From: Flavobacterium terrae | GTDB taxonomy: Bacteria > Bacteroidota > Bacteroidia > Flavobacteriales > Flavobacteriaceae | Assembly: GCF_900142035.1 (NCBI RefSeq) | Contig: NZ_FQZI01000001.1 | Coordinates: forward strand, 186,001-250,000 | DNA: 64,000 nucleotides | Reading direction: 5' to 3' | Shown here: piece by piece, positions 1-64,000 of the stretch | How positions within the stretch are numbered: position 1 is the stretch's first letter | How the letters are laid out: each line of letters starts with the position of its first letter | Notes under the pieces: model-generated | What the model saw: the letters and a program-made list of their open reading frames with translations, nothing else | What the model was told of the DNA's origin: nothing | Database searches by the model: none | Program-made: the position numbers and the translations under genes

Positions 1-1347
1 CGAAAAAGTTGTATCTGTTCCAGACAATGAAGTATTTCCGGCTACTACTGCGTCCCCTATAACGGTTCCGGCAGGGTAATAAACCCCATCTGAGGGTACT
101 CCTGTTGGTGCTGATCCTATTTTTTGCAGAATGATATATGCTCTACCATTTGTGAGAGTATTAGGCGCCGAAAAACTTAAATCTATTTGAGTGCTTGAAG
201 CAGTCGTGCAACTAAATGTAGCTGCATGGGCAGTTGGCTCTGAACTCAGTGTGTAAGTAACAGTTGATACAGGTGATGTTAAATTATAACATTCTCCAGT
301 GGCATTATATTCATAAGCCGTTACTCTGTATTCTGTTCCTGGTGTCAAACCCGTAATAGGTCCTGCCGTTGATCCTGCTCCTCTAAAAACAACTCTATTG
401 TTTGCATCTATCTGACCAGCCGTTGACCAATCTAAAGCTGCAGAATAAGGTGTACCAGAAACAGGAACTGCATTAGCAGCTAAATTAGGTCTAACAACCA
501 ACATTGTTCCGTTACCATTTCCAGGTGTCCAATTGACATTAAAACCGTCTAACGTAAAACTATTTGTAGATATACCTGATGCTTGAGTAGATGGAGATGT
601 ACAACTTGCTGATGTCCATTGTGCATATAAAGTTAAATCTGCAGAAAAATTATAGGTTTGACCATCAGTATAAACTACTGGACCAGCGGGCGCTGTACCC
701 CAACCAGCAAAAGTAAAACCTGTTCGAGTAAAAGCATTTGATGTCAAAGCAGTCGCAGTATTTGCGGTTTGATTTGACATAGAACCTCCGTCTGCACCAT
801 TGCCATTAAAAGTTACTGTATGTGGGACTTCATAGGTGATTACTATAGAACTAAAATATTGCGCAGTAGCTCCTCTTTTTATACAAAAGTAGTTATAGTT
901 ATCTGTTGAAGCCATAGTCCATGTATAGGTGGTATTTGTTTGTGAGCCAAACGATGTACCTCCTGTTACTACATAATCAGCTGTTGTATTGCTTACCAAA
1001 CGTGATGTACCAAGGTATAATGTTGATGCTACAGAAGCTGAGCCAGTAAACTGGACACTTAAAATTCTACCAGGTATTGCAGTAGTATTATAAACAACTC
1101 CATTGGTTGCTTGGGCTTGAATATATTGACAAGCAGTAGAAGAAGCAGGTGTACCAGCTGGATTGCAAGTAATAGCTTTACCTCCAAAAGAGACTGAACT
1201 TTGAGTCCAAACCCTTTCTGCCCCACCGTTATAATTATTAGAACCTAGAATCGCTGAACCACCAATACTTGCATTTGTAATGGTAATGCTTTGAGCCAAA
1301 CTAATTAAACTAAAAAATAAAGAAAAAATAAGTAATTTAATTCTCAT
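1..1347 (-). CDS. Secreted surface protein with InlB-type B-repeat, partial
   Basis: The reading frame is open from ATG at 1347 to the window edge (449 codons seen), so the C-terminus is missing. It starts with a signal peptide (MRIKLLIF...SLAQS). The first 170 residues are rich in Thr, Ser and Asn and look like a beta-sandwich domain. Residues 177-244 match the Listeria/Bacteroides InlB B-repeat family, from VTFNGNGADGG to LTLYAQW. A fibronectin-III-like stretch follows (GLTPGTEYRVTAYEYN, near residue 340). Repeats of this kind occur in large adhesins and surface proteins, and in Flavobacteria these usually end in a type IX secretion sorting domain. That part lies outside the window, so export by T9SS is inferred. 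Function is unknown; adhesion is the best guess. Confidence 0.8.
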   Translation of the reverse strand, partial: MRIKLLIFSLFFSLISLAQSITITNASIGGSAILGSNNYNGGAERVWTQSSVSFGGKAITCNPAGTPASSTACQYIQAQATNGVVYNTTAIPGRILSVQFTGSASVASTLYLGTSRLVSNTTADYVVTGGTSFGSQTNTTYTWTMASTDNYNYFCIKRGATAQYFSSIVITYEVPHTVTFNGNGADGGSMSNQTANTATALTSNAFTRTGFTFAGWGTAPAGPVVYTDGQTYNFSADLTLYAQWTSASCTSPSTQASGISTNSFTLDGFNVNWTPGNGNGTMLVVRPNLAANAVPVSGTPYSAALDWSTAGQIDANNRVVFRGAGSTAGPITGLTPGTEYRVTAYEYNATGECYNLTSPVSTVTYTLSSEPTAHAATFSCTTASSTQIDLSFSAPNTLTNGRAYIILQKIGSAPTGVPSDGVYYPAGTVIGDAVVAGNTSLSGTDTTFS

Positions 1348-1413
1348 TGTATCTGTTTTAATTGTGTAAAACGCTCTACTGAAAACCAAACACTTAGTTT
1401 AAAATAAAGCCAT

Positions 1414-1421
1414 CAAATATA
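1414..1421 (-). promoter_or_regulatory. Possible -7 element for the surface protein gene
   Basis: On the minus strand this reads TATATTTG, matching the Bacteroidota -7 consensus TAnnTTTG, about 65 bases before the ATG at 1347. I see no good TTTG -33 partner at the usual spacing. The 224-base gap it lies in (1348-1571) holds no other feature I can support. Confidence 0.35.
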
Positions 1422-1571
1422 TTATTAATTCTGAATAAAAAAAGTAATTAAAGTTAAATTTATCGTTAAATATTACAGATAGTCGATAAAACTTGGTCTT
1501 TTAATAAATTATTCATAATATGAAATTTCTTACATTTTTAAATTTAGGATAGTTTTTGATACTTTTACAGT

Positions 1572-2048
1572 ATGAATTCGAAAGTATATACTGTAGAAGA
1601 AGCCACAAAAAAAATTGAGTATTACTGCTCCTATCAGGACAGATGCCATGATGAAGTTATTACAAAACTGAAATCCCTAGGCATAGTTCCTCAAGTCATA
1701 GATCATATCATAGTTCATCTTATCGAGCATAATTTCTTGAACGAAGAACGCTTTGCTTGTAGTTTTGCCAGAGGGAAACACAACATTAAAAAATGGGGGA
1801 AATTTAGAATTGAAAACGAATTAAAATTACGAAATATTTCTAAATACAACATTACCAAAGCATTAAAAGAAATTCTTCCTGAAACATATATAGAAAACTT
1901 CCATCTTTTAGCCGAAAAACAATGGGATGCTGTGTTCGAAAAGAATTTACTAAAGAAAAAGAAAAAAGTTGGAGATTACCTACTTCGAAAAGGATGGGAA
2001 AGTTATTTAGTATATGACAAATTAGAAGAGTTAAGTCGTAGCCATTAA
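1572..2048 (+). CDS. recX: RecX-family regulatory protein
   Basis: The 158-residue protein matches RecX, which binds RecA filaments and modulates recombinase activity in the cytoplasm. The family pattern of short three-helix repeats is visible: CSYQDRCHDEVITKLKSLG near residues 19-37, the FLNEERFACSFARGKHNIKKWG block near 55-76, where RecX proteins carry their best-conserved D/E-E-x-Y/F-A motif, and a final repeat ending in LLRKGWESYLVYDKLEEL. Length is normal. The ATG is the first in frame. The gene stands alone on the plus strand and its last 4 bases overlap the end of the convergent ketoacyl synthase gene. recA is not in the window. Confidence 0.88.
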   Translation: MNSKVYTVEEATKKIEYYCSYQDRCHDEVITKLKSLGIVPQVIDHIIVHLIEHNFLNEERFACSFARGKHNIKKWGKFRIENELKLRNISKYNITKALKEILPETYIENFHLLAEKQWDAVFEKNLLKKKKKVGDYLLRKGWESYLVYDKLEELSRSH

Positions 2049-3229
2049 TCGCAGCTTAATAAAACACTAACTGCATTACCTCCAAAACCAACTGCGTTTA
2101 CCAACACTTTTTTTATAGGCTTTTGTACTAATTGGTTTGAGATAAATGGCACTGGTATAAATGTATTGTGTTGCATCATTAGTATTGCTAATTCAACACT
2201 CAACATTCCTGAAGTACCAAAAGTATGACCTAACTTCCACTTATTTGTAGTTAGTAAAGGTACTTCGACAGGCTCAATACCCGATTTACTAAAAAGTTTT
2301 TGAATTGCCTTAAATTCTGACAAATCTCCTTTAATAGTTCCCGGAGCATGCATTACAATCGCATCTACATCTTCAAGCGGAGTGTTCTGCAAAGCCATCT
2401 TCATAGATTCTTGAAAGCATTTAGCTTCCTCAGAAATTGAAATATTATGTTCTAAATCATCTGTAGCATAACCAATACCTTCGACATAAGCCAATGCATT
2501 TTCTTTCACACCTAATTCTAAACATGCTAGCGAGACTGCTTCTCCTAGCACCATAGTATTCTTCTTTTTTTCTAAATCTAAAGCAAGACAAGGATACTCA
2601 TTCTCCGGCTGATTGCTATAAATTTTTAGTGCTTCCATTTGAGCTAAAGTAAAATCTGTCAAAGGAGATTCACTAGCTCCAACAAGAAACTTTGTTGCCA
2701 TACCCGATTTTAGCCACGCCACAGCATTTAAAATTGCATGTAAACCAGTAGAACAAGTTATTGAATGTGAAATTGCTAATCCTTTACTCTTTAAATCATG
2801 AGCAACCCACGAGGAAATATTGCCTAAAGTTGTAGTTGGAGAAGTAAGTGTTGCCGCTTTACCTGTTTCAATAAATTCTTTATGATGAGTTTCAAATAAT
2901 TGAGTTGCTCCACGAGATGATCCAATATTAATCCCAAAGTTTTCTCCAGAGTCCCATCCAGCCATTTTTACTGCTTCTCTTGAAGCTAAAATAGCCATTA
3001 AAACTGTTTCATCTAAAGCTTTGTATTTAGTATCAGAATTTCTTAATTCCTTGAGTTTCTTTTTTATTTCTAAAGGAATTTGAGCCACAGGCTTGCTTTT
3101 ACCATTAAACAACTGATTTGTAATAGCAGTTTTATAAGATAAATAACTATCCCAGATCTCATTAGGATGTTGACCTAATGCCGAAATAGAACTCAAAGAA
3201 GTAATGGCAATTTTTTGTTTCAAACTCAC
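2045..3229 (-). CDS. FabF-like beta-ketoacyl synthase in the biotin cluster
   Basis: The 394-residue protein has the thiolase fold of a ketoacyl-ACP synthase of the FabB/FabF type, with the Cys-His-His triad visible as C159 (SITCSTG), H294 (VMHAPGT) and H335 (KLGHTFGTSG). Such enzymes condense acyl-ACP with malonyl-ACP. The start is GTG at 3229. It lies 50 bases downstream of bioA in the same direction, so it is probably cotranscribed with bioD-bioA. From this context I infer a role in making the pimeloyl chain for biotin rather than bulk fatty acids; the sequence alone does not prove that. A housekeeping fabF would normally sit beside acpP, which is absent here. It is somewhat shorter than usual FabF (about 410). 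Confidence 0.82.
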   Translation of the reverse strand: MSLKQKIAITSLSSISALGQHPNEIWDSYLSYKTAITNQLFNGKSKPVAQIPLEIKKKLKELRNSDTKYKALDETVLMAILASREAVKMAGWDSGENFGINIGSSRGATQLFETHHKEFIETGKAATLTSPTTTLGNISSWVAHDLKSKGLAISHSITCSTGLHAILNAVAWLKSGMATKFLVGASESPLTDFTLAQMEALKIYSNQPENEYPCLALDLEKKKNTMVLGEAVSLACLELGVKENALAYVEGIGYATDDLEHNISISEEAKCFQESMKMALQNTPLEDVDAIVMHAPGTIKGDLSEFKAIQKLFSKSGIEPVEVPLLTTNKWKLGHTFGTSGMLSVELAILMMQHNTFIPVPFISNQLVQKPIKKVLVNAVGFGGNAVSVLLSCD

Positions 3230-3279
3230 TCAATTTAATTACAAAGGTCGCAAAGCTTTTACAAAGAACCCAAAGAAAA

Positions 3280-4551
3280 CTATACTATTTCTAGTACCTT
3301 TTCTATACTACCATATACTTTTTGTAACTGCTCTTTAGTGATAATATATGGTGGTAAAATATAAACAATATTGCCTACTGGACGTAAAATAATTCCTTTT
3401 TCAATAAAAAAATTATATAATTTATTTCTAAGGCCACCGTAGTAACTTTCTTGACCTTCGGTTTTAATTTCTAAGGCAAATATTACCCCTAGAACCCTAG
3501 TTACTTTTATTTTATGATGGGTTTTGATTTTCTCTTGGAACTGCAAATGCAATTGGTTAATTTGTTTGATGTTTTGCTGAATTTCTTCTGTACATAACAA
3601 TTCAATACTTGCAAGAGCCGCTGCACAACCTGTTGGATTAGCAGTAAATGTATGACCATGAAATAGTGCCTTATTTACATCATCACTATAAAATCCGTCG
3701 AAAATTTCTTGTGTAAAAGTGGTAATCGCCATAGGAATAGTTCCGCCTGTCAATGCTTTTGACAAGCACATCATGTCAGGTTTTTGAGAAAGATAATTGC
3801 AAGCAAATGTTTTGCCTGTTTTCCCAAAGCCCGTCATTACTTCATCGGCAATAGTAAAGACTTGATGTTTTTTACAAATTTCAATTAATTTATCTAATGC
3901 AGAAGCTTCGTACATAACCATCCCAGCAGCGCCTAACACTAAAGGTTCAAAAATAAAAGCTGCAAATTCCTTTGAATAAAGTAAACTCTCTAATTGAATC
4001 AAAACCTCTTGCTCATTATCTTGAGTTGGGACTGGAATCCTAACTACTTCCAGCAATGAACCCTGAAAAGCTTCGGTAAAAAATGAAATTCCGCTTGCCG
4101 CCATTGCTCCAAAAGTATCTCCATGAAAAGCATCTTCAAAAGCAATAATCTTTGTTCTTCTTTCTTCTTTATTATAAAAAAACTGCAAAGCAGCTTTAAT
4201 AGCAATTTCAACAGCGGTTGAACCATTATCAGAATAGAAAACTTTTTTTTGATTTGAAGGCAAAATAGACAATACTTTCTCAGAAAGTTCCACCGCTCTA
4301 TTATGTGTAAATCCACCAAAAAGCACATGTTCCAAAGTAGTTAATTGCTTGTAGATAGCATCTGCAATAATTTTATTAGAATGACCAAAAGGATTTACCC
4401 ACCATGAAGCAATGGCATCAATATATTCCTTCCCGTTTTCATCCCACAACAACGCATCTTTCCCTTTTACAATTGCAGGAAAATCAGCAGCAGTTTTATG
4501 TTGTGTATAAGGGTGCCAATTGTATAGTTTGTCTTTTTGAGATAAGTTCAT
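3280..4551 (-). CDS. bioA: Adenosylmethionine-8-amino-7-oxononanoate aminotransferase
   Basis: This is a class-III PLP aminotransferase that turns 8-amino-7-oxononanoate into 7,8-diaminononanoate with S-adenosylmethionine as amino donor. Seen: YNWHPYTQHKT near the N-terminus, the substrate-pocket WW of IASWWVNPFGH, the PLP-binding Asp in IADEVMTGFGKTG, and the Schiff-base Lys in CLSKALTGG (about K265 counted from the chosen start). The frame stays open up to 4593. I prefer the ATG at 4551, giving 423 residues, because the family begins with this MNL...WHPYTQ segment. It lies about 78 bases downstream of bioD and upstream of the ketoacyl synthase. Confidence 0.93.
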   Translation of the reverse strand: MNLSQKDKLYNWHPYTQHKTAADFPAIVKGKDALLWDENGKEYIDAIASWWVNPFGHSNKIIADAIYKQLTTLEHVLFGGFTHNRAVELSEKVLSILPSNQKKVFYSDNGSTAVEIAIKAALQFFYNKEERRTKIIAFEDAFHGDTFGAMAASGISFFTEAFQGSLLEVVRIPVPTQDNEQEVLIQLESLLYSKEFAAFIFEPLVLGAAGMVMYEASALDKLIEICKKHQVFTIADEVMTGFGKTGKTFACNYLSQKPDMMCLSKALTGGTIPMAITTFTQEIFDGFYSDDVNKALFHGHTFTANPTGCAAALASIELLCTEEIQQNIKQINQLHLQFQEKIKTHHKIKVTRVLGVIFALEIKTEGQESYYGGLRNKLYNFFIEKGIILRPVGNIVYILPPYIITKEQLQKVYGSIEKVLEIV

Positions 4552-4570
4552 TTTTTTTAGATTATGGATA

Positions 4571-4594
4571 ATAGACAAAGAGATGATAGACAAA
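4571..4594. repeat. Short direct repeat between bioD and bioA
   Basis: ATAGACAAA occurs at 4571-4579 and again at 4586-4594, a 15-base period, just upstream of the preferred bioA start. It might be a regulator site or chance in AT-rich DNA. Confidence 0.3.
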
Positions 4595-4628
4595 AGAATT
4601 CTATTACCTATCCTCTTATCTTATATTC

Positions 4629-5246
4629 TTAAAGATTTAATATATTTTCTTTAAATTTTTGAGCATAATATCTTACTACATTTTGATCAAAATAAGGTTC
4701 GTTATCTATTCGCCCAATCATTTTTAGTCCTGTTTTGTTTAAGATAATTTCTTCAGTTGAAGGATATTCGTCTCCACTAAAAACAATTCCAGCAATATTT
4801 ATATTTCTATTTTTTAACGCTTCAATAGTTAAAAGAGTATGATTAATACTTCCTAAATAATGTCTTGAAACAACTATTACTCTATAATCTTTCTGAATCA
4901 AATCGATAACACAATCAGTATCATTTAAAGGAACAAAAACACCTCCAGCCCCTTCAATTACCAAATGATTTTTTGTTTTGGGCTCTTGAATTTGGTGTAA
5001 ATCAATTACAACCCCGTCTCTTTTTGCTGCTAAATGAGGACTAGCCGGTGTATGCAAAGCATAGGCATTATCAAAAATCTTAGTTGTATTGTTTGAAAGA
5101 TATTTTTGGATTTTATGAGAGTCTGAATTTTCTAAATCTCCTGCTTGTACTGGTTTCCAGTAATCTGCTTCTAGAGCTTCCGTTATTATAGCCGATGCAA
5201 TTGTTTTTCCTACATCGGTACCTATTCCTGTTACGAATAATTTCAT
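4629..5246 (-). CDS. bioD: Dethiobiotin synthetase
   Basis: The 205-residue ATP-dependent carboxylase closes the ureido ring of dethiobiotin from 7,8-diaminononanoate and CO2. The N-terminal P-loop GIGTDVGKT (residues 7-15) is diagnostic, as are YWKPVQAGD near residue 30 and the VIEGAGGVFVPL segment near residue 100. Length fits the family. It is the first gene of the bioD-bioA-ketoacyl synthase set. A terminator and a -7 promoter element lie directly upstream, so transcription of this set probably starts here rather than reading through from the sigma-factor genes. Confidence 0.94.
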   Translation of the reverse strand: MKLFVTGIGTDVGKTIASAIITEALEADYWKPVQAGDLENSDSHKIQKYLSNNTTKIFDNAYALHTPASPHLAAKRDGVVIDLHQIQEPKTKNHLVIEGAGGVFVPLNDTDCVIDLIQKDYRVIVVSRHYLGSINHTLLTIEALKNRNINIAGIVFSGDEYPSTEEIILNKTGLKMIGRIDNEPYFDQNVVRYYAQKFKENILNL

Positions 5247-5260
5247 TTTTAAATTTTATA

Positions 5261-5268
5261 CAAAAGTA
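5261..5268 (-). promoter_or_regulatory. Candidate -7 element for bioD
   Basis: On the minus strand it reads TACTTTTG (TAnnTTTG consensus), 15-22 bases before the bioD ATG. No exact -33 TTTG is seen at 19-21 bases. It abuts the terminator of the upstream gene, which supports a separate start of transcription. Confidence 0.45.
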
Positions 5269-5291
5269 AAAAACCCATCACAAAGATGGGC
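5268..5291 (-). terminator. Terminator after the ECF-sigma operon
   Basis: Read on the minus strand it is a GCCCATC/GATGGGT stem with a 5-base loop, followed by a run of six T. It lies 7 bases beyond the stop of the membrane-protein gene and isolates that operon from bioD. Confidence 0.75.
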
Positions 5292-5297
5292 TTTAGT

Positions 5298-5915
5298 TTA
5301 TTCTTTTAATTTATCAATTATTTTTCGAATCTCTTTAGCGTACTTACCATAAAAATAGTTCACCCACCATTCTGTCATAAACCCTACCGAAATCATTACT
5401 CCTACAAACATTCCAAATAAACCTCCAAGAATAAAATCGCCTGATTTTTTGTTCAAAATAACATCTACGATTTCTTGAGAATGATCTTTCAAAATAATCA
5501 TTGCTGCAAATGCTAAAGCAAAAGGAACAATAGAATAAGTAAATGATTTATACAATTCCATATTTAACCGAATATCAAAATAGGTGTCATATAAATTGTC
5601 TTTTGTACTCGTATTTGGCGTATTAAGTCTTTTATAAAACCAAAACAGTTTTACTAAAAAATAAGCACAAATAACTAAAAACAAAGCAAATAAACCATAA
5701 AAGGCTGTTGCTAATAAATCAGTAAAGTTGTACAAAAAAGGAATACAACCAATGAAAACAATTGCTAATACTTGATAAATAAATTCATTTTTAAGGTTTT
5801 TACGAATTTTATCGAGTGGCATATTAGCCGATTGTAATTTTTCTAAATTATTTGGGAGTTTGATCTCATTATTATGATCATTATTCCATGCTTTTTGTAT
5901 ATCATCAAAGTCCAT
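5298..5915 (-). CDS. Membrane protein coupled to ECF sigma factor (possible anti-sigma)
   Basis: The protein has 205 residues with a soluble N-terminal segment (DFDDIQKAWNND..., about 45 residues) and four predicted membrane helices near residues 48-66, 70-95, 125-145 and 160-182, then a short basic tail. Its start overlaps the end of the sigma-factor gene by 11 bases, which suggests translational coupling. A membrane protein cotranscribed with an ECF sigma factor is often its anti-sigma factor; that is inference. No zinc anti-sigma HxxxCxxC motif is present and I cannot assign a named family. The terminator just after its stop ends the operon. Confidence 0.65.
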   Translation of the reverse strand: MDFDDIQKAWNNDHNNEIKLPNNLEKLQSANMPLDKIRKNLKNEFIYQVLAIVFIGCIPFLYNFTDLLATAFYGLFALFLVICAYFLVKLFWFYKRLNTPNTSTKDNLYDTYFDIRLNMELYKSFTYSIVPFALAFAAMIILKDHSQEIVDVILNKKSGDFILGGLFGMFVGVMISVGFMTEWWVNYFYGKYAKEIRKIIDKLKE

Positions 5916-6408
5916 AACCTTGTTTTTTTATAATTTCTTTTAATTTTTCTTTAGCTCTATTGAGTTTTACCCTAGCATTCCCATCGGAAATCCCTAGATT
6001 TTCTCCTATTTCTTTATGCGAGAATCCTTCAAGTTGGTAAAAAATGATAGCTTTATCAATCTTATCCAGCTTTTGTACTGCCTTATAGAAATGTTCTATT
6101 TGAGTTTCTTTAATATGGGAGTCGTCTTCATCCTCTTTAATATTTTCTGAAACAATATCATACTTGTCTACTTTACGTTTTTCTTTTTTTAAGAAAACTA
6201 TAGAAGTATTAATTGCAACTCTGTACATCCAAGTTGAAAACTGACTTTCCCTTTTAAAGGTGTCATATCCCTTCCAAAGTTGACAAACAATTTCTTGAAA
6301 CAAATCGTCCTGATCGTCCCGATTGTCCATATACATTTTAGAAACCTTGTAGAGAATTCCTTTATGAGTTTCAATTCGGCTTAAAAATTCTTTTTCTTTC
6401 GACTCCAA
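5905..6408 (-). CDS. ECF-family RNA polymerase sigma factor
   Basis: A 167-residue group-4 sigma factor. Region 2 is seen in DDLFQEIVCQLWKGYDTFKRESQFSTWMYRVAINTS (about residues 34-69), and region 4 in the helix-turn-helix FSHKEIGENLGISDGNARVKLNRAKEKLKE near the C-terminus. An acidic linker (about residues 88-104) joins them. It directs RNA polymerase to an unknown regulon. The gene starts 8 bases after the TraB/GumN gene and overlaps the following membrane-protein gene, so the three form an operon. Confidence 0.9.
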   Translation of the reverse strand: MESKEKEFLSRIETHKGILYKVSKMYMDNRDDQDDLFQEIVCQLWKGYDTFKRESQFSTWMYRVAINTSIVFLKKEKRKVDKYDIVSENIKEDEDDSHIKETQIEHFYKAVQKLDKIDKAIIFYQLEGFSHKEIGENLGISDGNARVKLNRAKEKLKEIIKKQGYGL

Positions 6409-6416
6409 AATGCTTT

Positions 6417-7265
6417 TTAGTTCATTATAGGTTTTACATTATATCCAGCTTTTTTTAGCAGCTGTATTACACCCTGTTCACCATCCAAATGTGCTGCACC
6501 AACAGCAAAGAAAACACTTTCTTTTTCCATTAACTCAGGCATTTTTTTGACCCAATTATTGTTACGAATATCTAACATCCATTTTTTATCTTCTTTGTTC
6601 ATAAATTTAGCATCCGTAGTTAATTCATATATTTTTTGAACCTGCTCTGAAGTATATACTGGTATTAATTCTTTAAAATAGTCAGAGCCATATAGTTTTA
6701 ACTGCTCTATCATTTCATGGTCAGAATATGCTTTACTTAGAAAATCCAATTGATCGTTTAATTTTTCTAAACCTATGGTTTCTATTTTTCTTTCCTTCGC
6801 CATTTTCATGAATTCAAACTCATACATTTTTGGAGGGCAATTTAATGACTTGAACATCACCATACTCATTATCGTCATTAAAGTGTAGTTGTCAAAAGTT
6901 TTTGCTCCTTGTCCTAATTTTTCTTGCAGAAAGGCGTCAAGTTTTTTATAATCCTCAGCATTTAAAGTTTTACTGAGCGGTTCTTTACTCATTGCTGATT
7001 GTTGCATAGCCATTAACTCTGATGGATCATCCATGTCTATTTCTAGTGCAAGTTTATCAGATTTAGAAAAAGCTTTCAAAGTTTTATCAGTTATTTTAAA
7101 ATCAGACTCACACATCATATGAACTGTGCCGTATAAATAAGATGGCTTAGTTAATCCCTTACCTGATATTTCCCATAGTAATGTATTTTCTGTTGTTTGA
7201 GCAATTGTAGATCCTCCTAATAAAGAAGCAAAAATTAAAAGTGAAGATTGAATTAGTTTTTTCAT
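6417..7265 (-). CDS. TraB/GumN family protein, secreted
   Basis: The 282-residue protein has a signal peptide (MKKLIQSSLLIFASLLGGSTIAQ) and both signature blocks of the TraB/GumN (Tiki-like) family: YLYGTVHMM near residue 43 and FAVGAAHLDGEQGVIQLLKKAGY near the C-terminus. The paired GT/GA-x-H motifs and conserved Glu (ALEIDM) resemble the metal sites proposed for Tiki proteases, so a periplasmic metallopeptidase activity is possible but unproven. It lies directly upstream of the ECF sigma gene, suggesting an envelope-related sensory or effector role. Confidence 0.85.
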   Translation of the reverse strand: MKKLIQSSLLIFASLLGGSTIAQTTENTLLWEISGKGLTKPSYLYGTVHMMCESDFKITDKTLKAFSKSDKLALEIDMDDPSELMAMQQSAMSKEPLSKTLNAEDYKKLDAFLQEKLGQGAKTFDNYTLMTIMSMVMFKSLNCPPKMYEFEFMKMAKERKIETIGLEKLNDQLDFLSKAYSDHEMIEQLKLYGSDYFKELIPVYTSEQVQKIYELTTDAKFMNKEDKKWMLDIRNNNWVKKMPELMEKESVFFAVGAAHLDGEQGVIQLLKKAGYNVKPIMN

Positions 7266-7313
7266 TTTTTTTAGTTTTCTATATTGATGATAATTTTGAT
7301 TGATGTGAAACTC

Positions 7314-7511
7314 TTATTTATTATTTTCTGCCTTTTCTCTTTTTTTAGAAGCAAAACTCCCTGCTAAAAGGCAAATAATGATGACTAACAATTCTCTGTT
7401 GGGTCTCTCAAAAGCAAATTCGCTCACTAAAGAGTAACTAATCCCAAATGAAGCTAAAAAAAGCATAATTGAATTAACTGAAGAAATTTTTGATGTGTTT
7501 ATAGTTTTCAT
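7314..7511 (-). CDS. Small membrane protein, unknown
   Basis: I read 65 residues from the ATG at 7511. The frame is open to 7607, but that would overlap the end of bioF, and the downstream ATG gives a clean basic start (MKTINTSKISS). Two hydrophobic segments are seen (IMLFLASFGISYSLV and LLVIIICLLAGSFA), separated by a short polar loop (FERPNRE) and followed by a charged tail (KKREKAENNK). No family recognised. It sits between bioF and the TraB gene, all in one direction. Confidence 0.5.
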   Translation of the reverse strand: MKTINTSKISSVNSIMLFLASFGISYSLVSEFAFERPNRELLVIIICLLAGSFASKKREKAENNK

Positions 7512-7585
7512 AATGTTTTGTTTTAATTTGTTTACGACTCGTAAGTAATCGAATAAACAAAACGTTACAAAAAAATTCAAAAAAT

Positions 7586-8728
7586 TTACAAAAGTGAGTA
7601 AAGACAAGCAATAACAGCCGAAATTTCTTTTTCAGCATTATAACTGTGAAGGCAAAAACGAAGTCTTTCTTGTCCTTCAGGGACTGTAGGAGAAAGTATT
7701 GGTTTTACATCAAATCCGTTTTTTTGTAATTGTAGAGCAATTCGCTTCACATTATCATTACCCTGAATTATAGCACATTGAATTGCGGATTTACTATATA
7801 CAAACATAGGTTTTAATCCTAGCCGCATTTTTTCTTGATTAAAGAAAACAATATTTGCTTTAAGCCTTTGGATTGCTTCTTGATTTTCACTCAAGCTTTT
7901 ATAGGCAATTAAAATAGTAGCTACAGAATGAGGCGAAAGTCCCGTAGTGTAAATAAAACTTCGAGCAAAATTGACTAAATACGATTTGAGTTCATTACTT
8001 CCTAAAATTACTGCTCCATGACAACCTAGGCCTTTGCCAAAGGTCATGATTCTTGCAAAAATTTTATTTTGTAGACCTAACGATTGAACCAAACCTTGAC
8101 CATGTTCTCCAAAAACACCTAGAGCATGCGCTTCGTCAACAATTAAATAACACTTGAATTTTTCACAAAGAGACACTAAATCTTCTAAACTAGGAGAATC
8201 ACCGTCCATTGAATAAACAGACTCAATCACAACAAAAATGTTGGAATTTAAAACTTGAAACTTAATAAGTTTTTGTTCCAAATCTTCTAGATCATTATGC
8301 TCAAATTTATAGGATTTTGCATTTGAAAGCTGAATACCATCTCGTATAGATGCATGACAAAGTTCATCATATAATATAATATCATTACGCTGAGGGACTG
8401 AACTCAAAATGCCAACATTTGCATCATATCCTGAGTTGAATATCAATGCTGATTCTGACTGATGAAACTGTGCAATATATTCTTCGGCAACTACATACAG
8501 ATGATGATTGCCAGAAATTAAACGACTTCCTGTTGCACCATTTGTTTTATATTTATTATCAATCAAAAATTGATGGCTATCATCAAAAATAACCTCAGAT
8601 TTTGAAAAGCCTAAATAATCGTTGGAAGAAAAATCTATTAATTCATTTGATGACTTAAGCGAACGCAAGGCATTGTTAGCTTTACGTATATCAAGTTTTT
8701 CTTGGAGTGATTTAGGAAATTCTGCCAT
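7586..8728 (-). CDS. bioF: 8-amino-7-oxononanoate synthase
   Basis: A 380-residue PLP-dependent enzyme of the alpha-oxoamine synthase family. It condenses pimeloyl thioester with L-alanine to give 8-amino-7-oxononanoate. Seen: SNDYLGFS near residue 35, GATGSRLISGNH near 64, CHASIRDG near 124, the PLP-ring Asp in VDEAHALGVFG (D198) and the Schiff-base Lys in MTFGKGLGCHGA (K232). Length is typical. Its start overlaps by one base with the stop of the upstream secreted-protein gene. bioA and bioD lie about 2.3 kb downstream, beyond the sigma-factor operon and a terminator. Confidence 0.93.
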   Translation of the reverse strand: MAEFPKSLQEKLDIRKANNALRSLKSSNELIDFSSNDYLGFSKSEVIFDDSHQFLIDNKYKTNGATGSRLISGNHHLYVVAEEYIAQFHQSESALIFNSGYDANVGILSSVPQRNDIILYDELCHASIRDGIQLSNAKSYKFEHNDLEDLEQKLIKFQVLNSNIFVVIESVYSMDGDSPSLEDLVSLCEKFKCYLIVDEAHALGVFGEHGQGLVQSLGLQNKIFARIMTFGKGLGCHGAVILGSNELKSYLVNFARSFIYTTGLSPHSVATILIAYKSLSENQEAIQRLKANIVFFNQEKMRLGLKPMFVYSKSAIQCAIIQGNDNVKRIALQLQKNGFDVKPILSPTVPEGQERLRFCLHSYNAEKEISAVIACLYSLL

Positions 8729-9198
8729 TAAAACACCACTCCAAGTTTAGTTACCTTTTGCTCGCTATCAGTTTGAGCAAAAATCACAGCTTTAGAATTT
8801 TTTACTTTAAAACGACGATCACGAACAAATTTGGCATCATGTTTTTCATGTACCGCTGCAATGTCTTCAACATTAACACCTATTGTAAACTTATTAAGCT
8901 TCCATTTTTTATTTGTTATAGTAAGCAATTTCATTTGATCGTTTTGCATTTCCATAACTAAACCATCATAATTGAAAGTAAAAACTGGCGCTTCCCCTTT
9001 TTCAAGAATTTCTTTATCTAAAGTTATAGCCTTACCTAAAAGAGCCTCTATCTTATCAGGGTTGTACTTTTCACAAACTTTAATACTCTTATTGGTTTTA
9101 ATATTAGTTAATGTTAAAACTGGCGATGTTTGTTGTTTAAATGAATAGAGAGTCACACTCACAATCATTAATAAAAGAAATGTAATTTTCGTTTTCAT
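8728..9198 (-). CDS. Conserved secreted protein of unknown function
   Basis: The 156-residue protein has an N-terminal signal segment (MKTKITFLLLMIVSVTLYSF) and a predicted mixed alpha/beta body with many Lys and Asp. No catalytic motif or known family recognised. Its stop shares one base with the bioF start, so the two are translationally coupled and cotranscribed. Any role in biotin synthesis is unproven; coupling may only reflect compact packing. Confidence 0.6.
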   Translation of the reverse strand: MKTKITFLLLMIVSVTLYSFKQQTSPVLTLTNIKTNKSIKVCEKYNPDKIEALLGKAITLDKEILEKGEAPVFTFNYDGLVMEMQNDQMKLLTITNKKWKLNKFTIGVNVEDIAAVHEKHDAKFVRDRRFKVKNSKAVIFAQTDSEQKVTKLGVVF

Positions 9199-9230
9199 AC
9201 ACGTAGATTTAGTAATATAAAAATATAAAA

Positions 9231-9256
9231 AAAGCCAAACATTACTGTTTGGCTTT
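9231..9256 (-). terminator. Terminator after atpC
   Basis: Perfect 10-base stem AAAGCCAAAC/GTTTGGCTTT with a 6-base loop. On the minus strand it is followed by a T-rich run. It lies 20 bases beyond the atpC stop. Confidence 0.8.
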
Positions 9257-9275
9257 TGCTTTATTTCAAATTGTA

Positions 9276-9557
9276 TTAATCTGCCAATACAATTATTTTA
9301 TTATCATTCATTTCGATAGTTCCTGAATTGATAGGCAACCAAAAAGTTTGATCATTTACTTTATTAAATTTTGCTGCAAATTCTTTAGCAATTTTAATAT
9401 TGGACCCAACAATTTTAACATTCCCTTTTACTAACAACGACACTATAGGTGCGTGGTTATTTAACATTTGGAACTCACCATTTACTCCTGGAACTGCTAC
9501 AGATGTAACTTCTCCTGAAAATAAAGTGGCCTCTGGTGATACGATTTCTACAATCAT
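9276..9557 (-). CDS. atpC: ATP synthase F1 epsilon subunit
   Basis: A 93-residue subunit showing the N-terminal beta-sandwich of epsilon: MIVEIVSPEATLFSGEVTSVAVPGVNGEFQMLNNHAP. The protein ends after the sandwich (KIIVLAD), so the C-terminal helical hairpin found in longer epsilon subunits (about 130-140 residues) is absent, as is usual in Bacteroidota. It follows atpD by 85 bases. The split atpD-atpC pair, away from the other F1Fo genes, is typical of the phylum. Confidence 0.92.
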   Translation of the reverse strand: MIVEIVSPEATLFSGEVTSVAVPGVNGEFQMLNNHAPIVSLLVKGNVKIVGSNIKIAKEFAAKFNKVNDQTFWLPINSGTIEMNDNKIIVLAD

Positions 9558-9564
9558 CTTTTTA

Positions 9565-9615
9565 AGTTATGAGTTATGAGTTATGAGTTATAATTCGATG
9601 AGATGAAACTCATAA
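9565..9615. repeat. 7-base tandem repeat and inverted copy between atpD and atpC
   Basis: AGTTATG is repeated almost four times (9565-9591). TTATGAGTT at 9581-9589 is inverted as AACTCATAA at 9607-9615, giving a possible hairpin. More TAATTCATAATT-type sequence continues to about 9645. It fills the whole spacer between the two coding regions. Confidence 0.7.
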
Positions 9616-9642
9616 TTTATAATTCCTAATTCATAATTAAAA

Positions 9643-11163
<1,521 letters not shown>

Positions 11164-11212
11164 TTATTAAATAGCTATTTAGTTATCAAAAACAAAGTGT
11201 TTTTTCAGAGTG

Positions 11213-11242
11213 CAAAGATAATTTTATAATTGTGAATTACAA
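11213..11242 (-). promoter_or_regulatory. Promoter of atpD-atpC
   Basis: Minus strand: -33 TTG (11242-11240), 19 bases, then -7 TATCTTTG (11220-11213), a full match to the Bacteroidota consensus TAnnTTTG. Confidence 0.65.
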
Positions 11243-11293
11243 TACAAAATTTTGGTTTTTTTAACTCCTTGAAAATTAAACATCATAAAACAC

Positions 11294-11322
11294 AAAAGCC
11301 ATCGAGAATCCCGATGGCTTTT
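11294..11322 (-). terminator. Terminator after the SGNH hydrolase gene
   Basis: Perfect stem AAAAGCCATCG/CGATGGCTTTT with a 7-base loop, 22 bases beyond the stop of the hydrolase gene. Confidence 0.8.
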
Positions 11323-11344
11323 ACTTCAATATTCTTTATTAACA

Positions 11345-12769
11345 TTATAATATAGAAGGGAATAAAATTCTATATGTCCCAACATTAACTGTTTTTAAAG
11401 TAGATCCATATTTAGCATTGATTGCTTCAATAAATTTATTAGCAATTAACGCATAACCGCGAGGTGATGGATGAACCCCATCTAAAGAAAAAGCACCTCC
11501 AGTTACAAAATCTTCTTTTAAAGTGTATCCATTAACAGAAATACCATTAGGACTTGTTAACTGATTCATTATTGATTTTGCATCAACAAATGCCAAACCG
11601 TTTGCGTTTGCTGCAGCCTCAATAGTAACATTATAAGCATCTGTTGCAGCAATAATTTCATCTACTTCATTTTTACTTACAACCCACTTATCGGCCAAAG
11701 GAACCGAAACTCCATTAATAGCTACCGGATTACCACCAACTAATGTACCAATAAAAGCACTTGAAGGTAATACAGGATAATCATCAGCAGTAGCCGGCCT
11801 GTATGACGGTATACCATAAGCAGAAAGATCTGTCAAGTAACTATCTACAATAACAACTGGATTAGCTCCCACTTGAAAAACAACTCTTCTTCTGTCTGCT
11901 TCTGCTTGAGTGATCAAATTATTAGTCACGGCAACAGCCAAACCTCCATTATAGGTAGCATAACCACTATTCAGTTGTGAAACTTGAGTAGAGTTAAGAA
12001 CCACGGGATTATAAGGAACAGTTGTAAAATGAGGCAAACTAGTTACATAAGGCAAATTAGCCACTACCCCTTTTCTTCCTCCTGTGGCTAGTTGAGTAGC
12101 TAAAGTATTATATGCTGCATCAAAATTTATAGTTGGCGTTATTGGATTAGAACCATCACCACCAGAAAGCGCATAACCAAGTACGTCATTCCCTCCTATC
12201 CAAAGTGAAAAGAACGTTGGTTGTTGAGTTAAAGCATCCGCAAGAACTGAAGTAGTACTTGAAGTAGCAAATCTAACAAAATATGGATTTGCAGATGGCG
12301 GAGAAGTAAGTAAACCAGCAATATTCCCATAACCTCCAGCTAAAAGATGATAACTTTTTGCACCTGGAACACCTAAATTTGTAAAAGCACCTGATAAATG
12401 CGACGACACATCGGTAGATGGTGTACCTGCAACAGGAGTTGGAACATTCCCTGGAGCTAAATAAAGCCTTGGACCTCCTAAAGCTGTATTTGTAAAACCT
12501 CCAATATTATCATTCATATAGGGAATAGTCATACTTCCTCCACCTGCAGCCATGAATTGACCTGATAAAATTGCAGGATAAGAAGTTTTCTGAGCCTCTT
12601 TAAACAAGGCCCCGTCACTATAACCAGCAGCAAAAGAATCACCCAAAGCTACATATTTTGAAAAATTTGCAGAACCAGAAGACACAGGTTCTTCTGTAAT
12701 AACATCATCATCATTACACGCTACTATACTTAACGAAGCAAACAATAGCCATTTTATATTTTTTATCAT
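11345..12769 (-). CDS. SGNH/GDSL-family hydrolase, surface lipoprotein
   Basis: A 474-residue protein with a lipoprotein signal ending in SIVAC (C18). The residues after Cys are NDDD, resembling the acidic signal that sends Flavobacterium lipoproteins to the cell surface. The SGNH blocks are present: GDSFAAG with nucleophile S45, the Asn block WIGGNDVLG, and DGVHPSPRG with D430 and H433. Between them lies an insertion rich in Gly, Ala and Thr. Substrate is unknown; esterase or lipase action on lipids or decorated glycans is likely. It lies 29 bases downstream of a TonB-dependent receptor gene, so the enzyme may release a product that the receptor imports. Confidence 0.85.
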   Translation of the reverse strand: MIKNIKWLLFASLSIVACNDDDVITEEPVSSGSANFSKYVALGDSFAAGYSDGALFKEAQKTSYPAILSGQFMAAGGGSMTIPYMNDNIGGFTNTALGGPRLYLAPGNVPTPVAGTPSTDVSSHLSGAFTNLGVPGAKSYHLLAGGYGNIAGLLTSPPSANPYFVRFATSSTTSVLADALTQQPTFFSLWIGGNDVLGYALSGGDGSNPITPTINFDAAYNTLATQLATGGRKGVVANLPYVTSLPHFTTVPYNPVVLNSTQVSQLNSGYATYNGGLAVAVTNNLITQAEADRRRVVFQVGANPVVIVDSYLTDLSAYGIPSYRPATADDYPVLPSSAFIGTLVGGNPVAINGVSVPLADKWVVSKNEVDEIIAATDAYNVTIEAAANANGLAFVDAKSIMNQLTSPNGISVNGYTLKEDFVTGGAFSLDGVHPSPRGYALIANKFIEAINAKYGSTLKTVNVGTYRILFPSIL

Positions 12770-12798
12770 TTTTTCTACTTTATTGAATTAAACCTTAA

Positions 12799-15573
12799 TT
12801 ATGGATTAATTGTCCAAGAAGCATAATATTGTTGACCAACATTACCTGCTCCCGGCACTTGAATATAGTCTTTACCACCTATATTAGCACCACCAACTTT
12901 AACTACTGATCTTAAGAAAGGAATTGTATAGTTAATTTGAGCATCAAAAACAACGTTTTCAGGAACCATAGCATCTACAAATGAAGACTGCCATAAATAT
13001 TCTGTATTCCATCTTACGTTAGTATTAAATCCAAAATTTTTAAACAATTTGTCGCTACCAAAACTTCCTTTAACTCTGTGTTTTGGAGTATTGAAGCCAG
13101 GTTCAAAACTTGGATCTGAAGCCTCATCAAATTGAAAATCTGAATAATTATAACTTGCACCTAAGTCAAATTTACCAACTTTTCTATTCAAACCAATACC
13201 AAAGCCCAGTGACGTGATATCAGCTTTAGAATTAGTATATACTTGATAAACCCTTCTGTCACCACTTGCTAAGGCAGCAATTGCTTGCGGAGTTCCTACT
13301 TCCCCGTAATAAGGAGCAATAACATTTGCAGTATTAATAAAGTCCTTATACATATTGTAGTAACCATTGATATCAATACCTGTTTTCTCGAAGTTAGTTC
13401 TATATCCAACTTCAAATGCTTGCACTTTTTCAGGTTTCACCAATCCATATGTTGATTTTTCTAATAAACTAGCATCTCCTGTTGCAGAAAAAGCCTGAAC
13501 AGACGCAGAAGTAAATGAATTATAGTAAGCATTATTACCATTTAAAGTATAATCTGAACCATTTGAAGCAGTAACCGTTTCTGAAAAACGAACTAAATTT
13601 TCAGGAGCTGATCCGATTAATGCAAATGGACCTAAATCTAAACCAATATATTGATCTTGAGTAGTTGGATTTCTAAAACCAGTTTGGTAAGAAACACGCA
13701 AGTTGTGTTGTTTATCCGCACCAGCTGCATAAGTCAATGAAGCTCTTGGAGAGAAATTTCCATCAAAATTTTTAGACTTATCATATCTTATTGATCCAGT
13801 AAATTTAAGCCTATCCTCCATCATTTTCTTTTGCAATTGAGTATACATCCCATATTCGCTATATCTCAATGGCTTGTCAAAATCTGTAAATATTGTTCCT
13901 TCAGAATTCATAACATACTCTCTCATTGAACCACCCACCTGAATTTCAGCAAATTGAATCAAATCCTTAAAGTTATAATTAACATCTGTGTGATATAATT
14001 TTGACTGATCAACAAACTTAGCACCTGATGTAAAATCAGAATTTCTAATCACTGAAGCTAAAGCAGCGTTATATTCAGGAGAACCTGGCAAGTATCTGCC
14101 CGTATCAGCAGTAGTTCTAGCAATTTTATGAGCATTTTCAGGAGTTTGACCAGCTAAAGTAGCTTGTATATATGCCCCAGCATATTGTCCAAACCAATTC
14201 TGGTCTGACTTCCAAGCACGATTAACATTCCAAGCAGCAAAACGCATGTCATAAGAATTCCCAGCATCTTCAGTAGTCATATAACCACGAACAAAGAAAT
14301 TTCTAGATTTAACCTCTAACTTTGTTTGGTCCATATAGAAATTTTTCAAAAAATATCTGTTTGCTCCTTGATAAATAGTATTTCCAGTACCCAATTTATG
14401 TTGAGCTATAATCTCGATATCTTTTGCAAAGTTACTTTCTGAAGTTGCCCAAGGACGGAAATGTAATGAAGCATCAAACTTAACACTCTCAACTTTATTA
14501 CTATTTAAATCTTGCTCAGCATAACCAGTTCTTGCAACATTGTAATTTGGTAATAAATTTACAGCAGCAGCAGGAATAAGTCCTAAATTAGCCAGAGACT
14601 GACCAACACTTTTAATATTAGTCGAAACTTCATCACCATAGGTATTCAAACCATCATAATTAGGATTAAAATCTAATCCTGAATTATTCTGTGTTAAATC
14701 TCTTCTATCATTAGCAATCCATTCTGTAGCAGAAAGCACTGAAAAATTTGCTTTTGCAGCAAAATGATCCGTAAATTTTTTAGCAGCTCTAATACCAAAG
14801 TCATAAACAGGGTTATCCCCAGCAGTTTCTTGAACTGTTCTTCCATATTTAAAATATGTAGAAATTCCTTCCTTAGCAAAAGGACTTCTACTATTCATAA
14901 AAACAATTCCATTAAATGCATTAGCTCCATATAAAGCCGAAGAAGCACCAGGTAAAATTTCAACACTTCCTGCATCAACATCATTCAAACCCAACAAGTT
15001 TCCTAAAATGAAGTTCAATGCTGGCGAAGAATTGTCCATACCATCCACCAACTGCATAAAACGAGTGTTTGCAACTGTAGCAAAGCCACGCGTATTAAGT
15101 GATTTAAATGAAAAACTACTTGTATTAAAATGAACATCTTTTAAATTTTCAAGTCCATCATAAAAAGTTGCAGCTGTAGTGTTTTTGATTTCCTTAGGCC
15201 CCATTCTCTCAATTGTAACTGGTGATTCTAAGACTCTCTCTGGAGCTCTAGAAGCAGAAACAACAATTTCATTTAAAGATGTAGATTCTTCAGAAAGAAC
15301 AACTACTATTTCTTGTTCTTTTGAAGAAACTTCAAGGGTTTGCGCACTGTAGCCCATCATAGACACCTCGATTGTAAAAGGAAAAGCCGCACTTGTTTTA
15401 AGTGTAAATTTTCCATCAAAGCCACAAGACGTCCCTGTGGACGCTCCTACAACTTTAACATTTGCACCAGCAACTGGCTGCGAATTTGCATCAGTCACTG
15501 ATCCTGAAATTGTATTTTGCGCAAAAGTTAAGGCACAAAAAAACAATGACAAAATAGTAAAATACATTCTCAT
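12799..15573 (-). CDS. TonB-dependent outer membrane receptor
   Basis: A 924-residue receptor with a signal peptide (ending LTFAQ), an N-terminal carboxypeptidase-regulatory-like domain (about residues 20-95: GSVTDANSQPVAGANVKVVG...GFDGKFTL), a plug domain (about 105-230: NEIVVSASRAPERVLESP, GMDNSSPALN, VEILPGASSALYGANAFNGIV) and a 22-strand barrel to the C-terminus. A SusD-like partner is absent. The gene pairs with the downstream SGNH lipoprotein, which suggests uptake of a lipid- or ester-derived substrate; this is inference. Confidence 0.9.
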   Translation of the reverse strand: MRMYFTILSLFFCALTFAQNTISGSVTDANSQPVAGANVKVVGASTGTSCGFDGKFTLKTSAAFPFTIEVSMMGYSAQTLEVSSKEQEIVVVLSEESTSLNEIVVSASRAPERVLESPVTIERMGPKEIKNTTAATFYDGLENLKDVHFNTSSFSFKSLNTRGFATVANTRFMQLVDGMDNSSPALNFILGNLLGLNDVDAGSVEILPGASSALYGANAFNGIVFMNSRSPFAKEGISTYFKYGRTVQETAGDNPVYDFGIRAAKKFTDHFAAKANFSVLSATEWIANDRRDLTQNNSGLDFNPNYDGLNTYGDEVSTNIKSVGQSLANLGLIPAAAVNLLPNYNVARTGYAEQDLNSNKVESVKFDASLHFRPWATSESNFAKDIEIIAQHKLGTGNTIYQGANRYFLKNFYMDQTKLEVKSRNFFVRGYMTTEDAGNSYDMRFAAWNVNRAWKSDQNWFGQYAGAYIQATLAGQTPENAHKIARTTADTGRYLPGSPEYNAALASVIRNSDFTSGAKFVDQSKLYHTDVNYNFKDLIQFAEIQVGGSMREYVMNSEGTIFTDFDKPLRYSEYGMYTQLQKKMMEDRLKFTGSIRYDKSKNFDGNFSPRASLTYAAGADKQHNLRVSYQTGFRNPTTQDQYIGLDLGPFALIGSAPENLVRFSETVTASNGSDYTLNGNNAYYNSFTSASVQAFSATGDASLLEKSTYGLVKPEKVQAFEVGYRTNFEKTGIDINGYYNMYKDFINTANVIAPYYGEVGTPQAIAALASGDRRVYQVYTNSKADITSLGFGIGLNRKVGKFDLGASYNYSDFQFDEASDPSFEPGFNTPKHRVKGSFGSDKLFKNFGFNTNVRWNTEYLWQSSFVDAMVPENVVFDAQINYTIPFLRSVVKVGGANIGGKDYIQVPGAGNVGQQYYASWTINP

Positions 15574-15714
15574 TCTTTTGAATTTTGTTGGTTTATAAAG
15601 CCAATGTACAATAATTTTTGATATAAATAAAAAAAGGCTTAAAAAAATTGGCCATCATTAATTTTAATCCTTTTTTTTGTCAATTCACCGATTTTTAAAC
15701 AAAATATATGTCAC

Positions 15715-15766
15715 AAAACAGAATAAAAAAAGCACAAGAATTCTTGTGCTTTTTTTATTCTGTTTT
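15715..15766 (-). terminator. glmS terminator: 52-base perfect palindrome
   Basis: The two 26-base arms are exact reverse complements meeting at GAATTC, with an A-run before and T-run after the AGCACAAGAA/TTCTTGTGCT core. It lies 12 bases beyond the glmS stop. The rest of the 204-base gap shows nothing else clear. Confidence 0.8.
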
Positions 15767-15777
15767 CATAATGAGTT

Positions 15778-17625
15778 TTACTCTACAGTAACTGATTTTG
15801 CCAAGTTTCTTGGCTGATCAACATTACAACCTCTCATCACAGCAATATGATAAGATAATAATTGAAGTGGAATTGTCGTCAACAATGGTGATAATGCATC
15901 TGAAGTCTCAGGAACTTCAATCACATGATCAGCGAGAGCTCTTACTTGTTCATCTCCTTTTGTAACAACTGCAATAATTTTACCACTTCTCGATTTAATT
16001 TCTTGAATATTACTTACAACTTTATCATAATGACCCTGCTTAGGCGCAATAACAACCACAGGCATTTGTTCATCAATCAAAGCTATCGGACCATGCTTCA
16101 TTTCTGCAGCAGGATAACCTTCAGCATGAATATATGATATCTCTTTTAATTTTAAAGCACCTTCTAAAGCAACTGGAAAATTATATCCTCTTCCTAAATA
16201 CAAACAATTTTGAGCGTCTTTATAAACAGATGCAATTTGTTTTGTAACCTCATTTGTTTGAAGCGCTTCTTGTACTTTTTCTGGAATCATTTCTAATTCT
16301 GATAAATACCTATGATAATCAGAATTTGACAAAGTCCCTTTAAGTTTAGCCAAACGTAGAGCAATCATTGTAAGAACCGTAATTTGTGTTGTAAATGCTT
16401 TTGTTGAAGCCACCCCAATCTCAGGACCTGCATGAGTATAGGCTCCCGCATGAGTCTCTCTTGAAATTGAAGACCCAACAACATTACAAACCCCAAACAC
16501 AAAAGCTCCTTTTTCTTTAGCTAACTTAATTGCTGCTAAAGTATCAGCCGTTTCTCCTGATTGAGAAATCGCTATTAAAACATCTTTATCATTAATGATT
16601 GGATTTCGATATCTAAATTCAGAAGCATACTCAACTTCAACTGGAATTCTGGCAAATTCTTCAAAAATATATTCAGCTACTAAACCAGCATGCCATGAAG
16701 TACCACAAGCAACAATCAAAATACGTTGAGCATTTGAAAAACGCTCAATATTATCATCAATACCGGCCATTTTAATAAGACCCTCATTTGCATGTAAACG
16801 CCCTCTATAAGTATCTTTAATTACACTAGGCTGTTCATAAATTTCCTTCATCATAAAATGATCGTATCCCCCTTTTTCAATTTGCTCTAAGTTCATTTGT
16901 AACTCTTGAACATAAGGGTCAACTAATGAATCATCTTTGATTTTACGAATTTTAAGAGGTTTATGCAATCTTATAATCGCCATTTCTTCATCTTCAAGAT
17001 ATATAGCATTTGCGGTATACTCTATAAATGGTGATGCATCTGAAGCAACAAAAAATTCGTTTTCTCCCAAACCAATAGCCAGAGGACTTCCTAAACGTGC
17101 TACTACAATTTCGTCTGGGTTATTTTTATCAAAAACACAAATAGCATAAGCACCTACAACTTGATTTAATGCAATTTGAACTGCTTTACCGAGTTTAATA
17201 TTTTCTTTTTTCTGTACTTCTTCAATAAGATTAATCAAAACCTCAGTGTCAGTGTCAGACTTAAATTCATATCCTCTATTTATTAATTCTTTTTTTAACG
17301 GCTCATAGTTTTCTATAATTCCATTGTGAACAATAACCAAATTACCTGAATTTGAAACATGTGGATGAGAGTTAACATCATTAGGAACCCCATGAGTTGC
17401 CCATCTAGTGTGTCCTATCCCTATGGTTCCGTTAAAAGTAATTTCTTTAGCAGCTCTTTCTTCAAGGTCCGAGACTTTGCCCTTTGTTTTAGAAAGTTTT
17501 AAATCCTTACCATCATAAAGCACAACTCCTGCACTATCATAACCTCTATACTCTAAACGCTTAAGCCCTTTGATTACAATCGGATAAGCCTCTCTATGTC
17601 CTATATAACCTACTATTCCACACAT
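15778..17625 (-). CDS. glmS: Glutamine-fructose-6-phosphate aminotransferase (isomerizing)
   Basis: The 615-residue enzyme makes glucosamine-6-phosphate for peptidoglycan and LPS. The N-terminal glutaminase domain begins with the nucleophile C2 (MCGIVGYIG), with RLEYRGYDSAG, GHTRWATHG and HVSNSGNLVIVHNGIIEN. Two SIS isomerase domains follow (CGTSWHAG; ISQSGETADT; EGALKLKEISYIHAEGYPAAEMKHGPIALI), and it ends in the conserved KSVTVE. It is the last gene of a three-gene unit with the GT5-like and DUF4270 genes, 10 bases after the latter. Confidence 0.97.
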   Translation of the reverse strand: MCGIVGYIGHREAYPIVIKGLKRLEYRGYDSAGVVLYDGKDLKLSKTKGKVSDLEERAAKEITFNGTIGIGHTRWATHGVPNDVNSHPHVSNSGNLVIVHNGIIENYEPLKKELINRGYEFKSDTDTEVLINLIEEVQKKENIKLGKAVQIALNQVVGAYAICVFDKNNPDEIVVARLGSPLAIGLGENEFFVASDASPFIEYTANAIYLEDEEMAIIRLHKPLKIRKIKDDSLVDPYVQELQMNLEQIEKGGYDHFMMKEIYEQPSVIKDTYRGRLHANEGLIKMAGIDDNIERFSNAQRILIVACGTSWHAGLVAEYIFEEFARIPVEVEYASEFRYRNPIINDKDVLIAISQSGETADTLAAIKLAKEKGAFVFGVCNVVGSSISRETHAGAYTHAGPEIGVASTKAFTTQITVLTMIALRLAKLKGTLSNSDYHRYLSELEMIPEKVQEALQTNEVTKQIASVYKDAQNCLYLGRGYNFPVALEGALKLKEISYIHAEGYPAAEMKHGPIALIDEQMPVVVIAPKQGHYDKVVSNIQEIKSRSGKIIAVVTKGDEQVRALADHVIEVPETSDALSPLLTTIPLQLLSYHIAVMRGCNVDQPRNLAKSVTVE

Positions 17626-17635
17626 AAATTATAAT

Positions 17636-19270
17636 TTAATTAGGTTTTGTATAATAAATCTCAAACTTAACTTTTTTATCTGGATCAAGACTTGAATCAG
17701 TTCCGAACAATACTACACCATTTGGACTAACAACTGAACCAGAAGGAATTTTATCAAACTCTTTAACAAATCCTGAAGGCAATGCTGGTAATGTGAATTT
17801 ATTTTTTAAAGCTAGATTTGAAACATTATTTATACTTTCTGTAACAACCAACCCCAACCTAACATTTTCTTTATCATAATCACTTGAAGCTAAAACTCTT
17901 CTTATATGATCAGTAATCCTAATTCTATATTTTTTTACTCCTTGATCGTCTTTATATAGAATACCTCCAAAAATAAATTTGTTTATTTTTGGATTAGTCG
18001 AAACGGATGTCGGATCAATTGAGTAATCATACAAAACTTTGTCATTATTTGCATCAAAAAGATAAATTCTATTTGGATTTCCAAGCGAAGAATCTACTGT
18101 AAAATAAAGACTTGCATCGTTTATTAAAACTTTTTTATCTCTTAATTGCTGCAATTCAGTTCCTGAAAATAGCTCAATAAAAGCCATAGAGCCCTGACCA
18201 CCTTTTAAATAAATTCTAGAATCACCACTTGGTATAGAAACATTATTTTCAAATAGATTAACCATTTGCCCTGACATATTTAAAACAAGTTCTTTCATTT
18301 CTAACTCTGGATTAGCAGAAGTGTCATTGTCTGTCTTATGCTGCTTGTAGTATATAGTCACATTACCTTTTGCAAAATCAAGCATCATTGATGTATAATT
18401 AGCACCTATTTGTTCAACTTGAAAATACAAACCTTTAAAATATGATCTAAAATTAGAATTATTTGTAAAAAATTGTTTAGTACCAAGATTAGTCTCGTCC
18501 CTAGCAGCATCTAAAATAGCCGTTTTAAAATAATTTTTATCCAATTTTAGGCGCATTCTAGGATTACTTCTAGACTGCACATTTTCGTTAGTTTTTGGCA
18601 TCATATTTAAATCACCATCCACTTTAAACCTAACATACTCTTTTTTATCAGGAACAAACTGATCATTTTGCTTAACATCAGGATCATTATTAAGTACATT
18701 ATCTACTATATTACTTGAAAACTTACTATTGTCATCCGAATAATACTTTTTTGCAGTTGCAAAATCTTCATTAGGATCATAACTATTAAGAGTGTATCCA
18801 TTTCTATAAACCTTCAACTTTATAGCATCAAACTCTTGATCTACAGTATTAGAAGTATAGATAGAATCTAAATCATATTTCCCCCAACCATTAGAATCTG
18901 TAGATAATTTAGTACTAAAATATGGCACGGTTAAAACAACACTATCAACTTGAACTCCAGAATGAATTTCAGGTTCAAAATCAGACAAAGCAAGCTGTGT
19001 TGCAAAATGATTTTTTGTTACTTCATTCGGCCCTCCAAACAATGAATTATCAATAACTCCTAATTGGTGAATGTAAAGTCCATTTGTTTGTACTGGACCA
19101 GTAATTTGATTTGATGACTTAATTGATAATGGACCTGTATACTTTTCAAATAAAAAATTTTCATTTCCTACAATATCTGATCCAATTGAATTGTAATCCT
19201 TATCACAAGAAACTATAAATAAAGCCATAAAAGCAACAGCTAGGCCCTTAAAAAAAATGGTATTCGTCAT
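17636..19270 (-). CDS. DUF4270 family outer-membrane lipoprotein
   Basis: The 544-residue protein has a lipoprotein signal (MALFIVSC, Cys near residue 22, followed by DKDYNSIGSDIVG), which suggests surface or outer-membrane anchoring. The body matches the Flavobacterial DUF4270 family: an early FLFEKYTGP..., VQVDSVVLTVPYF, and a C-terminal region ending in KVKFEIYYTKP. The function of the family is not known. It starts 4 bases after the stop of the GT5-like gene and ends 10 bases before glmS, so these are one operon. The arrangement is a recurrent Flavobacterial cluster. Confidence 0.82.
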   Translation of the reverse strand: MTNTIFFKGLAVAFMALFIVSCDKDYNSIGSDIVGNENFLFEKYTGPLSIKSSNQITGPVQTNGLYIHQLGVIDNSLFGGPNEVTKNHFATQLALSDFEPEIHSGVQVDSVVLTVPYFSTKLSTDSNGWGKYDLDSIYTSNTVDQEFDAIKLKVYRNGYTLNSYDPNEDFATAKKYYSDDNSKFSSNIVDNVLNNDPDVKQNDQFVPDKKEYVRFKVDGDLNMMPKTNENVQSRSNPRMRLKLDKNYFKTAILDAARDETNLGTKQFFTNNSNFRSYFKGLYFQVEQIGANYTSMMLDFAKGNVTIYYKQHKTDNDTSANPELEMKELVLNMSGQMVNLFENNVSIPSGDSRIYLKGGQGSMAFIELFSGTELQQLRDKKVLINDASLYFTVDSSLGNPNRIYLFDANNDKVLYDYSIDPTSVSTNPKINKFIFGGILYKDDQGVKKYRIRITDHIRRVLASSDYDKENVRLGLVVTESINNVSNLALKNKFTLPALPSGFVKEFDKIPSGSVVSPNGVVLFGTDSSLDPDKKVKFEIYYTKPN

Positions 19271-19274
19271 TAGT

Positions 19275-20084
19275 TTAACCTAAAATTTGATTTTTATAAA
19301 ACTCAGTATACGCTTCCGCAAACGTATCTTTCGAGGCGAAAGGTAAAAAAGGTTTTTTTGAAGCTTCTATAAATTTTGTTAAATTTGAAGAAATGTCTTC
19401 TGATGCAATCACCACACCATCTGAATGATTGATTGATGCCATCATTATATTTTCGAAAGTTGGATTATCCAATTCTTGAACAGCTTCTTGAGGCACCCCA
19501 TCAAATTGAACTTTTTTACCCATTTCTAAATCTAGAGTTCCATCAAAAGACTGACTAAAGACTGAAGTAACAATCTTAGTATCTGCAAATAAAGCCTCGT
19601 CTTTGTAGTAATGTTTCATGTAAATTGGCAACATTGCAGCTAACCAACCATGAACATGAATAATATCTGGAACCCAGTTTAATTTTTTAACCGTTTCAAC
19701 TACTCCTTTTGCAAAAAAGATTGCTCTTTCATCATTATCAGGATAAAGCACCCCTTCTTCATCAGTAAACGTTGCTTTTCTCTTGAAATACTCATCATTA
19801 TCGATAAAATACACCTGAATTCTTTCCTTTGGAATCGAAGCTACTTTAATAATCAACGGCATATCTACATCATTCACCACCAAATTCATTCCAGAAAGCC
19901 TAATCACTTCGTGTAATTGATGTCTTCTTTCATTTACATTACCATATCTTGGCATAAAAATTCTTATTTGCCCACCACGATCATTAATCATTTTTGGCAC
20001 ATCATAAGACATCAAAGAAACCTCATTTTCAGCAAGATAGGGCACTACTTCGGATGATACATACAAAATCCTTTTATCCTCCAT
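19275..20084 (-). CDS. GT5-only glycogen-synthase-like protein, probably not catalytic
   Basis: The 269-residue protein aligns with the N-terminal catalytic (GT5) domain of bacterial glycogen synthase: ILYVSSEVVPY, the PRYG block, IIHVHGWLAAMLPIYMKHYY and KIVTSVFSQSFDG. Two key elements are missing. The ADP-glucose motif KTGGL after SEV-P is replaced by AENEVSL (residues 18-24), and the whole C-terminal GT1 domain with its catalytic Glu is absent. Glycogen synthases run near 470-480 residues. No decayed remnant follows, because the DUF4270 gene starts 4 bases later. I infer a stable, repurposed single-domain protein, perhaps a regulator linked to glmS and amino-sugar supply. Confidence 0.8.
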   Translation of the reverse strand: MEDKRILYVSSEVVPYLAENEVSLMSYDVPKMINDRGGQIRIFMPRYGNVNERRHQLHEVIRLSGMNLVVNDVDMPLIIKVASIPKERIQVYFIDNDEYFKRKATFTDEEGVLYPDNDERAIFFAKGVVETVKKLNWVPDIIHVHGWLAAMLPIYMKHYYKDEALFADTKIVTSVFSQSFDGTLDLEMGKKVQFDGVPQEAVQELDNPTFENIMMASINHSDGVVIASEDISSNLTKFIEASKKPFLPFASKDTFAEAYTEFYKNQILG

Positions 20085-20161
20085 GTTATTTTTTTGTTTT
20101 GTTTATTGGACACAAATCCATGCAAAATTACAAAAAATTACGAAGATATTGACGAAAATAG

Positions 20162-20169
20162 TAAGTTTG
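20162..20169 (+). promoter_or_regulatory. Possible -7 element for panC
   Basis: TAAGTTTG matches TAnnTTTG, 22 bases before the panC ATG. No exact -33 TTTG. In the same gap, 20123-20130 reads TAATTTTG on the minus strand and could serve the divergent GT5-like operon. Confidence 0.4.
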
Positions 20170-20190
20170 CATGGAATTTAATGATTACAC

Positions 20191-21039
20191 ATGACCGTTT
20201 TTGTCAAACAAAATGAGCTAAAAGATTATTTAAAATCCTTCTGGGATGAAAAAAAATCTATTGGTTTCGTGCCAACAATGGGTGCCCTACACCAAGGACA
20301 TCTTTCACTAATGAGTGAGTCACTCAAAAAGAACTCCTTAACTGTAGTGAGCATTTTTGTTAATCCAACTCAGTTTAACAATCCTGAGGATTTGAAAAAA
20401 TACCCAAGAACTCTTGACTCTGACGTAGAAAAAATAAAAAATCTAGATTCAAATATAATTGTCTATGCACCAACCGTTGATGACATCTACGAAGGAAAAA
20501 CAGAATCGACATCTTTCAAGTATGACGGCCTAGAGTTTCAAATGGAAGGGAAACATCGTCCTGGACATTTTGATGGCGTAGGAACAATAGTGAAAAAGTT
20601 ATTTGAAATTGTACAACCCAACAACGCTTACTTTGGTGAGAAAGATTTTCAGCAGTTACAAATTGTAAAAAAACTAGTTGAAAAATATAAAATTCCAGTA
20701 AAAATAAATGGCTGTAAAATTCATCGCGAAGCAAATGGACTAGCAATGAGTTCACGCAATGAAAGACTTTCAAACGAAGAACGTTCTAAAGCATCATTTA
20801 TTTTTAAAACCATTTCTGAAGCAGCAAAACTTTTTTCTAAAAAAAGCGCTCAAGAAGTTAGTAATTGGGTAAACGACCAATTCAAAAAACAAAATACATT
20901 TGAGCTTGAATATTTTGAAATTGCAGACGAAGCAACTTTAATTGAATGCAAGAGAAAAAATAAAAACAAAAAATACCGAGCGTTTATAGCAGTTTTTGTA
21001 AACAATATTAGATTGATTGATAACATTTCCCTAAAATAA
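20191..21039 (+). CDS. panC: Pantoate--beta-alanine ligase
   Basis: The 282-residue ATP-dependent ligase joins pantoate and beta-alanine to make pantothenate. The HIGH-type nucleotide motif is PTMGALHQGH (residues 28-37), followed by VSIFVNPTQFN, FGEKDFQQL and the KMSKS-like block GLAMSSRNERL. Length is normal. panD follows 14 bases later in the same direction, so one unit makes both beta-alanine and its product. Confidence 0.96.
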   Translation: MTVFVKQNELKDYLKSFWDEKKSIGFVPTMGALHQGHLSLMSESLKKNSLTVVSIFVNPTQFNNPEDLKKYPRTLDSDVEKIKNLDSNIIVYAPTVDDIYEGKTESTSFKYDGLEFQMEGKHRPGHFDGVGTIVKKLFEIVQPNNAYFGEKDFQQLQIVKKLVEKYKIPVKINGCKIHREANGLAMSSRNERLSNEERSKASFIFKTISEAAKLFSKKSAQEVSNWVNDQFKKQNTFELEYFEIADEATLIECKRKNKNKKYRAFIAVFVNNIRLIDNISLK

Positions 21040-21053
21040 TATAACTTTGCAAC

Positions 21054-21404
21054 ATGCGAATTCAGGTAGTAAAATCTAAAATACACAGAGTTAGAGTAAC
21101 TGGCGCCGATTTGAATTACATCGGTAGTATAACTATTGACGAGGCTCTGATGGAAGCTTCAAATATTTTTGAAGGCGAGAAAGTATCAATTGTAAATATT
21201 AATAACGGTGAGCGTTTAGAAACCTATGCTATAACAGGACCAAGAAATAGTGGAGAAATAACACTTAATGGACCTGCAGCTCGAAAAGTTCATAAAGACG
21301 ACATCATTATTATTATTGCTTACGGAAGTATTGATATGGAAGAGGCTAAAAACTTCAAACCCTCTATTATTTTCCCTAACGAAAAAGACAATTCGTTAAG
21401 ATAA
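21054..21404 (+). CDS. panD: Aspartate 1-decarboxylase
   Basis: The 116-residue pyruvoyl enzyme makes beta-alanine from aspartate. The self-cleavage site Gly24-Ser25 is seen in [11 protein letters not shown]; Ser25 would become the pyruvoyl group. K9, the active-site lysine of the family, is present in [12 protein letters not shown], and the NGPAARK block is also conserved. It is cotranscribed with panC, and the next gene starts two bases after its stop. Confidence 0.96.
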
Positions 21405-21406
21405 TC

Positions 21407-22369
21407 GTGAAGAATAAAATAAGTTCTTACGCCAGTGTCATAATTCCAATTCTTTTAGGAGCTGGCTTAACTTATTACACATACAATTCTTTTTCTGATC
21501 AGCAAATTGCTCAGATGAAGAGTTATTTTATAACTGCTAATTACAACTACGTCCTTGTATCACTAGGAATAGCCATTTTAGGATGTGTGTTCAGAGCATA
21601 CAGATGGAAATACACATTAACAGAAATAGGCACAGTTCCTGATTTCAAACTAAATTTTGTAGCAGTATGTATTGGCTATTTTGTTAATTTAACCATTCCA
21701 AGATCCGGTGAAGTTTCAAGAGCCCTAATTCTTAAAAGATATAGAGACAAACCTTTTGACAAAGTTTTTGGAACAATTATAGCAGAAAGAATAGTTGATT
21801 TAATATTCTTGTTACTTTTTGTTTTTACAGCATTAACTTTAGAATTCAAAACCCTTAAAAGCTTTTTATTACTTTACATTCCTGTAGAAAAATTAGGCTG
21901 GTTATTGTTTTTTGGATTCATAGGATTCATAACTTTTATTTTGATTTACAAATATTCAAAATGGAAGTTTGTTTTACTTTTAAAGTCAAAAGTAGAAGGT
22001 TTAAAAGAAGGTATTTTTAGTGTGCTGAATATGCCTAACAAATGGAGATTTTTATTCTTTACACTACTGATTTGGTTGTCTTATGTATTAATGTTTTACA
22101 TAACAGTTTTTGCACTTGAAGCCACAAGCCATATTAGCATTGGAACCATAATTGTTGCTTTTGTAATAGGCGGTTTAACTATGTCATTTACAAATGGGGG
22201 CTTTGGTTTTTTCCCTGTATTAATAGCTAAAATCTTATTCCTCTACAACATACCTTTAGAGGCAGGAAATGCTTTTGGATGGATTATATGGACGTCTCAA
22301 TTGCTTATTACAATCCTTCTGGGCGTTTTTGCCTTTTTAGTTTTACCAATCGTAGGGAAAAAGAAATAA
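21407..22369 (+). CDS. Flippase-like integral membrane protein (LPG synthase TM family)
   Basis: A 320-residue polytopic protein of the UPF0104 / lysylphosphatidylglycerol-synthase transmembrane family, with about eight helices. Family signatures include NLTIPRSGEVSRALILKRY near residue 95, FGTIIAERIVDLIF near 120, and a late GGLTMSFTNGGFGFFPVLIAKILFLY. The start is GTG at 21407, two bases after the panD stop (TAATCGTG); no ATG occurs in frame for another 100 bases. Related proteins move or modify lipids; the substrate is unknown. The lysyl-transferase domain of MprF is absent. Confidence 0.82.
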   Translation: MKNKISSYASVIIPILLGAGLTYYTYNSFSDQQIAQMKSYFITANYNYVLVSLGIAILGCVFRAYRWKYTLTEIGTVPDFKLNFVAVCIGYFVNLTIPRSGEVSRALILKRYRDKPFDKVFGTIIAERIVDLIFLLLFVFTALTLEFKTLKSFLLLYIPVEKLGWLLFFGFIGFITFILIYKYSKWKFVLLLKSKVEGLKEGIFSVLNMPNKWRFLFFTLLIWLSYVLMFYITVFALEATSHISIGTIIVAFVIGGLTMSFTNGGFGFFPVLIAKILFLYNIPLEAGNAFGWIIWTSQLLITILLGVFAFLVLPIVGKKK

Positions 22370-22418
22370 ATTAGTATCTTGGTCGTTAAATACAGTCAAA
22401 GACTAATTTATTTTTATT

Positions 22419-23687
22419 ATGAAAAATGCACTTTACCTACTAGTACTTTTCTTTTCATTTTCAGTATTTGCACAAACAACTGAAAGTTTTCGTTCAGCAA
22501 AAATGGGAGGAAATAGAGACATAAGAGTAAAACTTCCCGCTTCTTACGAAAAAAATACCGAGAAAAAATATCCTTTAATTTTAGTTTTAGACAGCGAATT
22601 TTTATTTGATCCTTTTGCAGGAAACTTATCATACGCAAATTACTGGGATGATGTTCCTGAAGTTATATTAGTTGGTGTAAACCAAAATAAAAACAACGAA
22701 CGTGAAGATGATTCTGACACGGATCCTAAAACTGGTTTACCTGGAGGAAAAGGAGCTGCTTTTTTTGAATTTATAGGAACTGAACTACTTCCATATTTAG
22801 AGACTAAATATAGAGTTGCCCCTTTCAAAGTGATTGCTGGTCTAGATTTAACTGCTGGATTTTTAAACACCTATTTATACAAAGATACTCCTATATTTCA
22901 AGGATATATTTCTTTTAGCCCTGAACTATATACAAATATGGAAACCAGAATTCCGCAACGTTTAGCAGCTGCAAAAGAACCAATTTTTTACTACCATGCA
23001 ACAGCCGAAGGCGATTTAAAAAAAATGAGAACTCGTATCAATGCGTTGAACGAAAACATGAAGGCGGTAAAAAACGAGTTAGTAAACTACAAATTTGAAG
23101 AATTCAAAGGCGGATCTCACTATTCTATTCCAACTAACGGAATCCCGAGTGCTTTATATCAATTTTTTGAAGTATACAGACCAATTTCATCTATCGAATA
23201 CCAAGAAAAAATTGCTCCTCTAAAAGAAGGTTTTGTTGTGTATTTAAACAAGAAATATGAAATGATAGAAAAAGCATTGGGTATAAAAATGAATGTTCGT
23301 ATAAACGATTTCAAAGCCATCGAGACTGCTATCATTAAAAATGAGGCTTGGAATGAATATGAAGAATTAGCACAAATTTCTGGACAACAGTATGAAAAAA
23401 CCATGTTATACGATTATCACATGGGGAATTATTGGGAAAAAAGAAAAGAAATAAAAAGAGCAATTAAATGCTATCAAGATGGATTTACTAAACAAGAAAT
23501 TGCTGGCCTAACAAAAGACATGATGATGAATAAAGCCGAGGATTTGAAAGCTTTATTACCTAAAAAAGAAAAACTTAAAGGAGGAAAAGCCAAAGATGTA
23601 GTTACTGAAGAAGCTCCAGCAGAAGAAACACCAGCGACTGACACTCCAGTGGAAGAAACCCCAACAGAAGAGAAAAAACCAGAATAA
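22419..23687 (+). CDS. Esterase-fold secreted protein lacking the nucleophile
   Basis: The 422-residue protein has a signal peptide (ending SVFAQ) and an alpha/beta-hydrolase domain of the Fes/esterase-D type, residues 25-255: IRVKLPASY, YPLILVLDSEFLFD, VILVGVNQN and FKGGSHYSIP with the likely catalytic His. At the nucleophile elbow, where G-x-S-x-G-G is expected, it reads GLDLTAG (141-147), so Asp replaces Ser. A helical C-terminal part (about 260-385) ends in a Pro/Glu/Thr-rich tail of about 28 residues. I infer a pseudo-hydrolase, perhaps a binding protein. It precedes radA by 18 bases. Confidence 0.78.
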   Translation: MKNALYLLVLFFSFSVFAQTTESFRSAKMGGNRDIRVKLPASYEKNTEKKYPLILVLDSEFLFDPFAGNLSYANYWDDVPEVILVGVNQNKNNEREDDSDTDPKTGLPGGKGAAFFEFIGTELLPYLETKYRVAPFKVIAGLDLTAGFLNTYLYKDTPIFQGYISFSPELYTNMETRIPQRLAAAKEPIFYYHATAEGDLKKMRTRINALNENMKAVKNELVNYKFEEFKGGSHYSIPTNGIPSALYQFFEVYRPISSIEYQEKIAPLKEGFVVYLNKKYEMIEKALGIKMNVRINDFKAIETAIIKNEAWNEYEELAQISGQQYEKTMLYDYHMGNYWEKRKEIKRAIKCYQDGFTKQEIAGLTKDMMMNKAEDLKALLPKKEKLKGGKAKDVVTEEAPAEETPATDTPVEETPTEEKKPE

Positions 23688-23705
23688 TTTCGAGATAAAT
23701 TTTAA

Positions 23706-25067
23706 ATGGCTAAAATAAAAACCTCTTTCTTTTGTCAGAGTTGTGGTACTCAATTTGCAAAATGGCAAGGTCAATGTACAGCTTGTAAAGAATGGAATAC
23801 CATAGTTGAAGAAATTATTCAAAAAGAAGAAAAAACTGCCTGGAAATCTGAACCATCAGCTGTAAAAAAAGCAGCTAAACCTTTACGTATTCATGAAATT
23901 GATTCTACAGAAGAAATTAGAATAAATACCACCGACGATGAATTAAATCGAGTGTTGGGAGGAGGTTTAGTTCCCGGTTCTTTAACCCTTTTAGGCGGTG
24001 AGCCTGGAATTGGAAAAAGTACATTATTACTTCAGATTTCCTTAAAATTGCCTTACAAAACCTTATACGTTTCAGGAGAAGAAAGTCAGAAGCAAATAAA
24101 AATGCGTGCTGAACGTATCACTCCAGATGGTGATAACTGTTATATTCTAACCGAAACCAAAACACAAAATATTTTCAGACAAATTGAAGAAATTGAACCC
24201 GAAATTGTAATTATCGATTCTATTCAAACCTTACAAACTGATTATATAGAGTCATCAGCAGGAAGCATTTCTCAAATTAGAGAATGTACTGCTGAATTAA
24301 TCAAATTTGCTAAAGAAACTAACACACCAGTAATCTTAATTGGACATATCACAAAAGATGGAAACATTGCTGGTCCAAAGATTTTGGAGCACATGGTCGA
24401 TACCGTTTTACAATTTGAAGGTGATAGAAATCATGTGTACCGAATTTTACGTTCCCTAAAAAATCGTTTTGGTTCAACTGCCGAATTAGGGATTTACGAA
24501 ATGCAAGGCTCAGGATTGAGAGAAGTATCTAATCCTTCGGAAATTTTGATTTCCCATAAAGAAGAAGAATTATCAGGAACAGCAATTGCTACAACTCTTG
24601 AAGGTATGCGCCCCTTAATGATAGAAATTCAAGCATTAGTTTCAACTGCAGTATATGGAACTCCGCAACGTAGCACAACTGGTTACAATGCTAAGCGATT
24701 AAACATGATTTTGGCAGTATTAGAAAAACGTGCTGGTTTTCGTTTAGGAGCTAAAGACGTATTTTTAAATGTGACTGGAGGTATTTCAGTAGATGATCCT
24801 GCAATTGATTTGGCTGTTGTTGCGGCTATTCTATCTTCTAACGAAGATATTCCAGTGGGTAAAGATTTTTGTTTTGCTGGTGAAGTTGGTCTTTCTGGAG
24901 AAATTCGGCCTGTTAATAGAATCGAACAACGCATTCAAGAAGCCGAAAAATTAGGTTTTTCAACAGTTTTCATCTCAAAATACAATAAAATTTCTACTAA
25001 ATTTCCTGGAATAAAGGTGGTTTTAGTAAGCAAAATTGAAGAAGTGGTTAGTGAATTGTTTGGTTAA
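23706..25067 (+). CDS. radA: DNA repair protein RadA
   Basis: The 453-residue RecA-related ATPase acts in branch migration of recombination intermediates. The N-terminal zinc finger has C10, C13, C24 and C27. Walker A is GGEPGIGKST (97-106). The RadA-specific KNRFG motif occurs in LRSLKNRFGSTAELGIYEM. The C-terminal Lon-like domain holds DVFLNVTGGISVDDPAIDLAV and FAGEVGLSGEIRPV. Normal length. A small HExxH protein gene starts 3 bases after its stop. Confidence 0.96.
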   Translation: MAKIKTSFFCQSCGTQFAKWQGQCTACKEWNTIVEEIIQKEEKTAWKSEPSAVKKAAKPLRIHEIDSTEEIRINTTDDELNRVLGGGLVPGSLTLLGGEPGIGKSTLLLQISLKLPYKTLYVSGEESQKQIKMRAERITPDGDNCYILTETKTQNIFRQIEEIEPEIVIIDSIQTLQTDYIESSAGSISQIRECTAELIKFAKETNTPVILIGHITKDGNIAGPKILEHMVDTVLQFEGDRNHVYRILRSLKNRFGSTAELGIYEMQGSGLREVSNPSEILISHKEEELSGTAIATTLEGMRPLMIEIQALVSTAVYGTPQRSTTGYNAKRLNMILAVLEKRAGFRLGAKDVFLNVTGGISVDDPAIDLAVVAAILSSNEDIPVGKDFCFAGEVGLSGEIRPVNRIEQRIQEAEKLGFSTVFISKYNKISTKFPGIKVVLVSKIEEVVSELFG

Positions 25068-25070
25068 TCT

Positions 25071-25583
25071 ATGAAACCTTACTCTGAAATATTACAACTT
25101 GTACAATCCTACCACGAACTAGGAGAAACCATTGCTGCAGCAAATTTAGTTATAGAAGAATACGGAATCAAACATCCAAATTTTAAAAACTTTGAGCTTC
25201 GCGAAAAAGCAAAACCAGAATACATTTTAATGACCACCGAAGGTGCTTTTGGACAACCCAACATTATTCGTATTCCTGAAAATACTTTTGAGTTTGAGTT
25301 TGTGTTGATGCTTAATTTAATTGCTCACGAAATGATTCATATTGGTCAAAAAGCCGTGGGTAATTTCGTCGTAGACAGAAACGAAAGGGAATGGCAAGCC
25401 TATTATGAGATGTTATTTCATAAAACTTACCCTCAAGTTCCTGATGTTCCAAGCTACCAACAAAAATTTTTTGCCAACAAAGCGTTAGACTATTACAATA
25501 AAATGGGTAAAGATTCTGTTTTACAAGAAAAATATGCTCATCAGAAAAAAGAAGTAGAAGATTTTGTAGCTTCGCTTCCATAA
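25071..25583 (+). CDS. Small HExxH putative metallopeptidase
   Basis: A 170-residue cytoplasmic protein with no signal peptide. HEMIH at residues 86-90, set in the hydrophobic helix LMLNLIAHEMIHIGQ, is a zinc-binding HExxH motif; REWQAYYE (106-113) could give a third ligand (E107). The pattern resembles a minimal gluzincin domain. I do not recognise a named family. It starts 3 bases after radA and ends 22 bases before the transglycosylase gene, all one direction. Confidence 0.65.
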   Translation: MKPYSEILQLVQSYHELGETIAAANLVIEEYGIKHPNFKNFELREKAKPEYILMTTEGAFGQPNIIRIPENTFEFEFVLMLNLIAHEMIHIGQKAVGNFVVDRNEREWQAYYEMLFHKTYPQVPDVPSYQQKFFANKALDYYNKMGKDSVLQEKYAHQKKEVEDFVASLP

Positions 25584-25605
25584 ATCATCCCAAATTTTAT
25601 TACCA

Positions 25606-27570
25606 ATGAGAACCAAAAAACAATGGTTTTTTCTGATTCTTAAAATAGTTATTATACTAATTATAGTGCTTATCGGAAGTGTTTATTTCTTCCGAGATAC
25701 TCTTTTGCAACAAGCTTTAGATAAGGCAAAAAATAAATTCAACACAGAATATAACTCGGATTTTAATGTTGGTAGCGCTAAATTTTTAGGCACTACTGGA
25801 GTTGAATTGAACAATATAACGCTAATTCCACATGAAGCAGACACTCTTTTATCTGTTCAAAAAATAAAGACCGAAGTAAGTTTACTTCAATTACTTACTG
25901 GAGATGTTCAATTGAATAATTTAGAAATGCAAAATGGTTTTATTCAATTGGTTAAAAATGAAAACGGAAAAAACTTTGATGCTTTTTTAAAGAAAGAAAA
26001 AAACGAAGAAAAAACCAATGACAAAAGAGATTATGCAAAGCTTGTCAATAGAATTTTAAACAAGTTACTGAACCTAGTCCCTGCTCAAATGAATTTGACA
26101 AACTTATCCCTTCGTATTAACGATATGGATAAAAAAGTGCAATTTCATATGGATGATTTAAAATTAGTAAACAATGAACTTGACACACAAATCAAGGTTA
26201 CTACGAATACTTTTTCTCAAAACTGGAACATAAAAGGATATGCCAATCCAAGAGATAAAAAAGCGGATTTATTATTTGCTTCAGGCGATACTTCAAAAAT
26301 CCAAGTTCCTTATATAGATGAAAGATTTGGTTTGAAATCCAGCTTTGATAAAATTCGCCTTAAATTAGACAACCTCGATATGTCTTTTGGCAAACTACAC
26401 ATTGATGGTGTAGCATCTATTGAGAACTTCACAATCAATCATCCAAAAATTGCCAAGAAAGATGTAGTTATCAAAAACGCTCAGTTTGATTACAGATTCT
26501 TACTAGGAAGTGATTTTATAGCTATTGATAGTACTTCGGAAGCTCAACTTAATAAAATAAAAGTAAAACCCTATTTAGAGTATAATACTGAGGAAGATAC
26601 TGTTTACTCGCTAAAACTGAATATCGACACCATGAAAGCGCAAGATTTTATTACTTCGCTTCCAGATGGTCTATTCTCTCATTTTGTAGGTATGGAAGCC
26701 GAAGGTGAATTTGATTACAAGCTCAATTTTCAATTCAATAAAAACAAGCCAAATAAACTTATTTTTGATAGTAAATTCAACAAACACAACTTACGAATTG
26801 TAAAATATGGAGATGCAAATCTTGAGAAACTAAATACAGAATTCACTTATCGAGCAATCGAAAACGGAGTGCTTCAAAGGCCTATTTTTGTGGGCGCTTC
26901 TAATCCAAATTTCACACCGTTAGAGTTAATTTCACCTTATCTGAAACACGCCGTTCTTACAAACGAAGACCCTTCGTTTATGCGCCATCGTGGTTTTATT
27001 TCGGAAGCATTTAAACAATCTATAGCGAAAAACATTCGTACCAAAAAGTTCTCCCGTGGTGCTAGTACCATCAGTATGCAATTGGTGAAAAACGTATTCT
27101 TAACTCGCGAAAAAACTTTATCAAGAAAGCTGGAAGAAATCTTATTAGTTTATATTCTTGAAAATAACCGAATTGCTTCTAAAGAACGTATGCTTGAAGT
27201 ATACTTTAATGTAATTGAATGGGGGCCTAATGTTTACGGAATTGGGGAAGCTGCCGAATTTTACTTCCAGAAAAAACCTATCGATTTGACTTTGAACGAA
27301 TGTTTGTACTTAGCTTCAATTGTGCCAAAACCTAAGAAGTTTATGTATCAATTTAACGAAGAAGGGAATCAAAAATCATATGCTGAAAAAAACCAGAAGT
27401 TTATTAAAAACCTAATGCTTCGCAGGGGATTAATTACTAGTGACGATACTATTGGACAATCAATACCAATTTATGTTTCAGGAAGAGCTCGTTCATACTT
27501 ACGTATTAAAGTTGTACAAGACACAATTGCAATAGACTCCACAGCTTCGGTAAGTGATTTTGATTTTTAA
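25606..27570 (+). CDS. AsmA-like protein fused to GT51 peptidoglycan glycosyltransferase
   Basis: 654 residues. One N-terminal membrane anchor (about 7-28) is followed by an AsmA/DUF748-like beta region (30-430) with the typical FNVGSAKFLG...GVELNNITLIP opening. The C-terminal domain (440-625) is a family-51 transglycosylase. Motif 1 is NEDPSFMRHRGF with catalytic E454, motif 2 is RGASTISMQLVKN, and KLEEILLVYILE and EVYFNVIEWGPNVYGIGEAAEFYF follow. The penicillin-binding transpeptidase domain is missing. The protein should polymerise lipid II, or act at the interface between envelope lipid traffic and wall synthesis. Domain order is clear; the combined role is inferred. Confidence 0.85.
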   Translation: MRTKKQWFFLILKIVIILIIVLIGSVYFFRDTLLQQALDKAKNKFNTEYNSDFNVGSAKFLGTTGVELNNITLIPHEADTLLSVQKIKTEVSLLQLLTGDVQLNNLEMQNGFIQLVKNENGKNFDAFLKKEKNEEKTNDKRDYAKLVNRILNKLLNLVPAQMNLTNLSLRINDMDKKVQFHMDDLKLVNNELDTQIKVTTNTFSQNWNIKGYANPRDKKADLLFASGDTSKIQVPYIDERFGLKSSFDKIRLKLDNLDMSFGKLHIDGVASIENFTINHPKIAKKDVVIKNAQFDYRFLLGSDFIAIDSTSEAQLNKIKVKPYLEYNTEEDTVYSLKLNIDTMKAQDFITSLPDGLFSHFVGMEAEGEFDYKLNFQFNKNKPNKLIFDSKFNKHNLRIVKYGDANLEKLNTEFTYRAIENGVLQRPIFVGASNPNFTPLELISPYLKHAVLTNEDPSFMRHRGFISEAFKQSIAKNIRTKKFSRGASTISMQLVKNVFLTREKTLSRKLEEILLVYILENNRIASKERMLEVYFNVIEWGPNVYGIGEAAEFYFQKKPIDLTLNECLYLASIVPKPKKFMYQFNEEGNQKSYAEKNQKFIKNLMLRRGLITSDDTIGQSIPIYVSGRARSYLRIKVVQDTIAIDSTASVSDFDF

Positions 27571-28320
27571 TTATTTAAAATTCTTTAAAAACTGTTCTTT
27601 GTAAGTGGGAGAAACTTCAATTTCTGCGGCATCATTTAGTACTACATATCCACCTTTGTTGTAAGACTTAACATAATTGATGTTGATGATATGAGATTTG
27701 TGTACACGTAAAAAAGGGAAAGGTAAAATTTCCGTGAAATGTTTTAGGAAACGGCAGACCATTTTTTTACTACCATCGGCCAAATGTAAATCAGTGAAAT
27801 TTCCATTACCGCGAAGCCTTACAATGTCTTCCATTTTTACCACTTCAAAACCTTCAAGTGTAGGCAAAATTACTTGCTTTTTTTCAGGTTGAGTCTCTCG
27901 AAAATTTTCAACTATAATCTTATTTCTATTAAATAATTCGTGATTTAGAATATGTTGTTGCACTTTATTTACTGCTACGATCAATTCTTCAATACTAATT
28001 GGCTTAAGCAAATAATAAGCCGCACTTTGGTTTAACGCTTTTAATGAATATTCAGAAAAAGCAGTGACAAAAATAGTTTCAAAATGTAAATCCTTACAAG
28101 CTTCCAACACATCAAAAGCATTGCCAAATGGCATTTCGACATCCAAAAAAACCAATTGAGGTGTTACTTCATGTAACAATGGAACCGCTTCTTTTATATT
28201 TTGAGCCTCCCCTATTACCTCAACCATTGGACAGTACTTGCTTAGATAATTTTTAAGCACTTCTCGTGCAGCAATTTCATCTTCAACAATAACTGCTTGT
28301 ATTTTTTGAAATGTCATCAT
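27571..28320 (-). CDS. LytTR-family response regulator
   Basis: The 249-residue protein has a receiver domain (1-125) with acidic pocket E13/D14, phospho-acceptor D60 (VFLDVEMP) and the conserved Lys in YYLLKP. A LytTR DNA-binding domain follows (about 150-249: LRGNGNFTDLHLADGSKKMV, FLRVHKSHIININYVKSY). Its ATG overlaps the stop of the kinase gene by 4 bases, a coupled pair. Confidence 0.92.
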   Translation of the reverse strand: MMTFQKIQAVIVEDEIAAREVLKNYLSKYCPMVEVIGEAQNIKEAVPLLHEVTPQLVFLDVEMPFGNAFDVLEACKDLHFETIFVTAFSEYSLKALNQSAAYYLLKPISIEELIVAVNKVQQHILNHELFNRNKIIVENFRETQPEKKQVILPTLEGFEVVKMEDIVRLRGNGNFTDLHLADGSKKMVCRFLKHFTEILPFPFLRVHKSHIININYVKSYNKGGYVVLNDAAEIEVSPTYKEQFLKNFK

Positions 28321-30143
28321 ACTTTTTCAATCTTAGGGAATACAATTTTTACTACTGTTCCTGTTTCTCCGCTATTTTTTTCAGTAATAGAAAAAGAAAT
28401 ATTGGTTTTGTACAATTCATTCAAAAGATTTATACGCTCTTTGGTATTGGTAACTCCACGCGACTGATGTACTTTTTGATTTCGGGTTTTAAGTTCGGCA
28501 CTTTGTGTTAATCCAATTCCGTTGTCATCCACAATCACCGAAATTTCTCCTCTATTCAATTCAAACTTCAGCAATAAAAGTCCTTTGGTTTCACGATAAC
28601 GTAAACCGTGCCAGATTGCATTTTCAAGATGAGGCTGAATTAACATATTAGGCACTAAAACCACTTCGGTATCTAAAGCATCATCTATCAATATTTCATA
28701 ATCAAATTTATCCTGAAAACGAAGATGTTCTAAATCCAAATACTTTTTAAGCTGTTCTGTTTCATTACTTAAACTAATAAAATCTTTGTTTGAATTCTCC
28801 ATCATGTTACGCATTAAATGTGAGTATGACGAAAGATATTTATTGGCTTCTAATTCTTTATTCTGTGAAATAAACTGGTTCACACTATTCAAACTATTGA
28901 AAATAAAATGAGGATTCATTTCCCTACGCAACGATTGCAACGCAATTTCTTTGTTTTTAGTTTTAATAGAATATAAAGCCTTTACAATAAAACCTACCAA
29001 AAGCAACAACAAAGCAGAAATCCCAATTAGGAAATAATTAAAAGTGTTTTTCTTCGAAATTAACTCGTCTTTTAATTGTTTTTCTTTTTCAAGTTGTTTG
29101 ATTCTGTCCTCGGTAACCTGAAAAGTTTTTTCATCAATCAGTGTGCTATCTTTTTTTATCAATTGGTCAAAATTCTTAAAAAAGTCTTCATACAAAGCCA
29201 TGCTTTCTTTTTGTTTTCCATTCGACTTATAGTACTCAAGTAATTGCTTTAAACTACTTTTAACCTCATCTGTTTTACCATAATGTGATGCTAAACTATA
29301 GGCCTTTTTTAAAGAAGCTACCGCATTTTCAGGTTCTTCCTTTTTAAAATATATTGTGCTTAATGATTGTAATTGTTTAATCTGTGTGTCAAAATCATTT
29401 TGCTTAACAGCATCATCCAATAACTTTTGATTAATTGTAATGGCTTTATCAAACTGATTATCGGCAGCATATACTTTTGCAATTTCGTTCTTTAGCTTTA
29501 CCACTTCTTCGGGTTTATCTTTAGAATAATTAATTGCTTTTGTAAAATTCAAAATGGCATCTTCACTATTACGCTGTACCAAACTAGCTTCAGCTTGTTG
29601 CTTATAGGCCTCGGCAACTTCTTCTTTTTTATCTTCTTTTTCTAACAATCGAACGTTCGATTTGGAATATTCCATTTGTGCAGCTGGATTATCAACATTT
29701 CGTAAACGATTAGCATCGTTTTTATTGATTAGTTCAGCATCTTTATCATTTGATGCAGCACCTGCCATTTCATAACTTTTAATAGCTGCATTTACTTTAT
29801 TTTGTGATTCCTGTACTTTAGCTAGACTTCTAGCTACTCTGGTTTTATCACTATTTAAGTTTAGTTTAGTATAACTTGCCAAAGCTTTCTTAAGATACTC
29901 TTCAGCTTTTGCAAAATCTTGTTTATTTGAAAATCCTTTAGCTAAAGTTTCATAATTCTTAGCAATCTTTAATTCATTGTTGGAGTCTAGTGATTCTTTT
30001 AAGTCATCTGCAGCCTTGCTAATTTTTACTGGATATGCTTTTTTGCTTTTATACTTTGGCACAATACTATCTTGTTGTGCTACCATTTCAAATTGAAACC
30101 CTAACACAAAAACAACAGTCCAAAACATCCAACTTACTCGCAT
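28317..30143 (-). CDS. TPR-containing LytS/YehU-type sensor histidine kinase
   Basis: I take the ATG at 30143 (608 residues) because it precedes a clean signal segment (MRVSWMFWTVVFVLGF...AQ); the frame extends to a TTG at 30197. The periplasmic region (about 40-355) is helical TPR-type repeats (FAKAEEYLKKALASYTKLN, ENAVASLKKAYSLA). One membrane helix (FLIGISALLLLLVGFIVKAL) is next, then the His_kinase block REMNPHFIFNSLN with H412 and an ATPase domain (NMLIQPHLENAIWHG, VDDNGIGL). The TPR region probably senses an envelope protein or stress. It is divergent from the toroid/VWA pair. Confidence 0.9.
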   Translation of the reverse strand: MRVSWMFWTVVFVLGFQFEMVAQQDSIVPKYKSKKAYPVKISKAADDLKESLDSNNELKIAKNYETLAKGFSNKQDFAKAEEYLKKALASYTKLNLNSDKTRVARSLAKVQESQNKVNAAIKSYEMAGAASNDKDAELINKNDANRLRNVDNPAAQMEYSKSNVRLLEKEDKKEEVAEAYKQQAEASLVQRNSEDAILNFTKAINYSKDKPEEVVKLKNEIAKVYAADNQFDKAITINQKLLDDAVKQNDFDTQIKQLQSLSTIYFKKEEPENAVASLKKAYSLASHYGKTDEVKSSLKQLLEYYKSNGKQKESMALYEDFFKNFDQLIKKDSTLIDEKTFQVTEDRIKQLEKEKQLKDELISKKNTFNYFLIGISALLLLLVGFIVKALYSIKTKNKEIALQSLRREMNPHFIFNSLNSVNQFISQNKELEANKYLSSYSHLMRNMMENSNKDFISLSNETEQLKKYLDLEHLRFQDKFDYEILIDDALDTEVVLVPNMLIQPHLENAIWHGLRYRETKGLLLLKFELNRGEISVIVDDNGIGLTQSAELKTRNQKVHQSRGVTNTKERINLLNELYKTNISFSITEKNSGETGTVVKIVFPKIEKV

Positions 30144-30261
30144 CTTCTTTGTAAATATTTGACAATGTAAAGAAACTATTTTAAAAAATGCTATCAAAAC
30201 GGTTTCACCAAGTCAACTCCCTCTTTCACCCATTCTGCAAAAAACGTGCAATTTCTTAGAA

Positions 30262-30269
30262 TAATTTTG
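30262..30269 (+). promoter_or_regulatory. Possible -7 element for the toroid gene
   Basis: TAATTTTG fits TAnnTTTG, 26 bases before the ATG at 30295. No -33 TTTG at standard distance. Confidence 0.4.
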
Positions 30270-30294
30270 AGGTATAATCTTAAAACGAAAAGCT

Positions 30295-31617
30295 ATGAAA
30301 ACCGGAAAACTTTTAATTGCAATAGGAAGCACCTTGTTACTTTCAGGAATAGTCCTTACAGCAAAAACTAATACTGAAAAACGATTAATTTCTAGATATG
30401 AAAAACAAACTCCAGTAAAAAAACCAACTACTGAAGAAAAACCTTGTGTGTTCATGTCTGTAATGGGAGAACAATCTGTAGAAAATCAATCCGTAAATAA
30501 AACAGACGCTAAAGTAAAAATTGCCATTGATAAAGGAGAAGCATGGCTAGGCAAAGCCCAAAATCAAGATGGCGGATGGGGCGCAGGATCACATTCTAAT
30601 CAAGGTGAAATGAATCCGCACGCAGTGAGTTCTGATCCTGCAACAACAGCTATGGCTTCAATGGCTTTGTATCGCATGGGTTATTCAATAAATTCAGGAA
30701 AATACAAACAAGAATTATCTAATGCTCTTCAATATTTACTTAATGAGGTTGAAAAAAACAAAGACAATGAATTTATCACCCAAATAAGAGGTACACAAAT
30801 TCAAACCAAACTAGGACAAAACATTGATGCGGTTTTAACACTACAATTTCTAAATCAAATCATACCAACTATTACAGATCAAAAATTGGCTAAGAAAGTT
30901 GAAGATGCCATTCAAATATGTGTCGATAAAATAGAAAAATCCTATGACGGAAATGGAAAAGTTTCAGGAGCTGGTTGGGCTGGTGTATTACAATCTTCTT
31001 TTGCTAATTCAGGGTTAGAACAGGCGTCAAAAAACAAAAATATTAAAGTGAACAAAGACAAAATTGATGCTGCAAGAAAATACCAAAAAGACAATTACGA
31101 TACCGAAAGAAATACAGCAAAAACCGAAGATGGTGCAGGTGTTATGTTGTACGCAGTAAGTAGCTCAGTTAGGGGAAGTGCTGCTGAAGCAAAAGAAGCA
31201 GAAGATTTACTTGAAAATGCAAAAGCTTCAGGAAAAATTGACAAAAAAGCGGTCATGAATAAAGAAAACCTTGAAAAAATAGGTGTTTCAAAAGAGAAAG
31301 CTTCTTCATATGATGTGGCGACCAAAGTTTATAAAGCAGCAAAAACGCAAGCAATGGATAACAATGTTATGAATGGTTTTGGAAATAACGGAGGTGAAGA
31401 GTTTCTTAGTTTCTTACAAACTGGAGAGTCTATGATGGTTAAAAAAGATGACGATTGGAAAAATTGGTACGATAATGTAAGTGGAAAAATGATAAAAATC
31501 CAAAATGATAATGGCAGCTGGAATGGTCATCATTGTATTACAAGCCCAGTATTTTGTACTGCAACTAGCTTACTTATTTTAACCATAGAAAACGACATTA
31601 AAAGCTTTCAACAATAA
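30295..31617 (+). CDS. Secreted alpha/alpha-toroid (prenyltransferase/squalene-cyclase-like) protein
   Basis: The 440-residue protein has an N-terminal hydrophobic signal (LLIAIGSTLLLSGIVL) and a helical body. QW-type repeats of the terpene-cyclase/prenyltransferase toroid are present at both ends: KAQNQDGGWGAG (87-97) and QNDNGSWNGHHC (403-414), followed by SPVFCTATSLLIL. Helices such as DPATTAMASMALYRMGYS lie between. The DXDD acid motif of squalene-hopene cyclases is not seen and the protein is exported, so it is not a standard cyclase. A 100-residue Lys/Ala-rich stretch (about 250-350) is a family-specific insertion. Its partner is probably the VWA lipoprotein 17 bases downstream. Confidence 0.72.
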   Translation: MKTGKLLIAIGSTLLLSGIVLTAKTNTEKRLISRYEKQTPVKKPTTEEKPCVFMSVMGEQSVENQSVNKTDAKVKIAIDKGEAWLGKAQNQDGGWGAGSHSNQGEMNPHAVSSDPATTAMASMALYRMGYSINSGKYKQELSNALQYLLNEVEKNKDNEFITQIRGTQIQTKLGQNIDAVLTLQFLNQIIPTITDQKLAKKVEDAIQICVDKIEKSYDGNGKVSGAGWAGVLQSSFANSGLEQASKNKNIKVNKDKIDAARKYQKDNYDTERNTAKTEDGAGVMLYAVSSSVRGSAAEAKEAEDLLENAKASGKIDKKAVMNKENLEKIGVSKEKASSYDVATKVYKAAKTQAMDNNVMNGFGNNGGEEFLSFLQTGESMMVKKDDDWKNWYDNVSGKMIKIQNDNGSWNGHHCITSPVFCTATSLLILTIENDIKSFQQ

Positions 31618-31634
31618 TTTTAAAAATATATATT

Positions 31635-32792
31635 ATGAAAACTCAACTTATATTATCAGCAACATTATTAGCAACTTCATTATCATTTGCATCTTGCAAT
31701 TCATCAACTGCAAAACCAAAAGAACCTAAGAAAACAGAGGTTGCAAACGAAACTACAAAAATTCAAGTAGCTCTTTTACTAGATACGTCAAACAGCATGG
31801 ACGGATTGATAGAACAAGCAAAATCCCGTTTATGGAATATTGTAAATACTCTAACCACTTTAAAATACAATGGAAAAACACCAGATATCGAAATTGGTTT
31901 ATATGAATATGGTAACGATGCCCTTTCTGCACAAGCAAATTATATCAGACAAGTTGCACCATTAACAACCGATTTGGATTTAATTTCTGAAAAATTATTT
32001 TCTTTAAGAACCAATGGAGGTTCAGAATACTGTGGCGCAGTGATATCAGATGCTACACGACAATTATCTTGGGGCAAAGACAACAACAATATGAAATTGA
32101 TCTACATTGCTGGGAACGAACCTTTCAATCAAGGCAATATTAATTATAAAGAAGCCATAAGTGATGCTTTACGAAATGACATCTATGTAAATACTATTTT
32201 CTGTGGAGATCAAATGGAAGGAATTAGAACATTTTGGAGAGATGGTGCCGATGCAGGTAAAGGAAAATACTTTAATATCGATTCTAATAGAGCTGTTCAT
32301 TATATAGTAACGCCTTATGATGTTAGAATTTCAGAATGTAATGTTTTAATGAATGACACTTATATTGGTTACGGAAGCATGGGTTATGAAAAGAAAATGA
32401 ATCAAGCAACACAAGATTCTAACGCAAAAGGGGTTTCTTCGGCTAATTATGCCGAAAGAGCAGTAAGCAAATCAAAAGTTGCATACAAAAATGAAAGTTG
32501 GGATTTAGTTGACAGAGCTAAAAAAGACAAAGATGTGGTTGCTAAACTAAGAAAGGAAGAATTACCAAAAGAGTTGCAAAACAAATCGAAGGAAGAAATT
32601 CAGGCATATGTAGATAAAAAATCAAAAGAACGTGAAGTTCTTCAGAAAGAAATTACCGAATTAGGCAAAAAACGTCAAGCTTATATCGATGAGGAAATGA
32701 AGAAAACAAAATCTCAAGACGATCTAGGAAATGCCATAAACACCTCTATCATTGGCTTTGCTAAAACGAAAGGCTACTCAGTAGAAAAATAA
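31635..32792 (+). CDS. VWA-domain lipoprotein
   Basis: A 385-residue lipoprotein; the signal ends SLSFASC with Cys near residue 21. The von Willebrand A domain (about 43-235) starts with the metal-site motif DTSNS (50-54), followed by LRTNGGSEYCGAVISDA, which supplies the Thr/Gly-Gly loop. The usual third Asp position reads IAGNEP, so the metal site is altered but may still bind. The C-terminal 120 residues are charged and helical, with a likely coiled coil (KSKEREVLQKEITELGKKRQAYIDEEMKK). VWA domains mediate protein-protein contact. It is cotranscribed with the toroid gene. Confidence 0.8.
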   Translation: MKTQLILSATLLATSLSFASCNSSTAKPKEPKKTEVANETTKIQVALLLDTSNSMDGLIEQAKSRLWNIVNTLTTLKYNGKTPDIEIGLYEYGNDALSAQANYIRQVAPLTTDLDLISEKLFSLRTNGGSEYCGAVISDATRQLSWGKDNNNMKLIYIAGNEPFNQGNINYKEAISDALRNDIYVNTIFCGDQMEGIRTFWRDGADAGKGKYFNIDSNRAVHYIVTPYDVRISECNVLMNDTYIGYGSMGYEKKMNQATQDSNAKGVSSANYAERAVSKSKVAYKNESWDLVDRAKKDKDVVAKLRKEELPKELQNKSKEEIQAYVDKKSKEREVLQKEITELGKKRQAYIDEEMKKTKSQDDLGNAINTSIIGFAKTKGYSVEK

Positions 32793-32810
32793 TTTGGTTT
32801 TATAAGAATT

Positions 32811-32836
32811 TCCCGACTTTTATGTCGGGATTTTTT
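32811..32836 (+). terminator. Terminator after the VWA gene
   Basis: Stem TCCCGAC/GTCGGGA with a 6-base loop and six T, 18 bases past the stop. Confidence 0.85.
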
Positions 32837-32867
32837 ATAACTTTATAACAATCAAACAATTACAACC

Positions 32868-34241
32868 ATGAGATTTTTATACCTACTTATTGCCTTAGTC
32901 TTTATACAATTTGAAAGTAAATCACAAACTGGTACTATTGCTTTACAAAGTTTTGGAACAGGATTTGCCTCTCCTGTAGATATTGAAAACTGTGGTGATA
33001 GCAGATTATTTGTTGTTGAACAAGATGGGTTAATTAGAATTTTAAACAGCAATGGAACAATAAATCCAACTCCTTTCTTAAACATTACCTCATTGACAAA
33101 TCAAAGTGGTGAACAAGGTTTACTTGGTCTTGCTTTTCATCCTAATTACAGTACAAATGGTTTGTTTTACATCAACTATACTAATACAAGTGGCAATACT
33201 GTAATCGCTCGTTATTCTGTTAATTCAGGAAATCCAAACATAGCAAATACAACAGGAACAATTTTACTCACAGTGAATCAACCATTCACCAACCATAATG
33301 GAGGTACATTAAAATTTGGTTCTGATGGTTATTTATATATTGGCATGGGAGATGGTGGTAGTGGTGGAGACCCCGGCAATAGAGCACAAAACATCAATGA
33401 GTTACTGGGAAAAATGCTTCGAATCGATGTTAATTCTGGAAGTCCTTACGGAATTCCACCTACTAATCCGTATGTTGGAATAGCTGGTGCTGATGAGATT
33501 TGGGCAATAGGTTTACGAAATCCTTGGAAGTTCTCTTTTGATAGACAAACAGGAGATTTGTGGATTGCTGATGTAGGCCAAAATCAATACGAAGAAGTAA
33601 ATAGAGCAACAGCATCTGAAAGTGGTTTGAATTATGGTTGGCGTTGTTATGAAGGTAATACTGCATACAATACAGCGGGTTGTGCTGCGCAATCAACAAT
33701 GAAATCGCCTTTATTTACAACGAACCACACCAATGGTTTTTGTTCTATCACTGGAGGATATGTTTACCGAGGCACACAATACCCGAATTTTCAAGGAAAA
33801 TATTTCTTTTCTGATTATTGCAAAGCTCAAATTGGGTCAAGTGACGGCTTAGGAAATGTTTCTTTTTCGGCAACATTTAGTGGTAATAATTTTGTGTCTT
33901 TTGGAGAAGATGTAAATGGTGAATTGTATGTAGCATCAATAAACGGAACTATTTACAAATTAATAGATAGTTCTTTAAGTGTTACAGAGAACAGTCTAAC
34001 TTCTGTTAAAGTTTATCCTAATCCAGTTACTAATGAATTATATATTAGTAATTCAGACATTGCAAATCCAATTCGCAATATTGAAATTCTTGACCTACAA
34101 GGCAAATCAATTCTGAAAGAAACCAATAAGAGCCAACCCATTACCTATGTAAACACAAATCATCTATCGAATGGTTTGTACTTTTTAAAAATAACCAATG
34201 ATTCTGGCTCACATTTTATCCATAAATTAATTAAGGAATAA
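32868..34241 (+). CDS. PQQ-dependent sugar dehydrogenase-like protein with T9SS sorting domain
   Basis: A 457-residue secreted protein with a signal peptide (ending SKSQ). Residues 25-365 form a six-bladed propeller of the glucose/sorbosone dehydrogenase family: GEQGLLGLAFHPNY, NHNGGTLKFGSDGYLYIGMGDGGSGGDPGNRAQ, LLGKMLRIDV, IWAIGLRNPWKFSFD, LWIADVGQNQYEEVN and GFCSITGGYVYRG. Residues 385-457 are a type-A type IX secretion sorting domain (VKVYPNPVTNELYIS ... GLYFLKITND ... HKLIKE). It should be exported across the outer membrane and oxidise aldoses if PQQ is supplied. The gene ends 6 bases from the convergent aldo/keto reductase. Confidence 0.88.
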   Translation: MRFLYLLIALVFIQFESKSQTGTIALQSFGTGFASPVDIENCGDSRLFVVEQDGLIRILNSNGTINPTPFLNITSLTNQSGEQGLLGLAFHPNYSTNGLFYINYTNTSGNTVIARYSVNSGNPNIANTTGTILLTVNQPFTNHNGGTLKFGSDGYLYIGMGDGGSGGDPGNRAQNINELLGKMLRIDVNSGSPYGIPPTNPYVGIAGADEIWAIGLRNPWKFSFDRQTGDLWIADVGQNQYEEVNRATASESGLNYGWRCYEGNTAYNTAGCAAQSTMKSPLFTTNHTNGFCSITGGYVYRGTQYPNFQGKYFFSDYCKAQIGSSDGLGNVSFSATFSGNNFVSFGEDVNGELYVASINGTIYKLIDSSLSVTENSLTSVKVYPNPVTNELYISNSDIANPIRNIEILDLQGKSILKETNKSQPITYVNTNHLSNGLYFLKITNDSGSHFIHKLIKE

Positions 34242-34247
34242 ATAACT

Positions 34248-35285
34248 TTATGGTGCTGGATTAGGTATTAGTTCCTGAATTTTTTCAATTTGATTCAGCA
34301 CATCATCTGTTAATCTAACATCGAAGGCATTAATATTTTCTTCTAATTGATCTAGAGAAGTAGCTCCAATAATGGTTGAAGTCACAAATTTTTGATGATG
34401 CACAAAAGCAAGTGCCATTTCTGTTAATGTCAATCCTAAACTATGCGCTAAGTCTTGGTACATTTTGGTCACTTTGTAGCAATTTTCATTAGTGTAACGC
34501 ACAAAATTCGGGAAAGTCCCCATACGTGAATTGGTTGGTGTTTCATTTAAATATTTACCTGTTAAGAAGCCAAAGGCCAAAGGAGAATAAGCTAATAAAC
34601 CCACATTTTCTCGCATACATATTTCAGATAAACCAACCTCAAATAACCTATTAAGTAATGAATATGGATTTTGTATTGTAGCAATTCTAGGTAAATTATG
34701 TTTTTCTGCTTCGTTTAGAAACTTCATTACACCCCAAGGGTTTTCATTAGAAACACCTATATGCTTAATTTTACCATCTTTAATTAAACCATCAAAAACA
34801 GTCAAAACTTCAAAGATATTTTCTTGCCAATTAGCATCAATATCCGAAATACCTCTTTTCCCAAACATATTCATAACCCTTTCAGGCCAGTGCATCTGAT
34901 ATAAATCAATACAATCTATTTGAAGGTTTTTTAAACTTAATTCAACAGCTTCATGGATGCTTTTCTTAGAAAAATCTAAAGGCTTTCTAATATAACCCAT
35001 ACCTCGATTTGGTCCAGCAATTTTGGTTGCAACAACCATTTTATCTCTTTTATGTTTATTTTTAGCTAACCAAGTTCCAATAAATCTTTCGGTACTCCCA
35101 AAAATATGTTCATTCCCTCCTATTGGATACATTTCTGCCGTATCTAAAAAGTTAATACCTCTCTCAAAAGCATAGTCAAGTTGTAGGTGTGCTTCAACTT
35201 CAGAATTTTGATTTCCAAAAGTCATTGTTCCTAAACAGATTTCACTAACTTCAAGATTAGTATTGGGCAGAATTATATTTTTCAT
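34248..35285 (-). CDS. Aldo/keto reductase, Tas-like
   Basis: I choose the ATG at 35285 (345 residues); the frame extends to 35324, but the family starts at MKNIILPNTNLEVSEICLGTMTFG. E. coli Tas is almost the same length and shares the NPYSLLN, EVGL and LGATSLDQL-type blocks. The catalytic tetrad is seen: Asp and Tyr in FLDTAEMYP, Lys in VATKIAG and His in YQMHWPE. It is a NADPH-dependent carbonyl reductase in the cytoplasm. No operon partner. Confidence 0.88.
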   Translation of the reverse strand: MKNIILPNTNLEVSEICLGTMTFGNQNSEVEAHLQLDYAFERGINFLDTAEMYPIGGNEHIFGSTERFIGTWLAKNKHKRDKMVVATKIAGPNRGMGYIRKPLDFSKKSIHEAVELSLKNLQIDCIDLYQMHWPERVMNMFGKRGISDIDANWQENIFEVLTVFDGLIKDGKIKHIGVSNENPWGVMKFLNEAEKHNLPRIATIQNPYSLLNRLFEVGLSEICMRENVGLLAYSPLAFGFLTGKYLNETPTNSRMGTFPNFVRYTNENCYKVTKMYQDLAHSLGLTLTEMALAFVHHQKFVTSTIIGATSLDQLEENINAFDVRLTDDVLNQIEKIQELIPNPAP

Positions 35286-35330
35286 GAGGGAATTTTTAGA
35301 CTTTGCAAATTTAAGGAGTTTCATTTAATA

Positions 35331-35358
35331 AAAAAGTCCAGACAACTCTGGACTTTTT
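35331..35358 (-). terminator. Terminator after the OmpA-family gene
   Basis: Perfect 12-base stem AAAAAGTCCAGA/TCTGGACTTTTT with a 4-base loop, 19 bases past the stop on the minus strand. Confidence 0.88.
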
Positions 35359-35376
35359 ATTTATTATATGTTTTTT

Positions 35377-36342
35377 TTAGATTTCGTTTAGTGCTTTACT
35401 TAACTCATCTAATTTTGGCGTAAGAATAATTTCGATACGTCTGTTTTTAGCCTTACCATCGTTAGTGTCATTTGAAACTAATGGCGAATACTCACTACGT
35501 CCTGCCGCTGTTAAATTTTCTTTTTTAACTTTCGGGTTTGATGATAAAATATTTACAATTGCAGTCGCACGTTTTGTAGATAAATCCCAGTTGTTTTCAA
35601 TACCTCCAGCTAAAGTTCCTGTAATTTTATCGTTGTCTGTATGTCCTTCTATTAAAACTGAAATTTCAGGATTATCACCTAGTACTTTACCTACTAAGTC
35701 TACTGCTTTTTTACCTTCGGTACCAACAGTCCAACTTCCTGATTCAAAAAGTAATTTGTTATCCATAGACACATATACTTTTCCATCTTTCTGATGAACC
35801 ATTAAACCTTTTCCTTCAAAAGCCTTCAATGATTTTGACAACGTTTCGCGAAGTTTTTTCATTGAAGCTTCTTTAGCAGCAATTAATCCTTCTAATTCCG
35901 CTACTCTATCTGATCTATCTTTGAAATCTCTACCTAATTTATCTAAACGTGCTTTTTCGTCAGCCAAAGCTTTCTCTTTAGCCTCTAATTGAGCTAACAA
36001 CTCACGGTTTTTATCCATGTTAGCTTTCAAAGCAGCATCACTATTTTTCTCTAAAGCATCATAAGAACTTTGAAGCGTTTGAAGATTATTGCTTGAAGCA
36101 GCATAATCGGCAGCCAACTTATCACGCTCAGATTTTAATTTTTCTAGTTCCGATTTTAAGTTTGCGTTATCTAAATCAGATTGACTTTTCCCTGATTTTA
36201 ATAGTTCATTCTCATCTGCCAAGGTGTTTCTTTCCTTTTTTAATTCGGCATATTTATTCTCTAAATCAGTGTAAATTTTCTTTGAAACACAAGAGGTGCT
36301 TAAAGCTAACACTAATAATCCTGCTGAAACTTTTTTTATCAT
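35377..36342 (-). CDS. OmpA-family lipoprotein with coiled coil
   Basis: The 321-residue protein has a lipoprotein signal (LVLALSTSC, Cys about residue 18). A long heptad coiled coil runs from about 25 to 170 (many Leu, Lys and Glu), then an OmpA C-terminal peptidoglycan-binding domain (about 190-310): VLIEGHTDNDKITG, NWDLSTKRATAIVNIL, LTAAGRSEYSPLVSNDT and AKNRRIEIIL. The domain should bind diaminopimelate in peptidoglycan while the lipid anchors it in the outer membrane. It stands alone. Confidence 0.9.
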   Translation of the reverse strand: MIKKVSAGLLVLALSTSCVSKKIYTDLENKYAELKKERNTLADENELLKSGKSQSDLDNANLKSELEKLKSERDKLAADYAASSNNLQTLQSSYDALEKNSDAALKANMDKNRELLAQLEAKEKALADEKARLDKLGRDFKDRSDRVAELEGLIAAKEASMKKLRETLSKSLKAFEGKGLMVHQKDGKVYVSMDNKLLFESGSWTVGTEGKKAVDLVGKVLGDNPEISVLIEGHTDNDKITGTLAGGIENNWDLSTKRATAIVNILSSNPKVKKENLTAAGRSEYSPLVSNDTNDGKAKNRRIEIILTPKLDELSKALNEI

Positions 36343-36419
36343 TTTATTCTACTTATTTGTTAGAACTATTCCCGTTAATTTTAAATTACAATTAAAACGA
36401 AAAATAGACTCTAAAATTA

Positions 36420-37181
36420 TTATTCAATCTCTACTAAAATTGGGCAATGGTCAGAATGTTTGGCTTCAGGTAATATTAAGGCTCTTTTCATTCTATCTTT
36501 CATAGGTTCTGAAACTAAATTGTAATCAATTCTCCATCCCTTATTGTTTTCTCTTGCATTTGCTCTGTAACTCCACCAACTGTAATTATGAGGCTCTTTA
36601 TTAAAATGTCTAAAACTATCCACGAATCCTGACTTCATAAACGCATCCAACCATGCACGTTCTTCTGGTAAAAATCCTGAAACTTTTGCATTACGAATAG
36701 GATCATGAATATCAATAGCTTCATGACAGATGTTATAATCACCACCAATGACAAGATTTGGAATTTCTTTTTTCAGATTATTTATATACTCCTGAAAATC
36801 ATCCATGTATTTGAACTTATGATCTAATCGATCAATGTTAGTCCCAGAAGGCAAGTACAAACTCATAACAGAAAAGTCCTCAAAATCAGCACGTACATTT
36901 CGCCCTTCAAAATCCATATGAGGAATCCCAGTACCAAAAACAACTTGTTTAGGTTCGATTTTAGATAGAATCGCTACACCACTATAGCCTTTTTTTTGAG
37001 CAGGAAAATAATATTGGTAAGGATAACCAGCCATTTCAATTTCCATAACAGGGATTTGGTCTTGAGTAGCTTTTATTTCCTGAAGACAGATAACATCAGG
37101 ATTTGCAGCTTTTAACCAATCTAGAAATCCTTTAGTTATAGCAGCACGGATTCCATTAACATTATAGGAAATAATCTTCAT
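36420..37181 (-). CDS. xth: Exodeoxyribonuclease III
   Basis: The 253-residue enzyme is an AP endonuclease and 3'-5' exonuclease for base-excision repair. I use the ATG at 37181 (MKIISYNVNGIRAA); the longer frame to 37223 adds a weak leader. The metal-binding Glu is in CLQEIKATQ, the Asp/Asn pair in GGDYNICH, and the catalytic Asp-His in AKHSDHCPILVEIE. W-S-Y-R-A and GWRIDYNLVS blocks are typical. Confidence 0.93.
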   Translation of the reverse strand: MKIISYNVNGIRAAITKGFLDWLKAANPDVICLQEIKATQDQIPVMEIEMAGYPYQYYFPAQKKGYSGVAILSKIEPKQVVFGTGIPHMDFEGRNVRADFEDFSVMSLYLPSGTNIDRLDHKFKYMDDFQEYINNLKKEIPNLVIGGDYNICHEAIDIHDPIRNAKVSGFLPEERAWLDAFMKSGFVDSFRHFNKEPHNYSWWSYRANARENNKGWRIDYNLVSEPMKDRMKRALILPEAKHSDHCPILVEIE

Positions 37182-37338
37182 TTGGGGTACTTGTTTTTTC
37201 AAAAGTATTGAAAAATCAATCAAATTAAAACAAGATTTTTAATTAAGTTTTAATGATTTAAAAATCAATTAGTTAAGCTAGTAAATAAAATAAAAGGGGA
37301 ATACTTACAAAACCACTTAGGAAGTTACATCATTTTTG

Positions 37339-37346
37339 TATCTTTG
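37339..37346 (+). promoter_or_regulatory. Candidate -7 element for olsF
   Basis: TATCTTTG fits TAnnTTTG, 26 bases before the ATG at 37372. A start at the upstream TTG (37336) would place the promoter inside the coding region. The rest of the 190-base gap (37182-37371) shows nothing clear. Confidence 0.5.
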
Positions 37347-37371
37347 TTTTTCGCATAAAATCAAAAAATTA

Positions 37372-39177
37372 ATGGGTTTAGTTACCGCTAAGGAAGTTGC
37401 AAAAGCAATAAAGACAGACAAATATGGAGTTCTTGGGACTTTTTCTGGTTGGCTGCTAATGAAAGTGCTTCAAATTTCTACTCTAAACAAGATATATAAC
37501 AGAAACAAGCATTTAAATGATCTTGAGTTTTTGAATGCTATCTTGGATGAGTTCCAAATAAAATTTGAAATTCCGGAAGAGGATTTAAAAAGATTACCTA
37601 AAGAAGGGCCTTATATTACCATTTCAAATCATCCTTTAGGTGGTATTGATGGTATATTGTTGTTAAAATTAATGCTTGAAAGAGAGCCTAATTTTAAAAT
37701 CATTGCTAATTTTCTTTTACATAGAATTGAGCCATTAAAACCTTACATTATGCCTGTAAATCCTTTTGAAAATCACAAGGATGCTAAATCTAGCGTAATT
37801 GGTTTAAAAGAAACTTTTCGCCATTTAAGTGATGGCAAACCTTTGGGAATGTTTCCAGCTGGTGAAGTTTCAACTTATAAAGACGGCAAACTAGTTGTTG
37901 ATAAAGAGTGGGAAGAAGGCGCTATCAAAGTGATTCGCAAAGCACAAGTTCCTGTGATACCAATTTATTTTCACGCAAAAAACAGCAAGTTTTTTTACAT
38001 GCTCTCAAAATTAGGAGATACATTAAGAACTGCTAAACTTCCTTCAGAATTATTAACTCAAAAGGATCGTGTAATCAAAGTTAGAATTGGAAAACCAATC
38101 TCTGTTGCAGAACAAAACGAACATGATACTTTAGAAGCATATTCAGAATTTTTACGCAAAAAAACCTATATGCTAGCCAATCCTTTTGAGAAAGAATCGA
38201 AATTAATAAACACACAAAGTTTAAAAATTCCGAAACCTGTAAAGGAGATTGTAGGAGGAGCAAATCAAGAGAAAATGATTGCCGAAGTTGAAAAGCTTCG
38301 TCAAATGGACACGCGACTTTTACAAAGCAAAAATTATGAAGTCTTTTTAGTAAAAGCTCAAGAAATTCCAAATATTCTACATGAAATTGGTCGTTTAAGA
38401 GAAGTTACTTTTAGAGAAGTTGGAGAAGGTACAAATGAATCTATTGACATTGATAAGTTTGACCAATATTATGACCATATGTTCCTTTGGGATGACGAAA
38501 CTAAGCAAATTGCTGGTGCGTATCGTATGGGATTAGGCTCTCAAATTTTTGCAAAATATGGTATAGACGGATTTTATCTTCAAGACCTGTTTAGGTTCGA
38601 ACCTGAACTTTACGATATGATGAGCAAGTCTATCGAGATGGGACGTGCTTTCATTGTTAAAGAATACCAGCAAAAACCAATGCCTTTATTCCTATTGTGG
38701 AAAGGTATTGTTCATACTACTCTACGTTATCCAGAGCATAAATTCTTAATTGGAGGAGTTAGTATTAGTAATCAGTTTTCTGATTTCTCAAAATCATTAA
38801 TGATTGAATTCATGAAATCAAATTACTATGATCCTTATGTAGCTCAATATATTCATCCTAAAAAAGAATTTAAGGTGAAATTAAAAGATGCCGACAAAGA
38901 CTTCATATTCAACGAAACGGAGGCTGATTTAAACAAATTTGACAAAATCATTGATGAAGTAGAGCCAGGTAATTTACGTTTACCAGTTTTAATCAAAAAA
39001 TACATTAAACAAAACGCTCGTGTTGTAGCATTTAATGTTGATCCATTATTCAATAATGCTGTTGATGGCTTAATGTATATTAGAATTGCTGATTTACCCG
39101 AAAGTACTGTAAAACCAGTTATGGAAGAGTTTCAAGCAGAACTTGAACGAAAACTTGCCGAAAAAGGTGAAGAATAA
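37372..39177 (+). CDS. olsF: Bifunctional aminolipid acyltransferase, OlsF-like
   Basis: 601 residues from the preferred ATG. The N-terminal half is a PlsC-type acyltransferase: NHPLGGIDG has the His-Asp pair but with one residue more than the usual HX4D spacing, then FPAGEVS and IPIYFHAKNS. The C-terminal half (about 300-540) is a GNAT-like N-acyltransferase of the OlsB/hemolysin type (LREVTFREVGEG, AGAYRMGLG, FYLQDLF, EMGRAFIVKEYQ, LIGGVSISNQF). This two-domain order matches OlsF, which makes ornithine lipid by N- and O-acylation. In this phylum glycine or other aminolipids are also possible products. Confidence 0.82.
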   Translation: MGLVTAKEVAKAIKTDKYGVLGTFSGWLLMKVLQISTLNKIYNRNKHLNDLEFLNAILDEFQIKFEIPEEDLKRLPKEGPYITISNHPLGGIDGILLLKLMLEREPNFKIIANFLLHRIEPLKPYIMPVNPFENHKDAKSSVIGLKETFRHLSDGKPLGMFPAGEVSTYKDGKLVVDKEWEEGAIKVIRKAQVPVIPIYFHAKNSKFFYMLSKLGDTLRTAKLPSELLTQKDRVIKVRIGKPISVAEQNEHDTLEAYSEFLRKKTYMLANPFEKESKLINTQSLKIPKPVKEIVGGANQEKMIAEVEKLRQMDTRLLQSKNYEVFLVKAQEIPNILHEIGRLREVTFREVGEGTNESIDIDKFDQYYDHMFLWDDETKQIAGAYRMGLGSQIFAKYGIDGFYLQDLFRFEPELYDMMSKSIEMGRAFIVKEYQQKPMPLFLLWKGIVHTTLRYPEHKFLIGGVSISNQFSDFSKSLMIEFMKSNYYDPYVAQYIHPKKEFKVKLKDADKDFIFNETEADLNKFDKIIDEVEPGNLRLPVLIKKYIKQNARVVAFNVDPLFNNAVDGLMYIRIADLPESTVKPVMEEFQAELERKLAEKGEE

Positions 39178-39216
39178 GTATAAAAAAACCAGCTAAATAG
39201 CTGGTTTTTTTATACT
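39177..39216. terminator. Bidirectional terminator between olsF and the M48 gene
   Basis: Perfect 19-base stem with a 2-base loop, core AACCAGCTA/TAGCTGGTT, with an A7 run on one arm and a T7 run on the other. It overlaps both stops of two convergent genes. Confidence 0.88.
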
Positions 39217-40012
39217 ATAAATTTTTATTTATTCTTTTGAAATCATTCCATTCTGTTTCTGACAAAATAGTTTTATAGCTTCTCTTTTTTCCTTTAATAT
39301 ATTCTAAAACATATTTAGCTCTTTCTTCTGCTTCTGGATGAGAACTCACCCATGACAAAGCAGTTGATAATGAATTAGTATCAAATGACATTTCATACAA
39401 GAAATCAGCAAAAGAGGCTGGGTTTACATCAGCATTTAACATATATTCTACACTTGTTAAATCTGCTTCTCTTTCCAATGACCTATCATACGCAGATGAA
39501 GATAGATTATGAAAAATATCTTTCATCACTTGAGCACTTCCACTTCCACCAGTTAATGACAACAGAACTGAAAGACCTATTTCTTTAGAAAGTTTTTTCA
39601 TCACATGCTTATTCTCGATATGAGCAATTTCATGACCTAATACACCAATCAACGCAGATTCATTTTTAGACGCCTCAATTAGCCCTGTATATACTACTAA
39701 ATGATTGCCTGGTAATGCAAATGCATTAATTTCATCATTTTTTAAAACATGTATTTTTAAACTATCCTGTTCGATACCGTTCTCTACACATAATGGCTTT
39801 ACAAGCTTATTAATAGTTTTAGTAATTGTATCATTTATTATAATTTCTTCTGTAGACTTTATTTCATCCCAAATAATATCTCCAAGAGTTTCTTCTGTAT
39901 TATTTTTAGCTTCTTTAACTCCAAAAATAGAAACAAAATCTATTTGCGCTAGTAACAACCAAACTGCAAAAAAAACTGCAATTACGCTTAAACCTTTAAC
40001 TATTATTTTCAT
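39215..40012 (-). CDS. M48-family metallopeptidase
   Basis: The 265-residue protein has one N-terminal membrane helix (about 5-24) and a peptidase domain with H127-E128-x-x-H131 (GHEIAHIENKH) and the third-ligand block LEREADLTSVEYM. NAFALPGNHLVVYTGLIE upstream is also typical of M48C/BepA-like enzymes. It probably acts in the periplasm on envelope proteins. Its start overlaps the end of the DUF4870-like gene by 17 bases, so it closes the TM2/DUF2752 operon. Confidence 0.9.
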   Translation of the reverse strand: MKIIVKGLSVIAVFFAVWLLLAQIDFVSIFGVKEAKNNTEETLGDIIWDEIKSTEEIIINDTITKTINKLVKPLCVENGIEQDSLKIHVLKNDEINAFALPGNHLVVYTGLIEASKNESALIGVLGHEIAHIENKHVMKKLSKEIGLSVLLSLTGGSGSAQVMKDIFHNLSSSAYDRSLEREADLTSVEYMLNADVNPASFADFLYEMSFDTNSLSTALSWVSSHPEAEERAKYVLEYIKGKKRSYKTILSETEWNDFKRINKNL

Positions 40013-40445
40013 TATTAATTGGGCAAGTTAAATTAGTAATATCTCCAACAAAATACATTTCAATATGATTCCCTTTCCTTGTTTGAGTAGCCAAATAAAG
40101 GGTCACAAAAAATTCGAACAAATTAAATAATACTATAGTAATGATATAAGCAATGTAATAATTTGTCGCCTTAGCTTCTTTAAAAATCACCGAAATGGTC
40201 CACCAAAAACCAATTGTATTGAAAAAAAACATACTTAGCTGAGCAAACAAAGCTTGAGTACAATGCCACTTCACAAAAGGGGTACTTTTTTTATTTCCAA
40301 GAAAAAAAAGAATTGACGCAAGTAAGTTCATTATAGGTAATGGCAAACCACCTAAAACAGCCACAAGCGACATTAAATAACTATTTGAAGCTCTTTCGAG
40401 TTCGCTATCTGCTGGTTTATAACCAAAATACAATTGTGCATTCAT
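39996..40445 (-). CDS. Four-helix membrane protein, DUF4870-like
   Basis: I choose the ATG at 40445 (149 residues) because it forms a classic ATGA 4-base overlap with the DUF2752 stop; the longer frame to 40472 would overlap more. Three to four hydrophobic helices are present (SLVAVLGGLPLPIMNLLASILFFLG, LSMFFFNTIGFWWTISVIF, IAYIITIVLFNLFEFFVTLYLA). The FVKWHCTQALFAQL segment resembles the H-x-x-QA block of DUF4870 proteins. Function unknown. Confidence 0.65.
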   Translation of the reverse strand: MNAQLYFGYKPADSELERASNSYLMSLVAVLGGLPLPIMNLLASILFFLGNKKSTPFVKWHCTQALFAQLSMFFFNTIGFWWTISVIFKEAKATNYYIAYIITIVLFNLFEFFVTLYLATQTRKGNHIEMYFVGDITNLTCPINNENNS

Positions 40446-40855
40446 AATTGTTTGTAAATATTCCAAATCCAATTTAAAAGAACAAGAAAAATGAGACTAA
40501 TTGCTACAATCTTAGTTCTGATAATAGATTCGGTTGTTAGGTAAAAATTGTAAAACGTTTGTTTTTTTGTAAAGTAGTCATAAATAATCCAAAGCGGACA
40601 ACATAACATTATTAAGGCTACAATGATACCAAAAGGATTTATAACTAAAGAAGACAAAATATTGCCTTGTACAATTTCTTGAACGGCCCTTGTAGTTCCA
40701 CAGGATGGGCAAGGTATAGTGGTTATTCTTTTAAAAAGGCAAGCCGTTAAATCAATATTTGATGAAGAATTAGCAAAGAACTTAAAAAAAAACAACCAAC
40801 TATATCCTAAAAAACAAGCTGTTAAAACAAGATTGTATAGCTTGTTTTTTTTCAT
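40442..40855 (-). CDS. DUF2752 membrane protein
   Basis: The 137-residue protein has about three membrane helices and the DUF2752 signature CPSCGTTR (C49, C52), with another Cys at 39 before it. The CPxCG pair could bind metal or form a disulfide. It is in an operon with the TM2 protein (1 base between them) and the DUF4870-like and M48 genes. Function unknown. Confidence 0.85.
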   Translation of the reverse strand: MKKNKLYNLVLTACFLGYSWLFFFKFFANSSSNIDLTACLFKRITTIPCPSCGTTRAVQEIVQGNILSSLVINPFGIIVALIMLCCPLWIIYDYFTKKQTFYNFYLTTESIIRTKIVAISLIFLVLLNWIWNIYKQL

Positions 40856-40856
40856 T

Positions 40857-41195
40857 TTACATTAATGCATTGAAAAATTTCTCAACATTTTTTTCTTTAG
40901 TTGCACCTTGGATTAAGAACCAATCCACAATAGCCCAAACATAAAATCCTCCACAAGTAAGCAATTTTCCTATTCCCATACCTGTATCGCCGATATAGAA
41001 ACGATCAATTCCTAAAGTTCCTGCAAAAATTGAAATTAACAACGCTGTAGTAGGGTCTTTAAATTGTGTAAATTGAAGTCTTTGCCATTGATCCTCATCA
41101 AGTGATAAAAGTTTTTCTCTAATAGCATTTAATTGATGTTCCTCAAAGTACTTGTTATTCATCATCAAGTACATGTCGACCTTTTGTGCGTCCAT
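40857..41195 (-). CDS. TM2-domain membrane protein
   Basis: 112 residues. The N-terminal 50 residues are soluble and helical (LNAIREKLLSLDEDQWQRL). Two membrane helices follow with the TM2 signature: ALLISIFAGTLGIDRFYIGDTGMGIGKLLTCGGFYVWAIVDWFLI. The DRF motif between the helices is diagnostic. It is the first gene of the four-gene operon ending in the M48 peptidase. The 127-base gap upstream (41196-41322) shows no clear promoter match. Confidence 0.85.
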   Translation of the reverse strand: MDAQKVDMYLMMNNKYFEEHQLNAIREKLLSLDEDQWQRLQFTQFKDPTTALLISIFAGTLGIDRFYIGDTGMGIGKLLTCGGFYVWAIVDWFLIQGATKEKNVEKFFNALM

Positions 41196-41322
41196 TTTTA
41201 ATTTTGTTTTTGGTTAATTCCTACTCTATTATGGATTTTCGGCATCTCCTATAAATTTATCTAAAAACTACAAGATTAATCTTACTCTATTGATACGAAC
41301 AATTTCTAAAAAAGTTACACTT

Positions 41323-41724
41323 TTAATCCTGACTTTTTCTTTTATAGAAAACTGTAACTGATAGCAAAAGTAGAATTCCTTCAACAGTAAAGAAAAATAA
41401 ATGATTAAAAACCTCTTGCGCAATGTAACTACAACTCAACCCAAATGCTATTAAACCAATTGAAATAAATAAGCCTTGTAAACGAGCCAGATGCTCACCC
41501 ATTTTAATAGATTTAGCAATAAAAAACATCCAAATTCCAGACAATAACATCATTATTGAAGAATAAATCCATATCATTTGAACACCTTGTGCGGCTGGCT
41601 CTTGTATTTCACCTTTAGAAACATGCTCCAATATTGCTGGATATCCTAAAAAAGCATGTGGTATAAATTGCAAACAGGTTAATATTGCAACGACTAAAAC
41701 TAAATAATAGCTCACCTTATTCAT
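41323..41724 (-). CDS. Small four-helix membrane protein, unknown
   Basis: 133 residues from the ATG at 41724, which gives a clean MNKVSYYLVLVVAIL start. Four hydrophobic helices are predicted (YLVLVVAILTCLQFIPHAFL, MIWIYSSIMMLLSGIWMFFI, GLFISIGLIAFGLSC, LFFFTVEGILLLLSVTVFY). It overlaps the end of the hydroxyacid dehydrogenase gene by 8 bases, so the two are coupled. No family recognised. Confidence 0.6.
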   Translation of the reverse strand: MNKVSYYLVLVVAILTCLQFIPHAFLGYPAILEHVSKGEIQEPAAQGVQMIWIYSSIMMLLSGIWMFFIAKSIKMGEHLARLQGLFISIGLIAFGLSCSYIAQEVFNHLFFFTVEGILLLLSVTVFYKRKSQD

Positions 41725-42673
41725 TTGTATAAAGATGTATGATTTTGTCAACTATTGTTTGTGCCAATTTTTCTTTACTTTCAACTGTCCATCCTGCTAT
41801 ATGTGGTGTCAACAGTACATTTTCTGCTTGTAATAAATACTCAAATGCCTGAGGTTTTTCACCTTCAAAAAGCGTTTCAAAAGATAACTTTTCATATTCT
41901 AAAACGTCTAAACCCGCTCCTAAGATTTTTCCTGATTTTAAAGCATCCACTAAATCTGCGGTAACAACACTATTACCACGAGCAGTATTAATAAACCAAA
42001 AGGGTTTTTCAAATCCTAAGATAAAATCTTTATTAATCATCTTATCGGTTTCTGGTGTCCAAGGTGTGTGAAGACTTACAACATCAACCTCTTTTTGGAA
42101 ATTTTCTAACGAAACTTGTTTTGCATTTTCATCACCAACATTCTCTAAAATATCGTAGCAAAGTACTTTAACATCAAAACCTCTTAGTTTTTTTGCAAAT
42201 GATTTACCCATGTTACCATAACCAATTATTCCAACAGTTTTACCATCAAGTTCATGACCTCTATTCGCTTCACGGTTCCAATGACCTGAACGAACTTCTC
42301 TATCTGCTTTATTTAATTTGTTAAACAAGGACAATAACATTCCCAAAGCATGTTCGCCAACAGCATTCCGATTTCCTTCTGGGGCAGCAATTAAATAAAC
42401 TTCTTTTTCTTGAGCATAATCACAATCAATACTTTCAAGACCTGCTCCAACACGTGCAATAAATTGAAGATTTACTGCTTTGTCTAAAAATTGCTTGTCT
42501 ATTTTAAATCGACTTCGAATTACAATACCATGGTAATTTTGAATTTTTTTTTCGACTTCATCTTTTGAAGAAATAAAATCAGTTTCATTACTAAAACCTG
42601 CTTTCTCTAATTGGTCCCAAAGTAAAGGGTGATTACTGTCAATATGAAGAATTTTAATTTCTTGTGGTTTCAC
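41717..42673 (-). CDS. D-isomer 2-hydroxyacid dehydrogenase (phosphoglycerate dehydrogenase-like)
   Basis: The 318-residue NAD-dependent enzyme has substrate-binding and Rossmann domains. Seen: the nucleotide motif GIIGYGNMG, the catalytic Arg in NTARGNSVV, the Glu in LDVLEYE and the His in LTPHIAGWT. The start of the substrate domain (IVIRSRFKID, ARVGAGLESID) matches SerA-type enzymes. It lacks the C-terminal ACT regulatory domain of long SerA. serine synthesis is likely but other hydroxyacid substrates are possible. The next gene overlaps by 8 bases. Confidence 0.85.
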   Translation of the reverse strand: MKPQEIKILHIDSNHPLLWDQLEKAGFSNETDFISSKDEVEKKIQNYHGIVIRSRFKIDKQFLDKAVNLQFIARVGAGLESIDCDYAQEKEVYLIAAPEGNRNAVGEHALGMLLSLFNKLNKADREVRSGHWNREANRGHELDGKTVGIIGYGNMGKSFAKKLRGFDVKVLCYDILENVGDENAKQVSLENFQKEVDVVSLHTPWTPETDKMINKDFILGFEKPFWFINTARGNSVVTADLVDALKSGKILGAGLDVLEYEKLSFETLFEGEKPQAFEYLLQAENVLLTPHIAGWTVESKEKLAQTIVDKIIHLYTNE

Positions 42674-42800
42674 AAATCTTGTATTAAGGTTTACTCAAAT
42701 ATACAATATTACCATAAAATTGGTTAATATCACATTGACATTGATAAGTACTACAAAAAGATTTGATCAATTATCTAGCGAAATTCTAAAAGAAAATATT

Positions 42801-44153
42801 CTAAAAACCTAGAATTACTCTAGCAATAGAAAAGTAAATCAAAATTCCAAGGATATCATTACTGGTTGTAATAAATGGCCCTGTGGCTAATGCAGGGTCT
42901 ATCCCGTATTTGTTTAAGATAATAGGAATAAAGGTTCCGTTAAGCGAAGCAATTACAATTACTGAAATTAACGCTACAGTTACTGTAATTCCAATATGTG
43001 CTTCAAAATTAAGCAAGTAATAACTTCCTAAAAATAAAATGGCTGCGAGAATAATTCCATTTAACAAGCTCAGGGAAAGTTCTTTCAATAAACGCTCAAC
43101 AATACTACCCGTTATGGCATTGTTGGCAAGACCTTGCACAATAATTGCCGAAGATTGTACTCCAACATTTCCTCCCATAGCAGCAATTAAAGGCGTAAAA
43201 AAGAATAATTCAGGATGTAATTTCATAGCTGGTTCAAAGAAACCCAATACTTTTACACTAATAAAACCTCCTAGTAATGCTAAAACCAACCATGGTAATC
43301 GAGCTCTTGTAAGTTCTAGAATACTATCGTCAGCTTCAACGTCTTGCGAGATACCGGCAGCTAACTGATAATCTTTGTCAGCTTCTTCCTTGATTACGTC
43401 TACAATGTCATCAATGGTAATACGTCCAACTAATCTTCCCATTTCATCCACAACAGGAATTGCTTCTAAGTCGTATTTTTGCATGATACGTGCTACCTCA
43501 ACATCTTTAGTATCAACTTTTACGTAATCCACTTTTTTGATATAAACATCACTAATAGGAGTCTTAGTAGAAGTGGTTAGTAAATCTTTTAAAGACAATC
43601 TTCCTTTAAGACGATCTTCATCATCAACCACATAAATAGAATGTACACGAGTAACATGTTCAGCTTGCTGACGCATTTCTTTCACACAAGTAAGAACATT
43701 CCAGTTTTCATTAACCTTAACTAGCTCTTTACCCATCAAACCTCCCGCAGTATCTTCGTCGTAACGCAATAGATCAACAATGTCTTTTGCATGTTCAACG
43801 TCTTCAAGCTCAGAAATTACTTCTTCTTTTTTGGATTGAGGAAGTTCTGCAATAATATCGGCGGCATCATCCGTATCTAATTCATCAAGCTCTTCTGCAA
43901 TTTCCTTAGCAGAAAGGTTTTTAAGGATTTTGACACGAACCTCTTCGTCAAGCTCCAAAAGAGCTTCAGCTGTTTTTTCAGAATCAAGAAGTTTGAAAAC
44001 GTAGCTTGCACCATAGTCGTCAAGCTCGTCCATAATATCAGCAATATCAGCAAAGTGAACATCCTGCAACAAGTTTTCTAATTCCTGTGCACGGTTTTCA
44101 CTAATGAGTTGTTCAATTTGAACAATAAAGTCTCTGCTGATTTTAAACTCCAT
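42801..44153 (-). CDS. mgtE: Magnesium transporter MgtE
   Basis: A 450-residue Mg2+ channel. An N-terminal helical MgtE_N domain (about 1-130, repeated LLxELDxDDAADI-type segments) is followed by two CBS domains (about 135-260: [48 protein letters not shown]) and five membrane helices. The pore signatures [24 protein letters not shown] and [17 protein letters not shown] are present, the latter with the selectivity Asp. Its start overlaps rsmA by 11 bases. Confidence 0.95.
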
Positions 44154-44922
44154 CGGCTGCGATTTTTTGAGTAAGTTCTATGAATTGCTCCACCGAAATT
44201 TGTTCGGGACGCAGGTCAAAGATACTATCTTCTCTCAAATTATCAGTCATATTAAAGCTTTTTAAGCTGTTACGAAGTGTTTTTCTTCTTTGGTTAAAAG
44301 CAGTTTTCACTACATTAAAAAATAATTTTTCGTCGCAAGGTAATTTATAATTTTCTTTACGCTTCATTCGCATTACCCCAGACTTTACTTTTGGAGGTGG
44401 TGTAAACACATGCTCAGACACTGTAAAAAGGTATTCAGTATCGTAAAAAGCTTGTGTTAAAACCGATAAAATACCATACGCCTTAGTTCCTTTTTTTTCA
44501 CAAATACGCTCAGCCACTTCTTTTTGAAACATTCCAGCGAATTCTGGTATCTGGTCGCGCATTTCAAGTGTTCTGAAAACTATTTGAGAAGAAATATTAT
44601 ATGGAAAATTCCCAATGATAGCAAATGGCTCTCCTTCAAAGACTTCATTGATATTATATTTAAGGAAATCTTTTGAAATAATTTTATTACTTAATTTTAA
44701 ATAATGGTTTTGTAAGTATTCTACAGATTCAGTATCAATTTCAATAACATAAGTATCGATAGGTTTTTCTAACAAATACTTTGTTAAAACACCCATTCCT
44801 GGTCCTATTTCTAATACTTTTTTATAACCTTCAAGTGTTAATGCATCTGCAATGTTTTGAGCGATATTTTCGTCATTCAAAAAATGCTGACCAAGGTGTT
44901 TTTTTGCTTTTACTTTATCCAT
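44143..44922 (-). CDS. rsmA: 16S rRNA dimethyladenosine transferase
   Basis: The 259-residue enzyme (KsgA) dimethylates two adjacent adenines in 16S rRNA helix 45. Seen: [11 protein letters not shown] at the N-terminus, the SAM-binding [12 protein letters not shown], and the catalytic [13 protein letters not shown] (NxPY/F). The C-terminal block [13 protein letters not shown] is also conserved. Cotranscribed with mgtE by overlap. Confidence 0.95.
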
Positions 44923-44970
44923 TATTTTTATGTTCTTGATTATTAAAAAATGTAAAACTCTTTACTTCTT

Positions 44971-45282
44971 TTAATGCTCAGAAATTAATTCAAGTTCTGT
45001 ACGAAAAGCAAGCATTTTATCTCCAAAAAGCTGCAATCCTTCGTCACGCAAACGAGGTGCGTCTTCTTGGTAATATTTTTCTAATGTTTCCTTAGAATCT
45101 GTAGTATATTGAATTGAGTATGTAACTCCTCCCATTTCTTCTTCTACCAAAACTTTTACCATCCTTGCAGTGGTAAATTTGCCTGTGGCTAAAACATCAG
45201 CAATATGTTTGTTTTGCATCCAATGCATCCATTGGTCGTGAACACTTTCGTGAATATTTATAGTAACGTTGTAGATTATCAT
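44971..45282 (-). CDS. DUF4286 family protein
   Basis: The 103-residue protein starts at ATG 45282 (MIIYNVTINIHESVHDQW); a longer frame to 45330 is unlikely. The pattern (MQNKHIADVLATG, YSIQYTTDSKETLEKYYQEDAPRLRDEG) matches the ferredoxin-like DUF4286 family near rsmA in Flavobacteria. Function unknown. It lies 48 bases upstream of rsmA. Confidence 0.8.
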   Translation of the reverse strand: MIIYNVTINIHESVHDQWMHWMQNKHIADVLATGKFTTARMVKVLVEEEMGGVTYSIQYTTDSKETLEKYYQEDAPRLRDEGLQLFGDKMLAFRTELELISEH

Positions 45283-45350
45283 TTTTTTTAGATTTGATTT
45301 GTGGATTTGATTATTCAAACAAAAGAACAAACAAATTACCGAATAAACTT

Positions 45351-47129
45351 TTATAAATTAGTATCTCCTCTGAGTTTCCTGAAGTTGTTTCTAGCCTCTA
45401 CAAAGTAAATACTATCTTGATGATTGAACAAGATTTTTTCATATAAACTCTTTGCTTTTTCATTATCTAAAAGATTCTTCCTATAAATCTCGGCAGAGAA
45501 AAACAAAGCCTCATCTATGTAAATTTCCTCAGGGAAACGATCTATTATTTGTTGATAGTAATTTACTGCTTGCTGGTAGTCTCCTAACTTCTCATAAATT
45601 TTGCCTATTTGCAGTAATGTTTCATCCTCAATACTTTCTCCTTTATGTTGATTAAGTATAGCTTTAAACTGCTCTAAAGCTTCATTGTTTTTGTTTTGAT
45701 AAATCATAAAATCTGCTCGAGCATATTTTTTTAACGCTACTTGAGTAGAATCTTCTACTGTATTATCAGAAATTAGTAAAAACAATTGCATTGCATCATT
45801 TGCAATAAGTTGTGAAACCGAAGATTTTAATACTTTGAATTGTTGTTGAGCCCATTCAAAATCTCCTTTATAATAACTAGCTTTTGCCATTTTTAAACTA
45901 GCTTGATGTGCCATTTCATCATTTGGTAAATCATCCTCTACCTGAGCATAATAAATTATGGCTTGATTAAATTTTTCGTCAAGTAAAAGAACATCTGCGA
46001 GCTCCATCTTAACATATCCTTTTTCGAAAGGATTTAATGGTAGTTCCAATGCTTTTGTCAAAATGGATTTCGCGCTTTCGAATTGTTTTAGGTAAAAAGC
46101 ATCAAAATGAGCTTTTAGAATTTGTACTTTCAATGTACTATTAGATACTCCATACTCTCCAAAAAGCTGATTTATTTTTTGAGATATAATAGGGTATTCT
46201 TGAGGGCTTGCTTTTTCAACATCCATCACTAATAGAGAATGCTTCATATCAAGTATTATTTGTCTGTCTTGAGTATTAGCCAAAACAAACTCAAGTATTT
46301 CTCTTGCCACATCATTTTCTTTTTCTTCAGATGCTAATCTTGCAAGGGTAAGAACATTACTAAAGCTCTCTGGACTTCTTTTATAAATCGCTTTTTCTTG
46401 AATAAATGCTTTTCCGTATTCTTTTTGTTGCACAAAATACCAACTCATAAATCTGTTCCAAAACAAATCTTGTGATTTTTGAGTTCTTAACAACAAGGCC
46501 TTTTTTAGATAATCTGAGAAAGTTTTAGAATGATCTTCAGACATAAATCTATTTAACTGATTTTGAACTAAAATCAAATTATCAGGAAACTTTCCAGAAT
46601 AATCCAATAAGGCATCTATCATCGATTCTATTTTTCCCAATTGTCCTTGAAGTAATGCTATTTGATAATCAAAATTAAGTTCAGGATTCAATTTTTGGGC
46701 AATCGAATAGGACTCTATGGCTTGTTGTAGCAGTACTTTTACTTCAAATTCGCGAGCAATTCCGTAAACGTAATTTGGATTTTCTTGTATTTTCTGAAAT
46801 GCTAAATCGTAGTTTTTTTTAGCCTTTTCAGGTTGATTTTGCAATTGATAATTGTATCCCAATTCGACATACAATTGTGGCAACTTGCTCCTTTCTAATT
46901 TATTTTTAATAGTATTCTCGGCTTTTAAAAAATCTTTTAACTGCTGATAGCAAGCCACCTGCTTTTGAAAATACTGATAATTTCCAGGACTTGCTTTTAT
47001 TAAATTCTCATAAATAATTATAGCTTTATCAAACTCTCCTCTATCAAAATAATTTTGCGCCAAAAATTCGTTTTGAGAAAAAACAAATATTGGAAATAAT
47101 AAAAAAAGTAAGCGCAAAAACTTCATCAT
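45351..47129 (-). CDS. Secreted tetratricopeptide-repeat protein
   Basis: 592 residues with a signal peptide (LLFLLFPIFVFSQ) and many TPR units through most of its length, e.g. AQNYFDRGEFDKAIIIYENLIKASP near residue 25 and IGKIYEKLGDYQQAVNYYQQIIDRFP near 535. No enzymatic motif. It likely scaffolds proteins in the periplasm or at the outer membrane. The DUF4286 and rsmA genes follow in the same direction. Confidence 0.85.
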   Translation of the reverse strand: MMKFLRLLFLLFPIFVFSQNEFLAQNYFDRGEFDKAIIIYENLIKASPGNYQYFQKQVACYQQLKDFLKAENTIKNKLERSKLPQLYVELGYNYQLQNQPEKAKKNYDLAFQKIQENPNYVYGIAREFEVKVLLQQAIESYSIAQKLNPELNFDYQIALLQGQLGKIESMIDALLDYSGKFPDNLILVQNQLNRFMSEDHSKTFSDYLKKALLLRTQKSQDLFWNRFMSWYFVQQKEYGKAFIQEKAIYKRSPESFSNVLTLARLASEEKENDVAREILEFVLANTQDRQIILDMKHSLLVMDVEKASPQEYPIISQKINQLFGEYGVSNSTLKVQILKAHFDAFYLKQFESAKSILTKALELPLNPFEKGYVKMELADVLLLDEKFNQAIIYYAQVEDDLPNDEMAHQASLKMAKASYYKGDFEWAQQQFKVLKSSVSQLIANDAMQLFLLISDNTVEDSTQVALKKYARADFMIYQNKNNEALEQFKAILNQHKGESIEDETLLQIGKIYEKLGDYQQAVNYYQQIIDRFPEEIYIDEALFFSAEIYRKNLLDNEKAKSLYEKILFNHQDSIYFVEARNNFRKLRGDTNL

Positions 47130-47132
47130 ATT

Positions 47133-47179
47133 AAAAAAACAATGTACTAAGGTAGCAATAATTTTGCCACTTTAGTACA
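47133..47179 (-). terminator. Terminator after serS
   Basis: Minus strand: a 15-base stem TGTACTAAAGTGGCA/TGCTACCTTAGTACA with one A-C mismatch and one G-U pair, then TT-G and a run of seven T. It lies 21 bases past the serS stop. Confidence 0.75.
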
Positions 47180-47200
47180 TATTGTGTTTTCGTTAAGAAA

Positions 47201-48472
47201 CTAGTTTATAATATCGAAACCTGTGTATTTACGTAATACTTCAGGAATTACAATTCCTTCAGGTGTTTGATAATTCTCTATAATTCCAGCTAATACACGA
47301 GGCAAAGCCAATGAACTTCCGTTTAGTGTATGTGCTAATTGTGTTTTACCATCTTTTCCTTTAAAACGTAGTTTTAAACGGTTGGTTTGGAAAGTTTCAA
47401 AATTTGAAACCGATGAAATTTCTAACCAACGATCTTGAGCAGTTGAAAAAACTTCAAAATCATAAGTTAATGCCGAAGCAAATCCCATATCACCACCACA
47501 CAAACGTAAAATACGGAAAGGTAATTTTAATTCACGCATAATTTCTTTTACGTGTTCTACCATTCCATCTAAAGCCGTATGTGAATTATCTGGATGTTCG
47601 ATACGAACGATTTCTACTTTATCAAACTGATGTAAACGGTTTAATCCACGAACGTGAGCTCCCCAAGATCCTGCTTCACGACGAAAACAAGGTGTATAAC
47701 CCGTAACTGTAACAGGTAATTCATTTTCTTGTAAAATCACATCTCGGTAAATATTTGTTACTGGAACCTCAGCCGTTGGGATTAAATATAAATCATCCTT
47801 TGCATCATGGTACATTTGACCATCTTTATCAGGTAATTGTCCTGTTCCATAAGCAGATGCTTCATTTACCAAATGAGGCACTTGAACTTCTTGATAACCG
47901 GCATCAGTGTTTTTATCTAAAAAATACGAAATCAACGCACGTTGTAACTTAGCTCCTTTTCCTTTATACACAGGAAATCCTGGTGCTGTGATTTTAGTTC
48001 CTAATTCAAAATCGATGATATCATATTTTTTAATTAGTTCCCAATGTGGAAGTGCTCCTTCATGCAATACTGGAATTTCACCTTCTTCAAAAACATTGAT
48101 GTTATCATCAGCCGTTTTGCCTTCTGGAACGATGTCAGCAGGTGTATTAGGCAACTTATATAATTCCAGAGTAAGATCTTCAGAAACTGCATTAAGTACT
48201 TCTGTCAATTCCTTGCTCTTGTCTCTTAATTGCGTAGTTTTTTCTTTTAGGATTTCGGCTTTAGCTTTTTCTCCAGATTTCATCAAAGCACCAATGTCTT
48301 TGGACAGTTTATTAGATTCGGCTAAAATGTTATCTAATTCTACTTGTGTTGCACGACGCTTCTCGTCTAATGCAATTACAGAATCAACTATAGCAGTAGC
48401 ATCAAAATTTCTTTTGGCCAACGCCTTAATCACTTCTTCCCTTTTTTCTCTAATAACTGCGATTTGTAACAT
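47201..48472 (-). CDS. serS: Seryl-tRNA synthetase
   Basis: The 423-residue class-II synthetase starts at ATG 48472 (MLQIAVIREKREEV). The N-terminal tRNA-binding coiled coil is about residues 25-100. Motif 2 is CFRREAGSWGAHVRGLNRLHQFDKVE, and motif 3 occurs in LNGSSLALPRVLAGIIENYQ. ISSVSNFETFQTNRLKLRF is typical of the family. An antisense frame covers 47907-48479 but is a shadow. Confidence 0.96.
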   Translation of the reverse strand: MLQIAVIREKREEVIKALAKRNFDATAIVDSVIALDEKRRATQVELDNILAESNKLSKDIGALMKSGEKAKAEILKEKTTQLRDKSKELTEVLNAVSEDLTLELYKLPNTPADIVPEGKTADDNINVFEEGEIPVLHEGALPHWELIKKYDIIDFELGTKITAPGFPVYKGKGAKLQRALISYFLDKNTDAGYQEVQVPHLVNEASAYGTGQLPDKDGQMYHDAKDDLYLIPTAEVPVTNIYRDVILQENELPVTVTGYTPCFRREAGSWGAHVRGLNRLHQFDKVEIVRIEHPDNSHTALDGMVEHVKEIMRELKLPFRILRLCGGDMGFASALTYDFEVFSTAQDRWLEISSVSNFETFQTNRLKLRFKGKDGKTQLAHTLNGSSLALPRVLAGIIENYQTPEGIVIPEVLRKYTGFDIIN

Positions 48473-48493
48473 GATATAAATTTTATACGAACG

Positions 48494-48501
48494 CAAATTT
48501 A
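48494..48501 (-). promoter_or_regulatory. Possible -7 element for serS
   Basis: Minus strand reads TAAATTTG (TAnnTTTG), 22 bases before the serS ATG. No -33 TTTG at the expected distance. Confidence 0.4.
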
Positions 48502-48530
48502 ATAATTAATTCTTCAATGACTAATTTGAA

Positions 48531-50792
48531 TTAATTTAAAAAGTAGCGTAAACCAATAAAACTTCGAATTCCTTGATTTGGCCCATAAACATACGATGGA
48601 TCAAATGTTAAACCATATGGATTTTCAGGTGTCACTTGTGCATTTCCGTTAGAATCAAACTGAACATTTTCATCAAATGGATCATGAGAACGAGCAATAA
48701 TAAAAGGATTGCCTTTGTTAGGCGTCCAATTTAAAAGATTTTTGACACCAAAATAAACCTCACAGTTTTTAATTTTTGAAATAGTAAACTGAATGTTTTG
48801 AACACTATAGGTTGATGAATATTGTTTTCTTGGATCAAGATTTCCCAATAATGGAAGTTTCATGGGGCCATATAAATTTCCTGTATAATCAATTGATAAA
48901 AACCATTTTGGAATAGAATATGAAATAGACCACGTTCCTGAGAAATTTTCGGTTAAAACCTGTTTGGTTTTTATTTGGTTTTCGGTTTTAGAAACATCTA
49001 AATAACTCGCACCAAGTGTTGCTTTTATTCCATTCCCTAAAATTACATCTATGTTTGCACTTATTCCTTTAGAAACTGCAAATCCATCAAGATTTTTGTA
49101 TATAATTTGGTTTGGATTTGTGTCATAATCAGGAAGAATTGAATTAGTAAAATAAGTATACCAAGCTGTAGTTTCAACTCCAATAAAACTTCCGTCGTTA
49201 AGATAGAATTTCTTTAAAAAATTCAGATTAGCATTATAAGAACGCTCCGGTTTTAAGTCTTCTAAAACCATCACATCGCGAGAACCTGTCAAAGCAGCAT
49301 GCTCTTCGGTAAATAAATTAACCACCCTAAAACCAGTACCTGTATTAAATCTGAAAATGCTTTTGTCATTTACTTTCCATTTATAAGCTAAACGAGGAGT
49401 AAAAATATTCCCGTGAGCATTGTTGTAATCGTAACGTGCTCCTAAAAGTAAACTATGTTTCTCTGCCAAATGCATTTCATCTTGAACAAATAAACTTGGA
49501 ATCCATGTTATATCCTCATTTACTGTTGCAGGTGTATTATCGTCATATAATTGATAACGTATCGCAGTTCCAAAAAGAAAATCATGACTTTTAATTTTTT
49601 TATCCCAAGTTAACTGACCAAAACCTATTTTTTGTTTTGCCAAATATGGCGTGTTCCCATAAACTGAATTCTGATCATGATTAGTATATGAAAAAGAAGC
49701 TAATAGTTTTTCTTTTACAGGAAGCTCATAAGCTCCTAACACTTCGTAACGACTTGTATAAATACTTTCCCCATAGACCTCTGATCCGCCACGATAGCTT
49801 TTATTCCATTGCATTTCACCTCCCCATCGATCTTCATAAAAATAGCGTCCAGCCATAGAAAATAACTTTTTACTTTTTCTGTTGAAATTCCATTTTTGAA
49901 AAACAGAAATTCTATCCTGAAGTGTTACATCTGTGAAATTATCATCATTGTTATCTATAGGATTCGAGTAATTGAAATAGTTTATCCCAGTTAATACCGA
50001 AGCAGTGTTACCAAGATTGGTTTTGACTCCTAAATCTAAATTGGCTTCCCCCCAACCCGTAGAAAATCCATCTACCGAAAAAGCGGGAGCATTTTTAGGG
50101 TTTTTAGTAATGATATTAATTAATCCGCCAACTGCTTCACTTCCATATAATGAAGATGCTGGTCCTTTAACTACTTCTATTCTTTCCAATAACGAATTTG
50201 GTATACCAGAAAGCCCGTAAACAGTAGAAAGTCCGCTAACAATAGGCATACCATCAATAAGAACCAAAGTATATGGTCCTTCTAATCCATTAATATGTAT
50301 ATCTCCTGTATTGCAAACATTACAATTTAACTGAGGTCGCACTCCGTTTACATTTTGAAGTGCTTCAAAAATATTTGAAGTTGGATTTTTTTTGAAAAAA
50401 GTAGGCTTAAATACTTCGACAGGTACAGCGCTTTCTAAGCGACTTACCGGCTTGAGTGTACCAGTAACTACCACTTCTTCAAGATCTTTTTGTGAGCTTT
50501 TCGCTGGAATTAATTCAAAATTTACTATTACTTCTGTTGTGTCTTTAACAGTAGTTCTTTTTTTCTGAGTTTGAAATCCTTCAAACATAACTACAACCTC
50601 ATGATTCCCTGTATTTACCTTTTCAAAGTAGTAATTGCCATCTATGTCCGTTTTGGTTTTAATTGTTTTATCAAGAGTTACTTCAACATTATCAAAAGAA
50701 ATTCCATCAGAAGAAATAGTTCCTTTAATATTAGTTTGCGCATTTAAAAAGTTACAAAGACAGACGATTGCAACTAGGATTAATTTTTTCAC
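48531..50792 (-). CDS. TonB-dependent receptor, probably for a metal or metal complex
   Basis: 753 residues from GTG at 50792 (MKKLILVAIVCLCNFLNAQ is a proper signal peptide); the frame extends to a TTG at 50831 but that lies inside the promoter. Carboxypeptidase-like domain (about 20-95), plug (about 105-235) with the Cys pair LNCNVCNTGDIHINGLEGPY and IDGMPIVSGLSTVYGLSG, then a barrel. The plug motif is common to Bacteroidota receptors for iron or other metals. It is divergent from the NRAMP/MntR genes and a palindrome overlaps both promoters, so regulation by metal is likely. Confidence 0.85.
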   Translation of the reverse strand: MKKLILVAIVCLCNFLNAQTNIKGTISSDGISFDNVEVTLDKTIKTKTDIDGNYYFEKVNTGNHEVVVMFEGFQTQKKRTTVKDTTEVIVNFELIPAKSSQKDLEEVVVTGTLKPVSRLESAVPVEVFKPTFFKKNPTSNIFEALQNVNGVRPQLNCNVCNTGDIHINGLEGPYTLVLIDGMPIVSGLSTVYGLSGIPNSLLERIEVVKGPASSLYGSEAVGGLINIITKNPKNAPAFSVDGFSTGWGEANLDLGVKTNLGNTASVLTGINYFNYSNPIDNNDDNFTDVTLQDRISVFQKWNFNRKSKKLFSMAGRYFYEDRWGGEMQWNKSYRGGSEVYGESIYTSRYEVLGAYELPVKEKLLASFSYTNHDQNSVYGNTPYLAKQKIGFGQLTWDKKIKSHDFLFGTAIRYQLYDDNTPATVNEDITWIPSLFVQDEMHLAEKHSLLLGARYDYNNAHGNIFTPRLAYKWKVNDKSIFRFNTGTGFRVVNLFTEEHAALTGSRDVMVLEDLKPERSYNANLNFLKKFYLNDGSFIGVETTAWYTYFTNSILPDYDTNPNQIIYKNLDGFAVSKGISANIDVILGNGIKATLGASYLDVSKTENQIKTKQVLTENFSGTWSISYSIPKWFLSIDYTGNLYGPMKLPLLGNLDPRKQYSSTYSVQNIQFTISKIKNCEVYFGVKNLLNWTPNKGNPFIIARSHDPFDENVQFDSNGNAQVTPENPYGLTFDPSYVYGPNQGIRSFIGLRYFLN

Positions 50793-50828
50793 AATTGTGA
50801 TTTTTATATATTTAAATAAATTTTTAGA

Positions 50829-50859
50829 CAAAGCTAAAAATTAAATTTTAGTAAGCAAA
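50829..50859 (-). promoter_or_regulatory. Promoter of the metal TonB receptor
   Basis: Minus strand: -33 TTTG (50859-50856), exactly 19 bases, then -7 TAGCTTTG (50836-50829). A near-ideal Bacteroidota promoter, 37 bases before the GTG start. Confidence 0.75.
50834..50851. promoter_or_regulatory. Candidate DtxR/MntR operator
   Basis: CTAAAA-N6-TTTTAG palindrome (18 bases). It overlaps the -7 and spacer of the receptor promoter and the -33 region of the mntH promoter. The flanks carry further near-symmetric TTAGACAAA (50824-50832) and TTTGTCTTAA (50873-50882). Confidence 0.55.
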
Positions 50860-50876
50860 TATTTTAATTAAATTTG
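50846..50876 (+). promoter_or_regulatory. Promoter of the NRAMP gene
   Basis: -7 TAAATTTG at 50869-50876, 22 bases before the ATG. The -33 position (50846-50849) reads TTTT, a weak fit that sits inside the palindrome. Confidence 0.5.
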
Positions 50877-50897
50877 TCTTAATCAATTACTATAGAA

Positions 50898-52769
50898 ATG
50901 AGTAAGTCATTAGAAGAAGTTCACGAATCTGTTTCGACACAAAATAAAACATCAATATTTAGAAAAATATTAGCCTTTTTTGGCCCTGCGTACTTAATAA
51001 GCGTGGGTTATATGGATCCAGGAAACTGGGCAACAGACTTAGCCGGTGGTAGCCAATTTGGTTATGCTTTAATATGGGTTTTATTAATGAGCAACATCAT
51101 GGCTTTGCTTTTACAGAGCTTAAGTGCTCGTTTGGGAATTGTGACACAGCGTGATTTAGCCCAAGCTTCACGAGAAACCTATTCAAAATTTATAAACTAC
51201 ATTTTATATTTTTTAGCCGAAATTGCTATTGCAGCTTGTGACTTGGCCGAAGTTTTAGGAATGGCAATAGGGTTAAATTTATTGTTTGATATTTCACTTA
51301 TTAATGGAGTATTGATTACTGTTTTAGACACTTTCTTATTATTATTTCTCATTAATAAAGGGATTCGAAAAATGGAAGCGTTTATTATTGCTTTGGTCGC
51401 TATCATAGGTTTCTCCTTTGTATTTGAGATGATATTTGCTCAGCCAGAAGTAGGTAAAATAATCTCTGGACTAGTTCCTTCGCTGCCAAATGATACTGCT
51501 TTGTATATAGCCATTGGAATTATTGGAGCTACCGTTATGCCGCACAACTTATACTTGCATTCTTCTTTGGTTCAAACTAGAAAATTTGACAGAAGTAAAG
51601 GCGGAATCAAACAAGCTCTGAAATACAATTTCATAGATTCGACCATAGCGTTAAACTTAGCTTTCTTTGTAAATGCTGCTATTTTAATTTTAGCCGCGGC
51701 AACGTTTCATAAAAATGGTTATTTTGAAGTAGCCGAAATACAAGACGCACATCAATTACTAGCTCCCTTATTAGGAACAAAATGGGCGCCTATTTTATTT
51801 GCCGTAGCCTTAATTGCTGCTGGACAAAGCTCTACCATTACAGGGACTTTAGCTGGACAAATTATAATGGAAGGGTATCTTAATTTACGAATCCAACCTT
51901 GGGTAAGACGTATTTTAACTCGTTTAATAGCCATAGTTCCTGCTGTAATAGTTATTTCAATTTTTGGTGAAGAAGTAACTGGCAAGCTCCTTATATTAAG
52001 CCAAGTGATTTTAAGTTTACAATTAGGATTTGCTATCATACCTTTAATTCATTTTGTAAGTGATAAATCAAAAATGAAGGGATTTCACATTAGTAAACCC
52101 ACACAAATTGCTGCTTGGATTATTGCACTAATCATTGTGTCATTAAATGCCAAGTTAGTATTCTCTGAAATCGTTGGTTTGTTAGAATCTTCAGAAAATC
52201 CAACGATACTTTGGTTTACCGTAATCCCTTTAGCAATTGGCTTTTTACTATTACTACTATATATCGTTTTTAAACCTTTTATTTCGAAGGCAAAACCTAA
52301 TATCTTGAATCATTCTCCTCACAATCTAAAATTAAAATTCACAACATCTGAAGTACATACAAAAAAAGATATTGCCATTCTAGTTGATTTCTCCAATGCA
52401 GATGAAGCTGCAATTAACCATGCATTTGAATTAGGCGGAAAAGAAGCTAAGTACTCATTAATTCATATAGTAGAAACTGTAGGTGCTATGATGTATGGAG
52501 AGAATATTGAAGATTGTGAAACTACCATTGATGAAAAATTATTAAAAGAATACGAACAAATTTTGTCTGAGAAAGGCTTTAATGTAGTAAGTATTTTAGG
52601 CTATGGGAAACCAGGAAAATCAATACCAAAAATTATCAACGAAGGAACTTATGATATTTTAGTTATGGGAACCCACGGTCATACCGGACTAAGTGATTTG
52701 CTTTTTGGAACTACAGTTGATAAATTGCGTCATCAAATTTTCATTCCATTATTTATCGTAAAAAATTAA
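50898..52769 (+). CDS. mntH: NRAMP Mn2+/Fe2+ transporter with C-terminal universal-stress domain
   Basis: 623 residues. Residues 25-465 are an NRAMP transporter with about 11 helices; the metal motif of helix 1 is DPGN (40-43) and of helix 6 is MPHN (214-217), both intact. About residues 485-623 form a UspA-like domain (DIAILVDFSNADEAAINHAFELG at its start) with the ATP motif G-2x-G-9x-G-T in GTHGHTGLSDLLFGTT. NRAMP proteins usually end near 410-450 residues, so the Usp domain is an added cytoplasmic regulatory part; binding of ATP is inferred. The DtxR-family gene starts 3 bases later. Confidence 0.9.
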   Translation: MSKSLEEVHESVSTQNKTSIFRKILAFFGPAYLISVGYMDPGNWATDLAGGSQFGYALIWVLLMSNIMALLLQSLSARLGIVTQRDLAQASRETYSKFINYILYFLAEIAIAACDLAEVLGMAIGLNLLFDISLINGVLITVLDTFLLLFLINKGIRKMEAFIIALVAIIGFSFVFEMIFAQPEVGKIISGLVPSLPNDTALYIAIGIIGATVMPHNLYLHSSLVQTRKFDRSKGGIKQALKYNFIDSTIALNLAFFVNAAILILAAATFHKNGYFEVAEIQDAHQLLAPLLGTKWAPILFAVALIAAGQSSTITGTLAGQIIMEGYLNLRIQPWVRRILTRLIAIVPAVIVISIFGEEVTGKLLILSQVILSLQLGFAIIPLIHFVSDKSKMKGFHISKPTQIAAWIIALIIVSLNAKLVFSEIVGLLESSENPTILWFTVIPLAIGFLLLLLYIVFKPFISKAKPNILNHSPHNLKLKFTTSEVHTKKDIAILVDFSNADEAAINHAFELGGKEAKYSLIHIVETVGAMMYGENIEDCETTIDEKLLKEYEQILSEKGFNVVSILGYGKPGKSIPKIINEGTYDILVMGTHGHTGLSDLLFGTTVDKLRHQIFIPLFIVKN

Positions 52770-52772
52770 TCC

Positions 52773-53426
52773 ATGACTTTTTCAGAAGAAAATTATCTTA
52801 AAACTATCTACCATTTAACTACACTATTGGATTCGGAAATTAGCACCAATGCAATTGCTGAGAAAATGGAAACCAAAGCCTCTTCAGTTACGGATATGCT
52901 AAAAAAATTGTCGGAAAAAAATCTGGTTAATTATAAAAAATACCAAGGAGTTTCATTGACTGATAAAGGATTGCATTCGGCTAAAATGATTGTTAGAAAG
53001 CATCGTTTATGGGAAGTTTTTTTAGTTGATAAATTAGATTTCGCTTGGGACGAAGTACATGACATTGCGGAGCAATTGGAACACATTAAATCTGAAAAAT
53101 TAATCAATAAACTAGATGAATTTTTAAACTTTCCTACCGAAGATCCGCATGGTGATCCAATTCCAAATGCTGAAGGAATGATTGTAAAAGTCGAAAAACA
53201 ATTACTTTCGGAATTAACAGAAAAGCAAGCAGGAGTTTGTGTAGGAGTTAAAGACACTTCTTCAGAATTTCTTCAATATCTTGACAAACAAGAAATTGCA
53301 TTAGGTTCAAAAATTGAAGTTATGTCTAAAGAAAGCTTTGATTTATCACTAAAAATTAAAGTCGGCAACAAAGAATTAATGATTTCGAATAAAATTGCTG
53401 CCAATCTTTTTGTCAAAAAAGTGTAA
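52773..53426 (+). CDS. DtxR/MntR-family metal-dependent repressor
   Basis: 217 residues: winged helix (1-65, SENYLKTIYHLT...AEKMETKASSVTDMLKKLSEKNLV), dimerisation/metal domain (66-140) and a C-terminal FeoA/SH3-like domain (about 150-217). Metal ligands match DtxR positions: H77, E81 and H96 (site 1), and E100, E103 and H104 (site 2). E100 stands where DtxR/IdeR have Cys102, which is the state of MntR; the Met10 equivalent reads Asn7. This points to Mn2+ or mixed Mn/Fe response. Cotranscribed with mntH, so it should regulate this island. Confidence 0.88.
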   Translation: MTFSEENYLKTIYHLTTLLDSEISTNAIAEKMETKASSVTDMLKKLSEKNLVNYKKYQGVSLTDKGLHSAKMIVRKHRLWEVFLVDKLDFAWDEVHDIAEQLEHIKSEKLINKLDEFLNFPTEDPHGDPIPNAEGMIVKVEKQLLSELTEKQAGVCVGVKDTSSEFLQYLDKQEIALGSKIEVMSKESFDLSLKIKVGNKELMISNKIAANLFVKKV

Positions 53427-53466
53427 CTTGTGGAATCATTTTTGATTTCTTTTTGAAAAACACTTT

Positions 53467-53859
53467 ATGAAAAAATATATTTCTTTAGTAATAGCAACTG
53501 TATCGCTTATTGGATGCGCTTCGGCACAAAACGATAACACAATCAATCAGAAACTTGACTCTAAATCTGATAAAGAAATTGTATTAGTAAAAGTGATAGA
53601 TGATTCAAGATGTCCTGAAGGGGTTCAATGTATTTGGGCTGGTGAAGTAACTATTGAAGTTGCTGCTTACGAGAACAAAAAAATTGTTGAACAGGTGCAA
53701 TTTACAGTAAACACAAAATCTAAAGAAGAAATAGTTTCTTGGTTTACAAAACATTTACCAACACAAACGAACCAATTAAAAGGGATTAGCATTTTACCTT
53801 ATCCTAAGGACGGTGTTACAAGAAAATTAGAGGATTATTTTATAAAGTTAAATTATTAA
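53467..53859 (+). CDS. Small secreted lipoprotein, DSRCP-WAG motif
   Basis: The 130-residue protein has a lipoprotein-like signal (ATVSLIGCASAQ). The pattern DDSRCPEGVQCIWAGEV (about residues 45-61) with its two Cys is a recurrent signature in small bacterial exported proteins of unknown function. The region after it (IEVAAYENKK, GISILPYPKDG) is beta-rich. It follows the MntR gene by 40 bases and may belong to the same unit. Its last 4 bases overlap the convergent Cys-rich peptide gene. Confidence 0.7.
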   Translation: MKKYISLVIATVSLIGCASAQNDNTINQKLDSKSDKEIVLVKVIDDSRCPEGVQCIWAGEVTIEVAAYENKKIVEQVQFTVNTKSKEEIVSWFTKHLPTQTNQLKGISILPYPKDGVTRKLEDYFIKLNY

Positions 53860-53975
53860 CTGCAACCACAATCTGAACCACAGTTTTTATCATTCTTCTT
53901 TTTGAAAAAGAATTTCTTTACCAAAAAAGCAATGGCAACAATTAAAAGTCCAAATGCTATAACTTGCTGTATCAT
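53856..53975 (-). CDS. FeoB-associated Cys-rich membrane peptide
   Basis: A 39-residue peptide with one membrane helix (IQQVIAFGLLIVAIAFLV), a Lys/Phe-rich stretch (KKFFFKKKN) and a Cys-rich end NCGSDCGCS. This is the layout of the FeoB-associated Cys-rich membrane protein family, which accompanies feoB and may deliver or hold Fe2+. The start lies 3 bases after the stop of the broken outer-membrane gene, so it is the last gene of the feoAB operon. Confidence 0.8.
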   Translation of the reverse strand: MIQQVIAFGLLIVAIAFLVKKFFFKKKNDKNCGSDCGCS

Positions 53976-53978
53976 AAT

Positions 53979-54804
53979 TTAGAAGTAAATTCCTCCACCA
54001 AATTTAGTGAACTTGTATGATGGTGACCCAATTTTAACATAATCATAACCCAAAGAAAGAAAACATCTTTTAATGTGATATCTCCCCTTAACTTCAAATT
54101 CGTTTACAGATTTGTTATTAATAGCGCCCCCATTTAGCACTTCCTGAAAACGAACATTGTTTGATTGGAAAAACTTCGGCATTTAAACCAAAACTCATGC
54201 CTGCTTTTTTAACTTCATTTGCCACATAAGTTGCTCCAAGAGTCCAACCGAAATTGAATTTATTCATTCGGATTCTATCATATCCAAAATTAAAATAGAA
54301 TAAAGACAAGCTACTAGAATTAAAATTTCTTCTTTCTTCTAATTGATGATAGTCTGCCTGAAAATACAAGTATTGAAATGGCCTTATCTTTACTTCCAAA
54401 TAATTTCCAAATAACTCCTTACTATTGAACAAGTAACTCTCCTCAACATCTATCCTAAATCTATTTTTTTTCTTTTCTATTCCATCTAAAGTATCTGCAT
54501 TTTCAAAATTACCTGACTTAGCATCATAAAAAGGATATGGGGTTAACCGACTACTTAAATGTGATTCATTTTCATAATTTCCAAAAAAAGCCCAACCAAT
54601 TGCACCTATAATAGGTTTACCAAAAATTTGCCAAAAAAGACTAGGTTCATTGTTTTGACTTTTCTTATAATTGGTTTGAGCTTGAAATTTAACACCTTCT
54701 TTTTCTGTAAGCTCGCGCTTTGATATGTCAATTTTGGTTTGTCCAAATGTTGTAATAGTAATAAAAAAAGTAAAAAGAAGTAGAAGTGTAAATCTTTCTT
54801 TCAT
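53979..54804 (-). pseudogene. Outer-membrane beta-barrel gene of the feo operon, frameshifted
   Basis: The first frame (ATG 54804) has a signal peptide (ending TTFGQ), then alternating beta-strands (FRIDVEESYLF, YLEVKIRPFQYLYFQADYH, SLFYFNFGYDRIRMNKF) and stops at 54118 after AKWGRY. A second frame continues without a break through EFEVKGRYHIKRCFLSLGYDYVKIG and ends at 53979 with KFGGGIYF, a typical last barrel strand. Reading one G fewer in the run of five (54127-54131) restores AKWGAINNKSVN and one protein of about 274 residues. Either a sequencing error, a real mutation or a slippage site. Its start shares a base with the feoB stop. Confidence 0.75.
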
Positions 54805-56906
54805 TATTTAAGAATCTGGAAAGCAATTAAACAAACCACATAGGCAAATCCGCTCATAAAGACCAATTGTACCATAGGCCATTGCCAAGAATTGGTTTCC
54901 TTTTTTGTTATTGCCAAAGTAGAAATACATTGCATCGCAAATGCATAAAATAATAATAAAGAAACACCAGTAGCAAAATTGAAGATTTTAGCTCCTGTTA
55001 CAGGGTGCACTTCAGCAGCCATTTTATTCTTAATTGTTGTTTCTTCATCAGAGTGACTACCAACACTATAAATAGTAGCCAATGTTCCCACAAAAACTTC
55101 ACGAGCCGCAAATGAACTTACAACAGCGATACCTATTTTCCAATCGTATCCCAAAGGTTTGATAACCGGTTCGATTGTTTTTCCGACAATTCCGATATAT
55201 GAATTTTCCAATTTGTATGATGCAACAAGATCTTCTTTTTCACCTGAAACAGTTTTGTTCTGCAATTGTGTTTCGATAATTTTATCAGCGTTGTGAAATG
55301 TTTCTGTAGGTCCGTGCGATCCTAAAAACCACAAAATAACAGATAAAGCTAAAATAATTTTTCCTGCTCCAAAAACAAAAGACTTGGTCTTTTCTATAAC
55401 ATTAATAGCAACGTTTTTAAACATTGGTACTTTGTATCCTGGCATTTCGACAACAAAGTAACTATTGGATTTTATCTTTAGAATTTTATTTAAAATATAA
55501 GCTGAAAAAATGGCCATCCCAAAACCTAACATATACAAAGTCATTAATGTTAAACCTTGCATATTGAATACTCCAAACAAACGTTTGTCTGGAATAATTA
55601 GTGAAATCAAAATAGCATATACAGGCAATCGAGCCGAACAAGTTGTGAATGGTGTTACTAAAATAGTAATTAATCTTTCTTTCCAGTTTTCTATATTACG
55701 TGCAGCCATAATTGCCGGAATAGCACAAGCAGTTCCTGAAATAAGAGGCACAACACTTTTTCCACTAAGACCAAAACGGCGCATGATTTTATCCATCAAA
55801 AACACTACGCGACTCATATAACCACTTTCTTCTAAAACAGAGATAAAAAGAAACAAGAAAGCAATTTGAGGAATAAAAATAACAATACCTCCTAATCCTG
55901 GAATTATACCTTCAGCAACTAAATCTGTCAAAATTCCCGTAGGCAAGTTTGCTTTAGCATATGAACTCAACGAGGCAAAACTAGTATCAATAAAATCCAT
56001 TGGAACACTTGACCAATCAAATATTGATTGGAAAATGAGCATTAAAATCCCAAAAAAGATTAAATAGCCGTAAACTTTATGCATTAAAATTCGATCTAGC
56101 CGACTTCTTAAATCTTTTGCCGAATTAATATCAACTGTCTGCCCTACTTTAAGCACCTCATTTATAAACTGGTACCTTTTTATGGTTTCTTTATGCTGTA
56201 GTCTTTTTAGATCTTCTTTTGACTTGGTGAAAGATGGATTGGGTAGTTCTTTTCGGTCTAGATTAACAAAATTGACATCTTGAGTTATAACCAACCAAAG
56301 TTTATATAGTAATTGATTTGGAAACGCTTTGCGTAAATTTCCAAAATAAACTGGATCAATCTCAGAAGCGTTTAAACAAGGTTCTGTTGGAATATTTCTA
56401 TAATTAACGATTAAATTCTTCAACTCGTCAATACCTTCATTTTTTCTAGAACTGATTAAAGCAATTTTGGTTTTCAGCATTTTTTCTAGATATGGAATAT
56501 CTAAAGTAATTCCTTTATAAGACATTCTATCCGCCATATTAATGACCAATATAGTGGGGATTTCTAAGTCTTTTATCTGGGTAAAAAGCAGTAAGTTTCT
56601 TTTAAGGTTTTCTACTTCAGTAACTACAATAGCTACATCTGGATAATCTTTATCATTTCTATTTAGAAGCAATTCTATAACCACATTCTCGTCTAGTGAA
56701 CTTGCATTTAAACTATATGTTCCAGGCAAATCGAGAATTGTAGCTTTAAGATTGGATGCTAATTTACAAACGCCCACTTTTTTCTCAACAGTAATACCAG
56801 GATAATTACCTACTTGTTGATTCAACCCCGTGAGCTGATTAAAAACAGATGTTTTACCAACATTGGGGTTTCCAATAAGTGCTATGTTAATATTCCCAAC
56901 TTTCAT
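54804..56906 (-). CDS. feoB: Ferrous iron transporter FeoB
   Basis: 700 residues. The N-terminal G domain has G1 GNPNVGKTSVFNQLTG (11-26), G3 DLPGTYSL and the switch YPGITVEKKVG. The membrane part carries the two Gate motifs: CARLPVYAILISLIIP with the nearby PLISGTACAIPAIMAARNIENW, and the later ASFAAREVFVGTLATIY. The C-terminal FeoC-like insert is absent. It imports Fe2+ in a GTP-dependent manner. The start overlaps the feoA stop by one base and the outer-membrane gene starts in its last base. Confidence 0.96.
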   Translation of the reverse strand: MKVGNINIALIGNPNVGKTSVFNQLTGLNQQVGNYPGITVEKKVGVCKLASNLKATILDLPGTYSLNASSLDENVVIELLLNRNDKDYPDVAIVVTEVENLKRNLLLFTQIKDLEIPTILVINMADRMSYKGITLDIPYLEKMLKTKIALISSRKNEGIDELKNLIVNYRNIPTEPCLNASEIDPVYFGNLRKAFPNQLLYKLWLVITQDVNFVNLDRKELPNPSFTKSKEDLKRLQHKETIKRYQFINEVLKVGQTVDINSAKDLRSRLDRILMHKVYGYLIFFGILMLIFQSIFDWSSVPMDFIDTSFASLSSYAKANLPTGILTDLVAEGIIPGLGGIVIFIPQIAFLFLFISVLEESGYMSRVVFLMDKIMRRFGLSGKSVVPLISGTACAIPAIMAARNIENWKERLITILVTPFTTCSARLPVYAILISLIIPDKRLFGVFNMQGLTLMTLYMLGFGMAIFSAYILNKILKIKSNSYFVVEMPGYKVPMFKNVAINVIEKTKSFVFGAGKIILALSVILWFLGSHGPTETFHNADKIIETQLQNKTVSGEKEDLVASYKLENSYIGIVGKTIEPVIKPLGYDWKIGIAVVSSFAAREVFVGTLATIYSVGSHSDEETTIKNKMAAEVHPVTGAKIFNFATGVSLLLFYAFAMQCISTLAITKKETNSWQWPMVQLVFMSGFAYVVCLIAFQILK

Positions 56907-57145
56907 TATTTACTCTCGTTAGGAATTTGAACTGTAATAGCGCGTGCAGTTTCTAATCGAATTGCTAGGTATGAATCGTTTACATTTAAATATAAGGGAT
57001 CTCCAAAAGGAGCTACTTGTAGTATTTGCACTTCATTTCCGGGTAAGCATCCCATTTCCAATAATTTTAAAGGAACCAAATCAATATTGAATTCTTGAAT
57101 AATTCCTTTTTGTCCTATTTGCAATTGTGCTAAGTTAATATCCAC
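56906..57145 (-). CDS. feoA: FeoA-family protein
   Basis: The 79-residue SH3-like protein starts with GTG at 57145 (MDINLAQLQIGQKGIIQEF). It has the FeoA pattern LLEMGCLPGNEVQILQVAPFGDPLYLNVNDSYLAIRLETA. It supports FeoB activity. First gene of the operon. Confidence 0.93.
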   Translation of the reverse strand: MDINLAQLQIGQKGIIQEFNIDLVPLKLLEMGCLPGNEVQILQVAPFGDPLYLNVNDSYLAIRLETARAITVQIPNESK

Positions 57146-57148
57146 TTA

Positions 57149-57176
57149 TTTAGATTCAGTTTAGATTGCAAAAGTA
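57149..57176 (-). promoter_or_regulatory. Promoter and tandem repeat upstream of feoA
   Basis: Minus -7 TACTTTTG at 57176-57169. The -33 position reads TTTAG rather than TTTG (57191-57197 region). Between the -7 and the start TTTAGATT repeats at 57149-57156 and 57160-57167, 11 bases apart, one helical turn. The TTTAG core resembles the half-sites of the mntH palindrome, so the same repressor may bind here. Confidence 0.45.
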
Positions 57177-57222
57177 CTAATTAAAATCATTCTAAATATG
57201 ATAAATATCAATCTTCAAACAA

Positions 57223-57891
57223 TTATTCTTTTTCTGATAAATATTTGATGTCTTCTAAAAGCTTTTCAACTTCTTCACGCTTTGTGCCATCGTAGAAACC
57301 TCTAACCCTTCTTTTTTTGTCTATTAAAACAAAGTTTTCGGTATGTACCATATCATACATTTCTTCTGGTTTCCCAGTTTTTACTGCTAGATAAGATTTT
57401 CTAGCAATGTAATAAATGTCTTTTTTATCACCAGTTACCAGGTTCCATTTCGCGTCAATTACACCTTTCCTTTTTGCATAGGCTTTTAAAACAGGAACAC
57501 TATCAATATCAGGAGTAACAGAATGAGATAGCAACATAATTTCGGGATTATCTTTTATTTGGTCTTGTAACCAAACCATATTGTCTGCCATTATAGGGCA
57601 AATCGAAGGACAAGTAGTAAAGAAAAAATCTGCCACATAAATTTTTCCTTCATAATCTTTCTGAGTAATCGTTTTACCGTTTTGGTTTGTAAAAGAAAAA
57701 TCTGAAATAAAATGTTCGTTGGCTATATGCTGAATAGTGGTATCTACCAATTCTGGATTTACCATAGAAGGAGTGTAAATTGGTAATGACTTAGCAGGTT
57801 TTAAAACAAAATAAAATAACGTTATTATGACTACAGACAAAATAGACAAGACAACTAATAATGTTTTGAATCTCTTTAAGAAATCAATCAT
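57223..57891 (-). CDS. SCO1/SenC-family copper chaperone-like protein
   Basis: 222 residues with one N-terminal membrane helix (about 11-30) and a thioredoxin-fold domain. The metal motif CPSICP has C94 and C98, with the distal His in MVHTENFVLID (H183). SCO proteins help to load copper in cytochrome oxidase. It lies 77 bases upstream of feoA in the same direction. Confidence 0.9.
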   Translation of the reverse strand: MIDFLKRFKTLLVVLSILSVVIITLFYFVLKPAKSLPIYTPSMVNPELVDTTIQHIANEHFISDFSFTNQNGKTITQKDYEGKIYVADFFFTTCPSICPIMADNMVWLQDQIKDNPEIMLLSHSVTPDIDSVPVLKAYAKRKGVIDAKWNLVTGDKKDIYYIARKSYLAVKTGKPEEMYDMVHTENFVLIDKKRRVRGFYDGTKREEVEKLLEDIKYLSEKE

Positions 57892-58055
57892 AGCTTATTT
57901 TTGGGCAAAGTTACAACTTGAAGCAATAACTAATTCATATCATTTCTATAGAAAATGTTAAAAATTAAATCAAAACAACACAATTCAATACATTTGGGAA
58001 TTGTAACATTTTACAAAAACCAACTACTAATTCTAAAATTTAACCAAAAATAAAT

Positions 58056-60098
58056 ATGAAAAAGAATGTTTCATTAAGTGCCATTGCTTTGTTCAGCTTA
58101 GCTGTTACACAAGGTTTTGCACAGCAGAAACCAGGGATTAATCTAAATTATATGGATAAATCTGTAAAACCTGGTGATGATTTTTTCCGTTATGTAAATG
58201 GAACTTGGTTTGATAAAACCGAAATTCCTGGAGATAAAACTCGTTGGGGAAGTTTTGATGAACTACGTCAAAACACAGATAAAGATGCTTTAGCTATTTT
58301 GAAAGAAGCTGCAGCGAATAAAAATCTGGATCCAAAATCTGATCAAGCAAAAGCAGTAAATGTGTACAGAACGTACATGGATACTATTTCTAGAAATAAA
58401 TTAGGCATCAAGCCCTTAAAATCTTACCTAGCTAAAATTGATGCTATCAAATCAATTGATGATGTTAATAAGCTATTAATTGAAATGGAACCTCAAGGAG
58501 GTTTAGGTTTTTATGGCGCTGGGGTTGGACCAGATGCAAAAAACAGTAATCGCAATGTAGTTTACATCGGTTTAGGATCTCTTGGTTTACCTGACCGTGA
58601 TTATTATGTTTCTGACGATAAAGACTCTAAAGAAAAAAGAGAAAAATATGTTCTCCATGTTGCTAGAATGTTGCAATTTTTAGGAATTAAACCTGCTGAT
58701 GCAAAACTTCAAGCTGAAAAAGTATTAGCACTTGAAATAGAAATGGCTCGCCCAAGATTAGATAGAGTGGAACGTCGTGACCGAAGAAAAACTTACAATC
58801 CAAAGTCAGTAGCTGATTTACAAAACTTAACTCCTTCTGTAAATTGGGATTCATATTTACAAGGTGTTGGTATTGGTAAAATAGATTCAGTTATTGTTTC
58901 TCAACCTAAATATATGGAAGCTTTAGATGGTATTTTTAAAGCAAACAAAGTTGATGATTGGAAAGCATATCTTCGTTGGACATTAATTAATAAATCAACT
59001 GGATATCTAACCACTGATATTGAAACTGCAAACTGGGAGTTTTACAGCAAGACTCTTCAAGGTGCATTAAAACAGCGTCCAAGAGAAGAAAGAGCATTAC
59101 AAGTTGTAAATGGAACTGTAGGAGAAGCTTTAGGAAAATTGTATGTAGAGAAAAAATTCCCTGCAGAAGCGAAAGCGAAAGCGAAAGCCATGATTGATAA
59201 TGTGTTTTTAGCTTTTGAAAATCGTATCAACAACTTACCATGGATGACTCCTGAAACACGTAAAGGTGCTATTGAAAAATTAAGAAAATCGACTGTTAAA
59301 ATTGGTTATCCTGATAAATGGAAAGATTATTCTAAACTAGAAATTGTAGCTAAAGAAAATGGTGGTGATTATTTTTCGAACATGAAAAACCTTTCTCGTT
59401 GGGGTTACGCAGAAAATATCGCTGATTTAAAAAAACCAGTAGACAAAACACGTTGGGGAATGTCTCCACAAACGGTAAATGCGTATTACAACCCTTCATA
59501 CAATGAAATCGTATTCCCAGCCGCAATCTTACAACCTCCTTTTTATGATTATAAAGCAGATGAAGCTGTTAATTATGGAGGAATAGGAGCAGTAATAGGT
59601 CATGAAATCTCTCATGGTTTTGATGATTCTGGTTCACGTTATAATGCTGATGGAAACTTAGTTAACTGGTGGACTGATGCTGACTTAAAACAATTTACTG
59701 GTTTAGGAGAAGCATTTGCTGCTCAATACAGTGCTTTACAACCATTACCAGGTATTTTTGTAGATGGTAAATTTACATTAGGAGAAAACATTGGAGATTT
59801 AGGAGGTGTAAATGCAGCTTATGATGGTTTACAATTATTTTTAAAGAAAAACGGAAGACCTGAAAATATTGATGGGTTCACACCAGAACAACGTTTCTTC
59901 ATTTCATGGGGAACTATTTGGAGATCAAAAATGAGAGATGAGGCAATTAAAAACCAAGTAAAAACAGATCCTCACTCACCTGGAATGTATAGAGCTTATG
60001 TGCCTTTACAAAATGTGGAATCTTTTTACCAAGCTTTTGACATTAAAGAAGGAGACAAATTATATGTAAAGCCTGAAGAGAGGGTTAAAATTTGGTAA
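58056..60098 (+). CDS. M13-family (neprilysin-like) zinc metallopeptidase
   Basis: 680 residues with a signal peptide (ending QGFAQ). The C-terminal peptidase domain has H516-E517-x-x-H520 (GHEISHGFDDSGSRY) and the third ligand in ENIGDLGG (E577), with D581. NAYYNPSYNEIVFPAAILQPPFY and the final VKPEERVKIW are classic M13 features. It should cleave oligopeptides in the periplasm. Upstream, TACATTTG at 57989 is a possible -7 element; the 164-base gap otherwise shows little. Confidence 0.95.
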   Translation: MKKNVSLSAIALFSLAVTQGFAQQKPGINLNYMDKSVKPGDDFFRYVNGTWFDKTEIPGDKTRWGSFDELRQNTDKDALAILKEAAANKNLDPKSDQAKAVNVYRTYMDTISRNKLGIKPLKSYLAKIDAIKSIDDVNKLLIEMEPQGGLGFYGAGVGPDAKNSNRNVVYIGLGSLGLPDRDYYVSDDKDSKEKREKYVLHVARMLQFLGIKPADAKLQAEKVLALEIEMARPRLDRVERRDRRKTYNPKSVADLQNLTPSVNWDSYLQGVGIGKIDSVIVSQPKYMEALDGIFKANKVDDWKAYLRWTLINKSTGYLTTDIETANWEFYSKTLQGALKQRPREERALQVVNGTVGEALGKLYVEKKFPAEAKAKAKAMIDNVFLAFENRINNLPWMTPETRKGAIEKLRKSTVKIGYPDKWKDYSKLEIVAKENGGDYFSNMKNLSRWGYAENIADLKKPVDKTRWGMSPQTVNAYYNPSYNEIVFPAAILQPPFYDYKADEAVNYGGIGAVIGHEISHGFDDSGSRYNADGNLVNWWTDADLKQFTGLGEAFAAQYSALQPLPGIFVDGKFTLGENIGDLGGVNAAYDGLQLFLKKNGRPENIDGFTPEQRFFISWGTIWRSKMRDEAIKNQVKTDPHSPGMYRAYVPLQNVESFYQAFDIKEGDKLYVKPEERVKIW

Positions 60099-60117
60099 TC
60101 TAATCTCAGACAAAAAT

Positions 60118-60144
60118 AAAAAGGCCTCAAATCGAGGTCTTTTT
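60118..60144. terminator. Bidirectional terminator, M13 / EamA
   Basis: Stem AAAAAGGCCTC/GAGGTCTTTTT with one G-U pair and a 5-base loop, between convergent genes. Confidence 0.8.
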
Positions 60145-61063
60145 ATTTTAAATACTTTTTGTCAAAAGATTTTCGAGTGCCTTTGTTAATTAAATAGATC
60201 CCAAAAAGAACAACAACTACGCCTATTGACAAAGTCATTGTCAATGGTTCGTCAAATATAAAAGCACCTAAAATCACTGCTATAATAGGATTTATATAAG
60301 CATAAATACTACTCACCTCTGTTGGTAGATGCTGCAGAGCATAGATGAAAGCTATGAAAGTCGTTATGGAGCCAAAAATAACCAAGTAAGCAATAGACCA
60401 CCAAGCTTGAGGGGGTATTTGAGTGATATTTATTGAGGTTCCCGTTGCTCCTGAATAAGCGAACAATAAAATACTTGAAATAAGCATTTGTAATCCCAAA
60501 CTAAAATAAGGGTTAAAGTTTTTTGCTTTTTTCTTAGTATACAAACTTCCAAAAGCCCATGTAATAGTAGCTAATACAGATAAAAAAATACCAAATTGGA
60601 AATCAGGTTTAATAAAATCTGCTAAATAATCTGAGAAAACAACACACACACCTCCAAAACTTACTAGCAATCCAATCATTGCTAGTTTTGATAATCTTTC
60701 TCCGTTAAAAAAACTAATAATTACAATCCACAAAGGAAAAATAGCTCCAATAACAGCTCCTAATCCACTAGAAATGTATTTTACTCCCCAAGTGCTTAAA
60801 CCATTACTTAGTACAAAATTTAAAACACTTAAAATCAAAATAGTTTTCCATTGCTTTCCCTTAGGCCAGGGTGTCTTTTTAAATATAAAATATCCCAAAT
60901 AACATGCTGCTCCTAGAAACTGGCGTATTGCAGCTAATTGCAAAGCTGGCATGTGCTTTACCCCTTCTTTTGAAGCTAACCAAGTAGTACCCCAAAAAAA
61001 GCAAATCCAAATCAGTGCTAAAATAGGTAATCCAAGAGATTGAATTTTTTTTATAGGTTTCAT
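60143..61063 (-). CDS. EamA-family (DMT) transporter
   Basis: 306 residues with ten predicted helices in two EamA repeats: the first opens WICFFWGTTWLASKEGVKHMPALQLAAIRQ and the second has TITWAFGSLYTKKKAK, LPTEVSSIYAYINPIIAVILGAFIFDEPL. Likely exports a metabolite or amino acid; substrate unknown. Its start overlaps the epimerase gene stop by 4 bases. Confidence 0.9.
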   Translation of the reverse strand: MKPIKKIQSLGLPILALIWICFFWGTTWLASKEGVKHMPALQLAAIRQFLGAACYLGYFIFKKTPWPKGKQWKTILILSVLNFVLSNGLSTWGVKYISSGLGAVIGAIFPLWIVIISFFNGERLSKLAMIGLLVSFGGVCVVFSDYLADFIKPDFQFGIFLSVLATITWAFGSLYTKKKAKNFNPYFSLGLQMLISSILLFAYSGATGTSINITQIPPQAWWSIAYLVIFGSITTFIAFIYALQHLPTEVSSIYAYINPIIAVILGAFIFDEPLTMTLSIGVVVVLFGIYLINKGTRKSFDKKYLK

Positions 61064-61875
61064 CGATACAAATCTAAATCAAATTGATGACCTATTCGCT
61101 TAATTAATTTATCTGATGCAATAATTTTAATAGTACTCTCTATTGATTCTGAAAATTTTGGCAAAGCCAAATTCATTTCTTTTGCTTTTTGCACATAGTA
61201 ATCTTTTCTACTGGGATGAAATGGTGCAACTGCATTAAAAGTTTCTCCCCAAACTTCAATAAGCTCATTACTACAAATGGTTTTAATTATCTCAATGCAA
61301 TCTTTTTGATGGATGAAATTTATTGGAGCATCTGGATTATCAAGATTTTCTTTTCCTGCCAAATGCTTTACTGGATGTCTATCCTCCCCTATCAAACCTC
61401 CAAATCGTAGAATCGTCGTTTTGAAATTAGGGTTGGTTAACAACAATTTTTCAACTTGAAGTAATTGCTTACCACTTTCTGTAATTGGTTCTGGAATAAT
61501 TTCTTCTGTTAGGATTCCTTCTTGATTTCCATAGACAGATGTTGAGCTTACAAACAAGACTTTTTTTATAGAAGATTTTTCTAGGAATTGAATTAATATT
61601 TCAATCTTGGCAACAAAATTCTCTGTTGATCCACTTCTTAATTTTGGAGGGATATTAATAATTAACACTTCTGATTCGTCAAGAAATGCCTCAACAGAAC
61701 CTTCAATACTATTCTCCGTCAAAGAAACTACAAAAGGATTAATTCCTGCATCTTCTAGTTGACTCACTTTTTCTGAAGATGTTGTAGAACCTTTTACAAC
61801 AAAACCTGACTCAATAAGTTTTTGTGACAATGGTAAACCCAACCAACCGCATCCTAGAACACTAATTTTTTGCAT
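61060..61875 (-). CDS. NAD(P)-binding epimerase-like protein, YeeZ-type
   Basis: I choose the ATG at 61875 (271 residues, MQKISVLGCGWLGLPLSQKLIESG); the frame extends to 61911. The nucleotide motif GCGWLG and SSTSVYGNQEG, ILRFGGLIGEDRHP blocks match E. coli YeeZ, an extended SDR-fold protein of uncertain function. The YxxxK catalytic pair is not clear. It overlaps the M28 gene end by 14 bases. Confidence 0.82.
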   Translation of the reverse strand: MQKISVLGCGWLGLPLSQKLIESGFVVKGSTTSSEKVSQLEDAGINPFVVSLTENSIEGSVEAFLDESEVLIINIPPKLRSGSTENFVAKIEILIQFLEKSSIKKVLFVSSTSVYGNQEGILTEEIIPEPITESGKQLLQVEKLLLTNPNFKTTILRFGGLIGEDRHPVKHLAGKENLDNPDAPINFIHQKDCIEIIKTICSNELIEVWGETFNAVAPFHPSRKDYYVQKAKEMNLALPKFSESIESTIKIIASDKLIKRIGHQFDLDLYR

Positions 61876-64000
61876 TTCTAAAAATTCTATGTTCAACAAT
61901 AATGGCATCATTCAAAACAAATGGTGTAGGCATCATCCAAGGTTTTCTTTTGTTAATACTAAATTGAGGATGTTCCAATAAGTCAAAGGAACTTTCCTTA
62001 ATTGATAGATCTAATTTTTCTTTTGCCGGAATTCTAAACTGAAGTCTTAACGAAATACTATCAGTTATATAATAGGTTAAAATTTTATTGCTTTTAGCAT
62101 TTTCAATATTGCTTTTAAACACAATATCCTCAACTTTGTTGGCTTTTAATTGTTCTGGTCTTCCTCGGTTAGAAAACACATCTATTCTATTCAATTTTCT
62201 ATTTGGGACTATATCAATAATAAAGTTTCTATAACTACCACTGATAGAATCTTGAATAAATTTTACTGTCGATTTAGGCAAGTTTTTCATTGGCGCACTA
62301 GCCATAAATGTAAAACCTGATTTGTACTTGCTATACATTTTATTGGTATTCAGCTTTTGAGCATCGGTTGGTTTTTCACCTAAATATCCTTTAGTCCATT
62401 CATCTAAATTTTTGTCATAAGTTGCCCAATAAGCTTTACCTTCTTCAGAATTTTGAATATATACTAAACTGTTGGGTTTGGCTTTATTCTCTGAATAATC
62501 AGTATTCAAATGAGCTTTGCCAATAAAACAGAATCCAAGTACAAGAAACAAGAAAAAATATACTTTTTTATTTTGGAACGAACCTAAAATTGGTAGTAAT
62601 AATCCAAAAATTAAAACAACTAAAACACTACTTACAAAAAGTATTTTTAATCCTAAACCAATAGGAAACATCTCAACAAATGGAACTAAAATAACCAGCG
62701 AAGGAAGTGATACAATAAAATTTAAAATTGGATTCGATTTTTGAGTAATTACAAAATAACCTAACAGTATTAATCCTGATAAAACAGGAATTATTAAAAA
62801 CGCTGCTCCTTTAAGACACAATGCAACTCCAGTATTAATGAGTAACCATAAAATTAAAGGGGCGATAAAATGATTGTATTCCTTTCTTTTGGTGTCTTTG
62901 GTTTGATAAATGATGAAACAAAATGCAAGGGCAATACTTGCAAATCCATAAATATAATCATGACCATTATAGGTAAAACCTTGTTGAATATCATTGTACT
63001 GTGGATAAAGTTTCAAAAGCAATCTCCAAGCAAAAAAACCAAATCCTCCCGAAACAACTAAAGCTAAAATAAACTTTAAAAACCCTTTACCTATTTCAGA
63101 AGGAACTAAAACACGTTTTGATAAACCTATAAAAATTATTATTAAGGTCAAAGCTAAAGCAATAATCAACATTGGTACAATCCATTCAAAAGGATAACTG
63201 ATAAAACCAAACGGGACTGAAAAATAAACTTTGTCTTGAGTTGAGTTTAAATTAGTCAAGTCTGAATTAGCCAAATAATTCATCAACGGATACAAATTTG
63301 CACCTTGATGTGCCATTGTTCTTTGATCAAGATTTTGATAACTATCTTGAGCAGTATGATAATTAAAATGATTGTCTATGAATGCAAAATTAAAGCCTTG
63401 AATTTTACCAAGTGTCCTAAAAACAGTCAAATCAGTGTCATTTGGCAACATTTTATAAATGCTGTACATTAATGAATTTGAATTGGGTTTAGATAATTTA
63501 CTACTACTAAAAGCATCCACCATTTTTGAATTGCCTTCATTGGTTTCCATTAACATGTAACCTGGTCCAGCGCTTCCTCTTGCTTCTAGATTAATGACAG
63601 CGCCGACTTCTTTTGCCCAAGGATGCTTGCTAACAAAAAGTGCTGCTCCGTTTAAGCCTATTTCCTCAGCATCAGAAAATAAAATTATAATATCATTTTT
63701 AGCTTGTTGCTTGTTATGCAAATGTGTTCTAACACTTTCTAAAATAGCCGCTACACCACTGGCATCGTCACTAGCCCCAAGTGATTTAGAATGTGGAGCG
63801 CTGTCATAATGTGATAAAAGCAAAAGTGCTTTACCAGATTCTGTTCCTTTAATACGAGCTAAAACATTCTTAGAGTTTACAAGAATTCCACCATCAGATA
63901 ATGTAAAACCTTCTTGAATTTGAGGAGACAATCCTAGTTGTTTTAGTTCATCAAACAAATAGGTAACAACTTCTTGATGTCCTTCTGATCCTATATAATG
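61862..64000 (-). CDS. M28-family peptidase with membrane domain, N-terminus beyond window
   Basis: The frame is open to the window edge; the residues before the first apparent start (a TTG at 63958) read HYIGSEGHQEVVTYLFDEL, a typical M28 block, so the true start is outside. The peptidase domain has the zinc ligands in LLSHYDSAPH, SLGASDDASG, SDAEEIGLNG, and a late His in HTAQDSYQN. About nine membrane helices follow, then a soluble C-terminal domain of about 180 residues. It resembles the ER metallopeptidase/vacuolar M28 group. Aminopeptidase action is likely. Confidence 0.88.
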   Translation of the reverse strand, partial: HYIGSEGHQEVVTYLFDELKQLGLSPQIQEGFTLSDGGILVNSKNVLARIKGTESGKALLLLSHYDSAPHSKSLGASDDASGVAAILESVRTHLHNKQQAKNDIIILFSDAEEIGLNGAALFVSKHPWAKEVGAVINLEARGSAGPGYMLMETNEGNSKMVDAFSSSKLSKPNSNSLMYSIYKMLPNDTDLTVFRTLGKIQGFNFAFIDNHFNYHTAQDSYQNLDQRTMAHQGANLYPLMNYLANSDLTNLNSTQDKVYFSVPFGFISYPFEWIVPMLIIALALTLIIIFIGLSKRVLVPSEIGKGFLKFILALVVSGGFGFFAWRLLLKLYPQYNDIQQGFTYNGHDYIYGFASIALAFCFIIYQTKDTKRKEYNHFIAPLILWLLINTGVALCLKGAAFLIIPVLSGLILLGYFVITQKSNPILNFIVSLPSLVILVPFVEMFPIGLGLKILFVSSVLVVLIFGLLLPILGSFQNKKVYFFLFLVLGFCFIGKAHLNTDYSENKAKPNSLVYIQNSEEGKAYWATYDKNLDEWTKGYLGEKPTDAQKLNTNKMYSKYKSGFTFMASAPMKNLPKSTVKFIQDSISGSYRNFIIDIVPNRKLNRIDVFSNRGRPEQLKANKVEDIVFKSNIENAKSNKILTYYITDSISLRLQFRIPAKEKLDLSIKESSFDLLEHPQFSINKRKPWMMPTPFVLNDAIIVEHRIFRNAKN

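Follow-up and report, generated by a model that had tools for sequence, protein, structure and literature searches.

The gap between the receptor gene and mntH

The window analysed here is a stretch of 64,000 nucleotides from Flavobacterium terrae. It contains a gap that is bordered by a minus-strand TonB-dependent receptor gene and by plus-strand mntH, with a gene for a DtxR-family regulator 3 nt downstream of mntH (Table 1). A previous sequence-only reading had described this gap and a DtxR/MntR gene cotranscribed with mntH. The receptor start was set at a GTG codon because the N-termini of the orthologs point there, and the longest receptor open reading frame opens with a TTG codon at 50831, inside the operator proposed below. 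The promoter parts that had been named on the two strands are present in the letters: TTTG, 19 nt and TAGCTTTG on the minus strand and the -7 box TAAATTTG on the plus strand. The predicted minus-strand box TAGCTTTG falls wholly within the proposed operator.

In F. psychrophilum, the sigma-A -7 consensus is given as TAnnTTTG (PMC9723704). In the orthologous gaps, a TATATTTG-like box can be seen by eye at about the place of the mntH -7 box, some 20-30 bp upstream of the start codon. A TTTG at a distance of 17-21 nt accompanies 12 of 41 receptor-side promoters and is missing from the other 29; for the shorter TTG, shuffles give an expectation of 2.9.

Table 1. Coordinates of the features in and around the gap
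Feature	Position	Strand	Remarks
TonB-dependent receptor	48531..50792	-	GTG start at 50792 from orthologous N-termini
Proposed operator TTTTTAG-ACAAAG-CTAAAAA	50821..50840	.	core TTTAG-N6-CTAAA at 50823-50838; within inverted repeat I2
Receptor promoter -7 box TAGCTTTG	50829..50836	-	window letters; predicted; within operator
Earlier-noted palindrome CTAAAA-ATTAAA-TTTTAG	50834..50851	.	left arm belongs to operator, right arm unconserved
Receptor promoter -33 TTTG	50856..50859	-	window letters; 19 nt from -7 box
mntH -7 box TAAATTTG	50869..50876	+	window letters; predicted
mntH, Nramp transporter with C-terminal Usp domain	50898..52769	+	domain profiles
DtxR/MntR-type regulator, 217 aa	52773..53426	+	domain profiles

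The genome has a single PF02742 match, the regulator, which combines the Fe_dep_repress helix-turn-helix domain with the Fe_dep_repr_C metal and dimer domain, both above the Pfam gathering scores, and a FeoA domain. Its sequence matches in the PDB include SloR, ScaR, IdeR and DtxR, the best being 5zr4, which we take to be a Deinococcus DtxR-type protein, and the second best SloR (5cvi). As the cut-offs of the NCBIfam MntR models were not reached (153.1 vs 350 bits for NF047407, 63.5 vs 138 for NF003025 and 44.5 vs 153 for NF008273), the protein is named MntR-like only. Helix-turn-helix residues 37-41 are invariant in 80 of 80 in-group regulators, and H77, E81, H96, E103, H104, D124 and H126 are invariant in all 125 regulators, with E100 in 123 of them; the metal ligands may be found among these conserved histidines, glutamates and aspartate. 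Where SloR and ScaR have Asp, at residue 7, 119 of 122 regulators have Asn.

The window also carries feoAB, with FeoB at 54804-56906 on the minus strand. It has no DtxR-type site, and its promoter was rejected as a target with a best PWM score of -3.8; the upstream DNA (57100-57300) holds ATTTAGAATGATTTTAAT, which we take to be Fur-box-like in look. In many other genomes (e.g. L031, L044, L051, L150 and L166) a codirectional gene ending NFTLSGLCPNC... is located upstream of mntH, and by eye it looks like a member of the Fur family. One contig titled Rhizobium sp. bin (L054), whose mntH is 81% identical to that of the window, is probably a mislabelled Flavobacterium contig.

Register and conservation of the palindrome

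The sequence-only reading had proposed CTAAAA-N6-TTTTAG as the operator consensus. This palindrome does occur exactly in the gap and is just mildly unusual by chance, with a mean of 0.08 exact matches per shuffled window and at least one match in 7 of 100 shuffles. In the genome it was found at 11 places vs 8 for the backward control, which is hardly an enrichment. When operator-bearing gaps only are counted, it stands in register once among the 75 on the mntH side, in the window itself, and never among the 30 from genomes without a close mntH or the 48 of the outgroup. Lack of conservation in orthologous gaps was what that reading had named as speaking against its proposal, and it does so for this consensus. 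At the place of the right arm TTTTAG, the orthologs show, by eye, the T-rich -33 region of mntH. The short form CTAA-N10-TTAG is present in 12 of 37 mntH-first loci and in 18 of 59 genus gaps, but is in register with the operator in the window alone; most of the other matches we read as a CTAA at -13 (24 of 75 loci) that lies within the 3' end of a codirectional coding sequence. A further variant, CTAA-N8-TTAG, occurs in 27 of 46 regulator-first loci and equals the third arm of the outgroup described below.

The conserved element is TTTTTAG-N6-CTAAAAA. It overlaps the earlier palindrome, has one arm in common with it, and is centered about 12 bp to its left, on the receptor -7 box. The mean number of such palindromes per shuffled window is 0.01. 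The gap keeps its standing as the place of the best candidate operator in the window, but it is this overlapping element, and not the palindrome named before, that has the top PWM score (23.8 vs 15.3 for the next site). Comparison makes it very likely that the operator of the linked DtxR/MntR-type regulator lies in the gap, in a position to serve both divergent genes, and that the gap offers a testable consensus, as had been claimed, whereas the consensus itself had to be replaced.

The strict pattern WTTTAGNYNNRNCTAAAW, which was set only after the sites had been seen, matches the genome at four places vs none in the control, two of them intergenic (one in this gap, the other ahead of the DHOR operon, see below) and two within coding sequence. 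Looser patterns fared worse: TTTAG-N6-CTAAA was found at 60 places vs 30 in the control, TTAGNYWWRNCTAA at 23 vs 18, and TTTAGNYWWRNCTAAA, across 101 genomes, was frequently found fewer times than its control. As these looser motifs are common and, when counted genome-wide, exceed their backward controls slightly or not at all, sequence alone does not predict sites.

A strong mntH match was found in 65 genomes of the genus. Upstream DNA was obtained for 64 of them, one locus at a contig end being omitted, and the removal of one cut locus left 63. The site was counted as present when TTAG-N6-CTAA lay no more than 150 bp from the beginning of the operon. It is present ahead of the operon in 58 of the 59 genomes that have both mntH and the regulator, compared with 0.25 of 59 in shuffled gaps; the exception (L038) is a regulator-bearing gap with a one-mismatch site. 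In the four mntH genomes without a regulator match, the site is absent from three, with best PWM scores of -5.0 or lower, and degenerate in the fourth, with a score of 15.2 compared with a median of 23.6 for the 59. The association of site and regulator has a Fisher p of 4e-4, uncorrected for kinship. The four genomes are drafts that are 88 to 95% complete and may be kin, and since three of them are at most 94% complete, the missing regulator may be an assembly gap. Loss of the site together with the regulator is nevertheless in the direction that an operator would predict, with four possibly related genomes behind it.

The site also follows the regulator where mntH is not close. There are 32 such genomes in the genus, or 31 after the removal of a cut one, and the site precedes the regulator in 30 of them, the regulator of L254 having no site upstream; in 18 of the 31, a divergent TonB receptor match is right beside the regulator. 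In other genera of the family, the site was found ahead of the regulator in 28 of 28 genomes, these being the 28 best-matching of 134 positive genomes, each a separate genus, and mntH was seen within the flank of about 1.5 kb in three of the 28. The regulator itself is present in 136 of 199 genomes of the family Flavobacteriaceae.

A set of 110 loci from the genus and the outgroup, in which some species are probably present twice and five cut or differently arranged loci are uncounted, gave TTAG-N6-CTAA in 37 of 37 mntH-regulator loci, in 43 of 46 regulator-mntH loci and in 11 of 22 loci with no regulator nearby. Spacers of 3, 4, 5, 7, 8, 9 or 10 nt between the same arms gave 0 of 37, 0 of 46 and, in the 22 loci without a nearby regulator, a single match (3 nt). 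In the outgroup (L063-L125), 22 of the 48 operator-bearing loci contain a third TTAG half-site, whose distance of 22 bp to the first arm corresponds to two helical turns, and the operators there may be bound by two dimers.

Within the genus, the site usually contains what is predicted to be the -7 box of the divergent gene. Among genus-side loci, a minus-strand TAnnTTTG was found in the core in 28 of 38 cases where the neighboring gene is divergent vs 0 of 31 where it is codirectional, with six loci unassigned. A second set, more closely defined and sharing some loci with the first, gave a CAAANNTA core in 41 of 50 cases where a divergent open reading frame is close by vs 0 of 21 where none is, both counts being inflated by shared descent. 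Correction for kinship left only five independent pairs, of which 3.7 on average agreed and none was contrary (median p 0.125). The stricter notion that the box always lies inside the operator is weakened outside the genus, where the exact box was found in 4 of 17 receptor-linked loci. In the uncut regulator-mntH loci of the outgroup, the -7 box inside the site faces that operon in 15 of 39.

The site at other genes

Where the receptor gene is displaced by 1-3.3 kb from mntH, it has a TTTAG-N6-CTAAA of its own at its start in 9 of 9 named Flavobacterium loci, with TAnnTTTG inside in eight, although the nine may be mostly one lineage. The tenth non-adjacent receptor, that of a Sphingobacterium bin, has no site. 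Among the matches listed for other genomes, 20 places were picked by core quality, and 12 of them are at receptor or regulator starts, six are in open reading frames and two are near no gene, with the receptors recognized by eye.

In some loci of the genus, the divergent gene encodes a beta-barrel protein, and the one tested matched Phenol_MetA_deg (PF13557). In one genome of the genus, the divergent partner is an operon that encodes a di-haem oxidoreductase (DHOR), a Rieske protein and a porin-like protein, and the second intergenic site in the genome of the window precedes, by 22 bp, a DHOR (di-haem cytochrome)-Rieske-porin operon of like make. The site is present in 10 of 10 close DHOR loci (at least 63% identity), 31-41 bp upstream and with a plus-strand TAnnTTTG inside; these loci come from nine genomes, among them that of the window, and include one that shares the mntH operator and two that are nearly identical. 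More distant DHOR homologs have the site in 0 of 11 cases, and no more than 20 of the 101 genomes of the genus have a homolog of any kind.

The recurring operon of DHOR cytochrome, Rieske protein and porin-like protein (L195 4034-6906 and L269 1443-4329) shows signs of metal control. Its porin-like protein matches BBP2 below the cut-off in one case and no Pfam family in the other. The second operator lies in a metal-resistance-like stretch (L195 1-14073, contig C17:30300-44372 of G000), in which an RND efflux system and a metal P-type ATPase were recognized by eye. This stretch is 99.35% identical over 14.1 kb to L270, from a genome whose MntH is merely 70% identical, which probably reflects a recent transfer. 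A possible external lead for the DHOR operon comes from Bizionia argentinensis, in which cytochrome c, Rieske and TonB receptor genes are reported to fall together in an mliR mutant that has a low content of Fe, Mn and Zn, the cytochrome c and Rieske genes having neighbouring locus tags (PMC9478572).

Proposed mechanism, alternatives and known systems

Comparison of the genomes establishes that the site exists, is conserved, goes with the regulator, and recurs ahead of displaced receptors and of a second operon. We consider it highly probable that the linked DtxR/MntR-type regulator has the 20-bp palindrome as its operator, for the metal-dependent repression of the receptor, mntH and the regulator itself. 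The regulator, when loaded with Mn2+ and/or Fe2+, would bind the palindrome and cover the minus-strand -7 box; as this box is inside the site, the bound protein would block the receptor promoter by directly keeping sigma-A away from it. The site also adjoins the plus-strand -33 region of mntH and lies about 50 bp ahead of where transcription is expected to start, and RNA polymerase would thus be impeded at this promoter as well once a dimer is bound. A drop in metal would then release the receptor, mntH and the regulator together, and this joint release would couple uptake across the outer membrane to uptake across the inner one. Binding by the regulator, the identity of the metal, and repression rather than activation are the parts of this scheme that we infer.

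One could still hold that CTAAAA-N6-TTTTAG, which is exactly present in the gap, is the operator, or half of a three-arm TTTTAG-N6-CTAAAA-N6-TTTTAG bound by two dimers, as the third TTAG arm in 22 of 48 outgroup loci suggests that third half-sites may exist in the family. On the genus side, however, a third arm in the register of the window was found in 1 of 75 gaps, the window only, at 24 bp and not 22, and the palindrome is hardly enriched in the genome (11 vs 8); we regard this reading as very unlikely. The conserved TTTAG..CTAAA might also be nothing but promoter elements in an AT-rich gap, as the core often includes TAnnTTTG. Yet the arms are kept in the 31 codirectional loci that have no TAnnTTTG in the core, shuffled gaps yield the site in 0.25 of 59 cases, and the seven alternative spacings in 0 of 37 and 0 of 46, which leaves this explanation with hardly any credibility.

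Metal genes are often under the control of Fur as well, and the tie between the site and the DtxR-type protein is a comparative one, so another regulator, such as a Fur-family protein, might bind the palindrome. Such a protein would not be expected to have its site ahead of the gene of the DtxR-type regulator where mntH is not close (30 of 31, and 28 of 28 in other genera), nor to lose it, wholly or in part, where no regulator was found, and the shape of the site resembles the DtxR/IdeR consensus TTAGGNNNNCCTAA. This alternative is quite improbable. Importer genes are usually repressed by DtxR-type proteins, and both genes here look like importers; furthermore, the operator covers the receptor -7 box. 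Activation of one of the two genes through a real site is therefore unlikely, even though the position of the operator upstream of the mntH -33 region is open to it and the MntR of B. subtilis activates at exporter genes (PMC11275975).

The operator of the linked regulator is very likely real on the comparative evidence and had been mis-registered; it is ordinary in kind and useful in detail. The corrected 20-bp consensus replaces a wrong one and can be tested with a probe, and it provides a concrete candidate regulon for a regulator that is widespread in Flavobacteriaceae. As the candidate regulon would tie the TonB receptor and the DHOR-Rieske-porin operon to metal control, their function becomes directly testable. 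A more tentative idea, which we think somewhat less probable than its opposite, is that a composite element of repressor site and sigma-A -7 box defines a metal regulon of Flavobacteriaceae and sits at whichever outer-membrane module is in use, be it a TonB receptor, a MetA-like beta-barrel, or a mobile DHOR-Rieske-porin operon that would act as an envelope redox device of metal starvation and aid Mn/Fe uptake.

The kind of operator is known, and the regulon is apparently unreported. Among the titles and abstract beginnings of the matches listed in open-licence PMC, we found none that describes a DtxR/MntR operator from Bacteroidota. In the MntR module of Stenotrophomonas, boxes are predicted at mntH and at a TonB receptor-thioredoxin-fold locus; the box is 25 bp long, in contrast to the operator here, and the relevant parts of the source describe no operator common to the receptor and mntH/regulator (PMC13217887). 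DR2539 of Deinococcus radiodurans is a Mn(II)/Fe(II)-dependent mntH repressor that binds an inverted repeat, but its account, as far as it was available, pairs it with no TonB receptor (PMC3327659). SloR of Streptococcus mutans, a metal-dependent mntH repressor, binds a 6-6-6 SRE that is similar to the site in the window in that its arms and spacer are each 6 bp long, in that it overlaps promoter elements, and in its role in the control of mntH. It differs from that site in the AATTAA-like arms and in having several elements per promoter (PMC12096823).

DtxR/IdeR operators are described by a 19-bp TTAGGTTAGSCTAACCTAA and by a proposed 14-bp consensus TTAGGNNNNCCTAA, with TTAG-N6-CTAA arms at a spacing equal to that of the proposed operator, which reads TTAGACAAAGCTAA (PMC8464063). 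The arms and the spacing of the 14-bp form are thus found in the window, although the fifth position, G/C in TTAGGNNNNCCTAA, is mostly A/T here (A 0.65 and G 0.20 in 122 sites, both strands). The 19-bp two-dimer form was not found, as the base after CTAA is A in 95% of the 122 sites, whereas the consensus has C; in place of the outer CCTAA of the DtxR/IdeR sites (PMC8464063), the Flavobacterium sites have extended A/T flanks. Among the PDB sequence matches, IdeR and DtxR match the regulator over its first two domains. Unlike in the DtxR/IdeR systems as described in that source, the targets here are predicted to be a TonB receptor, mntH and a cytochrome operon.
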